Origin: Acidobacteriota bacterium
Lineage (GTDB): Bacteria > Actinomycetota > Acidimicrobiia > Spongiisociales > UBA5794
NCBI GenBank assembly: GCA_022562055.1
Contig: JADFQA010000025.1
Span: 1 to 46,138, forward strand
Length of the DNA stretch: 46,138 bases
Reading direction: 5' to 3'
Every line of letters starts with the position of its first letter. The stretch's first letter is position 1. The position numbers were made by a program, and so were the translations under genes. Positions 1 through 46,138 of the stretch are shown in pieces. The notes under the pieces were generated by a model. That model did no database searches. It saw only the letters and a program-made list of their open reading frames with translations, and was not told the DNA's origin.

Positions 1-352
1 CAGCCAGGTCGAACAACACGGCAGAGGCGACGATCGGGACGACACCGGCCGCCGTCGGATAGCCGCGGTCGGTCTGTTCGAGCCTGCGGACGACACCGTC
101 GGCGGCCGCGAGACCAAAAGCGCTGCCACCAGCCAGGACGATGGCTTGGACTGTTTGCACCGTCATGCCAGGAGCGAGCAATGCCAGTTCGCGAGTCCCG
201 GGGGCGGCACCACGGACCTCGACGGCCGTAACGTTGGGTTCAGGCAGGTCGACGACCGTGACTCCTGTAGCTGCGCCCGGATCCGTCCAGTGCCCGACAC
301 GCACGCCCTTCACTGCCGTGAGGGTTAGATTCTCGGGGTCGATCATGCTCAT
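1..352 (-). CDS. P1 (S58/DmpA-type) family peptidase, N-terminal part only
   Basis: The 117 visible codons match the beginning of the P1 family of N-terminal-nucleophile aminopeptidases and D-esterases, which cleave themselves to form the active enzyme. The recognisable stretches are VGHWTDPGAATGVTVV near residue 16, GGSAFGLAAADGVVRRLE in the middle and RGYPTAAGVVPIVASAVLFDL at the window edge. The gene runs off the left end, so the catalytic serine region is not visible. The start was taken as ATG at 352; a second ATG lies at 346. No strong ribosome binding site is seen. Family assignment rests on recalled consensus motifs. Confidence 0.8.
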   Translation of the reverse strand, partial: MSMIDPENLTLTAVKGVRVGHWTDPGAATGVTVVDLPEPNVTAVEVRGAAPGTRELALLAPGMTVQTVQAIVLAGGSAFGLAAADGVVRRLEQTDRGYPTAAGVVPIVASAVLFDLA

Positions 353-413
353 AGCCCCACGGTAGCCTGCGACCCCGATGTCGAGAACCGGTTCTTTCCA
401 GACCGAGTTTGTG

Positions 414-1058
414 TCAGGCGACACCGACCGGGCAGGACGCCCCGGTGCCGGCGATGCCACAGTATCCAGCAGGGTTCTTCCCGAGGTATTGCTGGTGGTA
501 TTCCTCGGCGTAGTAGAACTCGGTCGTCGGTTCGATGTCGGTGGTGATGGCACCGTAGCCGAGTTCGTTGAGACTCTCTTGGAAGGCAGCCTTGGTGGAC
601 AGTGCGAGGGCCTGCTGGGTGTCGTTGTGGGTGTAGATCGCTGATCGGTACTGCGTGCCTCGGTCGTTTCCCTGGCGCATACCCTGGGTTGGGTCGTGGC
701 CTTCCCAAAATGCTTTGAGCAGTTGTTCGTACGACACCTTGTTGGGGTCGTAGATCACGAGGACGACTTCGGCGTGTCCCGTCCTCCCAGAGCACACCTC
801 CTCGTAGGTGGCGTGTTCGACGTTTCCGCCTTCGTAGCCAACCGCGGTTGCGTGAACACCGAGCGTTTGCCAGAAAATGCGCTCCGCACCCCAGAAACAC
901 CCCATCCCGAAAGTGGCGAGTTCGAGGTGATCCGCAAACGGCGGCAGGTATGAGTTTCGGTTGTCGAAATGGATACCCGAGAGTTGCATCGGAGCCCGGC
1001 GCGGTGCCGAAGCGTCGTCGGTCGTGTTTAGGAGCGGTTTGCGCGTCTTGAAAAACAT
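414..1058 (-). CDS. msrA: Peptide methionine sulfoxide reductase MsrA
   Basis: MsrA reduces methionine-S-sulfoxide in proteins and free methionine, repairing oxidative damage in the cytoplasm. The 214-residue protein carries the catalytic GCFWG motif at residues 53-57 with nucleophile Cys54. Its tail contains YCGIAGTGASCP, whose two cysteines (about Cys200 and Cys209) match the resolving cysteines of the E. coli-type enzyme. The FWEGHDPTQ and QYRSAIY stretches are also typical. The first 40 residues are an ordinary MsrA extension. The gene stands alone on the minus strand, with a leader upstream that can be drawn as a branched fold (1110-1178). Confidence 0.95.
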   Translation of the reverse strand: MFFKTRKPLLNTTDDASAPRRAPMQLSGIHFDNRNSYLPPFADHLELATFGMGCFWGAERIFWQTLGVHATAVGYEGGNVEHATYEEVCSGRTGHAEVVLVIYDPNKVSYEQLLKAFWEGHDPTQGMRQGNDRGTQYRSAIYTHNDTQQALALSTKAAFQESLNELGYGAITTDIEPTTEFYYAEEYHQQYLGKNPAGYCGIAGTGASCPVGVA

Positions 1059-1109
1059 GGCGCTCGCTTTCTGTCACTACACACAACATGGTACGCCATC
1101 GAGATTGTT

Positions 1110-1178
1110 CCTCTCGCGTTCACAAGTTCATCGTTTCATAAGAACCTTCATGGGCGGGTTTGCACCCACCGCGAGAGG
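1110..1178 (-). ncRNA. Possible structured leader of msrA (three-helix fold)
   Basis: Read on the minus strand, CCTCTCGC at 1178-1171 pairs with GCGAGAGG at 1117-1110 and encloses two smaller hairpins. One is GGTGGG/CCCGCC with a TGCAAA loop (1170-1153). The other is AAGGTTC/GAACTT (1148-1142 with 1129-1124). This would be a three-way junction ending about 50 bases before the msrA start. It does not match any riboswitch consensus I know. Pairing was done by eye, so it may be coincidental or a DNA-level element. Confidence 0.3.
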
Positions 1179-1194
1179 ACGTGCCTACTGACCG

Positions 1195-1380
1195 GGCGAA
1201 AACGACGATCTGTATGTGCCGCTGGCCGATGGTCCGCTACACCACCGCGGTGGAGACAGGTCTTGACGTGACAAGGCGATAGCCAGTGCTCTCGGCGACC
1301 TTTGGTGGTTTGGCGTCTGGCAGCATCAGTTCAACGAGTTTGCCGTTCATCCACGCTGCAAACGACTGCGGCATGAGACG
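1195..1380 (-). pseudogene. Decayed gene tail, copy A (related to 6660-6902)
   Basis: On the minus strand this stretch encodes RLMPQSFAAWMNGKLVE followed by LMLPDAKP, nearly the same as the tail encoded at 6739-6900. Nucleotide similarity continues about 80 bases past the coding part. Upstream of about 1380 the resemblance stops abruptly, the stop codon present in the other copy is lost and no start is evident. The tail resembles the C-terminus of some short-chain dehydrogenases, but that identification is weak. I treat it as a broken relic of a gene once present at both ends of the 1.2-6.9 kb island. The remaining bases up to 1612 hold nothing I recognise. Confidence 0.55.
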
Positions 1381-1612
1381 AGATCTTACAATTGCCACGC
1401 GCGGCATTCTCGGACAGCAGATTGAGGCTGTCGTCGTTCTGATCATTGACAGTCCCCGGTAGTCCGCTGGATCGGCTGCCTGATTCTCGGCGGCAACTGC
1501 TCCGGTGTTCGTGGACGGATCGATAAAACACACCTGTGAAGATTCCCGTAGCGAGATCAAAGGCTGCGGACGGCTCGCAGCACGAGTTGTGGCGTCGCGG
1601 TAGTGTCGGGAC

Positions 1613-4528
1613 GTGCACTCGTCGGAACAGGACATACTCAGGTTGTTGGGACCGCTGGAGCTGGTCCTAGGTGGCGAGTGGGTCGATCCTGGAGGACCGA
1701 ATCAGCGCGCATTGCTCGCCTACCTTGTCCTGCGCGAAGGCGAGCCGGTCGCGATCCAGACGATCGTCGACGCGATCTGGGGCGACAATGCGTCCGAGGG
1801 TTCCGTGCGATCTCTCCGGACGTACGTGTCGAACCTGCGCCGTTTGCTGGGTTCGACGGTAGAGATACGCGGTGGGCAGGGCGCCTATCGCCTGACGCTG
1901 CACAGCCTGAAGACCGACATCGGTCTCTTCCGGCAACGTGTCGCGGTCGCTGACAACATTGAAGATTCCCGCGGCGTCGCAGCCGCGCTCGCATCCGCGC
2001 TCGCTCTCTGGCGGGGTCCGGTTCTCGTGGATGTGGATCGGCCGTGGGTACTCGACCGATCGTCGATCCTTGAGAGCCAACGCACGAATACCGTCGCCCG
2101 CTGGGCCGAGGCGACTATTGCCGACGGCGAACCCGAGCTTGTTATTTCGAAGATTGAGCGGATGGTTGCAGAGGCCGTCCTCGACGAACGGCTGAGCGGA
2201 ATCCTCATGCTCGCGTTATACCGGTCTGGTCGCCAGGCCGATGCATTGGCCGTCTATCGGCGCCTGCGAAACATGTTGGTGGAGGAACTCGGCGTGGAGC
2301 CAGGGCCTGAGTTACAGATCCTTGAAGAACAGATCCTGATGCACGATGTCACAGCCGGACGTGTCGAACCGGTATGGCTGTTCCCGGCACCTGCTTCCGA
2401 TCTGGTGGGTCGAAGTGTGGAGATCGAGGACCTACTGCAACACACCGAACGGGCGCGACTGCTAACGCTTACGGGTCCTGGGGGCGTCGGCAAGACACGG
2501 CTTGCTCTTGAGGTCGGCCGACGGATTCTTGCGGACGGCACGCGGCCTGTGTTCTTTGCCGATCTGTCTGCAGTCCAGGACGAATCCGCGGTCGACGCGG
2601 TACTCGCATCAAGTGTGGGTGTCCAGCCTCATCCAGAAGCGGGTCCGCTCGTGAGCCTGATCGAGTACCTTGCGCCTCGGTCGGCGGTCCTTATCGTGGA
2701 CAATTGTGAACACGTCTCGGACACGGTTGCCCGAGCGATTGCTTCGCTCGTACGGAGTTGTCCACAGCTTGTGGTAATCGCAACGAGCCGATCCTCACTC
2801 TTCGTTGACGGAGAGGTCACCTGGAGGACCCCGTCGCTTGCTCTTCCCGACCGTATCGATGCGTCCATCGAGGGACTCCGGCGGTGGCCCGCCGTCGAGC
2901 TCCTGCTGCGACGAGCACCGAGCACCTTCGAGCTGACTGCTGCTAACGCCGACGATGTTCTGGAGCTATGTCGGAGCCTCGATGGGTTGCCGCTCGCGCT
3001 CGAGATAGCCGCATCGCGTCTTGGCTCGATGACCCCTACTGAGATCCTCGCCACGCTCGGGTCACAAGTACAGCTATCGCGCACCGCAGCACCGGATGAT
3101 TCACGCCACGCAACCTTGTACGCGACCGTTTCGTGGTCCTACGAACTTCTTTCGCAGCAGCCACGCGAGCTACTCGTGCGGCTCGGGGTGATGTCTGGAC
3201 GGTTCCTCTTCGAGGACGTCCTCGCGGTGTGTGCTCCGGGGGCAGAGAACCCGGAAGCCGTGCGAGGTCAGCTGTCGGCTTTGGTTGATCAGTCGCTGGT
3301 CATGGCAGAGACCTCCGGCACCCGAACCAGGTATCGACTGCTGGAGACAATCCGTCGTTTCTCGGTCGCCCACCTCGGTACCGATGAGCCGGCTGTGAGA
3401 GATCGCCACGCTTGCCACTACGCCCAGTTGGCGACGGTCCAGGCTGCCAGGCTGCTCACCAACGAAGAAGGCGATGCCATCGTCGAGATGGTCGCCGCTC
3501 ACGACAACCTCCGCGACGCGTTCCGTTGGGCAATGGAGAACGGCGACTTGGATTCGGCGTCCACCATCGTCATCTCACTTTCCGACGGCGGGTACTGGAG
3601 ATCTCGTTCCGAAATCGTTACTTGGTCCCGGTCAGTGTGGGAGAACATGGCACCGAGCGATGTCCGCTGGCGAGCCGTGTCGGGAACGGCAGCCAGGGGT
3701 GCATGGATAGAGAGCCGGTTCGAGGACGCCGTCGAGTTTGCGAGCAAAGCAGCAGACGCAGCGGGAGTCGTGCCATCGATGAGTGGCTATCCGGAGGATG
3801 TACTTGCAGATGTTGCGTTGTATCGCGGTGACGCGAGCACGGCATTGTTGCACTACACGGGGGTGGTTCTGACCGCGCGCGAGCGCGGGGATTTGACGAG
3901 AGAGGCTTGGGCCACATATTACGTTTCGGTGACGAACGCAGTCCTCGGGCGGCTCGAAGAAGCTGCCCTCGCGGCGGCAAGAGCGCTGGCGATTGCTAGG
4001 AAGACGGGAAATCCGACGTCGCTTGCGTTTTCCCTCTATGCGACCGGTCTCGCAGTCAAGCATGACAAGCCGCAGGAAGCACGTGCGATGTTTGAAGAGG
4101 CGGTGAGGATGGCCGACTCAGTTCGCAACGAGTGGATGGGCGGCATCGCTCGGATGGAGCTTGCCTCGGTCAATACGGCCCATGGTGAGACCGCAACCGG
4201 CTTGCGGGGCTTCGCTGGCGTCGTCGACCATTGGTTCCGGGCTGCTGACGGCACGCAGCTACGACAGACGTGGCGGTACCTGACGAGCGCGCTAGTGGAT
4301 GTCGGCCTCCATGAGGAGGCTGCAGTCCTCGCCGGAGCGCTCCTTGTGGACACCGATTCGACTTTGGCTCACCCTCACCGGCGGGTCCTGGAAGTTATCA
4401 CGACCGCACTGGGTGACGCCCAATACCGACGGCTTACGATCAGGGGATCCATCATGTCCTTGCCCGAACTCGTCACGGTCAGTCTCGACGCAATCAATCG
4501 TGCTCTGGAGCTCGACGAGTCAGGATGA
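1613..4528 (+). CDS. AfsR/SARP-type BTAD regulator with NB-ARC ATPase and TPR repeats
   Basis: This 971-residue protein is a large cytoplasmic transcription activator. The order is an OmpR-like winged helix (about residues 5-95), a bacterial transcriptional activation domain (about 100-245, ending in VYRRLRNMLVEELGVEPGPELQ), an NB-ARC/STAND ATPase with Walker A GPGGVGKTRLA near residue 287 and Walker B AVLIVDNCEHV near 359, then helical TPR-like repeats. The GTG at 1613 is the only usable start, because an in-frame TAG lies at 1601-1603. It is followed 130 bases later by the DUF1326/DUF2182 operon, whose promoter region carries SARP-like direct repeats, so that operon is the likely target. 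The signal sensed is unknown. Confidence 0.9.
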   Translation: MHSSEQDILRLLGPLELVLGGEWVDPGGPNQRALLAYLVLREGEPVAIQTIVDAIWGDNASEGSVRSLRTYVSNLRRLLGSTVEIRGGQGAYRLTLHSLKTDIGLFRQRVAVADNIEDSRGVAAALASALALWRGPVLVDVDRPWVLDRSSILESQRTNTVARWAEATIADGEPELVISKIERMVAEAVLDERLSGILMLALYRSGRQADALAVYRRLRNMLVEELGVEPGPELQILEEQILMHDVTAGRVEPVWLFPAPASDLVGRSVEIEDLLQHTERARLLTLTGPGGVGKTRLALEVGRRILADGTRPVFFADLSAVQDESAVDAVLASSVGVQPHPEAGPLVSLIEYLAPRSAVLIVDNCEHVSDTVARAIASLVRSCPQLVVIATSRSSLFVDGEVTWRTPSLALPDRIDASIEGLRRWPAVELLLRRAPSTFELTAANADDVLELCRSLDGLPLALEIAASRLGSMTPTEILATLGSQVQLSRTAAPDDSRHATLYATVSWSYELLSQQPRELLVRLGVMSGRFLFEDVLAVCAPGAENPEAVRGQLSALVDQSLVMAETSGTRTRYRLLETIRRFSVAHLGTDEPAVRDRHACHYAQLATVQAARLLTNEEGDAIVEMVAAHDNLRDAFRWAMENGDLDSASTIVISLSDGGYWRSRSEIVTWSRSVWENMAPSDVRWRAVSGTAARGAWIESRFEDAVEFASKAADAAGVVPSMSGYPEDVLADVALYRGDASTALLHYTGVVLTARERGDLTREAWATYYVSVTNAVLGRLEEAALAAARALAIARKTGNPTSLAFSLYATGLAVKHDKPQEARAMFEEAVRMADSVRNEWMGGIARMELASVNTAHGETATGLRGFAGVVDHWFRAADGTQLRQTWRYLTSALVDVGLHEEAAVLAGALLVDTDSTLAHPHRRVLEVITTALGDAQYRRLTIRGSIMSLPELVTVSLDAINRALELDESG

Positions 4529-4580
4529 ACAGACGGTCTTTGGCTCGAACGTGGCGATTTGCAGGCGCTCAGCATCCGTA

Positions 4581-4618
4581 TTGAGCCTTCTTTGACCTGA
4601 CGTTGATATCGCTATGCA
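4581..4618 (+). promoter_or_regulatory. Candidate SARP operator and promoter of the DUF1326 operon
   Basis: Three heptamers start exactly 11 bases apart: TTGAGCC (4581), TTGACCT (4592) and TTGATAT (4603). They are followed three bases later by a -10-like TATGCA (4613-4618). SARP activators are known to bind heptameric direct repeats spaced one helical turn apart, just upstream of the -10, with a TCGAGC-like consensus. The match in layout, and the BTAD gene next door, support the call. Binding is inferred. Confidence 0.5.
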
Positions 4619-4657
4619 AGTGTGATTCCCAACGACCGGTCGAACGAGGAGATCAAC

Positions 4658-5254
4658 ATGACCTGGAACGTAAAGGGACAGTACTTCGAAACATGTAACT
4701 GCGAGGCGGCGTGTCCGTGCATATTCTTGAGCCCCCCAACAGAGGACGACTGCACCGTCCTTGTGGGGTGGCACATTGAGCACGGCGACTTCGAAGGAAC
4801 GAAGCTCGACGGGTTGAACGTCGCGATGGCCGTACTCTCGCCTGGACACATGATGGAAGTGAAATGGCAGGCAGCGCTGTACTTCGATGATCGCGCAACC
4901 GAAGACCAAATGAATGCGCTCGGAGCGATCTTTTCTGGGCAATCCGGGGGACATCCCGCACGGTTGGCGACCCATATCGGCACTGTGCTCGGAGCGGGAC
5001 CCGCAACGATCAGATTCGAGAAAGAGGGCAAACGGACATCTATGACGATCACCGGCGTCGCCGAGGCTGTCATCGTTGGCGCCGATGGACAAGGTGACGG
5101 TGCGATCACGGTAGAAGGTCATCCGCTGGCGATCGCACCCGGGTACGCGGCATCTGTGGCGCACTCGGAGAAGATGACGTACACCGATCACGGGATGCAG
5201 TGGAATCTGGAAAAGAAGAACGGACTCTATTCACCCTTCGAATACGCGGCATGA
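4658..5254 (+). CDS. DUF1326 protein, first copy
   Basis: This 198-residue soluble protein belongs to DUF1326, a family of unknown function often found with DUF2182. Its hallmark is the cysteine cluster CNCEAACPC at residues 13-21 directly after GQYFET, which looks like a metal or redox site. The start is ATG 4658, because AGGAGAT lies at normal spacing before it; an upstream in-frame start at 4622 lacks such a site. The stop overlaps the DUF2182 start in an ATGA, so the two are translationally coupled. A third operon gene is a second DUF1326. Function is not known; a role in metal handling is only an inference from the cysteines. Confidence 0.85.
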   Translation: MTWNVKGQYFETCNCEAACPCIFLSPPTEDDCTVLVGWHIEHGDFEGTKLDGLNVAMAVLSPGHMMEVKWQAALYFDDRATEDQMNALGAIFSGQSGGHPARLATHIGTVLGAGPATIRFEKEGKRTSMTITGVAEAVIVGADGQGDGAITVEGHPLAIAPGYAASVAHSEKMTYTDHGMQWNLEKKNGLYSPFEYAA

Positions 5255-6012
5255 CCACCGCAGCGGTCGCTCTCAGCCGGGCCAGGGGAGCGGTCGTAGT
5301 CGGGCTGATTGGCTTCACAGCGTTGTCGTGGACGTATCTGGCATTCGTGGCGAGCCGGGCCCAAGATATGTCATCGGTGTTTGCAATGCCGATGACCCCG
5401 GCATGGTCGTACGCGCAGGCCGCCGTTATGGCCGTGATGTGGGCGGTGATGATGGCGGCGATGATGCTGCCGTCGGCAATACCGATGGTGATCGCCTACG
5501 ACAGCCTCGATCGAGGATCGGCTGGCGGCAGGGGAGGTTCGACTCCCCTGTTCGTCACCGGCTATGTCGCGGTCTGGGCAGCGTTCGCGGTGGGCGCGAC
5601 GGCGCTCCAGTGGCTGTTAGCGACCGTGGCGCTCGTCGACGGTATGGGTGTCGTGACACAAAGCTGGTTCTCTGGTGGTTTGCTCGTCAGCGCCGGGGTG
5701 GTGCAGTTCTCGCCAGGCAAGCTCAGCAGCCTCGGCGCGTGTCGCACGCCTATGGGGTTCTTGATGACATCGTGGAGGGAAGGCAATGCCGGCGCACTGC
5801 AAATGGGTCTGCACCACGGGAGGTTGTGTCTCGGATGTTGCTGGTCGCTGATGATCTTGCTGTTTGTGCTTGGCGTGATGAACCTCGCTTGGGTCGCGGT
5901 GCTCGCCATCTTCGTGTTGGCTGAGAAGGTCGCCCCGAGGCGCATGATGATTTCTCGCTTTGGCGGGGTAGTACTGACGCTGTGGGGCGTCGCTGTGGTT
6001 CTAGGAGGATGA
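5251..6012 (+). CDS. DUF2182 integral membrane protein
   Basis: This 253-residue membrane protein has about six hydrophobic segments and the typical DUF2182 signatures: VMMAAMMLPSA early, ACRTPMGF near the middle, GLHHGRLCLGCCWSLM and VLAEKVAPRR late. The family is described as a predicted metal-binding membrane protein, and the paired cysteines of LGCCW and the histidines of GLHHG fit that. The start is the ATG inside the ATGA overlap with the preceding DUF1326 gene. The next gene begins one base after its stop. Together the three genes form a tight operon in which soluble cysteine-cluster proteins may serve the membrane partner. That role is inferred from co-occurrence. Confidence 0.85.
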   Translation: MTTAAVALSRARGAVVVGLIGFTALSWTYLAFVASRAQDMSSVFAMPMTPAWSYAQAAVMAVMWAVMMAAMMLPSAIPMVIAYDSLDRGSAGGRGGSTPLFVTGYVAVWAAFAVGATALQWLLATVALVDGMGVVTQSWFSGGLLVSAGVVQFSPGKLSSLGACRTPMGFLMTSWREGNAGALQMGLHHGRLCLGCCWSLMILLFVLGVMNLAWVAVLAIFVLAEKVAPRRMMISRFGGVVLTLWGVAVVLGG

Positions 6013-6013
6013 T

Positions 6014-6609
6014 GTGACTTGGAAAGTGAGCGGCTTGTACTACGAAGCCTGCAATTGTGAGGCAGTTTGCCCGTGCCGGCGCGAAGGGGATCGAAAGGGG
6101 GAGCATCGACGTACGACACCTGCGATTTTGTGTTGTCATGGAGCATCGACAACGGCCATGTAGACGGCCGCGATCTGTCGGGTCTTGCAGTGGTGATCGT
6201 GGGTTCTTATGCCGACGACGAGCCAGGGAGTCCCTGGCGTGTCGCGATGTTTGTCGACGAGAACGCGGACCAGGCACGGCAGAAAGATCTTGCGGATGTG
6301 TTTCTCGGTCGGATCCCTGGCGACACCAGGAAACTATACGGGCGAGCAATCAAAGAGGTTTCGATGGTGCGACCCGCCGCAATCGAGTTGGTGCATGTGC
6401 CCGGTCGGTGGCGCATCGCTGTCGAGACGTTCGTCGAGGTGCGGTCCACGATTGAGGCTGTCGCGGAGGGTCCGGTGACATGTGGCCTTACCGACCATGC
6501 CTCCGGCGTTGAGATGATCTCTGACGTCGTCACCGTGGCGGTGCCGCCGTTCGAGTGGAACCTGCGGGAGCGGTGCTCCTTCCAATCCAACTTTGTTTAC
6601 CAAGGGTAA
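6014..6609 (+). CDS. DUF1326 protein, second copy, needs a -1 frameshift
   Basis: Starting at GTG 6014, the frame encodes GLYYEACNCEAVCPCRREGD and then hits a stop at 6161. The rest of the DUF1326 domain (STYDTCDFVLSW, then EPGSPWRVAMFVDE) continues in the -1 frame to 6609. At the junction the zero-frame codons read A AAG GGG (6094-6100), an exact X XXY YYZ slippery heptamer. Slipping there gives a continuous 198-residue product, the same length as the first copy. The alternative is one missing G in a run of five, either a real mutation or a sequencing error. The unshifted product would be a 49-residue peptide keeping the cysteine motif. It overlaps no neighbour and ends the operon. Confidence 0.7.
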
Positions 6610-6738
6610 ACCGAGACACACCCGACTCTGCAGTGTCATCGACGTGGTGGGTCACCGAGGAGAGACGATCTGCACGCGCTTCCGCCCGATGATCCGCCAC
6701 TCGACCACCGTGAGGGCCGGTCTCGATGGGGCGAGACG

Positions 6739-6900
6739 CTAGCTGGCGCTCTGTGCGACCTTTAATGGTTTTGCGTCAGGCAGCATCATTTCGACGAGTT
6801 TGCCGTTCATCCATGCTGCAAACGACTGCGGCATCAGTCGGCCTGTCACGAAGGTCATGATCTTGTTCATGACGCCGGGGACGACGTCCCCGGTTGTCAC
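6739..6900 (-). pseudogene. Decayed gene tail, copy B (related to 1195-1380)
   Basis: From a GTG at 6900 this encodes 53 residues, VTTGDVVPGVMNKIMTFV then GRLMPQSFAAWMNGKLVE and MMLPDAKP, ending at a TAG at 6739-6741. The open frame continues upstream without a start until a TAA near 6957. The final 30 residues match copy A at the other end of the island. Both lie in the same orientation. It looks like the C-terminal remnant of a larger enzyme, perhaps a short-chain dehydrogenase. The rest of 6610-6965 holds no other gene that I can see. Confidence 0.5.
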
Positions 6901-6965
6901 AGCTAGGGCGCGAATGAAGGTCGGCGCAGGGCGCCGACCCTCGGTTCGCTCACGTTAACCCGTGG

Positions 6966-8279
6966 TTATTGGTCCCCACCAACCCCCAACCAAACGAACG
7001 TGAAGACCTTTCGTCCACCGTCAGATGATTCGATGACCACATCAAACAGTTCATCGATAGGCATGTCGTTGAAGTACACCTTGGTTTCCCAGTTCCCGGT
7101 CTCGTCGGTCATGACTTCGATGGAACCGAAGTCCGAAACGATCCAAACCGTTGCACTTGGTGTTGCGGTCCCCCAGAAGATGTCGAATGCCTCAGCATCA
7201 TCTGACACACCGTACTTCTGGGTTGCGGTGAACTCGTGCTTCCGCTCGCCCTCTTTGAGGATGAAACCAAACACGACACGGTCGTCAGTGGAGGACTCGA
7301 CGACCACCCTGAACTCCTCGCCGACCGGTGCTCCCTCAAACCGTACCTTGACTTCCCAGCGGCCTTCTTCGTTGATCTCGGTCTTGGCATCGCCGTACTC
7401 TGATCCGACCCACACGGTGGTTCCAGGTTTGCCCTTGCCGTAGAACACATCAAACGGCTCGACATTCATCCCATATTTCTGATGGGCGACGAACTCGTAC
7501 ACGTCTCGTTCGGGGGTCCATGTGAAGGAGAAGGTCTTTTCAACACCGGTGGTTGACGACACCTTGATCCTGATCTTTGTGTTTGCGGGCAGCTCCTTGA
7601 GGGGAAGCTTCAACTCCCACTTGCCGTGTTCATTGGCGCGCGCATCTTCGACCCCGTACTCAGATCGGGCGACGATCCCAGAGCCGGGAGGGGCGGTTCC
7701 CCAAAATACCTCGTAAGGTCGCTCCTCGTGGGAGACCTCGAACTTCTGATGCACAGTGAAACGGACGTCAGCAACCTTGTAGATGACGACGATTGAGTCG
7801 CGTGACATGTTGCCGGCAGTGTCTTTGGCGACCGCAACAATTTCGTTTCTACCTTCGCGCAGTTTCACCTCGGCGCGCCAGTGGCCCTCGTCTCCTACTT
7901 CGACCCTGTGATCTCCGATGGCAACCTTGGCGCCGGGCTCGGTGATGCCCTTCACAATGACATACGGCCGATTGACAACGGCACCCGAGTCGGGGCTGAC
8001 GATCTCAAGCAGAGGGGGCTCTTCGTCGCGCACCTCGGTGGTGGTCGTGGTGGTCGGCTCAACAGGCGCATCAGTCGTCGCCGTTGTCGTGGACGACTCT
8101 GGTGGTGCTTCCGTCGTGGTAGCCGACGATGGCTCCGACTCGTCCTCGACGACGCCTTGCACGATCGTCGTTGGAGCCGGGGCCGCTTGAAATGCGCCCG
8201 CCTGCGCAAGGGCTGCCCCGCTTGCAAGCATTACGGCGAACATCATCCCGAAAACGGTGATGGCTTTGCGTTTGAGCAT
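6966..8279 (-). CDS. Secreted protein with an Ig-like domain and three tandem repeats
   Basis: The 437-residue product begins with a signal peptide (MLKRKAITVFGMM, cleavage near ALAQA at residues 23-27). A Thr/Ser/Pro/Glu-rich linker (about 45-85) follows, then one glucodextranase-B-like Ig fold (about 88-168) containing GITEPGAKVAI and DTAGNMSRDS. After that come three imperfect repeats of 86-90 residues (about 171-260, 261-347, 348-437). Each contains HQKF or QKYG, then FWGTA or FYGKG, SEYG, and a G-W-E-x-K-V strand. It probably sits on or outside the envelope as a binding or structural protein. No catalytic motif is seen. AGGAGG upstream of ATG 8279 supports the start. The gene is monocistronic. 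Confidence 0.75.
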   Translation of the reverse strand: MLKRKAITVFGMMFAVMLASGAALAQAGAFQAAPAPTTIVQGVVEDESEPSSATTTEAPPESSTTTATTDAPVEPTTTTTTEVRDEEPPLLEIVSPDSGAVVNRPYVIVKGITEPGAKVAIGDHRVEVGDEGHWRAEVKLREGRNEIVAVAKDTAGNMSRDSIVVIYKVADVRFTVHQKFEVSHEERPYEVFWGTAPPGSGIVARSEYGVEDARANEHGKWELKLPLKELPANTKIRIKVSSTTGVEKTFSFTWTPERDVYEFVAHQKYGMNVEPFDVFYGKGKPGTTVWVGSEYGDAKTEINEEGRWEVKVRFEGAPVGEEFRVVVESSTDDRVVFGFILKEGERKHEFTATQKYGVSDDAEAFDIFWGTATPSATVWIVSDFGSIEVMTDETGNWETKVYFNDMPIDELFDVVIESSDGGRKVFTFVWLGVGGDQ

Positions 8280-8437
8280 CTGCTGGTCCTCCTGGTGTTA
8301 AAAGGTTGTCCAAGGGACAGTGATATGACCTACCTCACATAGCGTTACACGCCCGAAGGGCTGGGAAGGTTTACCGCAAACGAAGAAAAGTCTGTCGGTT
8401 TGGCCGAGTACTCTTGCGGCGTCGAGCTTGGAGAATT

Positions 8438-9064
8438 GTGGACAAGGCAACGCTGTACGAGATTGTCGGTTACATGGGGTCCGCGCTGGTGGTGACAGCA
8501 CTCACCATGAAGTCGTTTCGCAAGTTGCGGATCTTTAGTCTTCTGGGGTCCGTCGCGTTCGGGGTGTACGGCGCTCTGATCGGGTCGGTGCCGATTGTCC
8601 TAACCAACATCGCGATTATGGGCATCAACTCCTTCTATCTGTGGAAGGCCGCAACCGATCATTCGTACTACTCGATCCTCGAAGTCGACCCCGATTCGGA
8701 CTATGCCAGCGAGTTCTTGTCGTTTCACCGCGAGTCGATCCACGAGTTCCAACCCGACTTCGACGGCACCCTGGAAGGTGCCGACTTCATCTGTTTCATA
8801 CTGCGCGACATGGTGCCCGCTGGACTGGTTGTTGGTTATGAGTGCGAACCCGGCGTACTCACGATCGTGCTTGACTACGCAACCCCGCAGTTCAGAGACA
8901 ACCGGCTGGGGCGGCATTTCTACGGGCCGAGTCGGCGGCTGCTTGTGGAGAAGGGGTACCCAACTGTTCGAACGACGGCACAAACCGCTGCCCACCGGGC
9001 GTACATCGAACGGATGGGATTCGCCAAGGTCGGCGACACATACGAACGCTCGCTTGTGTCATGA
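8438..9064 (+). CDS. YgjV-like membrane domain fused to a GNAT-type acetyltransferase
   Basis: The 208-residue product has two parts. Residues 1-70 form two or three membrane segments resembling YgjV/Imp proteins, with KSFRKLRIFSLLGSVAFG and ending NSFYLWKA. Residues 75-208 resemble a small GNAT fold, with LRDMVPAGLVVG, DNRLGRHF and a C-terminal AHRAYIERMGFAKVGDTYER, the usual acetyl-CoA-fold ending. GTG 8438 was chosen because GGAG precedes it; an upstream TTG at 8414 would add eight residues. A second acetyltransferase gene begins 45 bases downstream, so the two may be co-transcribed. The substrate is unknown. Confidence 0.65.
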   Translation: MDKATLYEIVGYMGSALVVTALTMKSFRKLRIFSLLGSVAFGVYGALIGSVPIVLTNIAIMGINSFYLWKAATDHSYYSILEVDPDSDYASEFLSFHRESIHEFQPDFDGTLEGADFICFILRDMVPAGLVVGYECEPGVLTIVLDYATPQFRDNRLGRHFYGPSRRLLVEKGYPTVRTTAQTAAHRAYIERMGFAKVGDTYERSLVS

Positions 9065-9109
9065 TTACGGCGTAGGGTTCTTGACGTCTGTCGCGAGGGA
9101 GGCAACATC

Positions 9110-9619
9110 GTGCACGCGATTCCGCTCCGCCGTCGCACCGAGCTAGGGGACGGAACATCGGTGTGGCTGCGTCCACTACGCCCAGAGGACCGGACGCTGA
9201 TCCGCGACGCATATGAAAACGCTGATCCGATCGATCTGGAGAACCGGTTTTTCAACGCGAGCTTCTCGCTCACCGAGGAACGCCTCGACTACCTGACTCT
9301 CCTGGATTTCTATGAGCGCTTCGCGATCATTTGCGAGACGGAGGACGGAGATCCCATTGGTCTTGCGCGATACGGCGTTCGCGACGATGGAGATGTCGAG
9401 ATTGCGGTCGTTGTGCAACCGGAGTGGCGGCACCGCGGTGTCGCGACGGTGGTACTTCAGGATGTTATCGACGCTGCGGTCCGCAACGGCTTCACCACGG
9501 TGGTGGGGGAGTGTCTGGCGTCCAACCGCGGCGCCCGCGCCCTCATGGAACGCCTCGGCTTCACCCAAAGAGCAGTCAGCGGCGGTGTCATAACGTTCTC
9601 GAAGAGAATTGAGTCATAG
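9110..9619 (+). CDS. GNAT family N-acetyltransferase
   Basis: This 169-residue protein has the standard GNAT layout: an N-terminal strand followed by LRPLRPEDRTLIRDAY, an acceptor region (FFNASFSLTEERLDYL), then motif A VVVQPEWRHRGVATVVLQDVIDAA with the R-x-x-G-V-A/G-T pyrophosphate loop, and the final NRGARALMERLGFT. It resembles the GNAT domains attached to Pat-type protein acetyltransferases, but no regulatory domain is present. GAGGGAGG lies upstream of the GTG start. It probably acetylates a protein or small molecule in the cytoplasm; the acceptor cannot be deduced. It ends 58 bases from the convergent membrane-protein gene. Confidence 0.85.
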   Translation: MHAIPLRRRTELGDGTSVWLRPLRPEDRTLIRDAYENADPIDLENRFFNASFSLTEERLDYLTLLDFYERFAIICETEDGDPIGLARYGVRDDGDVEIAVVVQPEWRHRGVATVVLQDVIDAAVRNGFTTVVGECLASNRGARALMERLGFTQRAVSGGVITFSKRIES

Positions 9620-9677
9620 GGTCGCGCCGATCGGTGGATGCCGTGTCGCGTTGAAGCGTTTTCGGTGCGGAGACGAT

Positions 9678-10424
9678 CTAGGAACAAGGCTCGTTGGACA
9701 ACGAAACCGTGGCTGTGAAAGGGTCGGCATCACCAACCGTGACGTCGAGTTCGACGCACGGGTCCCCTTGGAATATGAATCCGCCGACAAACTGGGCGGA
9801 CTCGGATTCGCAGGGAAGGAATGTGACGGCGGCGCCGCCCTGCGCGATGCGATAACTGCCGGATGGATTCCACATGGACGAATCGAATAGGTGGCTGACC
9901 CTGTCGCGATAGGCGTTAGGCACGACAAGTGTGACCGTAGCGCCGGGTTCCAAAACGGCGATCGTCTTGACGCTGCGGTCGAAATCGCCACCTGCGCCCG
10001 GGGGACCGACGTGCCACAGCCACAAGGGGCCGAACTTGATGGCGGTGTTTTGCCAATCCTCGGGCATATTGTCGATTCCGCAGCCACCGTCTGCGCCGTC
10101 GACCACTAACGAAGCGAACTCGGATGGGCCAGGCGTCGTTCGGGTCCCTTGGCCGGGATCGGTGTCAATTCGTTGTGGGTCGGCGTTGGTCGAAATGGTC
10201 GAAGGCTCTGTTTCCGTCTGTGGCGCAGACGGGACCGCGCCTCGCCATAAGAACACGCCGCCGCCGATCAACGTGAGCGTTATTAGGAAACTGAACAGGC
10301 CCACCGAAGCCGTGGTACGACGTCGTCTGGAGGCGTGGGCTTGGGAGATCGCGGGGCGGGTTGCGTGCCGGGCGTCTCGTATCGCGGCACGCCCTGCCGC
10401 GTGGGCGAACGTATCAAAGTTCAT
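9678..10424 (-). CDS. Single-pass membrane protein paired with sigma-like gene (anti-sigma candidate)
   Basis: Product of 248 residues: a basic, Ala/Arg-rich cytoplasmic part (about 1-40), a membrane segment near SVGLFSFLITLTLIGGGVFLW (about 36-57), a Thr/Pro-rich linker and an extracytoplasmic domain with several cysteines (GGCGIDN, FLPCESES, GDPCVEL, NEPCS). The start is ATG 10424, lying 11 bases inside the end of the sigma-like gene. This repeats the arrangement at 33601-34783. The position suggests an anti-sigma factor or signal partner. No zinc-binding HxxxCxxC motif of classic ZAS anti-sigma factors is seen, so the role is inferred from context. Confidence 0.55.
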   Translation of the reverse strand: MNFDTFAHAAGRAAIRDARHATRPAISQAHASRRRRTTASVGLFSFLITLTLIGGGVFLWRGAVPSAPQTETEPSTISTNADPQRIDTDPGQGTRTTPGPSEFASLVVDGADGGCGIDNMPEDWQNTAIKFGPLWLWHVGPPGAGGDFDRSVKTIAVLEPGATVTLVVPNAYRDRVSHLFDSSMWNPSGSYRIAQGGAAVTFLPCESESAQFVGGFIFQGDPCVELDVTVGDADPFTATVSLSNEPCS

Positions 10425-10686
10425 CCGCCCACCCTTTCGCTCGAAACTGACGTTCCAGGCGTTCTCGACCCTGATGCAGGAGAGCCTTGACGGTCCCTCC
10501 GGCGATTTCGAGAATCTCAGCAATCTCCGCGACCGACAAGTCCTCCACTGTGGGGCGGCTGCCGCTGAGTACATATGTCAGGGCAAGCACGACCGCATAC
10601 TCCTGGCGATAGAATGCCTCAAACTGCCGAGGCACTCGGACGTTCGGAATGTGCTCCACGTCATCCATATGGCCGTTGTCTCCCAT
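10414..10686 (-). CDS. Truncated ECF sigma-like protein, internal deletion
   Basis: Only 90 residues. Residues 20-43 (FEAFYRQEYAVVLALTYVLSGSR) match the start of ECF sigma region 2. After PTVEDL the sequence passes straight into region 4 (SVAEIAEILEIAGGTVKALLHQGRERL), the helix-turn-helix that reads the -35. The rest of region 2, including the -10 recognition part, and the linker are absent, so roughly 90-100 residues are missing compared with a complete ECF sigma. It probably cannot direct transcription alone but might still bind DNA or the partner membrane protein. Alternative ATG at 10668, which has GGGAG upstream. Confidence 0.7.
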   Translation of the reverse strand: MGDNGHMDDVEHIPNVRVPRQFEAFYRQEYAVVLALTYVLSGSRPTVEDLSVAEIAEILEIAGGTVKALLHQGRERLERQFRAKGWADEL

Positions 10687-10847
10687 GCATCCATACCATA
10701 AGAACGCACCAGCATCCGGCGCGGTTTAGACGAGAATCAACAAACGTACCCGTGACACACAGCTCTTGGATCGCCGTGGACTAAAGCGGTGAGACGCCAT
10801 GTCGCTTCGATGCGGCAGCGGCGGCGATGCCGTTTAAGATCGGGTGG

Positions 10848-11930
10848 ATGGACACAGCGAGTTTCTTGGCAGCGTTGAACGAGCGCATTCCGCTGTCCAA
10901 GGCGGCCCTGTGGGACAAGGTTGGATTGCAAGTGGGGGACCGTGATGCACCCTGTCGCAAGGTTGGGGTGTGTCACGAGGTGACCGACGCCGTCGTTGCC
11001 GCTGCCGTCGGGGCTGAACTCGATTTGCTGGTGGTTTATCACCCCCTGTTGTTCGACCCGGTGACTGCGTTTATAAAAGGCGCGTCGCCGCCGGGTAGGG
11101 CGTATGCGCTTGCGGAGTCCGGGATTTCCCTCTACGTGGTCCATACCGCATGGGACGTGGCACCCGGCGGCGGCGCCGATGCGCTCGCCGCAGCGTTCGC
11201 TCTGGAGAACCTCGTGCCGTTTGGCGCGGAGTGGGGCGGCGACACCGTGAAAATCGTCACCTTCGTTCCCACGGCCGACGTCGATGGTGTGGCCGATGCG
11301 CTTGTGGCGGCCGGGGCGGGCTCGGTCGGGCACTACACCGGAGCGCAATTTCGAGTCGAGGGCGAAGGCCGCTTCACACCCGGCCCACATGCAGCCCCCG
11401 CGATCGGAACTCGCGGTGTCCCCGAATCCGTGATCGAGACCCGTCTTGAAATGATCGCTACCAAACAGGTGCTGGGTGCTGTCATCAGCGCCCTTGTAGC
11501 GGCGCATCCCTATGAAGAACCGGCATATGACATTGTCGCTGTCATGGCGAACGCCGGTTTCGTAGGGCGTCGGGGGACCCGCGCCTCCCCAATGTTGCTT
11601 GACGAGTTCGCTGCAAATGTTGACGAGATCTTGCAAACACGTTCCCGTGTTGCCGGTGCCGGTAACAAGGAGATCAGTTCGGTTGCGGTCGTTCCCGGGT
11701 CAGGCGGGTCGTTTGTCGCGGCAGTCGCCGGGTCGGTTGACGTTATCGTTACCGGCGATGTCAACCACCACACCGCCCAGGCCGCATTGAGCAAGGGGAC
11801 GGCAATTGTGGATTGTGGCCACGCTCCCTCGGAGCGTCCGGGCATGGCAGGCCTCGTTGCAGCAGTAGGCGACCTTGGCTGCGAAACTGTCGACCTCACA
11901 ACTATCAACACCGACCCCTGGAGCAACTAA
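10848..11930 (+). CDS. Nif3-like dinuclear metal-centre protein (GTP cyclohydrolase 1 type 2 family)
   Basis: The 360-residue product is a member of the widely conserved NIF3/YqfO family, which binds two metal ions at a toroid centre and whose cellular role is unresolved. Family marks are WDKVGLQVGD near the N-terminus, VYHPLLF and VHTAWD in the metal site, a middle insert resembling PII/CutA folds (ALVAAHPYEEPAYDIV) and the C-terminal metal motif DVNHHTAQ followed by DCGHAPSE. ATG 10848 begins the conserved part; an in-frame ATG at 10827 would add seven residues. The next gene, a C4 zinc-ribbon protein, follows 20 bases later, a pairing common in actinobacteria. Confidence 0.9.
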   Translation: MDTASFLAALNERIPLSKAALWDKVGLQVGDRDAPCRKVGVCHEVTDAVVAAAVGAELDLLVVYHPLLFDPVTAFIKGASPPGRAYALAESGISLYVVHTAWDVAPGGGADALAAAFALENLVPFGAEWGGDTVKIVTFVPTADVDGVADALVAAGAGSVGHYTGAQFRVEGEGRFTPGPHAAPAIGTRGVPESVIETRLEMIATKQVLGAVISALVAAHPYEEPAYDIVAVMANAGFVGRRGTRASPMLLDEFAANVDEILQTRSRVAGAGNKEISSVAVVPGSGGSFVAAVAGSVDVIVTGDVNHHTAQAALSKGTAIVDCGHAPSERPGMAGLVAAVGDLGCETVDLTTINTDPWSN

Positions 11931-11950
11931 CAGATGGAATCGTCGTCCCG

Positions 11951-12658
11951 ATGGAAATGAAGAGCTACGCAGACCTACTCGACCTCCGGGACGTAGACGC
12001 GCAGATCGATCGGCTCTTCCACAACCGGGAAACACTTCCCGAGCTTGCCTTGTACAAGTCAGCCCACGAATCGTCTGCTGAACTCGCAGCCGCCGAGGCC
12101 GACGCCGCGGCGAAGCTCAAGCAAACAAACCGTGACCTTGATCGGACGCAGGGCGAATTGGGCATTGCAGACGAAAAGCTCAACCGCGAACAACTTCGAC
12201 TTTATAGCGGTGGCATGTCGGCGCGCGATGCGGACTACCTTCGCAGGGAGGTCGAGATGTTGCGGACCCAGAAGTCAACGATGGAAGACGAACTGCTTGC
12301 ACTGATGGAGGCTGCCGAGGAGCAGGAGGCACTGTCGGAATCGGCTCGAGATGAGCTGGCTTCGGTGAACACGGAAAGGGATCGCCTTGCTGAGGTTATC
12401 AAGGCGGAATGGAAGGTGATTGACGCAGAATTGGGTCGGCGTAAGAACCGCAAGGGGGAGATTGTGAAGACCATCGAGGCAGAGATCATCGAGCTTTACG
12501 AAGAACTGCGGCGTCTGAAGGGTGGTGTCGGGGCCGCCGCTCTTGAGGACGGAACCTGCAGCGGGTGCCATCTGTCGTTGACTGCAGCCGAGCAGATCGA
12601 GGCGAAACGCTCCGAACCGCCGCGGTGCATCCACTGTCGACGCATTTTGGTGATCTGA
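11951..12658 (+). CDS. C4-type zinc-ribbon coiled-coil protein
   Basis: The 235-residue protein is mostly a long alpha-helical coiled coil (about residues 10-185, rich in Glu, Ala, Leu and Arg). It ends with a zinc ribbon formed by CSGCH and, 25 residues later, CIHC. This is the DUF164/C4 zinc-ribbon family, structurally like CT398 of Chlamydia and the mycobacterial homologue. A nucleic-acid or protein scaffold role has been suggested for the family; no enzyme motif is seen. ATG 11951 was chosen as the first start with acceptable context; ATG 11957 is possible. It sits between nif3 and a YdjM-like gene, probably in one transcript. Confidence 0.88.
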   Translation: MEMKSYADLLDLRDVDAQIDRLFHNRETLPELALYKSAHESSAELAAAEADAAAKLKQTNRDLDRTQGELGIADEKLNREQLRLYSGGMSARDADYLRREVEMLRTQKSTMEDELLALMEAAEEQEALSESARDELASVNTERDRLAEVIKAEWKVIDAELGRRKNRKGEIVKTIEAEIIELYEELRRLKGGVGAAALEDGTCSGCHLSLTAAEQIEAKRSEPPRCIHCRRILVI

Positions 12659-12664
12659 ACCGCC

Positions 12665-13198
12665 ATGCTCTTCTGGCACCTTGGCGCTACGGTCGCAGTT
12701 GCACGGTACACATTTCGCGATGCGCGTATGGACCTCCGGTTTTTGGCTTTCGGAGCGATCGTTCCCGACCTCATCGATACCCCTATCGGCCTCGTGTTCT
12801 GGGAGTCATTCCACTCGGTCCGGCTGTGGTCGCATTCGCTGCTCGTTTCGGCCGCCGTCATGGTGGCGGTGCTGCTGCGCACCCGCCGGGGCAGACCAAG
12901 GCGGCGATGGATGGCGATTGCGGTTGGAATGCTGCTCCATCTGTTTCTGGATGCAATGTGGGACTCACAAGAAACGCTCTGGTGGCCGTTCCTTGGACTC
13001 GATCTCACCGAGCAAGCGTTTGCGTCGGTGGGGGCCTACCTCGGTGCGGTTCTGAGTAGCCCCGTTGCCTGGACGGGCGAAATTGTCGGCGTTGTGTACT
13101 TGTTTATCCTCGGTAGGCGGGGCGGTCTCGACAGCGGAGAAAAGCGGCGACATTTCCTACGAACGGGCGTTATCGATGTTCCGATTGGGGAGTCGTAG
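12665..13198 (+). CDS. YdjM/LexA-binding-type membrane metal-dependent hydrolase
   Basis: This 177-residue integral membrane protein fits the YdjM family of predicted membrane-bound metal-dependent hydrolases. It begins with MLFWHLGATVAVARYTF, then has AFGAIVPDLIDTPIG, a histidine in LWSHSLLV and LLHLFLDAMWDS. These spaced His and Asp residues are the presumed metal ligands. Four hydrophobic stretches are visible. The gene begins six bases after the zinc-ribbon stop and its 3' end overlaps the convergent TauE-like gene by 29 bases. The biological substrate is unknown. Confidence 0.7.
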   Translation: MLFWHLGATVAVARYTFRDARMDLRFLAFGAIVPDLIDTPIGLVFWESFHSVRLWSHSLLVSAAVMVAVLLRTRRGRPRRRWMAIAVGMLLHLFLDAMWDSQETLWWPFLGLDLTEQAFASVGAYLGAVLSSPVAWTGEIVGVVYLFILGRRGGLDSGEKRRHFLRTGVIDVPIGES

Positions 13199-13571
13199 CC
13201 GATTCGTTGGCATCCGTGTCAGCCTTGCGCCACATCAAAATCGAGAGGATCGCGAGCAGGACGGCGAACATTTTTTTGAGTGTGTCTCCTTCGATTGCAA
13301 GCGCAAGCGACGCACCGGCAAGGGCGCCAAGGGCCGCGCCGATGGAGACGGGGATCGCAAGTTCCCAGGCGATCCGACCGCCGCGATGATGAACATATGT
13401 CGCGACCAACGCAGTTGGGGCAATCACCGCAAGTGAGGTTCCCTGGGCGACGTGCTGCGAGAGGCCAAGCATGAACACCAAGGCCGGGATGTAGATGATG
13501 CCCCCGCCGACTCCAAGCAAGGCCGCGACAGTCCCTGCAAACAGCCCAACGATGATCAGTGCAGGACTCAC
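13170..13571 (-). CDS. Half-length TauE/SafE family membrane protein, second of pair
   Basis: The 133-residue product has four hydrophobic segments and one TauE/SafE signature, ALLGVGGGIIYIPALVFMLG followed by VAQGTSLAVIAPTALVAT. Full-length TauE/SafE exporters of sulfite, sulfoacetate and related anions are about 250 residues with two such halves. Here each half is a separate gene. The GTG at 13571 overlaps the preceding gene's stop in a GTGA, implying coupled translation and probably equal amounts. The C-terminal tail after WRKAD is polar. The two may assemble into one transporter; the substrate is not evident. Confidence 0.8.
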   Translation of the reverse strand: MSPALIIVGLFAGTVAALLGVGGGIIYIPALVFMLGLSQHVAQGTSLAVIAPTALVATYVHHRGGRIAWELAIPVSIGAALGALAGASLALAIEGDTLKKMFAVLLAILSILMWRKADTDANESATTPQSEHR

Positions 13572-13936
13572 GACGTTCCGATCTTGATTGCAGAGATCAT
13601 CATGAGAGTTGCGAGCATTCTGGTCAACGCTCTCTGAGGCACGTTGGTGATCACCTTGCCCCCGATGACCGCACCGACCGCTGCACCGATGAGCAGCAGC
13701 GCGGCAGCCCACCAGTCGACGGCATCGTCGAGCTGGAAACGTGCAACACCAACCGTTGCCGATACGACAATGGTCGCTATCGAGGTGCCAGACGCCAGCG
13801 ACGGCCGCAGACCAATCGCAAGGACGAGACCTGGGACGACAATGACACCCCCTCCCACGCCGAAGAGTCCACTAATAACACCGGCGACAAGACCGAGAGC
13901 CAGCGCGGGTGCAATCTTGGCGGCGCTGATCTGCAT
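13568..13936 (-). CDS. Half-length TauE/SafE family membrane protein, first of pair
   Basis: Product of about 122 residues with four hydrophobic stretches. The signature SGLFGVGGGVIVVPGLVLAIG, then LASGTSIATIVVSATVG, corresponds to one repeat of a TauE/SafE transporter. It resembles its downstream partner throughout, as the two halves of a normal family member do. Start ATG 13936 is the last one before the hydrophobic core; ATG 13972 would add twelve residues and neither has a clear ribosome binding site. The stop is in a GTGA overlap with the partner. Confidence 0.8.
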   Translation of the reverse strand: MQISAAKIAPALALGLVAGVISGLFGVGGGVIVVPGLVLAIGLRPSLASGTSIATIVVSATVGVARFQLDDAVDWWAAALLLIGAAVGAVIGGKVITNVPQRALTRMLATLMMISAIKIGTS

Positions 13937-14025
13937 GCTTGCGAGTGTAGCGGTACGGCTGGGGGGCACCATGTGAGCAGACCCGCGACCGGACGTTCCG
14001 CCGCCCCGTAGCTACCCTTGTGTGG

Positions 14026-14679
14026 ATGAAGGTTCTCAGGATGCTTGTTGTCATGGCCGTACTGGCCGCGGCATGCAGCGGATCGGGTCGGGACGATAAA
14101 GCTGTAAGCACGTACCCCACCGGCACGGTACGCGAGTGGTTGCTTGCCGTCAGCGGCCGTGATGTGCCGAGATTGGTGGACATCGTCGACCAGGACTCGC
14201 TTGCGATCATCCTCGCCATAGAGAACGGCATTCCGGCTGAGGATGTCGAGATCATGCTGGTCCAGGGAATCTCGCAAGAGACCGTTGCTGACTACTGGGT
14301 TTCGTTCGCCGGAGGCTTCGGAACTTATACGGGGCTGGCCTTAGACAGCGTGACGGTACGCGGGTTTGAGCAGTTCGCAATCGATGAGACGCTTTTTGCG
14401 CACGTCGAAGTCGGTGACGAGTTGGATCCGGGCACCGTCTTCACTCGCAGTTACGACGGGACATGGCGCATCGACCTTGTTGCGACTTTCGGTGAGGCGT
14501 TGTTGCCACTGTTAGAAGCGTTCGCAAGTGAAATCCCCGCCGGTGACGACGGGAAACGCCTGCGACGCGAAGTGCGTGAAGCTGTGATCCCGGCGCTACT
14601 CGCAGTCGACTCGTTGAAACCGGCTGACGATCGGCTTGGCGCGGAGATCGGTCGTCTGTCCGTGTTGCTTCAGCCCTGA
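14026..14679 (+). CDS. Predicted lipoprotein of unknown function
   Basis: The 217-residue product starts with MKVLRMLVVMAVLAAACSGS, a type II signal peptide with lipobox ending at Cys17, so it should be anchored to the outer face of the membrane. The rest is mostly helical and acidic, with no family I recognise. A GTG at 14020 would add two residues. The gene diverges from the TauE-like pair, and its last ten bases overlap the end of the convergent F420-type oxidoreductase gene. Confidence 0.7.
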   Translation: MKVLRMLVVMAVLAAACSGSGRDDKAVSTYPTGTVREWLLAVSGRDVPRLVDIVDQDSLAIILAIENGIPAEDVEIMLVQGISQETVADYWVSFAGGFGTYTGLALDSVTVRGFEQFAIDETLFAHVEVGDELDPGTVFTRSYDGTWRIDLVATFGEALLPLLEAFASEIPAGDDGKRLRREVREAVIPALLAVDSLKPADDRLGAEIGRLSVLLQP

Positions 14680-15665
14680 GATGCTGCCTCGCGCAACCTT
14701 GGCAGGACTTCGTCACCGAGCATTGCGATCAACGACTCCTGATCGGTGGACGACGTCTGGATTGTGACGTAGTCGGCACCAATTTCGGTGATGAGCGGCA
14801 AGTAGGTTTCGACGTAGTCGTCAGCGTTTGCAACGATGCTGTAGCGCTCGAGGATTTCAGAGCGTGGCATCTCGTCGGCGCGTTCGCGCAGCGTCTGTGG
14901 GTCGACCGCTTCAAGCCGGCCGGGTGCCCGTAGTCCGCGCCACGAGGCGAGGGCTTCCCAGGCTTCATCTTCGTTTTGGGCATAGATGGACCACCTCGTT
15001 GCAAGGAACCGCGGTGCTGGACGACCGGCGTCTTTCGCCGCGGAGCGGGCTGGATCGATCACCCGTTCAAACGTCACCGCCGGGTCCTTCACTGATGTGA
15101 TGATGCCGTCTGCTAATTCGGCCGCAAGAGCCGAGCTCTTCGGTCCACCGGCTGCCATCCACAGGGGGACACGAGACAGAGGTGGGCTGTACAACTTGGC
15201 CCGGTCGGTCTTGTAGTACTCGCCATCGAACGTGAGTTTCTCACCGTCTAGGAGTCGTCTCATGATTTCGAGTGCTTCGCGCATACGCGCAGCCCGCTCT
15301 GCGTACTTCGGGAAGTGATACCCAAGCGGGCCCTCGTTGATGTTCTCGCCGGTACCGACCCCGAGTTGGAATCGACCGTTAGAGAGCCGGCTGAGGGTCG
15401 CAGCGGCCTGTGCCACGATGGCCGGATGAAAGCGAAACAGCGGCGTCGTGACACCAGTGATGAACTCGATACGTTCTGTCGCCTGCGCCATTGCGGCGAT
15501 CGTGGCGTACGCAAAGCCCGACGCTGACACATCGTCTACCCAAGGGTGGAAATGCTCAGAGACCAGGACCGCATCGAATCCGGCCTCTTCAGCGAGCTGG
15601 GCGTGGCGCACTAGTTCCTCGGGGTGCCACTGCTCGTGTCCGCAAAAGTATGCAAAGCTGGTCAC
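14670..15665 (-). CDS. LLM-class F420-dependent oxidoreductase (G6PDH-like subgroup)
   Basis: This 331-residue TIM-barrel enzyme belongs to the luciferase-like monooxygenase superfamily, in the group close to F420-dependent glucose-6-phosphate dehydrogenase. Marks are LAEEAGFDAVLVSEHFHPW, ITGVTTPLFRFHPAIVAQAAATL, GRFQLGVGTGENINEGPLG and a late AAGGPKSSALAAELADGIITS. Such enzymes transfer hydride with coenzyme F420; the substrate here is unknown. GTG 15665 was preferred because TGGAG stands six bases before it; ATG 15698 would add eleven residues with no site. The gene stands alone, tail-to-tail with the lipoprotein gene. Confidence 0.85.
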   Translation of the reverse strand: MTSFAYFCGHEQWHPEELVRHAQLAEEAGFDAVLVSEHFHPWVDDVSASGFAYATIAAMAQATERIEFITGVTTPLFRFHPAIVAQAAATLSRLSNGRFQLGVGTGENINEGPLGYHFPKYAERAARMREALEIMRRLLDGEKLTFDGEYYKTDRAKLYSPPLSRVPLWMAAGGPKSSALAAELADGIITSVKDPAVTFERVIDPARSAAKDAGRPAPRFLATRWSIYAQNEDEAWEALASWRGLRAPGRLEAVDPQTLRERADEMPRSEILERYSIVANADDYVETYLPLITEIGADYVTIQTSSTDQESLIAMLGDEVLPRLREAASQG

Positions 15666-15752
15666 TCGAACTCCATTCAGATTGATGGCCGTCAGCATAT
15701 CGGGTGCAGTGGCTCATCGGGACGTGAAACCTTATCCGCCGGTTCCAGGTCG

Positions 15753-15758
15753 TACTAT
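15753..15758 (+). promoter_or_regulatory. Possible -10 element of the aquaporin gene
   Basis: TACTAT matches TANNNT and lies 32 bases before the aquaporin start, with AAGGAG at 15778-15783 as the ribosome binding site. No convincing -35 is visible at the usual distance. Confidence 0.3.
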
Positions 15759-15790
15759 GTGGAAGGTATCTCGTGACAAGGAGTGGATAT

Positions 15791-16450
15791 ATGACAAAGG
15801 ACGTTCGAGTTCTGATAGCGGAAGCACTGGGAAGTCTCGTGCTGCTCGTGGGTGGCGGTTTGGCCATCGTGGCGGGCGGCGACACGATCGCTATCGCATT
15901 TGGTTTTGGTCTTGCGCTGATGGCTGGGCTGTACGCGTTCGGGGAAATCTCCGGCGGGCACTTCAACCCAGCGGTGAGCTTTGCTGCCTTCCTCGACAAG
16001 CGCATTGACGCCACGACCTTCCTGAAATACGTCGCCGCTCAGGTAGTCGGTGCCGTCGTCGGCGGTTACATCTTGCTCGCTGCGTCATCTGAGGCAGCCG
16101 TAGCAAGAACCGCGACGGTGAACGGCGCCGAGTTGAGCAATGTCAACCTGGTGTTGCTTGAGGCCCTGTTTACGGCGTTCTTCGTCATGGTGATCCTCAG
16201 AGTCACCTCAAGCGACGCCTATGGCTCGTCCGCGTTTGGGGCAATTTCCTTTACGTTGATAATGGCGCACCTCGCATTGGTGCCAATCACCGGTGCGTCG
16301 CTGAACCCGGCGAGATCGCTCGGTTCTGCTGTCGCTGGAAGTCATTTCGACGATATGATTCTGTACATCGTTGGTCCACTGCTCGGTGCCGCGGTCGGGT
16401 GGTTTATCCACGATCTTCTCAGCGCCGACGAACACGCCGACGAGGAGTAG
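15791..16450 (+). CDS. Aquaporin (MIP family channel)
   Basis: A 219-residue membrane channel with six hydrophobic helices and both NPA boxes, GGHFNPAVS (NPA at 59-61) and GASLNPARS. Aligning with E. coli AqpZ, the selectivity filter would be Phe39, the histidine of IMAHLALVP, an alanine in place of Thr183, and the arginine of NPARS. That is close to a water-selective filter. The start is ATG 15791, set by AAGGAG seven bases upstream; an in-frame GTG at 15773 is less likely. The gene is alone on its strand. Confidence 0.93.
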   Translation: MTKDVRVLIAEALGSLVLLVGGGLAIVAGGDTIAIAFGFGLALMAGLYAFGEISGGHFNPAVSFAAFLDKRIDATTFLKYVAAQVVGAVVGGYILLAASSEAAVARTATVNGAELSNVNLVLLEALFTAFFVMVILRVTSSDAYGSSAFGAISFTLIMAHLALVPITGASLNPARSLGSAVAGSHFDDMILYIVGPLLGAAVGWFIHDLLSADEHADEE

Positions 16451-16587
16451 TTCCCTCGGCTGTGGACCTGGGGCGATACTGTGTCCGTTGTAGGGCAAGG
16501 TGAAAATTGATGGCGTGACAAGCGCGACCCTCGGATCCGGCACCCCGATGGCTTATGGGCAGCGGGGACAAGCCGACAAGAGGTACT

Positions 16588-17232
16588 GTGACGTCACGAA
16601 AGGTCGCGCCAACGAGTTCGTCCGCCTCGTCAGCACCATCGCTCCTTCTCGTTGAAGACAACCCGCTGCATCTGCGGCTTGTGCATGCAATGTTGTCCGA
16701 GGCCTGGCCGGGTGGCGTCTCGACCGTGAGCGTCAACCAGCTCCGAGCAGCTGTCCACCACCTACGCTCGACCGAAGTTGACTGTGTCTTGCTGGATCTC
16801 GTCCTCCCAGATTCCGATGGGATCGAATCGGTGCGCAGCATCATCAAGGTGGCGCCAAACGTCCCCATTGTGGTGTTGAGTGCGTACGAGGACGACGACA
16901 CCGCAATCCAGGCGGTGAGCGAAGGGGCCGAGGACTACCTGGTTAAGGGATCGATCGGACCCGACACTCTCCACCGGACCATTCGGTTTGCGATTGCGCG
17001 CCACCGAGGTCGCCGCCCCACCGACCTGCACCCAACACCCCAAGGGCACCTTGTTGTTGCACCAGGCGGGCACCGTCGCCTACGTCGACAGGGAGCTCGC
17101 AGGGACCGTAGGTTCGAACCTCGAAAACATGGTCGGTCATCCATTACCGAGATCATCGGCGCACAGTACGCCGAGCTGCTTCAACATGACGAGCCATTTT
17201 CTATCTGCTCGACGGTACCTCGGCGGCTCTGA
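16588..17232 (+). CDS. Response regulator receiver protein, frame broken after the REC domain
   Basis: Residues 18-145 form a complete REC domain: acidic pair ED at 23-24, phosphoacceptor Asp70 in CVLLDLVLPDSDG, the serine of VVLSAYED and the lysine of DYLVKGS. After RFAIARHRG the remaining 65 or so residues are Arg/Pro/His-rich and do not look like a domain. The adjacent frames show that a PAS domain once followed (17044-17309). GTG 16588 has AGAGGT upstream; ATG 16555 would add eleven residues. No histidine kinase is nearby. The surviving product may act as a single-domain receiver. Confidence 0.7.
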   Translation: MTSRKVAPTSSSASSAPSLLLVEDNPLHLRLVHAMLSEAWPGGVSTVSVNQLRAAVHHLRSTEVDCVLLDLVLPDSDGIESVRSIIKVAPNVPIVVLSAYEDDDTAIQAVSEGAEDYLVKGSIGPDTLHRTIRFAIARHRGRRPTDLHPTPQGHLVVAPGGHRRLRRQGARRDRRFEPRKHGRSSITEIIGAQYAELLQHDEPFSICSTVPRRL

Positions 17233-17309
17233 GTGGCAAATGTGTCACCGGGACACCGATGTCCGGCGTCCAGGGGTCTGGCTGGATTCTTGCGGTGACG
17301 AGCGTCTAG
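17044..17309 (+). pseudogene. Relic of a PAS domain scattered over three frames
   Basis: Frame 2 encodes GTLLLHQAGTVAYVDRELAG and NMVGHPL, typical of the start of a PAS domain. The first frame resumes with TEIIGAQYAELLQHDEPF. The third frame gives LLDGTSAALSGKCV and then SGWILAVTSV before a TAG at 17307. Joined, they form one credible PAS domain fused to the REC domain upstream. At least three shifts would be needed, so this is a decayed gene end or a badly read stretch of sequence. From 17310 to 17420 nothing is recognised. Confidence 0.6.
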
Positions 17310-17422
17310 GTAGTTGCCGATATCGGTCGCATGTCTCCCCCAGACGCTGCTGACTTCGTACGATTTCCGGCCTACATCAACCGTATCCGAACCTCCGTAG
17401 AGGCGTCTGTACACACCGCGTC

Positions 17423-17456
17423 ATGAAGGGCCCCTCCGAAACGAGGGGTCCTTCAT
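17423..17456. terminator. Strong hairpin between the response regulator and rnpB
   Basis: ATGAAGGGCCCCTC (17423-17436) and GAGGGGTCCTTCAT (17443-17456) pair over 14 positions with one G-U, around a CGAAAC loop. It separates two convergent units. On the minus strand five T residues lie between rnpB and the hairpin, so the hairpin may stop read-through from either side. Confidence 0.55.
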
Positions 17457-17464
17457 CGAAAAAT

Positions 17465-17811
17465 GCAACGTGGGCTGTAAGCCGGATTCTGTCTTCGTAC
17501 AGCCATCTATCTGGGCCCGACATTACTGCGCGGGCTCGTGCGGTCTACCTGGAACGTAACGGACGGGCAGCCCTGTTCCTGCTTGACCTTGCTCCTGATG
17601 GGGTTTGCCGAGCCGACGCGGTCGCCCGCGCCGCTGGTGGTCTCTTACACCACCGTTTCACCCTTGCCTGTGCCCGCGAGGGCCATCGGCGGTCTTCTCT
17701 CTGTTGCACTGTCCATCGGGTCACCCCGCCTGGGTGTTACCCAGCACCATCGCCCTGCGGAGTCCGGACTTTCCTCAACGATTGCTCGCCGCGGCTGTCC
17801 GCCCACGTTGC
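17465..17811 (-). ncRNA. rnpB: RNase P RNA, bacterial class A
   Basis: The catalytic RNA of RNase P, which removes 5' leaders from tRNA precursors. Diagnostic blocks on the minus strand are GAGGAAAGTCCGGACT near the 5' end (about 17761-17776) and ACAGAATCCGGCTTACAG near the 3' end. The outer helix P1 is complete: GCAACGTGGGC (17811-17801) pairs perfectly with GCCCACGTTGC (17475-17465), which sets the ends to within a few bases. A short T run follows the 3' end. It lies divergent from whiB. Confidence 0.95.
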
Positions 17812-17926
17812 GCGTGACAGCGTAGCGGCTCAGCCGGTCTCCGCACCCTGGGAACTGATAGGCGGCCGAATACGTCATATTGAGTAGACAAGTCGGCGAG
17901 GGTCCCCAAGCAAGGAGAAAATCCCG

Positions 17927-18211
17927 ATGGCGGTAACAATCGAGCGAGACAGGCTGCACACCATCCCCCTTGTTGAGGAGCGGCCTTGGGTCGTCCTGTC
18001 CGGCTGCCGGGACATCGATGCGGATGTTTTTTTTGGCGAAGCATCAGCGACGGTTCGGCAGGCCAAGAGGGTGTGCGCCGGTTGCCCCGTCGTGGATGAC
18101 TGCCTTGACTATGCGCTCGAAATCGATGTTCGTTTTGGCGTGTGGGGCGGGATGACAACACGCGAACGAATGGCCATTCTGCGCGACTTTGCTGACGCCC
18201 AAACAGCGTAG
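17927..18211 (+). CDS. WhiB-family iron-sulfur transcription regulator
   Basis: A 94-residue WhiB-like protein, a family restricted to actinobacteria and their phages. The four cluster cysteines are Cys27, Cys50, Cys53 and Cys59 (C...CxxCxxxxxC), and GVWGG at residues 71-75 is the family turn followed by a basic TTRERM region. Such proteins hold a [4Fe-4S] cluster and bind the principal sigma factor. AAGGAG at normal spacing supports ATG 17927. The codons for Val-Phe-Phe create a run of eight T residues at 18027-18034. trpD follows 36 bases later and may be co-transcribed. Which WhiB subgroup it belongs to cannot be said. Confidence 0.95.
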   Translation: MAVTIERDRLHTIPLVEERPWVVLSGCRDIDADVFFGEASATVRQAKRVCAGCPVVDDCLDYALEIDVRFGVWGGMTTRERMAILRDFADAQTA

Positions 18212-18247
18212 GGCGAGTTCGGCGTCAATCGAGTAGAGTTTTCCGCC

Positions 18248-19267
18248 ATGACCGACTTCTCATGGCCCCCGGTGTTGCAGTCACTGATGGCCGGCAACGA
18301 CATTGATCGCGCAACGGCCCGTGCTGCGATGACCGCCATGATGGCCGGCGATGCTACCGATGCCCAGATAGCGGCTTTCATCGTTGCGATTCGCGCTAAG
18401 GGTGAAAGCGTCGAGGAAATGACCGGCCTCGTGGATGGGATGCTCGCAGCGGCCGTCACGTGTGACCTTTCGGTGGACGCCGTGGATCTTGTGGGCACCG
18501 GTGGGGACAACGCCGGCACTTTCAATATTTCGACAACGGCGGCCTTCATCGCGGCAGGCGCTGGTGTGCCGATCGCCAAACACGGCAACCGTGCAGCATC
18601 TTCACAAACCGGTTCGGCGGACCTGCTTGAAGCATTGGGCATAAACATTGAACTTCCACCGGAGGCCACCAAGCAGATGGTCGAGGAGATCGGTTGGGGA
18701 TTCTTCTTCGCCCCGCGTTATCACCCGGCAATGCGCCACGTTGGGCCGGTTCGTAAACAACTGGGGGTCCGCACTGTCTTCAACTTTCTTGGACCGCTGA
18801 GCAACCCCGCCAGGGTGAAGCGGGCGGCAGTCGGAGTTTCCGATGGGCCCATGGCCCACAAGATGATCGAGGTGCTCAAGGGTCTTGGGCTAACACACGC
18901 GTTTGTTGTGCACGGTCACGATGGACTCGATGAGATAAGCACCGCCGCGACGACCGACGTGCTTCGGCTCGCCGACGGCGAAATCACCAGGGCAGAGTTC
19001 CAGCCGAGCGACTTCGGCGTGCAACGTGTGACACTTGCCGAACTCCAAGGCGGAGATGCTGCCGAGAACGTCCGCATCACCCGTGCGATATTGGGCGGCG
19101 CCAAGGGACCCAAGACCGATGTTGCTATTGTTAATGCCTGTACCGCGATCGTCGCGTCGGGCCTCGCCGATGGGTTTCGAGAGGCCATGGTGCTTGCCGG
19201 TACGGCGGTCGATTCTGGCGCTGCGATGGCAATAGTCGAAGCTGCTGTGGATTTCGGTCGTTCGTAA
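18248..19267 (+). CDS. trpD: Anthranilate phosphoribosyltransferase
   Basis: TrpD joins anthranilate to phosphoribosyl pyrophosphate in the second step of tryptophan synthesis. The 339-residue protein has the phosphoribosyl-binding GTGGD at 83-87, NISTTAAF from residue 93, KHGNRAASS, the anthranilate-site GWGFFFAPRYHPAM and VRKQLGVRTVFNFLGPL. Length and order are normal. No other trp gene lies in the window, so the pathway is split in this genome. A TAGAGT sequence ten bases before the start could be its own -10. Confidence 0.96.
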   Translation: MTDFSWPPVLQSLMAGNDIDRATARAAMTAMMAGDATDAQIAAFIVAIRAKGESVEEMTGLVDGMLAAAVTCDLSVDAVDLVGTGGDNAGTFNISTTAAFIAAGAGVPIAKHGNRAASSQTGSADLLEALGINIELPPEATKQMVEEIGWGFFFAPRYHPAMRHVGPVRKQLGVRTVFNFLGPLSNPARVKRAAVGVSDGPMAHKMIEVLKGLGLTHAFVVHGHDGLDEISTAATTDVLRLADGEITRAEFQPSDFGVQRVTLAELQGGDAAENVRITRAILGGAKGPKTDVAIVNACTAIVASGLADGFREAMVLAGTAVDSGAAMAIVEAAVDFGRS

Positions 19268-19359
19268 CTGATACGCCCAAAATCGATCGGTACAGGGTGC
19301 AGGCTCGGGGACGTAGTAGCCTAAATTCGAGTGAGGTATGGTTGCACATGGGGGAGCAG

Positions 19360-21462
19360 ATGTCCCAAACAGAATCGACTTGCTGGGAACCAAGAGCGCT
19401 GTGGTGGCGTCATATGGGTGTGGGAAGTCTTCGGAGGTTGTTCGCTGGTATGGGTGTGGCGCTCGTTGTCGCCGCCATTGGGCCCGCGGCCATCGCCCAG
19501 GACTCCACAGCCACCCTCGAGCTTGAAGCGGGGTACGGAGCGTACGTCAATCCCCTGGAGACCTTCGACCTGCGTGTCATTGTCACCAGTTCTGAACTGT
19601 TCAATGGTCGACTGGAGGCAAACGTCCTCGGAGTGTCGGCGTCGATCGAAATCCCGGCAGGTGGCTCCAAGTCAATCACCCTGCGGATTCCTCCGGTCGG
19701 AGAACAGCGCCGGGTAACTCTCAGACTCGTTGACACGTCTGGTGAGGCGACCGCCGTTGTCGCCACCGAAACGTTGCAGACACGCACCCCGGGTGATGCA
19801 ATCCTTGTCGCGGTGGTCGGCGCTATCGACCTCGGGCAGGCACGATCGTTCCCCCTTGAACGTGACCTCTTTACCGTCGGTGAGCAACCGAGTGGCTTTT
19901 CGAATCTCAACACCGCGGTGGCATACGTGGTCGCCGCAGATGGCGCCCTCGTTGACCGTTCCACCGACGACCGTGACGCGCTCCTTGCATGGATCAGATC
20001 CGGCGGCGTCCTCGTGGCTGCACAGCGTGATGTCGAATCGTTGAGCGAGGACTTTGCGGGAGGGTTCGTCGACGCCGCCGATATTGGATCGGGTCGGATC
20101 GTCGTTGCTGACACCCGTTTGCTCGAACAGGATGGCTGGGATCGTGTGTTCATCGACACGCCAAGTGTCGGGAACGTTGTCACGTACTTCGATCCGAACG
20201 CCGGATCACTCGACGTGGCTGCGGTATCGGCTCGACCGTTTTCAGTGCCTGCACTGCCTTGGCTCGTCTCGGGAATCGCCCTTTTTGCGTTGTTTGTTGG
20301 GCCGGTGAACTTCCTCCTATTGCGCCGCGTCGGCCGACCAGAACTGGCGTGGGTGACGATCCCCGTGGCGAGCCTGGTGTTTTTCGTAGCCTTCTTGGTG
20401 GTAGGCCAAAAGTCAGTGGACGCCGAGGTTTTCACCAGCGCCGTTGCGCTGTATGAAAGCGACGCTGGGACTGTCGGCAACGGCTCCCTCGTGGTGTCGG
20501 CCAAAGGCGGCCGGACCGTTACCTTGGATGGCTCATCTTCGTGGTCGGTCGCACCGTCATCGGGGGGATTCATCTCGACGGTGCCGGCCGAACAGCAAGG
20601 TGCTGACTCGTTGAGATTTGAGTTCGTCGAAGCCGGTGTCGGTTCCGCGCAAATTACCGCCGTTGACATCCCGGGAGGGACGGGCCTCTCGGTCGTTGAG
20701 GTCAGCGGTGTGTACACGGTGGCCAACAACAGCGGGGCAACATTGTGGATATGGGGGGTGATCGTGGGCGGGGAGTTTGCGGTGTCAGGTGAGACCCTAG
20801 AGTCCGGCGAGACCGCCGTATTGAAGGGGCGCCTGTCGTCGTTGCGAGAGTGGGGGATCCTCAACCAGGCCGTCGACCGCAGCGGTGTCGAAATTTGGAC
20901 GATGCCAAACCCTGAGAACCGCTGGAGGCAGATTGAGTCTTTGTCCCCTGCAATGGAATCTGTTGCTCCCCTGCGCGACGCCAACAAGGCTTTCGTGTTC
21001 GGGGTGTCGAACAACTACCGCATCGAAACATCAGTCAGCGGTAAGCCGAAGACCGTTGAGGGGGTCGCCGTGCTTGTTCGGGAGTTTGATGCAGGGATAG
21101 CAAGCGGTGGTGCTGGTTCGGCCCTACCTGAACTTGTGCGGGCGTTGGGCGCTGAGTTTATTGAACTGAACTTCGGGTCGTACTACATCTACGGTGCAGA
21201 AGAGATTGTCGTGCGTTTCGACGTACCAGACGCGGTGACGACGGCGAAAGTCATCCGGCCAATCAGCAACTCTGAGCTGTTCAACTGGTCGACGAGCGTC
21301 TGGGACGGGGTGAGTCGCAACGACACAATTGTGTTGGAGGAGTACCGCGGACCTGATGGGTACGTGCTCGCACGCGGCGGCCGCGGCGACCAGTTCGAGG
21401 AGGGGCAAGTAGGGCTGGGTTCTAGAGACGGCTTTCGACTCGACTGGGTGGCCGGGTCATGA
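19360..21462 (+). CDS. Exported membrane-anchored protein opening the ABC/MoxR gene chain
   Basis: About 700 residues. A signal sequence (RRLFAGMGVALVVAAIGPAAIAQ) leads to a beta-rich extracytoplasmic part and a Rossmann/GATase-like stretch (LLAWIRSGGVLVAAQ). Two adjacent membrane helices follow around FALFVGPVNFLLLRRVGRPE and WVTIPVASLVFFVAF, then a second extracytoplasmic beta-rich region. The GPVNFLLLRRxGRxELAW hairpin is one I associate with actinobacterial and firmicute proteins encoded beside ABC exporters and MoxR; no function is known. ATG 19360 has GGGGGAG four bases upstream; ATG 19348 and 19414 are alternatives. The stop overlaps the ABC ATPase start in an ATGA. Confidence 0.7.
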   Translation: MSQTESTCWEPRALWWRHMGVGSLRRLFAGMGVALVVAAIGPAAIAQDSTATLELEAGYGAYVNPLETFDLRVIVTSSELFNGRLEANVLGVSASIEIPAGGSKSITLRIPPVGEQRRVTLRLVDTSGEATAVVATETLQTRTPGDAILVAVVGAIDLGQARSFPLERDLFTVGEQPSGFSNLNTAVAYVVAADGALVDRSTDDRDALLAWIRSGGVLVAAQRDVESLSEDFAGGFVDAADIGSGRIVVADTRLLEQDGWDRVFIDTPSVGNVVTYFDPNAGSLDVAAVSARPFSVPALPWLVSGIALFALFVGPVNFLLLRRVGRPELAWVTIPVASLVFFVAFLVVGQKSVDAEVFTSAVALYESDAGTVGNGSLVVSAKGGRTVTLDGSSSWSVAPSSGGFISTVPAEQQGADSLRFEFVEAGVGSAQITAVDIPGGTGLSVVEVSGVYTVANNSGATLWIWGVIVGGEFAVSGETLESGETAVLKGRLSSLREWGILNQAVDRSGVEIWTMPNPENRWRQIESLSPAMESVAPLRDANKAFVFGVSNNYRIETSVSGKPKTVEGVAVLVREFDAGIASGGAGSALPELVRALGAEFIELNFGSYYIYGAEEIVVRFDVPDAVTTAKVIRPISNSELFNWSTSVWDGVSRNDTIVLEEYRGPDGYVLARGGRGDQFEEGQVGLGSRDGFRLDWVAGS

Positions 21463-22397
21463 TCGTGTTGGAATCGGTAACCAAGAGTTACGGTCCGCTC
21501 AAGGCGTTGGACAGTGCCGATCTCAACATTCCGGAAGGGTCGGTGTACGGGATCATCGGACCTAACGGGGCGGGGAAGACCACCGCGATGTCCATTATGG
21601 CGGGGTTGCTCAAACGTGACGGGGGCAAGGTGCGGGTCGCCGGTGATGATCCCCAAACAGACTCGAAGGCGGTCCGGGCTTCAATTGGATACATGCCCGA
21701 CTTCTTTGGTGTCTACGACGGACTCACGTCAAAGGAGTACCTGCTTTTTTTTGCCGCAACTCAATCTGTGCGGTCGCAAGCTCGCGCCGCCGTTGTTGCA
21801 GATCTCCTCGCGCTGGTAGATCTTGAAGACAAGGCTGACGCCGATGTCAACGGCCTATCGCGAGGGATGAAACAGCGCTTGTCGCTCGCACGTGCTCTCG
21901 TCCACGATCCTGCCGTATTGATCCTCGACGAGCCCGCCTCCGGTCTTGATCCCAGGGCCCGCATCCACCTGAGAGAGCTTATTTCCGAACTGAACCGCAT
22001 GGGTCGCACGATTGTTATATCGAGCCACATCCTGTCGGAACTGGAGGGCATGTGCTCGCATCTTGCTGTCATTGATCACGGCAAGGTGGTCGTCGATGGG
22101 ACCGTTGAGAGCTTGCGGAGTGATGCGGCGGGGACTCGAAACATCCGTGTCCGCATTGACGTTTCGGCGGTTGAAACGACCGAGCGCTGGCTGAGGGACC
22201 AGACCGAGGTCGGTTCTGTGATGGTCGAGCGGGACGTCTGTGACTTCAAGTTCACCGGCGATGAGGCCGTCGGCGCCGATCTCCTCCGTCGTGCCATCGG
22301 CGCCGAGTTGCCGATCGTCGAGTGGTCCTACCACGGCCAAAGCTTAGAGAGCATTTTCATGAAGCTCACCGGCGGAGAATCAGGTGACCAGACATGA
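21459..22397 (+). CDS. ABC transporter ATPase
   Basis: A 312-residue nucleotide-binding subunit with Walker A GPNGAGKTT (34-42), signature LSRGMKQRLSLARAL, Walker B LILDEP and the H-loop histidine of IVISSHILSELEG. The RGMKQR form of the signature and the 75-residue C-terminal extension are typical of ATPases that drive ABC-2 exporters, including GldA-like and NosF-like proteins. It is overlapped by ATGA junctions on both sides and clearly partners the permease that follows. The substrate is unknown. A run of eight T residues near 21745-21752 encodes Leu-Phe-Phe. Confidence 0.93.
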   Translation: MIVLESVTKSYGPLKALDSADLNIPEGSVYGIIGPNGAGKTTAMSIMAGLLKRDGGKVRVAGDDPQTDSKAVRASIGYMPDFFGVYDGLTSKEYLLFFAATQSVRSQARAAVVADLLALVDLEDKADADVNGLSRGMKQRLSLARALVHDPAVLILDEPASGLDPRARIHLRELISELNRMGRTIVISSHILSELEGMCSHLAVIDHGKVVVDGTVESLRSDAAGTRNIRVRIDVSAVETTERWLRDQTEVGSVMVERDVCDFKFTGDEAVGADLLRRAIGAELPIVEWSYHGQSLESIFMKLTGGESGDQT

Positions 22398-23509
22398 ACC
22401 CAGTGACTCTACGCGAAATGCGCGAACGCTTTCAGACATTCCGGACACCTGTTGTGATGTCTCTGTTCATCGGTGTGTTCGGGTCGATCGTGTGGCTGAC
22501 GTACACCGCCTCGCGTCAGTCGTCGACGTCCGTGTTCGGGATCGCCCTCGCTCCGAGCGTCATAACGCAATCAGCAGGCCGGCTGATATTTCATGTGCTA
22601 TTGCTCTCGCTGCTCACAGCTGTGCTCTTCATCGTTCCTGCCCAAGCGGCACCTTCGATTATTGGAGAAAAGGAGCGCCGAACGTTCAAGCTGCTCCAGG
22701 TCAGCCAGATGTCGGCGACGAAAATCGTTCTTGGCAAGGTGAACGCAGCAGTCGCCTACCTGGCGCTTCTCGTAGTCACAACATTGCCTCTGTTTGCAAT
22801 CCCATTCGCCATGGGTGGGGCCGCGGTTGGCGATGTCATGAGGGGGATGCTGATTATTGCAGTGACTGGATACGCCGTTGCGTCCGTCAGCGTGTGGCGC
22901 TCAGCGCGCGCCCGCTCCACACAGTCGGCGGTCGTCGGGGCATATCTGTTGGTAGGTTTTCTTGTGGTGGGGTCCACGGCCGCGCTTGTGGTAGAAGGGA
23001 CCGTTGTCGACGGCCCCCAATCGACAACGGTGTACACCGGGGTTCTGCCCCAGGATGACGGCCGCGAATTGGTGACGGTCTGGTTCAACCCATATCTCGC
23101 CCTGGTCGATTCGACCACAGACATTTTGAAACTCCAGGTCGGACCCGGCGGGGATGGGGCATACGAGGGGTTAAAAAGTGTGCTGCTGCAGCGGCAAGGC
23201 ATCGCGTTCAACCCATACGGTGGCCAGTTTGGTGGAGGCTTCGAGGAGGAATTGTTTTTCGAGGGGGTCAACGGCGGTTTTGTAGGTGACTTTATCGGTA
23301 GGCCAGGAGTGGGCTTTGGGCAGGGGTTCGGATCGGGTGACAATTCCATAGTGCGAAAGCGGGGGGACATTTGGATGGGTTACGTGCTTTTGATGGTGGG
23401 GATCTCGTGGATTGCAGTGTGGGCGACTGTTCGTTCAGTTCGTGTGCCAACAGCGAGCGACCGCACGCTTGGTAGCCGACGAAGGAGGCGGGCAGGTGCC
23501 GCTTCCTGA
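22394..23509 (+). CDS. ABC-2 type permease
   Basis: A 371-residue membrane protein with six or more hydrophobic helices. The segment APSIIGEKERRTFKLLQVSQMSATKIVLGK is the hallmark of ABC-2 permeases, where a cytoplasmic loop after helix 2 meets the ATPase. Between the last two helices is a Gly/Phe-rich extracytoplasmic loop (FNPYGGQFGGGFEEELFF through GRPGVGFGQGFG), which is unusual and could be a binding or contact site. It starts within the ATGA overlap and its 3' end overlaps the next gene by 14 bases. With the ATPase it should form a homodimeric exporter. Confidence 0.85.
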   Translation: MNPVTLREMRERFQTFRTPVVMSLFIGVFGSIVWLTYTASRQSSTSVFGIALAPSVITQSAGRLIFHVLLLSLLTAVLFIVPAQAAPSIIGEKERRTFKLLQVSQMSATKIVLGKVNAAVAYLALLVVTTLPLFAIPFAMGGAAVGDVMRGMLIIAVTGYAVASVSVWRSARARSTQSAVVGAYLLVGFLVVGSTAALVVEGTVVDGPQSTTVYTGVLPQDDGRELVTVWFNPYLALVDSTTDILKLQVGPGGDGAYEGLKSVLLQRQGIAFNPYGGQFGGGFEEELFFEGVNGGFVGDFIGRPGVGFGQGFGSGDNSIVRKRGDIWMGYVLLMVGISWIAVWATVRSVRVPTASDRTLGSRRRRRAGAAS

Positions 23510-25016
23510 ATCGCTCGCTCAACTGATTTCCGGTGCAGTGCGGAGGATCAGGCTTGAGAGGTCCCTCGACAGCGCAGTGGTGTTGCTTGCGGTTGCAGGC
23601 GCAGTATCTGCGATTGTTCTCGGTGTGGCGCGCATCGTTGTGCTGGTGTGGGCAGAGCGGTTCGCCCTTGGACTGGTGGTGGCGGCAGTGCTGGCAGCCG
23701 TCGGAGTTGGCATTACACGCCGTCCGACACGACGGGTGGCGGCTCTAGCAGTCGATGAACGACTCGACGGCGCCGACCGAGTTTCAACTGCACTGGATCT
23801 TGTCGGTCGCGGAGAGACCGGGCGGCTTGCCGAATTGCAGGTCGCCGGCGCCGCGGCTTGGGCTGATGGCCGATCGATGAGCGAGTTTGGCCGTTGGTCG
23901 CCACAACCGAAGCTGCTGGCGTTAGCTGCGTTAACTCTGGTTGCGTCTGTGGTTCTTGCGGTGCCTGCGTCTCAAGCGGACGCTGAACTGCAACGCAGAC
24001 AGGACGTTGAGCAAGTCGTGGACCAGATTGCTGACGAGATCGAAATTGTCGCGGACGAAATCGGGACGCCCGAAGTCCGCGAAAGGCTACGCGAGGCCGC
24101 CAAGGAATTGCGCGAAGCGCCCGACCTCGAACGTGCAATGGAGACACTCGCCGAGGCGAGACAGGCCCTTGCCGAGGGCACCGACGACCAAGCGTTGGCC
24201 CTCAAGACCGCGCTCGCCGGTCTCGAGGACAAGATTGCACAATCGCCGTTGGGTGAGGGTGCAACGGCGCAAGAGCAGCTGCAGAATCTGGCAGAGAACG
24301 CCGACACGCTGTCGCAAGCTGACCGTTCGGCAGCGGTCCAACGGCTTCGAGAGCTCGCGGACGATACGGCCGGCTCGTCGAGTGCGCTGTCTGATGCTCT
24401 AGACAAGGCCGCCGACGAGCTGTCTCGCGGTGGCGGCGCTGACGCTGTCGCCGCGGCCGCTGATGCGGTCCAGGCCGCAGGAGTCCGAGTCGCGGCGCAG
24501 CAGGACAGATCAATGGCTTCGGCCGCAGTTCGCGACGCGCAGCAAAGTGTATCCAACGCACAGCAGCAACAGCAGGGGCAAGGGCAGGGGCAGGGGCAGG
24601 GGCAGGGGCAGGGGCAGGGGCAGGGCCAAGGTCAAGGTGGCGGCGGGGGAGGGGGCGGCTCGGGCGGTGGTGGGGCTTCGAGCCAGCAACCAGGCAGTGG
24701 GACCGGGAATCAGGTCAACGGCCCGGCATTCGGGGACAAGGATGCCGCCAAGGACCCCGCCCGATCGGAAATCTACGACCCGACCGGAGGGCAGCGTGGC
24801 GATGAGGTGCAGGTGCGGTTCGGTGTTGAAAACCCTGATGGGACAATCACCGGCAAAGCCGAGGGTGAGGGTGGCCAAGCCAACGTTCCTCTCGCCCCGT
24901 ACACCGACCGTTACGCAGACTATCAGCGCACAGCAAACGATTCTCTCGAAACACTGTCCATTCCGGCATCGCTGAAAGACTTGATACGTACCTACTTTAC
25001 GGAGCTAGAACCATGA
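23496..25016 (+). CDS. Membrane-anchored coiled-coil protein with Gln-Gly tract
   Basis: 506 residues from GTG 23496, fixed by AAGGAGG seven bases upstream inside the permease gene. Two N-terminal membrane helices (SAVVLLAVAGAVSAIVLG and FALGLVVAAVLAAVGVG), a third near LLALAALTLVASVVLAV, then a long Glu/Ala/Gln-rich helical region likely to be coiled coil. A low-complexity QQQQQ-(GQ)n-GGGG linker follows, with a conserved-looking tail (ADYQRTANDSLETLSIPASLKDLIRTYFTELEP). The layout resembles DUF4175-like proteins found beside MoxR genes, and the tail is typical of that context. A structural or scaffolding role in the envelope is inferred. Its stop overlaps the moxR start by ATGA. Confidence 0.7.
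   Translation: MPLPESLAQLISGAVRRIRLERSLDSAVVLLAVAGAVSAIVLGVARIVVLVWAERFALGLVVAAVLAAVGVGITRRPTRRVAALAVDERLDGADRVSTALDLVGRGETGRLAELQVAGAAAWADGRSMSEFGRWSPQPKLLALAALTLVASVVLAVPASQADAELQRRQDVEQVVDQIADEIEIVADEIGTPEVRERLREAAKELREAPDLERAMETLAEARQALAEGTDDQALALKTALAGLEDKIAQSPLGEGATAQEQLQNLAENADTLSQADRSAAVQRLRELADDTAGSSSALSDALDKAADELSRGGGADAVAAAADAVQAAGVRVAAQQDRSMASAAVRDAQQSVSNAQQQQQGQGQGQGQGQGQGQGQGQGQGGGGGGGGSGGGGASSQQPGSGTGNQVNGPAFGDKDAAKDPARSEIYDPTGGQRGDEVQVRFGVENPDGTITGKAEGEGGQANVPLAPYTDRYADYQRTANDSLETLSIPASLKDLIRTYFTELEP
24570..24636 (+). repeat. Hexanucleotide repeat encoding Gln-Gly
   Basis: About ten copies of CAGGGG or close variants (CAAGGG, CAGGGC, CAAGGT) follow a CAG-rich start. They keep the reading frame and encode alternating Gln and Gly before a Gly run. 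Slippage would change the linker length by two residues per unit without breaking the gene. Confidence 0.85.
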
Positions 25017-25978
25017 CCCCAGAGAATTTCGCCTGCAAAGTGGAAGAGCTAGAACAACAGCTGTCCAGGGTGATTGTGGGTCAGGAAGACCTTGTCCGTT
25101 CGGTGCTTCTCGGACTCCTCAGCGAGGGCCACGTCCTGCTCGAAGGTGTCCCGGGTCTCGGTAAGACACTGCTCCTCAAGACACTCGGCGACGCGCTGGG
25201 CGTGGCGTTTGGGAGGATCCAATTCACGCCCGATCTCATGCCCGCCGACATCATTGGGACCAACGTCCTCAAAGGCGACGGGTTTTCGTTTCATCGCGGT
25301 CCGGTGTTCGCCAACGTTGTGCTCGCGGACGAAGTGAACCGCGCCACACCAAAAACTCAGTCAGCCTTGCTCGAAGCAATGCAGGAACACCAAGTGACAC
25401 TGAGCGGTGTTACACATCCACTGCCGCGGCCGTTTTTTGTCATGGCGACACAGAACCCGATTGAAATGGAAGGTACATACCCTCTCCCGGAGGCACAGCT
25501 CGACCGGTTCCTGTTCAAGGTACTGGTCCCATTCCCACCGCAGGATGACATTGTCGGCATTCTGGAGAGGACGACCGGTACCGAGGTCGTGGAAGTCAAG
25601 CCGGTGTTGGGGCGAGAAGACCTCATTGATATGCTCGCGCTTGTTCGCGAGACTCCTGTCGGGTCGCACCTCTTGGGTTACGCCGCGACGTTGATTTCGG
25701 CAACTCACCCAGACTCGCCGCTTGCACCCGAGCGCGTGAAGACATACGTCCGCTACGGAGCGAGTCCCCGTGGCGCCCAGGCAATGATCCTCGGTTCCAA
25801 AGCACGCACACTGGTAGAAGGCCGCACGCACGTCACGACAGATGACATCCATTTCACCGCACCACTTGCGCTCCGACATCGCCTGGTGCTCGGTTACGAA
25901 GCGGCCGTTGACGGCGTTTCGGCCGACGACCTCGTTGCCGATGTCCTTGAGGCCCACCCAGCTCCGACGGTCGACTAG
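25013..25978 (+). CDS. MoxR-family AAA+ ATPase
   Basis: A 321-residue AAA+ chaperone-like ATPase. Walker A GVPGLGKT at 45-52, Walker B LADEVNR, then ALLEAMQEHQVTL, sensor-type ATQNPIEMEGTYPLPEAQLDRF, and a C-terminal lid with SPRGAQAM. MoxR proteins act with VWA-domain partners to mature or remodel protein complexes. Here the DUF58 and two VWA genes follow directly, the standard partnership. It overlaps the previous gene by ATGA and shares one base with the DUF58 start. Cytoplasmic. Confidence 0.95.
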   Translation: MTPENFACKVEELEQQLSRVIVGQEDLVRSVLLGLLSEGHVLLEGVPGLGKTLLLKTLGDALGVAFGRIQFTPDLMPADIIGTNVLKGDGFSFHRGPVFANVVLADEVNRATPKTQSALLEAMQEHQVTLSGVTHPLPRPFFVMATQNPIEMEGTYPLPEAQLDRFLFKVLVPFPPQDDIVGILERTTGTEVVEVKPVLGREDLIDMLALVRETPVGSHLLGYAATLISATHPDSPLAPERVKTYVRYGASPRGAQAMILGSKARTLVEGRTHVTTDDIHFTAPLALRHRLVLGYEAAVDGVSADDLVADVLEAHPAPTVD

Positions 25979-26841
25979 TGATCCTCGACACGGACACGCG
26001 TTCGCGTCTGGACCGCCTTGCAGTCGTTTCCGGTGGCCGGGTCCGTGGGATCTGGACCGGGACAAATCGGTCGTCGCGCCTTGGCGAGTCCATGGATTTC
26101 GCCGACTACCGCGAATACACCCCGGGTGATGACTTCCGGCGCATCGACTACAACCTCTGGGCGCGCCTTGGGGTGGTGTTGATCAAGCTGTTCGAAGCAG
26201 AAGACGAGATGCCGCTACGCATCGTTTTGGACGCCAGTGGCTCCATGAAGTTTGGCCGCAAGTGGCGAACCGCCCAAGAGCTCGCCGGGATGGTCGCCTA
26301 CTTGGGACTCACCGGTGGTGACCGGGTGAGGCTGATGTCGACCGGCAAGACGGGTCGCACGACGCAGGGTCCGTGGCTTAGGCACCGTTCTTCTTGGCCG
26401 CAGTTTGAGGCGGCTATCGAGGCGATACAACCCGAAGGTGAAGGTGGTCTCGTTGAGGCGGCGCGAACCGCGGCGGCGTCGACATCTCTGCGCGGGCCAT
26501 TTGTGGTAGTTAGCGATCTGCTCGAACCTGGTTGGGAGACTGCAATCAAGATGCTCGGTTCGCGTGGTGGCGGCATCATTCTCCACACGCTGGCACCGTC
26601 TGAACTGGATCCCGATCTGACCGGTGACCTCACGCTGCGCGACGCTGAGAACTCCGCCGAGCGCAACGTTTCACTATCCGCAAAGGCTCTGGCGAGGTAC
26701 GTCGCAAAGGTCGAAGATTTCCGCAAGCAGGTCGAGAACGTGGCGGCATCGGTTCGGTTCTCCTACGCCTTTGTACGTGCCGACGCGGCCGCCTTACGCA
26801 CCGGGCTCGACCATCTTGTGCGTGCGGGGGCGGTGCGATGA
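25978..26841 (+). CDS. DUF58 protein (MoxR partner)
   Basis: A 287-residue DUF58 protein with the core motif GESMDFADYREYTPGDDFRRIDYNLWAR split over residues 36-63, and a VWA-like fold beginning at LRIVLDASGSMKFG, with Asp85-x-Ser-x-Ser as the metal-ion-dependent adhesion site. It lacks the N-terminal membrane helices many DUF58 proteins have, so it is probably cytoplasmic and may be the direct adaptor between MoxR and the membrane VWA proteins. The start is the GTG sharing its first base with the moxR TAG; the stop overlaps the next ATG. Confidence 0.92.
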   Translation: MILDTDTRSRLDRLAVVSGGRVRGIWTGTNRSSRLGESMDFADYREYTPGDDFRRIDYNLWARLGVVLIKLFEAEDEMPLRIVLDASGSMKFGRKWRTAQELAGMVAYLGLTGGDRVRLMSTGKTGRTTQGPWLRHRSSWPQFEAAIEAIQPEGEGGLVEAARTAAASTSLRGPFVVVSDLLEPGWETAIKMLGSRGGGIILHTLAPSELDPDLTGDLTLRDAENSAERNVSLSAKALARYVAKVEDFRKQVENVAASVRFSYAFVRADAAALRTGLDHLVRAGAVR

Positions 26842-28643
26842 ACCTGCTGGCGCCATTGGGTCTCGCCGCCGCTGCTCTGTCGGTACCGCTGATTGTCCTC
26901 TACATGCTGCGCAGCCGCCGCTCCACGGTCGAGGTGCCGTCCGTGATGCTTTGGGGGGACGAAGACGAGTTCGTCTCAGCAGCGGTACCGTGGCAGCGTC
27001 TAACGGTCACGGCGGCGTTGCTACTTCAAATCCTCGCGCTGATCCTGTTCGCGCTGGCTCTTGCCCGTCCGTTCGACCGTGTACAGACGGTTCTCGGGCC
27101 TCATACGGTGTGGGTTGTCGACACGTCGGGTTCGATGGCGATTGCCGGGCGTTGGGAGAAGACAACGTCAATTGTTTTCGATACGTTGAACGACGTATCT
27201 GAGGAACAGCTCGTGTCTGTTGTCGAGGCCGGCGTCGTCCCGCGCGTGGTCGTGGCCTTTACCTCCGACCCAGACGCTGTCCGTGCGGCGGTCGAGGGTC
27301 TCAAACCGGGTGGCGGCGAGGCCGATCTCAGCGCCGCCATCACACTTGCGCGAGGTCTGTCCACACCCGACCGGGCATCGTCCATCCTGCTGGTCTCCGA
27401 TGGAGATGACGAAGCCGCGCTTCCGGGTCCGATGGGTTCGGTCCGCCACATTCTTGTGAACGCCGTCGGCGACAACGTTGCCATAACCGCCCTCAACACC
27501 GACGTACCCGGTCAGGGCCTACCTCGCGTGTTCATCGAGGTCACGAGCTATTCGGCACGCAACGAAGAGGTAAAGCTTGAAGTGCTTGTCGACGGGCTTC
27601 CGATCAACACGGAGGTCCTAGCGCTCGCTCCCGCGGAACGCGTGTCGCGCGTCGTCCCGGTCGACGCCGGGCCGGGTCAGACAATCGAGGCGAGGCTAGT
27701 CGGCGCCGACGATGCCCTGCCCGCCGACGATTCCTCCGTCATCGTGCTCGGGGAAGCGACAACGGTGACTTCGGCTGTGGTCGGCGAAAGCTCGCCGTTC
27801 CTTGAAACACTGCTGCAAGCGCTGCCAGATGTGGTCCCGGCAACCACAGGGCAGGCCGACATCCTTGTCATCGATGTTGCGTCGGCCGCGACAATCGACC
27901 GTCCGACGTGGGTCATTGGCCCAACGGTGCCGCCCGCTGGGGTGACGGTCGTTGGGCGTATTGACGAGCCGGTTGTCACGTCGGTGCAACCGTCCGAACC
28001 TCTGCTAGAGGGTGTCGACCTGTCCAACCTGGCCATTGCGGAGGCCGCCATCGTCGAAGCGCCCGGCTGGTTTCCAATCGTTTCAGCAGGCAACGTCCCG
28101 TTGATACTGATCGGAGATGTTGAGGGTCAGCGTGTCGTCTACTTCACGTTCGATATTGTTCGCTCGAACTTGCCGGTGCAGGTCGCGTTCCCAATTCTCG
28201 GTGCTCGCATCATGGACTATCTGGCAGGGTCTCGCTTGTCGACTGCAGCAACCGCCCCCGCTGGTACACCCTTGACGCTGGTTGCGCCTCCAGGTTCGGT
28301 ACCGGTTGTCACGACTCCGGACGGTGACCGCATTGAGCTAAGCGCACAACGCAGGGTGTTCACCGCCACCGGCGATCCCGGCCTCTACACCGTTGTGTAT
28401 GAGGCCGAGGGTGAGTCGGTTGGGGGCTACGTTGCAGCCCGTCAGTTTTGGCCGTCAGAGTCCGAAGGCTCCTTCTTCCAACACACCGGCGGAGATGCCG
28501 CGGCGGACAGTGCCCTGGAGGACGGGTTCCTGACGAGAGAACGTGCCGCGTGGGTCGTCGCCGCATTGCTGCTCGTGATGCTTGCCGAGTGGTGGGTTGC
28601 TCTCGGGCGTCCCAACTTCGCACCACGCCGGGTACCGGCATGA
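26838..28643 (+). CDS. BatA-like membrane protein with VWA domain
   Basis: 601 residues. The N-terminus is the BatA type: a first membrane helix (LGLAAAALSVPLIVLYML), RSRRSTVEVPS, then a second helix (LLLQILALILFALALARP) placing the following VWA domain at the membrane. The MIDAS is intact at Asp95 (VVDTSGSM) and SDGD occurs later. A long beta-rich region follows, and a last helix near AAWVVAALLLVMLAEWW closes the protein. Proteins of this shape are partners of MoxR/DUF58 and are thought to display a metal-dependent adhesion surface. Both ends overlap neighbours by ATGA. Confidence 0.85.
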   Translation: MNLLAPLGLAAAALSVPLIVLYMLRSRRSTVEVPSVMLWGDEDEFVSAAVPWQRLTVTAALLLQILALILFALALARPFDRVQTVLGPHTVWVVDTSGSMAIAGRWEKTTSIVFDTLNDVSEEQLVSVVEAGVVPRVVVAFTSDPDAVRAAVEGLKPGGGEADLSAAITLARGLSTPDRASSILLVSDGDDEAALPGPMGSVRHILVNAVGDNVAITALNTDVPGQGLPRVFIEVTSYSARNEEVKLEVLVDGLPINTEVLALAPAERVSRVVPVDAGPGQTIEARLVGADDALPADDSSVIVLGEATTVTSAVVGESSPFLETLLQALPDVVPATTGQADILVIDVASAATIDRPTWVIGPTVPPAGVTVVGRIDEPVVTSVQPSEPLLEGVDLSNLAIAEAAIVEAPGWFPIVSAGNVPLILIGDVEGQRVVYFTFDIVRSNLPVQVAFPILGARIMDYLAGSRLSTAATAPAGTPLTLVAPPGSVPVVTTPDGDRIELSAQRRVFTATGDPGLYTVVYEAEGESVGGYVAARQFWPSESEGSFFQHTGGDAAADSALEDGFLTRERAAWVVAALLLVMLAEWWVALGRPNFAPRRVPA

Positions 28644-31357
28644 GGTTCGGTACGCCGCTGGTGCTTGTTGGCATAGTGCCCGCGGTTGCGCTGGTTCTGT
28701 GGGTCGCACGCAGGGGACACCGCACTGTCTCCGAACGACAGTTCAGGGTGGCCAAGATTCTCCGGGTCATCGGCGTGGTGCTCCTCATTGCAGCGCTCGC
28801 TCAGCCGACGATCTCGTCTGGATCAGATCAACGCACTGTGGTGTTCCTGCTTGACCGATCTGCGTCTGTGGGACCCGATGCGAGGGCGGCACAGGAGTCA
28901 TTCGTTCGTGAGGCGCTCGGTCTCCAGGGTGCGCTTGACCGCTCGGGTGTCGCGGTGTTCGGCGCTGATGTGAAGCTCGACTCAGCCATCGGTGAGCAGA
29001 TGACACTCGGCGACCTTACGAGCGTGGTTGATGCGTCGGCGACCGACATCGGCAGCGCCCTTGTCGCGCTTGGCGCGGTGCTTCCAACCGAGGGTTCGCG
29101 GCGGATCGTGTTGATCACCGATGGCGTGGACACCGCGGGCAACGCACGTGAGGTGAGCGCAGTTCTTGGCGAGAATGGAGTTGTGGTAGATGTTGTCCAA
29201 CTCACGGCCGCGATCCGGTCCGATGTTCTGATCAGATCTGTGAAGGCACCGGCTACGGCGCGGGTTGGCGACAATGTCAGCATCGAGATCGAAATCGAGT
29301 CGAGCATTGCCGGACCCGCAATAGTCACGGTCGACGACGGTTCGGGTTCTCCGCAGACACTTTCAGTAGACCTCGTCGGTGGCACACAGACGGTTACGGC
29401 GAACATTCAGGTGACTGAACCGGGGTTTGCACGCGTCAAGGTCACGATCGAGACCGCCAGCGACAGCGTTGCGCAGAACAACGTTGGCGAGGCCGGGATC
29501 AGAGTGCTCGGGTCACCGTCGGTTTGGGTCGTCGAGGGAAAGGCCGGAGACGCTGATCAGATCATTGCAGCGCTCAGCGCAAACGATGTGATCGTGAAAC
29601 GCGGTACCCAAATCCCCTCCGACGAGGCGCTTGCAGGGTACGACGGTGTCGTGCTGGTAAACGTCGTTGCGCCTGCAGCCGCGGACGTGACCAGGCTGAC
29701 AAGATATGTGGAAGACCTCGGTCGCGGCCTTGTCGTTGTAGGTGGAGACCAGGCCTTCGGGCTTGGCGGCTACCAGCAGTCTGCCCTCGAGGATCTGCTA
29801 CCGGTGATTTCCAATCCAGACGATTTCGTGCGGAGGCAGCCGGTTGCTGAGGTGCTCGTCATCGACACGTCCGGTTCGATGGCGGACTGCCACTGCGGAG
29901 ATGGCAACGGTGTTATGGATCCTGGCCAAGAGGGCGGCGGGGTCAACAAGACCGATATTTCGCGCGCTGGCGCTGAGCTTGCGATTGGCGCCTTACGCGA
30001 CGACGACCGCATCGGTGTCCTCGCGTTTACCTCAGGTACGCGCTGGGCGCTGCCTTTCGGGCTGAAACCCGATGATGCAACGGTGAAGGCGGCCGTTGGG
30101 TCACTGCGCCCTGAGGGTGACACTGAGATCTCGCAGGCGCTCGAAGTCGCCCTCGCCGAGGTACTCACCGCACCCGAGGAGATCAAGCACCTTGTGTTGT
30201 TCACCGATGGATGGGGTGAGGACCCGGAGCTTTTGGCGATTGCGCAGAAGATTGCAAACGCGGGGGTGACGCTGTCGGTCCTTGCGACCGGTGAGGGTAC
30301 CGGGACAACGCTCCGGCGTCTTGCCGGCATCGGTGGCGGTCAGTACTACCCGGGCCGTGACCTGCAGGCCATACCCGAGATCTTCGTCGAGGAGACGCTT
30401 CGGGTGTCCCGACCGTTGGTAGCCGAAGGTGTCTTCCTCCCAACGCTCGGCGCCGTGTCAGCGGTCACCAAGGGTCTGACGAGTGCACCTCCGCTCGGTG
30501 GCTACGTGCTTACGAAAGCCAAGAGCACCGCCGCGGTTGCACTTGAGATCGGTCCTGGCGATCCGCTGCTTGCTTCATGGCGGCGCGGTCTTGGCAGAGT
30601 TTCGGTGTGGGCTTCTGATGCGACAACCCGGTGGTCAGACTCGTGGGTTGCGTGGGAGGGATACGCGGAGTTCTGGACGGCGCTTGTGCGCGACACGCTG
30701 CCCGGTTCGCTGGATGCTTCTCCATCGCTTGTGTACCGAGACGGCAAGATTGAGGTGACGTACACACCCGGCGTCATGCCGTCGGATGCGGTCGCGACTG
30801 CGCAGGTCCGTGCACCGAGTGGCGAGCTTCTTGTTGTGCCACTCTCCCGCAGCGGCAACGGTGAATACTCCGGTGCGGTCCGGGCAACAGAGTCCGGCGC
30901 CTACTGGGTAGCGGTGTCGGTGTCAGGCGCCGATGGTGTCCTTGCGGAATCTGCGGCAGCTCTTGTCGCACCATACTCGGATGAGTTTGCGTTCCGGGAC
31001 CCAGACCCGACCCTGCTGCCCGATATCACGGAGCTGACCGATGGGCGTGTCGATCCGACGGCGGCGGGGGTGTGGGATCTCGCACCGCAACGCGGCACAA
31101 CCGACACGGACCTTGCTCCGTTGCTGGTGTTGCTTGCGCTGGTGCTGTTCTTCGCCGACGTTGTTCTGCGCCGGTTGGTGGTCCAGCGTGGTGACGCTGC
31201 GATATGGAAAGAATCCGTGTCGCTGCAAACCGCCCCAGTCGAGGCGATCCGCACCGACGGCGAAGGCGACGCCCCGACGGTCACCCAAGAGCGTGAGATT
31301 CACTCCGAGGAAGAGACCCTGGGCCAGCTACTCCGCCGCCGCCGTAAAGACGATTGA
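28640..31357 (+). CDS. Large membrane protein with two VWA-like domains and a GATase-like domain
   Basis: 905 residues from ATG 28640, which overlaps the preceding stop; the frame is open further upstream but lacks a better start. Two N-terminal helices are followed by a VWA-like domain (LLDRSAS, Asp72), a beta sandwich, a GATase1-like segment (YDGVVLVNVV, GLVVVGGDQAFGLGGY) and a second VWA domain with DTSGSM at 409-414. That second MIDAS is followed by an unusual Cys/His/Gly/Asp-rich insert (DCHCGDGNGVMDPGQE). A final membrane helix (LLVLLALVLFFADVVLRRLV) and a charged cytoplasmic tail end the protein. It closes the eight-gene chain. Confidence 0.85.
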   Translation: MRFGTPLVLVGIVPAVALVLWVARRGHRTVSERQFRVAKILRVIGVVLLIAALAQPTISSGSDQRTVVFLLDRSASVGPDARAAQESFVREALGLQGALDRSGVAVFGADVKLDSAIGEQMTLGDLTSVVDASATDIGSALVALGAVLPTEGSRRIVLITDGVDTAGNAREVSAVLGENGVVVDVVQLTAAIRSDVLIRSVKAPATARVGDNVSIEIEIESSIAGPAIVTVDDGSGSPQTLSVDLVGGTQTVTANIQVTEPGFARVKVTIETASDSVAQNNVGEAGIRVLGSPSVWVVEGKAGDADQIIAALSANDVIVKRGTQIPSDEALAGYDGVVLVNVVAPAAADVTRLTRYVEDLGRGLVVVGGDQAFGLGGYQQSALEDLLPVISNPDDFVRRQPVAEVLVIDTSGSMADCHCGDGNGVMDPGQEGGGVNKTDISRAGAELAIGALRDDDRIGVLAFTSGTRWALPFGLKPDDATVKAAVGSLRPEGDTEISQALEVALAEVLTAPEEIKHLVLFTDGWGEDPELLAIAQKIANAGVTLSVLATGEGTGTTLRRLAGIGGGQYYPGRDLQAIPEIFVEETLRVSRPLVAEGVFLPTLGAVSAVTKGLTSAPPLGGYVLTKAKSTAAVALEIGPGDPLLASWRRGLGRVSVWASDATTRWSDSWVAWEGYAEFWTALVRDTLPGSLDASPSLVYRDGKIEVTYTPGVMPSDAVATAQVRAPSGELLVVPLSRSGNGEYSGAVRATESGAYWVAVSVSGADGVLAESAAALVAPYSDEFAFRDPDPTLLPDITELTDGRVDPTAAGVWDLAPQRGTTDTDLAPLLVLLALVLFFADVVLRRLVVQRGDAAIWKESVSLQTAPVEAIRTDGEGDAPTVTQEREIHSEEETLGQLLRRRRKDD

Positions 31358-31365
31358 TGATCCGG

Positions 31366-31413
31366 CGTCTGGCGCTTGCTCGTACCGCATATCGCACGAG
31401 CAAGCGCCAGACG
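31366..31413. terminator. Perfect 18-bp inverted repeat after the ABC/MoxR chain
   Basis: CGTCTGGCGCTTGCTCGT (31366-31383) is exactly complementary to ACGAGCAAGCGCCAGACG (31396-31413) with a 12-base loop. It begins eight bases after the last stop codon. No T run follows, so it may be a Rho-independent-like stop without a U tract, a stabilising 3' end, or a protein site. Confidence 0.7.
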
Positions 31414-31551
31414 TGGAGAGTTCTGCCGATCATGGCGGATGTATTCGGAACGCGCAGAGGTGATTTGCTGCATTAGTATGGGATTGCGGTGTCGTCGGCA
31501 AGGTGCGCGCGCTGAACCGTCCGGTCGAACGTGCCGGGCCTTGGGAGGGAA

Positions 31552-31899
31552 ATGAATCGACGAATATATATCTCGTTAATACTCGCCGGAGCAATGGTTG
31601 CAATATCGTGTGGGTCGAGTGCCTACGACATTCCAGCCGACAAACGTGCCGGTGTTGCGAGTATGGGTGTGAGTAACACCGGACGAACCGACATTACCGA
31701 AGCGCAGTGGGTGGCGATCGCAGCCCGGGCATGCAACGAGGGTGGGTGGGATTGGGAGGTCGCTGGCCGTATCGCCGATGAGATGATCGGCCCGGCCCAA
31801 CCTGGGAGCGGGGCGCACACGGTGTGGTTGCTGCTCACTGTCGGGTGTCATGAGCTGATACCAGACGACGCTCTTCTGCGCGGCCCTCCGGGGCTCTAA
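31552..31899 (+). CDS. Small predicted lipoprotein, DUF732-like
   Basis: 115 residues from ATG 31552, chosen because GGGAGGGA lies directly upstream. A type II signal peptide (NRRIYISLILAGAMVAISC) ends with Cys20. The mature part has two further cysteines, in AARACNEGGWDWEV and LTVGCHEL, spaced as in DUF732-like small secreted actinobacterial proteins, where they form a disulfide. The family match is tentative. The function is unknown and the gene appears to be alone. Confidence 0.65.
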   Translation: MNRRIYISLILAGAMVAISCGSSAYDIPADKRAGVASMGVSNTGRTDITEAQWVAIAARACNEGGWDWEVAGRIADEMIGPAQPGSGAHTVWLLLTVGCHELIPDDALLRGPPGL

Positions 31900-31991
31900 T
31901 CACCGGGTGCCCTCGACCCGCCTGGCCGTGAACCGAGGCGAGTCGCCCTTCGTGTGCGAGCGCAAGCAGTTCACGCGCTCGAAACGTGTAC

Positions 31992-32020
31992 TTCACATGC
32001 TCGACTCAAGCATGTAGAGT
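31992..32020 (+). promoter_or_regulatory. Leaderless promoter with embedded operator for the AbiE-like pair
   Basis: TTCACA (31992-31997) and TAGAGT (32015-32020) are separated by 17 bases, and the ATG at 32027 falls where transcription should begin, so the mRNA is probably leaderless. The spacer is filled by a perfect inverted repeat ACATGCT-N7-AGCATGT (31995-32015). A repressor bound there would block the promoter; the winged-helix protein of the pair is the obvious candidate. Promoter and operator are read by eye. Confidence 0.55.
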
Positions 32021-32026
32021 ACCCGT

Positions 32027-32599
32027 ATGGACCTCGGTGTACAAGAAGTTGAGCACGCGTTGCGCTCTCTCGGAGCGCTTCTTGCGTCGCGCCGCCAGCA
32101 CCTCGACGTTGCGATAGTTGGTGGTTCGGCGCTGCTTCTGATGGGGTACTCAAGTCGGGCCACCCAGGATGTCGATGTTGTAGGAACTGTTGTTGACGGC
32201 GAGGTTGTCCGCACCCGAGAACTGCCGGAGCCGGTTCGCGTTGCAGTTACCGAGGTCGGTGCTGCTTTGGGATTGGGTCCGACATGGCTGAATCTCGGCC
32301 CGGCATCGCTTGTAGATCTCGGCTTGCCGTCCGGATTCACCGAACGTGCTGCTGTGCGTCGATTCGACACGTTGACCATACTGATTGCCGACCGCATCGA
32401 TCAGATCCATTTCAAACTGTATGCCGCCGCCGATTCGGGACCACACAGCAAGCATTTCGCCGATCTGCAGGTTCTGGGGCCTTCGGGGGAAGAGTTGATG
32501 CGGGCCGCAGCGTGGTGTGCAACTCACGACCCGTCGCCCGACTTCACTCACGAGCTCGACGCTGTCATAGCAACCCTCGGCGGAACCGACGATGAGTAG
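32027..32599 (+). CDS. AbiEii-like (DUF6036-type) nucleotidyltransferase, possible type IV toxin
   Basis: A 190-residue protein with the minimal nucleotidyltransferase motif VAIVGGSALLLMGYSSRATQDVDVV (helix with GGSAL, then T-x-D-x-D). AbiEii-type toxins and DUF6036 proteins share this core and transfer nucleotides to an RNA or protein target. The remainder (FDTLTILIADRIDQIHFKLYAA and KHFADLQ) matches the lysine/aspartate-rich second half of such enzymes. The start is at the predicted transcription start. Its end overlaps the winged-helix gene by eight bases. A toxin role is inferred from the pairing. Confidence 0.7.
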   Translation: MDLGVQEVEHALRSLGALLASRRQHLDVAIVGGSALLLMGYSSRATQDVDVVGTVVDGEVVRTRELPEPVRVAVTEVGAALGLGPTWLNLGPASLVDLGLPSGFTERAAVRRFDTLTILIADRIDQIHFKLYAAADSGPHSKHFADLQVLGPSGEELMRAAAWCATHDPSPDFTHELDAVIATLGGTDDE

Positions 32600-33488
32600 C
32601 CGACTCAAGGACTCCGTCACCACCCTTGCGTGGAGTGGCTGGGGTGCCCTCGGAGCTGGGACCTGGGGTAGCGCCCATCGCTCCTGGTCGGTCGACCCAG
32701 AGGCGCTGCTGTTGCTAACCGGCGCGCTTTCTGACAGGGACCCTCGTCTGCACGAGGAGTCGTTGCGATGGGTCAGCCGCCATGGCCACCTCGTTTCGCG
32801 GACACGGATTGGCAGATTGCTTGACACATGGCCCCACACCTCAGCATGGACCGAATACGCAGAAGAACTCGGCATTGTCACGGGTAGACGTTGGCCCGGC
32901 GCCGGTAAACAGGTCACAGCAAGGGTAGTTCCGAAAGGAGGCGACCACCCCATGGGCGAGCAGCTCGTGTTGCGGCTGCGCTCCGGGATCGGCGTGAGCG
33001 TCAAAAGCGAAATCATCCGGATCATGCTGGCGGCACCCATGCGCCTTCCGGCGACCGCTGCCGACCTCGCCGGTGAAGCGGGCTACTCCAAACGAAGTGT
33101 GGCTTCGGCAGCCGGACAGATGGCCTCCGCTGGCCTACTGGTGGGCGTCACAAAAGGGAGTGCGATTGCATATCGCCTCCGCGATCCTATCGCCTGGACT
33201 ACGTTGTTTGGGCCGGTCCCGACGGTATCGCTTAGCTTTCTCTCATTGTGCCGCGCCGCATCGGTGATGCTCATCGGTCTCAACATGGAAATGTCGTACG
33301 ACGAACTCGCCGATGGTGGCGAGATCGTGCGCTCGGTGGCCGCCCGCAACGTACTTCGGGATGCATCTAGTGACCTCGCAAACCTCGGTATTGATACGCC
33401 CAGGCTCGTCCCAGGCGCAGATGTGTTCGACCTTGTCGAGGAGTTCGCGACAAACGAGTTCGCCCTGCTAGCTAGCGGCGAAACCTAG
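32592..33488 (+). CDS. Winged-helix protein paired with the nucleotidyltransferase (antitoxin/regulator candidate)
   Basis: 298 residues. The middle (about 135-195) is a winged-helix DNA-binding domain: SEIIRIMLAAPMRLPATAADLAGEAGYSKRSVASAA is its helix-turn-helix region, followed by AYRLRDP. The N-terminal third and C-terminal third are helical with no family I recognise. Translational overlap with the nucleotidyltransferase gene and the operator upstream suggest an AbiEi-like antitoxin that also represses the pair. In classical AbiE systems the antitoxin gene comes first; here it comes second. Confidence 0.6.
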   Translation: MSSRLKDSVTTLAWSGWGALGAGTWGSAHRSWSVDPEALLLLTGALSDRDPRLHEESLRWVSRHGHLVSRTRIGRLLDTWPHTSAWTEYAEELGIVTGRRWPGAGKQVTARVVPKGGDHPMGEQLVLRLRSGIGVSVKSEIIRIMLAAPMRLPATAADLAGEAGYSKRSVASAAGQMASAGLLVGVTKGSAIAYRLRDPIAWTTLFGPVPTVSLSFLSLCRAASVMLIGLNMEMSYDELADGGEIVRSVAARNVLRDASSDLANLGIDTPRLVPGADVFDLVEEFATNEFALLASGET

Positions 33489-33600
33489 CCGCCACGCCGC
33501 CGCTGGATCTGGCGACGTGTCTGAGGGTGCGCCTTTGGGCGGAGACTTCGTCCCGCAAGACCCGCTGCATGTCTCGGAAGTCATGAGAGAAGGAGCCGCT

Positions 33601-34497
33601 CTAGCTGAACGTAAGGCTGAGCGTGTCCACAAAGATGTTCACGAACTGGGTAGATCCATCGATTGTCACCTCTACGACAGCATCGTTGTCACACCATGAC
33701 GCGTAGTGATCTCCGCGAATCAGTGGCCCTCGAACCGCGTGTTCGATGGTGCTGGCGCCCGGGATGGACTCTTGGAAGCACTCCCCGATACGCACAGTGA
33801 CTGTTCCGCCATCCGTACTGACCAGGTTGAGTTCGTAGTACTCAAAACGCAGCGCAGGAAGGGTTACGCCACGGTCGTCACTTGTGCCCGCGAGTAGATC
33901 GACGACTCCAAGGAGAGCGTTGTCGGTAGGACGATCTGTGTCTGAGCCGATGCCGAGCCATGCCGTCCATGAACCAAGATCGACCGAGAGGAACATCGGA
34001 TTGCCCGCGCGGCCCCAAATCGTGGCGCTATCGGTGAGGCGCTCGTCCTCTGTGACCGACTCTGTTTCGGCGAGTTCCGCTGCGCCGCCGGTCGCGGTGA
34101 TGGTGACAAGACGTTCGCCGCCGAGTCCAGGGAAGTCGTGAAAGAACGAGTAGCTCTGCAATTTCACAGGGTGGTCAACTACTACTCGTAGGGAGCCGCC
34201 GTCGAGGAGTCGGAGGTCCTGCTGTGCGTCTTTCTGCGCAGAGACTTCGGTTGACGTCGACACCGCGCCGCCCGTTGATGGCAGGGTGCTGGCAGCCAGC
34301 GGTGGTGCTGTGCGACCGACTTGCCATAACAGGGGGATGCCCACGAGGGCAAGCGTAGCCACGAATACTCCGATGCCAGCGATCTGGGCGATCCGTTTCT
34401 GAGGCGACCGCGGCTCGCCAACTGCTGAGCCTTCGAGATCCCTTGAGGCGTCACGCACCGCTCGGCCAGCATCGAACCCCTCACTGTCAAGGCTCAT
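33601..34497 (-). CDS. Single-pass membrane protein paired with second sigma-like gene
   Basis: 298 residues: a short cytoplasmic part (about 1-34, GRAVRDASRDLEG), one membrane helix (RIAQIAGIGVFVATLALVGIPLLW), a Ser/Thr-rich linker and a large beta-rich extracytoplasmic domain. It shows the same layout as the protein at 9678-10424. The ATG at 34497 lies 11 bases inside the sigma-like gene, identical to the other pair. An anti-sigma or sensing role is inferred from this paralogous arrangement. No enzymatic motif is seen. The 3' end borders a short region (33489-33600) without recognisable features. Confidence 0.55.
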   Translation of the reverse strand: MSLDSEGFDAGRAVRDASRDLEGSAVGEPRSPQKRIAQIAGIGVFVATLALVGIPLLWQVGRTAPPLAASTLPSTGGAVSTSTEVSAQKDAQQDLRLLDGGSLRVVVDHPVKLQSYSFFHDFPGLGGERLVTITATGGAAELAETESVTEDERLTDSATIWGRAGNPMFLSVDLGSWTAWLGIGSDTDRPTDNALLGVVDLLAGTSDDRGVTLPALRFEYYELNLVSTDGGTVTVRIGECFQESIPGASTIEHAVRGPLIRGDHYASWCDNDAVVEVTIDGSTQFVNIFVDTLSLTFS

Positions 34498-34783
34498 CGG
34501 AGAACCGGCCTTTCGCTTTGAGTTGCCGCGCGAGGCGGGTTCGTCCCTGATGGAGAGATGATTTGACCGTGCCCTCTGCCACTTGAAGGACCTCGCCGAT
34601 TTCCTTGACAGATAGCTGGTCGATGTAGAAGAGCGCGATGACCTGGGACTGACGCTTCGGGAGTCTTCTTACCTCGGCCCAGAACGCGTCATGGTGTGCG
34701 GGCACTTGTTCAGGCACCGGAGACGGTCGACCGAATCGACGCAATGCCGACGCCTCGGCCCGGACCCGCCGCAAAGACAACAC
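34487..34783 (-). CDS. ECF sigma-like protein lacking region 2
   Basis: 98 residues. A basic linker (LSLRRVRAEASALRR) is followed by complete sigma region 4: FWAEVRRLPKRQSQVIALFYI, then LSVKEIGEVLQVAEGTVKSSLHQGRTRLARQL. Region 2, needed for core binding and -10 opening, is missing. The GTG start at 34783 is immediately preceded by an in-frame TAA, so the truncation is real in this sequence. Upstream bases to about 34980 show no convincing region 2 in any frame. It strongly resembles the truncated sigma at 10414-10686. It may be a relic or a DNA-binding modulator. Confidence 0.7.
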   Translation of the reverse strand: MLSLRRVRAEASALRRFGRPSPVPEQVPAHHDAFWAEVRRLPKRQSQVIALFYIDQLSVKEIGEVLQVAEGTVKSSLHQGRTRLARQLKAKGRFSDEP

Positions 34784-35026
34784 TTAGCCCTGACGCCCCG
34801 TCCGTTCGTTGTCCGTAGTCGCAGCCTCGTGTCCAAGTCCCATTCGACAGTCACGAAATCGTTGCTGACGACTCTCGGTCTGCGGTCATCACAACCTTCG
34901 GTGCCTGGTGGGGCTAAATACCCTCGCGCTCCGGGGAGTCGCGGCGGTTCGCGGGGCGTTGTTGGCGACGACCATCAAGCATTTTTGCTGCGTTTGTTAC
35001 GATGATCTTGGAACAGTGAGGTCGAG

Positions 35027-35701
35027 ATGCCGATGTTGAGGAGAATATTCGCACCCTTCGGACTGCGTTCGGGGGCGGTTGCTGTAGTCGTCGCAGCTAT
35101 CGCCGTGATGGCTTTCGCGGGTCCCGCCGATGCGAAGGGCCCGGGTTCGGTGACCATCGAGGGACCTGGGATCGACACGCCGATCGAGCTCATCGGATCC
35201 GATACAGCAACGCTCGTCAAGTTGATGGAACAATCCGGGCTGTGGTACGCCACAGGTGATCTTCCACTTCCAATAGCTGAGCCAAGCCGCACGTTGGGTC
35301 CCGTGTATGTGCTCAGCTGGTTGGTCGGCGAAATTGACAATAGACGCACGATTCGTCAGTTCCTCTACCTCGACGTCGAACGTGGCAGCCTGATCCATAC
35401 GCCTCCTCAAGAAGGCCTGGCAGACTGGGGGCCCGGTGTCGAGGGTTGGTTCGCTGCTCCCGATGGGCTTGAGGACACGCTGACCAGCCTGGGCGTGCCA
35501 GGCCTGGCGAACTCAGAGTCGGCGGATCTGGCCGCTTCGACCGCCGGCCCATCCACGGTGCTTGGTTACGCCTTGTGGGCAGTTGCTATCGCTGCCGGAT
35601 TGGTTGTGGCCTTGTTTGCGGCCAGTCGGGACCGGCGCACGTCGATTCGGCGGGTGGCGAGCGTCCGCCGAAGAGCAACCCGGCCAACGCCGCCTATTTA
35701 G
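35027..35701 (+). CDS. Exported protein with C-terminal membrane anchor, unknown function
   Basis: 224 residues. A signal peptide (LRSGAVAVVVAAIAVMAFAGPADA) ends near residue 36. The mature domain of about 140 residues contains PGSVTIEGPGIDTPIEL and GLWYATGDLPLP, and a C-terminal helix (LGYALWAVAIAAGLVVALFAA) is followed by an Arg-rich cytoplasmic tail. Such a tail-anchored extracytoplasmic domain could sense or bind something at the surface. I recognise no family. GTGAGG precedes ATG 35027. It is divergent from the sigma-like pair; the interval 34784-35026 holds both upstream regions and nothing else recognised. The last eight bases overlap the convergent Lgt-like gene. Confidence 0.65.
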   Translation: MPMLRRIFAPFGLRSGAVAVVVAAIAVMAFAGPADAKGPGSVTIEGPGIDTPIELIGSDTATLVKLMEQSGLWYATGDLPLPIAEPSRTLGPVYVLSWLVGEIDNRRTIRQFLYLDVERGSLIHTPPQEGLADWGPGVEGWFAAPDGLEDTLTSLGVPGLANSESADLAASTAGPSTVLGYALWAVAIAAGLVVALFAASRDRRTSIRRVASVRRRATRPTPPI

Positions 35702-36479
35702 GAGCGGAGCGGCTCGACTTCTGTGTTCTGGCGTCCAGACTTTCTGTTTTAGCGTCCATCTGTGCACCATGGTGCACAGATGGACGCCAGAACAGAAGGG
35801 TCGGCCGGTAACGCCACACCGCTAGCGCAACACCTACGACGACACCGGCGGCGTACCACAGAGTCGGGGGGCTGCCTAGTGCGAGGCGGAGGGGCTCAGT
35901 CGCCAGACGGGCGCCAGCGGCGGCGATGAGGGCAACGGCACCGATCACACCCGGTGGGGGTCGGTCTCGCATCTTCCAGAGGACGAGAGCCCCGGCGACC
36001 AAGACCAGGGCGATGGCAACGTACAGCTCTGTCGGGTGGCGGGTCACGGTGCTGCCGGGTTCGGATAGTGCCCAGGGGAGCGATGTGATCTTGCCGAGGC
36101 ATGAACCGGTGACAAGGCAGCCTGCGTGCCACCCGGCGAGGCCCGCAATCGCAGCGGGTGCCACCGAGTCGATGGCCCACCAGATGTCGTTTCGCATGAT
36201 CCACGCAAACGTTGCTAGGGCGACAAACGCCGCCGGTCCGGTGGCAACGCCGCCGCGGACGAGGAGCACATCTCCCGGGCGTGCGAATGGTGAGGTACCG
36301 GCGTCGACCATCGACCACAACCGACCGATCAAGAGACCCAGAAAAATCGCCGACAGGCTCGCATCAAAAAGGCGACCGGCACAATCGACCGCAGCGTTTC
36401 CACGTGGTGCTTCGTAGTACAGCACGAGACGCAGTGCGGCGACGGCACCCGCCGCGGCGATCAGAAGTGTGAACTCCAT
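35694..36479 (-). CDS. Lgt-like (prolipoprotein diacylglyceryl transferase family) membrane protein
   Basis: 261 residues with about seven hydrophobic helices. The Lgt family pattern is visible: IFLGLLIGRLWSMVD, RGGVATGPAAF in the place of the HGGL motif, then AGWHAGCLVTGSCLGKITSLPWA and RHPTELYVA. The catalytic histidine of HGGL is an Arg here, so true transferase activity is doubtful. A Cys-x5-Cys pair is present instead. It forms a TAATG overlap with the thioredoxin-like lipoprotein gene, a partnership that suggests thiol chemistry at the membrane. The last 30 residues derive from the palindromic element. Confidence 0.7.
   Translation of the reverse strand: MEFTLLIAAAGAVAALRLVLYYEAPRGNAAVDCAGRLFDASLSAIFLGLLIGRLWSMVDAGTSPFARPGDVLLVRGGVATGPAAFVALATFAWIMRNDIWWAIDSVAPAAIAGLAGWHAGCLVTGSCLGKITSLPWALSEPGSTVTRHPTELYVAIALVLVAGALVLWKMRDRPPPGVIGAVALIAAAGARLATEPLRLALGSPPTLWYAAGVVVGVALAVWRYRPTLLFWRPSVHHGAQMDAKTESLDARTQKSSRSAPK
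35742..35797. repeat. 27-bp near-perfect inverted repeat at convergent gene ends
   Basis: The arms 35742-35768 and 35771-35797 match at 25 of 27 positions around a two-base centre. Part of the arm (TTCTGGCGTCCA) also occurs as a direct copy at about 35725-35736. It lies inside the 3' end of the Lgt-like gene, where it encodes the related heptads MDAKTES and LDARTQK. It is likely to form a strong hairpin between two convergent genes and looks like an inserted palindromic element. Confidence 0.75.
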
Positions 36480-36979
36480 TAGCGGTTCAACGCCTCGTCG
36501 ACCAGGAGGACCAAGGCCCGTTCGTCGATGATTCCTGCGTGCGAGGTGATTCTCTCGCCGCCAGGGAGGAAGACCGCGGTCCCGGGCAGGGCGTTGCCGA
36601 TGTTGGCCATCAGACGGGTCGTCGACCGTGGGTCAAACCCGTAGGTGAAGTTAGCGTCGCCGAAGTATTCTGCAATGAAGCCTTTGGCGGCGGACTGCGT
36701 GTCGTTGACGTTGACCAGGTAGAACTCCACCGCGTCCCCATAGCGGGCTGCGGCTTCGACTAGCAGCGGCGCCTCCGAACGACACGGCCCACACCACGAC
36801 GCCCACAGGTTGACCACAACCGGGACATCCGACGCGGCTATGTGCGCCGCAAGCTCATCACCGTTGATTGGTGGCAGGTCGGGGATAGCGGCTGCATCGG
36901 CACTGAGGGTCTTGGAGCACGCACCGGCGATGACGGCGAAGGCCGCCAACAATATGAACATTCGGACGGTGCGTTTCAC
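36479..36979 (-). CDS. TlpA-like thioredoxin-fold lipoprotein
   Basis: 166 residues from GTG 36979, chosen because an AGGAT lies about eight bases upstream and the signal peptide follows at once (VRMFILLAAFAVIAGAC, lipobox Cys21). The thioredoxin active site is NLWASWCGPCRSEAP with Cys63 and Cys66. FDPRSTTRLMANIGNALPGTAVFL carries the conserved cis-proline (LPGT). It should act as a membrane-tethered thiol-disulfide oxidoreductase outside the cell. It follows hisIE by ten bases and overlaps the Lgt-like gene by one base, so it lies in the his transcript. Confidence 0.85.
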   Translation of the reverse strand: MKRTVRMFILLAAFAVIAGACSKTLSADAAAIPDLPPINGDELAAHIAASDVPVVVNLWASWCGPCRSEAPLLVEAAARYGDAVEFYLVNVNDTQSAAKGFIAEYFGDANFTYGFDPRSTTRLMANIGNALPGTAVFLPGGERITSHAGIIDERALVLLVDEALNR

Positions 36980-36989
36980 GATGTTGATC

Positions 36990-37598
36990 CTAGGTTGCCC
37001 TGCGATGTAAAACCTCAAGTACCTCATTGAGCGACACGCCCTGCGAGGCAAGGGTCACGAACAGGTGATACACCAGATCCGCAGCTTCCTCAGCAAGATT
37101 GTCATCTTCGGTATTCCCCGAGTCATGGTTCTTTGCTGCGATTAGGACCTCTGTGGCTTCCTCTGTCACTTTCCTGCCGACCGCGTCGATTCCCTGAGCG
37201 ACCAGGCCGGCGGTGTACGAGTCTGGAGGCGGATCCGCAATGCGGTCCTCAATCGTTGCGAAGAGACGTGAAAGCTCAGAGGTGTCACTACCCGTGCCGA
37301 AACAGGTGGTGGCACCGGTGTGGCAGGTCGGCCCAGCGGGGACCGCACGGACGAGCAGCGTGTCGGCATCACAATCTTCGGTGATCGACACGAGGCGAAG
37401 TGTGTTTCCGCTGGTTGCGCCTTTGCGCCACAGTTCGTTGCGCGACCGACTCCAGAAATGTACGTCGCCGGTTGTTTGGGTGAGATCGACGGCCTCGGCG
37501 TTCATCCAGGCAACCATGAGGACGGCCCCCGTGAGGTTGTCCTGGACGACACATGGGATGAGCCCACTGTCGTCAAAACGAAGCGTTTCCGCTTTCAT
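36990..37598 (-). CDS. hisIE: Phosphoribosyl-AMP cyclohydrolase / phosphoribosyl-ATP pyrophosphatase
   Basis: A 202-residue fused enzyme for histidine steps 2 and 3. The N-terminal HisI half has [17 protein letters not shown], the [18 protein letters not shown] block and the zinc/magnesium ligands DCDAD and GPTCHTG. The C-terminal HisE half (from about residue 110) has [15 protein letters not shown] and [10 protein letters not shown]. Fusion is known in many bacteria, although many actinobacteria keep two genes. The ATG start overlaps the hisF stop by ATGA. Confidence 0.95.
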
Positions 37599-38356
37599 AC
37601 CGTCGTCCTCACCGGCACACCCGCCGCCGCCAGTTCATCTTTCACTTCGCTGATGGCGATTTCGCCACGGTGAAATATTGAAGCTGCAAGAGCTGCGTCG
37701 CTGAGGTCGGCCTGGAGAACTTCCACGAAGTGACGTGCGGTCCCCGCACCACCGGACGCAATCACTGGGATCGTGGTGCGTTCACGGATCGCGGCGAGCA
37801 GTTCGAGATCGAACCCGCTGTAGGTGCCGTCGCGGTCGATGGCGGTGATGAGCAGCTCGCCAGCCCCTCGCCGCTCGCATTCCGCTGCCCACTCGACCGC
37901 GTCGAGCGGAACCTCGCGGCTGCCCCCGTGAGTGCGGACAACCCAACCTGTGTCGGTGCGCATGGCGTCGATCGAAACGACGACACACTGTCTGCCAAAA
38001 ACCTCGGCGCATTCCGTGATGAGGGCAGGGTTGGCGACCGCCGCCGAGTTGATGGCGACCTTGTCGGCGCCGGCGCGCAGCGCAGCCTTCATTGTGTCTA
38101 CCGAATCGATCCCACCGCCGACGCTGAGTGGAATCGAGATCTTCTCAGCCGTTCGACGTACGATGTCGAGCATGGTGGTGCGTCCCTCGAGGGTTGCCGA
38201 GATATCGAGGAAACAGATCTCGTCGGCACCCTCTGCGCTGTAACGGGCTGCAAGCTCGACCGGGTCACCCTCGTCGGTGAGGTTCTCGAAGCGGACACCT
38301 TTGACGACCCGGCCGTTGCGGACGTCGAGACAGGGGATGATTCGTTTACGCAGCAC
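37595..38356 (-). CDS. hisF: Imidazole glycerol phosphate synthase, cyclase subunit
   Basis: 253-residue TIM barrel that closes the imidazole ring using ammonia from HisH. The start GTG 38356 gives [12 protein letters not shown] with catalytic Asp11, and AAAGGAG lies six bases upstream; the frame is open further but without a site. The second catalytic aspartate is in VVSIDAM near residue 130, and the phosphate-binding segments SVGGGI and IASGGAG are present. It overlaps hisH by 11 bases and hisIE by ATGA. Confidence 0.97.
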
Positions 38357-38963
38357 GGTTCGCTCCTTTGGCGACGGATTGCACGAAGTTGTCGAGCAGA
38401 GTCGCGCCCGCCGACCCCGATCGCTCGGGGTGAAACTGGACTCCAACGATGTTGTTGTGCCGCAGCGCTGCGGGAAACACAGTGCCGTAATCGGCGGTTG
38501 CGATTACGGTCGCCGAGTCGGTAGGCACGATGACGAACGAGTGGACGAAATACATCAGCGCACCATCAGGAACCCCCGTAAAGAGGGGATCATTGGTGTG
38601 CGTGACATCATTCCACCCCATGTGGGGAAGCTGTGGCGCTGATTCGATTGGCTTTACTACTCCGGGGACGAGACCGAGAGTGGCTGTCGCATCTTCTTCT
38701 GACCAGTCCGCAAAGAGTTGCATGCCGACACAGATACCGAGCACTGGTCGGTCCGTGGTTCGTAGTTCGTCGGTCCACGCAGTCTCATTGAGGGTGGCCA
38801 TCGCAGCACCTGTCGTGCCGACACCGGGTAGCACGAGCGCGTCCGCGGTTGCGGCTTGCTCGGGGGTCTCAACGATGAATGGTGTCGCCCCGACCCTGGT
38901 GAGCGCCTGCGTGATGGACACAAGGTTGCCGGCACCGTGATCGATGATCGCGATTGAGGTCAT
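38346..38963 (-). CDS. hisH: Imidazole glycerol phosphate synthase, glutamine amidotransferase subunit
   Basis: 205 residues, class I glutaminase supplying ammonia to HisF. It opens with [11 protein letters not shown], has the oxyanion-strand [11 protein letters not shown], the nucleophile Cys78 in GICVGMQLF, and the His-Glu pair in [10 protein letters not shown]. The length is normal. It overlaps hisB by ATGA and hisF by 11 bases, giving tight coupling between the two subunits of the synthase. Confidence 0.97.
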
Positions 38964-39544
38964 GTCGTGCCTTTGGTCGACGGGACGCCCTTGCGCCGCG
39001 GGTCGATCGCAACAGCGGTGCGCAGGGCACGGCCGAACGCCTTGAAGGCGGCCTCGGTGATGTGGTGATCGTTCGTGCCCTGTGCGGTGATGTGCAGTGT
39101 CGCACCGGCGGTGCGGGCGAACGCTTCGAGGGCGTGGGGCACCATCTGGGTCGACATGGTGCCCATTCGTAACCCTCGCAACGGGATGTCGATAACGCTG
39201 TACGGACGTCCTCCAACATCGATCAGCGCGGTCGCCGATGCTTCGTCCATCGGGACCGAAGCGTCGCCGTACCGTACGATGCCGGCCCGGTCGCCGAGTG
39301 CGTCTGCTACGGCCTGACCGAGCACGAGTGCGGAATCCTCAATGCTGTGGTGTTCGTCGATGTCGAGATCGCCGCTGCAATCCAACGTCAAGTCAAACAT
39401 GCCGTGGTACGCAAACGCCGTCAACATGTGGTCAAAGAAACCAATTCCGGTTGATACGGTGACTTCACCTGTGCCGTCGAGGTCGAGCGTGCACGAGATG
39501 TCGGTTTCTTTGGTTGTCCGTTGGATGGTGGCGATGCGAGTCAT
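38960..39544 (-). CDS. hisB: Imidazoleglycerol-phosphate dehydratase
   Basis: 194 residues, the monofunctional form (no histidinol-phosphatase domain). Manganese-binding motifs are the two related histidine sets, DEHHSIEDSALVLGQA and NDHHITEAAFKAFGRAL, with GIGFFDHML and FARTAGATLHI. It catalyses the sixth step of histidine synthesis. ATGA overlaps with hisD upstream and hisH downstream. Confidence 0.97.
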   Translation of the reverse strand: MTRIATIQRTTKETDISCTLDLDGTGEVTVSTGIGFFDHMLTAFAYHGMFDLTLDCSGDLDIDEHHSIEDSALVLGQAVADALGDRAGIVRYGDASVPMDEASATALIDVGGRPYSVIDIPLRGLRMGTMSTQMVPHALEAFARTAGATLHITAQGTNDHHITEAAFKAFGRALRTAVAIDPRRKGVPSTKGTT

Positions 39545-40839
39545 GTCTGCTCCTCGAAACGAATGGTGACTGCGAGTGCGTGGGCGTCGAGGCCTTCGGC
39601 GTCGGCCAACGCGGTGATTGTGGGGGCGAGGGTTTTGAGACCCTCCCGGGTAAGTGTTTGCACCTGGCGGTAAGAGCCGAAGTCGTCGACCGAGAGCGGA
39701 CCGTACGACCTAGCAAGGCCACCAGTTGGGAGCACATGGTTGGCTCCCGTGGCGTAGTCACCGGCCGATTCGGGGCTCCACGCGCCGACAAACACTGACC
39801 CGGCACGAGTGATCTGGTCGGCTACCGCAGTCTCGTCGGCGGTGTGGATCGATGCGTGCTCGGGGGCGTAGTTGTTTATGAACGCAATGCGGTCGTCCAG
39901 GTTTGTTCCGACAACGACTGCGCCGTAGTTCTCGAGGGAGGCAACAATCGTGTCAGACCGGGTGAGCCGGGTGAGCAGCGTGGTCGCTGTTTCGAGTACC
40001 GAGTTGGCCGTCTCTGTTGAATCGCAGACGAGGACGACGGGCGAGTCCGGGCCGTGCTCGGCCTGGCACAACAAATCAGCAGCGACGATCACGGGGTCCG
40101 CCGTTGCATCGGTGAGCACCACCGCCTCGCTGGGACCGGCGGGCAGATCGACACCGCAAGCCCCGAACACCGCAAGTTTTGCCGCGGTTACCCAGGCGTT
40201 GCCTGGCCCGACGATCTTATCGACCCTGCGCACCGTCTCGGTTCCGTACGCAAGGGCGGCGATCGCTTGGGCTCCACCGGCAACGACGAACTCGGTCACC
40301 CCGAGGTATCCGGCCGCCGCGAGTGTTGCGGGGGAGACGACACCGTGTGTGTCGGCGGGGCTGATGACGACGATTTCGGCAACACCGGCGATTTGGGCAG
40401 GGATGACGCCCATCATCAGCGACGACGGGTACGCCGCCTGCCCACCGGGGACATAAACGCCCACCCGCTCCAGCGGGGACCAGCGGCGCGCCACCTCCAC
40501 TCCGGGCACCGGTGTGACGACGCTGTCCGTCGGGCGCTGGGGGTAGTGGCATTCGCGTATATTGGATGCGGCTGCCTCGATGGCGTCTCGCAGTTCGGGC
40601 GCCGCATCCTTCCACGCCTGAGTGAGCACGTCGGGCGCAATGGTCAGAGCACCGTCAGCAAGCGATCCACCAAAGCCTTCGCCGGCCGATATCAGTGCTG
40701 CATCACCACCAAGGTGGACATCCTGAACGATGGCATACGCCTCCTTGCGCACGGCATCGTCGGGAACGCTAGAGCGTTCAATGAACGTCGCGACGTCGTC
40801 GTCCGCATCGAGGTCGAACGAGTGCCTTGGTGTAATCAT
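39541..40839 (-). CDS. hisD: Histidinol dehydrogenase
   Basis: 432 residues; zinc- and NAD-dependent enzyme for the last two oxidations to histidine. Signatures are RVGVYVPGGQAAYPSSLMM, VAGGAQAIAALAYGTETV, IVGPGNAWVTAAK, LPAGPSEAVVL, LLCQAEHGPDSP and NYAPEHASIHT. The ATG at 40839 overlaps the hisG stop by ATGA; an open frame continues upstream inside hisG but is not used. No hisC gene follows, unlike most actinobacterial his operons, so the aminotransferase must be elsewhere. Confidence 0.97.
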   Translation of the reverse strand: MITPRHSFDLDADDDVATFIERSSVPDDAVRKEAYAIVQDVHLGGDAALISAGEGFGGSLADGALTIAPDVLTQAWKDAAPELRDAIEAAASNIRECHYPQRPTDSVVTPVPGVEVARRWSPLERVGVYVPGGQAAYPSSLMMGVIPAQIAGVAEIVVISPADTHGVVSPATLAAAGYLGVTEFVVAGGAQAIAALAYGTETVRRVDKIVGPGNAWVTAAKLAVFGACGVDLPAGPSEAVVLTDATADPVIVAADLLCQAEHGPDSPVVLVCDSTETANSVLETATTLLTRLTRSDTIVASLENYGAVVVGTNLDDRIAFINNYAPEHASIHTADETAVADQITRAGSVFVGAWSPESAGDYATGANHVLPTGGLARSYGPLSVDDFGSYRQVQTLTREGLKTLAPTITALADAEGLDAHALAVTIRFEEQT

Positions 40840-41687
40840 GCGATGAACTGCTGGATGGGGAGGACAAGGATTCCCGACGCTCCGGCTTTCTTGAGCAGGG
40901 GGAGCGCTTCCCACAGGCGGTCTGCACGGACGACGGAGTGGATAGCGACATCATCGGTATCTCCAGAGAGCGGCACAACACTCGGAGCGTCGAGCCCCGG
41001 GATGAGCGCTGCAATGGCGTCGACCGAGTCACCCGGGGCGTTCATCAAGACGTACCGCATGGTCTTGGCCGCCACCACGGACAACATCATCGTGATGAGA
41101 CGCTCCACCGCCGGGTCGTCTGAGGCGTCGGGGCGTGTGATGGCAACGGCTTGGGATTCGAGGATGGTTGCAACGGGGCGAAGACCGTTGGTCAACATGG
41201 TGCTTCCCGACGACACAAGGTCGACAATCACGTCAGCGATGCCGAGCTTTGGTGCGACCTCGACGGCCCCTCGTAGAGGAACCACCGTTACATCGACGCC
41301 CTGATCGGCGAAAAACTTTGCCGTGGTATTTGGGTGAGCGGTGGCGATGCGTTTTCCAGCAAACTCGTCCACGGACGTGATTTCTGAGCGGGTTGGCACT
41401 GCGGCGGTCAATGTGCAGCTCCCGAACCCGAGTTCCCCCGCAATCGTCACGTCGGCGCCGCTTTCGGCTACGAGGTCGATGCCCGTGATCCCGACATCGG
41501 CCACACTCGATGCGACAAGCTGAGGGATGTCGTCAGCGCGGACAAACAAGATCTCGATGTCGGCGTTCTTTGCGGGCACCGAAAGAGCACGGTCGCCCTT
41601 TTCGAAGCTGATGCCGGACGCTCTGAGCAGCGCGGTTGCGGACTCTTCAAGGCGTCCTTTGTTGGGGACTGCAATTCGTATTGTCAT
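40836..41687 (-). CDS. hisG: ATP phosphoribosyltransferase, long form
   Basis: 283 residues; first and feedback-controlled step of histidine synthesis. The catalytic lobes show IRIAVPNKGRLEESA, VGITGIDLVAESGADV and the PRPP loop ADVIVDLVSSGSTMLTNGL. The C-terminal 75 residues (MRYVLMNAPGDSVDAIAALIPGLDAPSV, then WEALPLLKKAGASGILVLPI) are the histidine-binding regulatory domain, so this is the long, HisZ-independent type. It lies 69 bases after the repressor gene; that gap includes a GC-rich imperfect palindrome near 41720-41741. Confidence 0.97.
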   Translation of the reverse strand: MTIRIAVPNKGRLEESATALLRASGISFEKGDRALSVPAKNADIEILFVRADDIPQLVASSVADVGITGIDLVAESGADVTIAGELGFGSCTLTAAVPTRSEITSVDEFAGKRIATAHPNTTAKFFADQGVDVTVVPLRGAVEVAPKLGIADVIVDLVSSGSTMLTNGLRPVATILESQAVAITRPDASDDPAVERLITMMLSVVAAKTMRYVLMNAPGDSVDAIAALIPGLDAPSVVPLSGDTDDVAIHSVVRADRLWEALPLLKKAGASGILVLPIQQFIA

Positions 41688-41756
41688 CGGGTTGTTCCTC
41701 GGGGAGAGTGTTGGAGAGCGGCCGCTAGCCGGCGCTCGGGGTGAAGGTGGGGGTCT

Positions 41757-42056
41757 TTACCCCTTGGAGTGCTTGTCGAGCATCGCCGAGTATCCGCCCA
41801 TGCCGTGGTGAAGCCATTGGTTGATGCGGGTGATCGTGGCGGTCGACGTGCCGACGTCGGCAGCGATTTCCCGATACGGTGTGCCCTCATTGAGCATGCG
41901 CACGACTCGCCAGCGTTGGCTCATTTCTTCCAGTTCTCGGCGGGTACACAAGTCGCGGAAAAACAGCGAGGCTTCCTCGCGCGATCCGAGCGTGACGATG
42001 GCGTCAAGCAACGCATCGGCGTCTTCGGTTTTCCAATCTTCGTATGGCAGGGCCAT
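41757..42056 (-). CDS. YerC/TrpR-family repressor, probably controlling his genes
   Basis: 99 residues matching the YerC/YecD group of TrpR-related DNA-binding proteins. FFRDLCTRRELEEMSQRWRVVRML is the dimer helix region and GTPYREIAADVGTSTATITRINQWL the helix-turn-helix. Members beside his genes have been proposed as histidine-responsive repressors. The gene is first in the leftward his operon and faces hisA across a palindromic operator (42085-42108). It may therefore autoregulate and control both directions. The effector has not been shown by this sequence. Confidence 0.85.
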   Translation of the reverse strand: MALPYEDWKTEDADALLDAIVTLGSREEASLFFRDLCTRRELEEMSQRWRVVRMLNEGTPYREIAADVGTSTATITRINQWLHHGMGGYSAMLDKHSKG

Positions 42057-42084
42057 CGGCTATCGCTTTCGACGTTTCCGCATC

Positions 42085-42108
42085 AGTGTTTTAACATGCT
42101 AAAACACT
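42085..42108. promoter_or_regulatory. Palindromic operator between the repressor-his operon and hisA
   Basis: The perfect inverted repeat AGTGTTTTA-N6-TAAAACACT occupies the middle of the short divergent region, 29 bases from the repressor start and 58 bases from hisA. The AT-rich block stands out from the GC-rich surroundings. TTAACA within it could be the -35 of the hisA promoter. Its position makes it the natural binding site of the YerC/TrpR-like protein. Confidence 0.65.
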
Positions 42109-42165
42109 ACAACGGTATGTCAAGCCCTATTCTTGACTCTTCACTCGAACCCAAAGCAGAGGCGC

Positions 42166-42873
42166 GTGATTCAGATTCTCCCCGCAGTCGATGTCCTCGG
42201 CGGCAATGTCGTGCGTCTCGAACGAGGCGACTATGACGCTGCGACGATTTACGGCACCGATCCCGCGGCCCAGCTTCGCAGTTGGAGCGAGCAGGGTGCT
42301 GCCCTCGTGCACGTTGTCGATCTCGACGGCGCACGGTCGGGGGAGCCGTCGTTTGGGCTGTGGGAGGGTCTCGGGGCGTGTGGGGTGACGTTTCAGGCCG
42401 GGGGAGGGTTGCGCACGGTTGACGATGCGGTCCGTGCTGCCGAGCTCGGTGCCGCCCGGGTGGTTCTCGGTTCGGCGGCGGTGTGGGACCCTGACGTACT
42501 GGCCGAGCTGGTTGACCGGCTGGGACCAGATCGTGTCGTTGCTGCGTTGGATGTCCGCGACGGTATGGCCCAGGGTGCCGGCTGGCTCGATGCGGGAAAA
42601 CCCGTCGGTGACGTCGCCGCGTCGGTTGCGGAGCGTGGTGTTCGGTGGTGTCTGGTGACCGGTATCGAACGTGACGGCATGCTGAGCGGTCCCAACACCG
42701 ATGTCATCGAAGTCGTGAAAGAGTCGGCCCCCGATCTCCAACTGATTGTCTCGGGCGGTGTCGGTTCGCTCGACGACCTCCAAGCCCTCAACCGCCTCGG
42801 CTACCCCCAGGTAATAGTCGGCCGCGCGCTGTATGAAAAGGTCTTCACGCTCCAAGATGCACTCGCTCTCTAG
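42166..42873 (+). CDS. hisA: ProFAR isomerase
   Basis: 235-residue TIM barrel catalysing the ring-opening isomerisation of ProFAR in histidine synthesis. GTG 42166 gives MIQILPAVDVLGGNVVRLERGDY; AGAGG stands four bases before it. Other marks are VHVVDLDGA, FQAGGGLRTV, RVVLGSAAVWD, VTGIERDGMLSGPN and VSGGVGS. Actinobacterial HisA proteins sometimes double as PriA (TrpF activity), which the sequence alone does not settle. It is transcribed away from the rest of the his genes. Bases 42874-43045 hold nothing recognised. Confidence 0.95.
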   Translation: MIQILPAVDVLGGNVVRLERGDYDAATIYGTDPAAQLRSWSEQGAALVHVVDLDGARSGEPSFGLWEGLGACGVTFQAGGGLRTVDDAVRAAELGAARVVLGSAAVWDPDVLAELVDRLGPDRVVAALDVRDGMAQGAGWLDAGKPVGDVAASVAERGVRWCLVTGIERDGMLSGPNTDVIEVVKESAPDLQLIVSGGVGSLDDLQALNRLGYPQVIVGRALYEKVFTLQDALAL

Positions 42874-43045
42874 ACCCCGCTCGCGGCTTGAGCGCTGCGC
42901 CGGCGGGAATCGTTGTCGCGAGTCAGAGCACCTGTTCTTCGATTGCGGTACGAGCTTCATTGCTACACGCGTCGATCTGTGTCGGTGGAGCGGTGAATCG
43001 ACACCGATCGGTAGCTCTGCTGACGGTCGATGCTGAAACTGCGGG

Positions 43046-44011
43046 TTAACGCCTGCCGCGTGGACTGCGGCCGTCCATGTATTCCTGGAGCGCCGCCCGC
43101 GAGCTGAGCCAGAGTGATCCGTGTCGGACGGCGCGAAGCCGACCCGACAGAGCGAGCTGGCGAAGGTAGTCAGACGAGTACGAACTGCCTTCCGCCAACG
43201 CTCGGAGTGGAACGATCCGAGCGTCACCGGCGAGCCCGGGCAAGATGAATCTGTTGATCGATTCGCTCACGGCTCTGGCGAAGAGTTCCACGAGGCCATT
43301 GGTGTTCCCCTCGTCCGCACGTTCGAGTGCACGGAGATAGCGATCGCGTTGCTGGTATCGGATGATCATCGGCGGGTAGCCAGCTTGGACAAGTCCCCAG
43401 TTGGCCAGCAGACGCCCAACTCGTCCGTTCCCGTTGGTGAAGGGATGGATGCGCTCGAAACGAGCATGCTGTTCGGCGACTCTTAGGATCGGGTGACCAT
43501 CGGCGGGCGCGTTTCCGGCGGATACCCAGTCGGTCATATCAGCGTGAACGGCTGGTGCTGCAGATAGCTGAACCCGTCGACCACCCCCTACGGAAACACC
43601 GGTCTGCCGGAACGCTCCGGGCGTATCTCTGGTGACTGGCGGAAACGTTGCCCACGCGGGTCCGACCACACGGCGGTGAACCTCTCGAACCGTCGCCAAC
43701 GTGATTCCGGGTGGTGTGTTGGGTGCTGTGTCGTAGACCCATCCAGCGGCGTCTGAGTAGCCCTTCACTTCGAGTGCTTCCTCGAGTGTGCCCCGCGCTT
43801 CGTTGCGCTCGACGACAGCGACGACATCTTGAGGAGTGAGCGAACTGCCCTCGATCGCAGTCGAGTGGTGGGTTTCGAGTAGCCAAATTTCGCGCAGCAC
43901 ATGATCAAGTTCGAGGCGGTGCGGAAGTCCGCCGAACCGATCCTTCAGGAGGTCAGTCTCCGCATCGACATGGGCCAGTAGCTGTTCGGTTGTGGGGCGA
44001 CCCCTCGGCAT
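43046..44011 (-). CDS. Fic-domain protein with built-in inhibitory motif
   Basis: 321 residues. The catalytic Fic motif HPFTNGNGRVGR is complete with His189, so AMP or another nucleotide can be transferred to target hydroxyls. An N-terminal STAIEG at 50-55 fits the inhibitory helix [S/T]xxxE[G/N] of class II Fic proteins, which restrain themselves. The last 60 residues (SYSSDYLRQLALSGRLRAVRHGSLWLSSRAALQEY) look like a helix-turn-helix of the excisionase/MerR type, giving possible DNA binding and self-regulation. AGGA lies six bases before ATG 44011. Inverted repeats are present in the promoter region. Confidence 0.93.
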   Translation of the reverse strand: MPRGRPTTEQLLAHVDAETDLLKDRFGGLPHRLELDHVLREIWLLETHHSTAIEGSSLTPQDVVAVVERNEARGTLEEALEVKGYSDAAGWVYDTAPNTPPGITLATVREVHRRVVGPAWATFPPVTRDTPGAFRQTGVSVGGGRRVQLSAAPAVHADMTDWVSAGNAPADGHPILRVAEQHARFERIHPFTNGNGRVGRLLANWGLVQAGYPPMIIRYQQRDRYLRALERADEGNTNGLVELFARAVSESINRFILPGLAGDARIVPLRALAEGSSYSSDYLRQLALSGRLRAVRHGSLWLSSRAALQEYMDGRSPRGRR

Positions 44012-44017
44012 CGAATT

Positions 44018-44056
44018 CCTACGCTTTCTTTAAATCCAGAATATCGTAGGTATTCT
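44018..44056 (-). promoter_or_regulatory. Nested inverted repeats in the fic promoter region
   Basis: AGAATA-N7-TATTCT (44038-44056) is a perfect six-base inverted repeat. CCTACG at 44018-44023 and CGTAGG at 44045-44050 form a second. TATTCT read on the minus strand could be the -10 of fic. The C-terminal helix-turn-helix of the Fic protein makes autoregulation plausible. Confidence 0.4.
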
Positions 44057-44217
44057 AAAGCCCTCGTCCTCCCGTCGTCGGACTCACCGATCGAGGCGCG
44101 GTCTAGGACCTTCGCTGGTGGATGCGAGCACCGAACGCTATTGTCGGAACGCACGAGTTGCTGAAACGCTGGGGCTTCGGCAGTGGGCCCCCTCGGCATC
44201 AGCCGTTCGAGCTGGAT

Positions 44218-44358
44218 TCAAGCCCGGCGAGGTCGTCGGTCGCGTAGGGTCTTTAATCGGTGCGGGTGGATGTCGCCCCTCTTCACCGACGCGAGGGCTT
44301 GATCGAGCTTGGCAACGGCCACGGGATCTGCGTAATGGCGTGCTTCAGCTGGTGTCAT
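44218..44358 (-). CDS. Small 46-residue ORF with a strong ribosome binding site
   Basis: The ATG at 44358 is preceded by TGGAGG at ideal spacing, much better than most genes in the window. The product (MTPAEARHYADPVAVAKLD, then QALASVKRGDIHPHRL and a basic tail RDRRPRRA) is helical and charged and has the look of a small antitoxin or DNA-binding peptide, but I recognise no family. It lies about 200 bases upstream of fic on the same strand. It could be a remnant. The spaces 44057-44217 and 44359-44652 hold nothing else I can support. Confidence 0.45.
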   Translation of the reverse strand: MTPAEARHYADPVAVAKLDQALASVKRGDIHPHRLKTLRDRRPRRA

Positions 44359-44652
44359 AGTCGCCTCCAGGTACGGTGTCTCCAAGCAGCCTAGTTCTCT
44401 AGTGGTTTTGTAGTGCGCGTGCCTGGCGGAGGCGGCTCGAGCGTTGCGACGTAAGGTTGGGGTCGCGGCGACCGACGTGGCGCGTATCAACCATGCATCT
44501 CATCGGCCGGAGTAGTTTCTAGGACCCTGTCTCGGCCAGACACGACCGCCGTGAGAGTCGCTGGTGTGCCGGTTCCGCGAGTCGAATCTCTACGTTCAGG
44601 ACCCTCTCACGCAGGATCCGACGAGTAATCGCGGCCACGAATCGACACCGGG

Positions 44653-45474
44653 TCAGAAGTCGAGCAGCTTCCCGATCGTGGGAACCATTGATGTAACCTC
44701 GGCGTCCTCAGGGTCCGTAGCCAATGAGACCGAATACTCAGTTCCTCCCTCCGACCAGTCGATAGTGACGCCGATCCGTCTGGAGTAGCCGATCTCTGCG
44801 ACTTCTCGCACGGACACCCGAAGCCAGATTGTGGTTATCCCCCTACTGAGCCGATAGCTTCTACCGTACACCTCGCCGTTGGGTGCCAATGGCGTGAACC
44901 GGAGGCCGCTCTCCTCGGTGGTGATATAACCGACGCCGATCAGCCGCTCTTCGCCCGGCGGTATCTCTTCAACGAGTACACCCTTTCTGCTCATCCAGTA
45001 GAGCGGAGAGTACGGATCAAGTAGGGGTTCGTCGGTTCCGTCGATTCGCTCGATAACGACGGCGAAATGGGCACCGCGCCCTTGATTGTGGACACTGACC
45101 CGGAGAAGAGCGTTGTGGCCAACCGGTGCGGTGCTTGCAAGGGTCGGCACAAGGGCATATGTGTTGGCCGCCGCTCTGATTTCTTTCAGACGCTCCCGGG
45201 CGCTGTCTCGCTGAACCTGGAGGGCAGGGATCAGGCCCCACACGAACAGGCCGCCAATCAGGATGATGACTCCGGCGAACCCGCCCAGGGCGTCTGCGGC
45301 AACGCGAGACGGGGCCGACCAACTCTCGGCAAGGGACAGCTCAACGGCCATAGTGCCGGCCACGCCAGCACCGGATAGGTACATACCCCCCCGCAGGCCA
45401 GAAAGAACCGATCCGGTCGTCTTGCCCGCACGAGTCGGTGCTGTTTCGCTGATGTCGAATTCAGGGGTCATCAT
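44653..45474 (-). CDS. Membrane protein of unknown function
   Basis: About 273 residues from ATG 45474 (MMTPEFDISETAP), with 45471 as an equal alternative; the open frame extends farther but is Arg-rich and unlikely to be translated. There may be a weak hydrophobic stretch near GGMYLSGAGVAGTMAVEL, a clear helix near GGFAGVIILIGGLFVWGLIPAL, then a charged helix (QRDSARERLKEIRAAANTY) and a beta-rich domain of about 150 residues with GVGYITTEESGL and TTIWLRVSVREVAEIGYSRR. No family is recognised. It stands alone at the edge of a gene-poor stretch. Confidence 0.6.
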   Translation of the reverse strand: MMTPEFDISETAPTRAGKTTGSVLSGLRGGMYLSGAGVAGTMAVELSLAESWSAPSRVAADALGGFAGVIILIGGLFVWGLIPALQVQRDSARERLKEIRAAANTYALVPTLASTAPVGHNALLRVSVHNQGRGAHFAVVIERIDGTDEPLLDPYSPLYWMSRKGVLVEEIPPGEERLIGVGYITTEESGLRFTPLAPNGEVYGRSYRLSRGITTIWLRVSVREVAEIGYSRRIGVTIDWSEGGTEYSVSLATDPEDAEVTSMVPTIGKLLDF

Positions 45475-46042
45475 GCTGCCATTGTTGTCGGCGGCAGCGC
45501 TGCAGCGGGGATTTGCGTCAACGTGGAGCCGTCCGACGGCAATCCGGAGGCTAAGCATGATGGTTGGGGCGGCTGGTGTCCGCGACCGATGAACGTCGCG
45601 GCGCGGGACAGGACGCGTCACGCCGCTTCAAGGTCGCAAGTATGTTGTGTCCTAGGTTCGCGCACACAGGTTCCGGGGCGTTTTCCACCCGCTCGGCCCA
45701 TCCGAACACTGGTTTCGTGTCCCGAAGGTCCGCGCCGGGCCTGCTGCTCTGTCGGCCTCACCGCACCGACTAGGGATCGAAATGGAAGCGGGTCTCTGGA
45801 GGAGTACAGCGATCGACTTGGCCCACGGTGGCAGTGGCCGGCAGTGGCGAGTCCATTCGTTCGGTCGTGGGACCGTCGCGGTGGGCACAGGATGGTCCAT
45901 GTGGTGCCACTCGGTCTGTCCGCCGCAGCGCGACCATTCCAAATGCGCTTGGTGTGGAACTGGGCATCTTCGGAGTCGACCGACGGCACCGCGCTATCTC
46001 GATTCCAACTTTGGCCAGACTAGTCGCCGTGCCGACAGAAGA
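45475..46042. other. Stretch without recognisable genes
   Basis: Open frames here on both strands have low-complexity, Arg/Pro/Ser-rich translations, no good ribosome binding sites and no family resemblance. I see no repeat, RNA or mobile-element signature. It may be intergenic or decayed DNA. Confidence 0.5.
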
Positions 46043-46138
46043 TCACTCCACCGGATGCTTGGAACGAATCCACCACCGTCTGAGGGGAGACGGCTTCTTC
46101 ACTTCGCTGAGATCTCCATCAGGCAGCCCCAACCAACG
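46043..46138 (-). CDS. Possible C-terminal end of a gene running in from the right
   Basis: The minus-strand frame beginning at the window edge is open for 31 codons (RWLGLPDGDLSEVKKPSP, then LRRWWIRSKHPVE) and ends with TGA at 46043. The composition is protein-like but too short to identify. Confidence 0.3.
   Translation of the reverse strand, partial: RWLGLPDGDLSEVKKPSPLRRWWIRSKHPVE

Follow-up and report, generated by a model that had tools for sequence, protein, structure and literature searches.

A candidate SARP-activated promoter with three 11-bp-spaced repeats upstream of a probably copper-related DUF1326/PpoB2 operon in Acidimicrobiia

Results

Three direct repeats with an 11-bp pitch, TTGAGCC, TTGACCT and TTGATAT, precede an operon of DUF1326 and DUF2182 (PpoB2) genes in the window (the whole 46,138-nt stretch of DNA analyzed here, of which the first ~9 kb was studied). 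They start at 4581, 4592 and 4603, exactly as previously described, and the observation itself is confirmed. The array is very probably the operator of a SARP-activated promoter, through which the large SARP encoded by the adjacent gene would drive this probably copper-related operon. SARPs are known almost entirely as switches of antibiotic clusters. The interpretation given in the preliminary description is partly supported: its operator, regulator and target are kept, and its -10 element, transcription start and "unknown function" of the target genes are corrected. By sequence comparison alone, the full promoter could be placed, with three repeats, an 8-bp gap, a -10 element and a predicted start. 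The features are as follows.

1613..4528, plus strand: large SARP-type regulator, 971 aa, with winged helix, BTAD, P-loop NTPase and TPR (Pfam)
4581..4587, plus strand: TTGAGCC, putative SARP repeat 1; core placed at -49 by the afsS register
4592..4598, plus strand: TTGACCT, putative SARP repeat 2; core placed at -38, over the -35 position
4603..4609, plus strand: TTGATAT, putative SARP repeat 3; core placed at -27 by the afsS register
4618..4623, plus strand: predicted -10, AAGTGT, 8 bp past repeat 3 (xANNNT at gap 8 in 7/7)
4630, plus strand: predicted transcription start, from the afsS register (PMC10936776)
4646..4651, plus strand: Shine-Dalgarno GAGGAG, from the sequence; conserved in orthologous leaders
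4658..5254, plus strand: DUF1326 protein, 198 aa (PF07040, 8e-51); ATG start, cysteines conserved
5251..6012, plus strand: DUF2182/PpoB2-family membrane protein (PF09948 "Copper chaperone", 3e-62); ATGA overlap with DUF1326
6014..6609, plus strand: second DUF1326 gene, with a frameshift near 6095-6105; matches to DUF1326 in both of two frames

A repeat array conserved upstream of DUF1326

When three mismatches or fewer were allowed, a TTGA-based pattern gave two overlapping matches in the window, against 0.33 expected. The exact triple TTGA-N7-TTGA-N7-TTGA occurs as a single copy in the 2.93-Mb genome (G000), with none for the reversed control, and is present in 10 of 60 genomes (G000 and relatives), with one match for the control. 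Within the 129-bp intergenic region, the best three-copy repeat score at 11-bp pitch had p=0.015 under a naive test, and p ~0.10 when any pitch of 8-14 bp was allowed. Taken in the window alone, the repeats are only modestly unusual, a lead and not a proof; we accept the array as real because it is conserved across loci, not from the window statistics.

We gathered DUF1326 orthologs from relatives and from named public genomes. An orthologous BTAD gene precedes DUF1326, with the two genes co-directional, in seven loci (the window, L065, L070, L016, L017, L018 and L019), all from Acidimicrobiia-type MAGs of related lineages and thus not fully independent. The distance between the BTAD gene and DUF1326 is ~1 kb in L018 and 60-180 bp in the other six. 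The preliminary description had made its reading depend on conservation of the repeats in orthologous loci, and repeats with an 11-bp pitch do precede DUF1326 in all seven; in L070 the repeats number four, and two of these deviate from the core at one position. Pairwise identity across the set is 95% in the TTGA cores, 63% in the heptamer tails and 38% in the 4-nt spacers, and only 28% in the 33 bp upstream of the array. The array was not found in the three DUF1326 loci without the regulator (L020, L036 and L056). In L021, where the BTAD gene lies downstream of the operon, near-identical repeats are kept (TTTAACC-TTGACTC-TTGATCG), although no xANNNT hexamer was found there at gap 8. A pattern of two repeats plus a -10 matched the DUF1326 promoter in five of five genomes, with few other sites.

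The -10 element and the predicted transcription start

In SARP-activated promoters, the repeats lie 11 or 22 bp apart, and the 3' repeat is 8 bp from the -10 (PMC10936776). The gap between the last heptamer and a hexamer of the form xANNNT is exactly 8 bp in seven of seven promoters, and no other gap (0-25) gave such a hexamer in more than one. The hexamers at this gap are AAGTGT (the window), CACGGT (three times), GACGGT, GACCGT and CACTGT; the last, from L070, is identical to the -10 of afsS, whose -35 is TTCAGC at -38 to -33 (PMC10936776). When 4592 is set to -38 in the afsS register, 4603 falls at -27 and AAGTGT spans -12 to -7, which predicts a start at 4630; repeat 2 spans -38 to -32, overlapping a poor -35 region.

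The preliminary description placed a TATGCA -10 three bases beyond the array, with transcription starting near 4625. The distance is literally true, but TATGCA is not a conserved -10: an xANNNT hexamer stands at gap 3 in none of the seven promoters, and TATGCA is private to the window's genome; we rejected it as the -10. With AAGTGT (4618-4623) as the predicted -10 at the canonical 8-bp gap, the start is predicted at ~4630 rather than 4625. The region combines the hallmarks of a SARP promoter, namely 11-bp direct repeats, an 8-bp gap to the -10 and a poor -35 overlapped by a repeat. The array, the gap and their conservation support the original proposal of a SARP operator upstream of DUF1326.

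The adjacent regulator is a large SARP

The protein encoded upstream of the array matches BTAD (E-value 4e-34), Trans_reg_C (5e-9) and AAA_22 (1.1e-8, above cut-off), and has a Walker A motif, GPGGVGKT; its TPR matches are weak and below the Pfam cut-offs (TPR_12, 4.7e-5). An N-terminal winged helix with BTAD, followed by a P-loop NTPase (NOD) and, weakly, TPR, is the architecture of a large SARP. Searches with phmmer matched AfsR structures (2.5e-33, aligned through residue 586) and EmbR (1.7e-34, aligned over the SARP domain). The protein scored 190.7 bits with the NCBIfam equivalog for AfsR, far from the cut-off of 1430, and is not assigned as an AfsR ortholog. Among the DNA-contact residues of AfsR, W74, T88 and R94 are kept and K95 is replaced by Arg; the position of P79 holds Ser in the window regulator and Pro in its orthologs, and that of R92, which reads the repeat, holds Asn.

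The regulators of the orthologous loci are 62-80% identical to that of the window. Among the 60 genomes, a close regulator ortholog (at least 63% identity) was found only in G000, G005 and G022, which are also the only three with a DUF1326 protein at least 72% identical. This linkage and co-occurrence argue for the adjacent BTAD gene as the probable regulator acting on the array, as originally suggested.

Autoregulation through the same operator was considered and rejected (no TTGA-N7-TTGA-N7-TTGA triple is present upstream of the BTAD gene), as was a wide regulon: G000 holds no second copy of the exact triple, and the looser pattern of two repeats plus a -10 fits one other site. That site, the sole other one in G000 with two TTGA repeats and a -10 at gap 8, is G000:C16:54666-54697.

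Recognition helices and alternative explanations

A recognition helix of the form RSLRTYxSNxR(R/S) goes with the TTGA repeats, and the downstream BTAD gene of L021 retains it (RTYISNLRR). Our comparison also covered a second BTAD lineage, divergent to DUF1326 (L024, L037, L053 and L055), with the helix QSxxSRxR and the heptamer (C/T)TGCAAG; the 11-bp pitch is present in three of these four loci (p 0.005-0.01), and the repeat score was not significant in L037. Across the sequences compared, recognition helices track operators.

This evidence bears on other explanations of the array. The sequence TTGACC at 4592 is near the -35 consensus and has TATGCA 15 bp downstream, so that the two could form a sigma-70-type promoter in which the other TTGA copies are coincidental. 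We consider this very unlikely: a sigma-70 scan of the promoter region found no consensus promoter, TATGCA is absent from all orthologs whereas the 11-bp array is retained, and the array goes with the BTAD gene, L020, L036 and L056 being without both. It is extremely improbable that the repeats are functionless and were kept by recent common ancestry; the window-only score (p ~0.10 with any pitch) is what chance might produce, but the upstream flanks fall to 28% identity next to cores at 95%, and the regulators themselves are only 62-80% identical.

An operator does not by itself name its regulator or the sign of its action, and the array could serve a different regulator, or repression by the BTAD protein. 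Two further BTAD proteins are indeed encoded in G000; their recognition helices, however, are different (L001, SNTLQYQVAQLR; L003, LRALRWGLSEIR), and the adjacent regulator and the operator co-occur. As to repression, a weak -10 at 8 bp from the repeats is the arrangement of an activator site. Both variants are thus unlikely, and activation by the adjacent large SARP is the reading adopted here.

Some additional observations concern other BTAD genes and repeats. In the second BTAD-NTPase lineage, an xANNNT hexamer seemingly lies 10 bp after the last repeat (by eye). Other TTGA triples in the relatives mostly do not lie close to a BTAD gene. A different BTAD gene, with the recognition helix QTYVSNLRR, has a TTGA triple downstream of it on the minus strand of L131 (G032), near 1585-1610; this triple might represent a further SARP operator, for some other target.

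The target operon

The array upstream and the linked regulator support the DUF1326/DUF2182 genes as the probable SARP target, in agreement with the earlier proposal. These genes had been described as of unknown function, which does not hold entirely, DUF2182 being the PpoB2 "Copper chaperone" family of Pfam; the PF09948 domain scores 210 bits, above the cut-off of 28.7, which places the protein in the family. PpoB2 is the founding DUF2182/COG5486 member with an assigned role, namely a part in the transfer of copper to a tyrosinase (PMC2855505). No tyrosinase gene was found in the operon, which consists of DUF1326, DUF2182 and DUF1326. The frameshift in the second DUF1326 gene lies in a short G run of the assembly, and the gene is uninterrupted in G005; it may be a sequencing error or a real lesion.

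In the 42 DUF1326 proteins compared, C13, C15, C19, C21, C32 and H39 are invariant (CxC...CxC...C plus His), a pattern suggestive of a metal site. A confident AlphaFold model of the DUF1326 protein (pLDDT 91) gave a weak acetoacetate-decarboxylase-like match (TM ~0.5), too weak to be used as a functional clue. The family names and the cysteines together point to an operon that is probably copper-related. Our literature search found PpoB2/COG5486 only, and neither DUF1326 nor DUF2182 by name; the promoter type is known for SARPs, and the DUF1326/PpoB2 target is apparently undescribed in the literature searched.

Discussion

From these comparisons we infer SARP binding, activation, autoinhibition and the copper role, in a mechanism that would run as follows. 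The AfsR-like SARP from the adjacent gene would bind cooperatively, with each TTGANNN repeat occupied by one protomer and all protomers on the same face of the helix. The two promoter-proximal protomers, at -38 and -27, would adapt sigma region 4 to the poor -35 and bring RNA polymerase to AAGTGT, the weak -10, and the third, upstream at -49, would contribute affinity. The promoter so activated would drive the DUF1326-DUF2182(PpoB2)-DUF1326 operon. The NTPase and TPR parts probably keep the SARP domain inactive until signal and ATP are present, as in AfsR. The products, a Cys-rich DUF1326 protein and a PpoB2-like membrane chaperone, probably load or store copper.

The site had been presented as a SARP site outside antibiotic synthesis. 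Its probable target is indeed a non-antibiotic one, but not without precedent: EmbR in mycobacteria is a SARP outside antibiotic clusters. AfsR is pleiotropic, and offers a further precedent for SARP action beyond antibiotic clusters (PMC10936776). The AfsR-afsS system of Streptomyces coelicolor shares with the window the cores at -38 and -27 with the 8-bp gap, a weak -10 of the form xACxGT with a 20-bp spacer between -35 and -10, and a large SARP that also carries NTPase and TPR parts (PMC10936776). In contrast to the window, afsS has a TTCA core and two repeats rather than TTGA and three; the recognition helices differ at R92 (Asn here), the window regulator is not an AfsR ortholog, and its target is the DUF1326/PpoB2 operon. 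Three heptamers with 4-nt spacers are also found in the operator of pimM, bound cooperatively by PimR, a SARP-LAL regulator (PMC5930380); the PimR repeats, however, are CGGCAAG and lie off the -35, whereas those of the window overlap it. The PpoB1-PpoB2 operon of Marinomonas mediterranea shares the PpoB2 family protein, with a tyrosinase as its partner there and DUF1326 here.

A single-operon, copper-looking SARP target in uncultured Acidimicrobiia would constitute a clean regulator-operator-target unit, and the inducing signal of the regulator, once identified, would tell the function of DUF1326.

Dedicated regulators of other types often adjoin DUF1326/DUF2182 elsewhere, according to a count of neighbours, which is not a test of control. 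A divergent winged-helix-TPR regulator does so in Alphaproteobacteria (L025, L027, L029, L038, L050, L058, L059 and L066), and BTAD-like regulators with TPR, related to that type, in Burkholderiales (L063 and L064). LuxR-type regulators are found next to these genes in Acidobacteria, Chloroflexi and L020 (actinobacterial), and an AraC-cupin regulator next to the operon in L054 and L067.

As a tentative and rather doubtful generalization, DUF1326/PpoB2 might be a widespread inducible copper module with its own dedicated one-component activator in each lineage, the SARP of Acidimicrobiia being a one-operon metal-response switch. The recurrent linkage of DUF1326 to activators in other phyla suggests that the same question could be addressed in cultivable hosts.

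A direct repeat of 177 bp, with 79% identity between its two copies (1204-1380 and 6664-6840), lies on either side of the BTAD-DUF1326-DUF2182-DUF1326 unit, and the sequence has no other match in the genome. Judged by eye, the repeat probably represents the 3'-terminal part of a short-chain-dehydrogenase-like gene. At the same site in G002, a sister species, the cassette is absent, and ~730 bp separate the flanking genes, with a small ArsC-like gene (by eye) between them.
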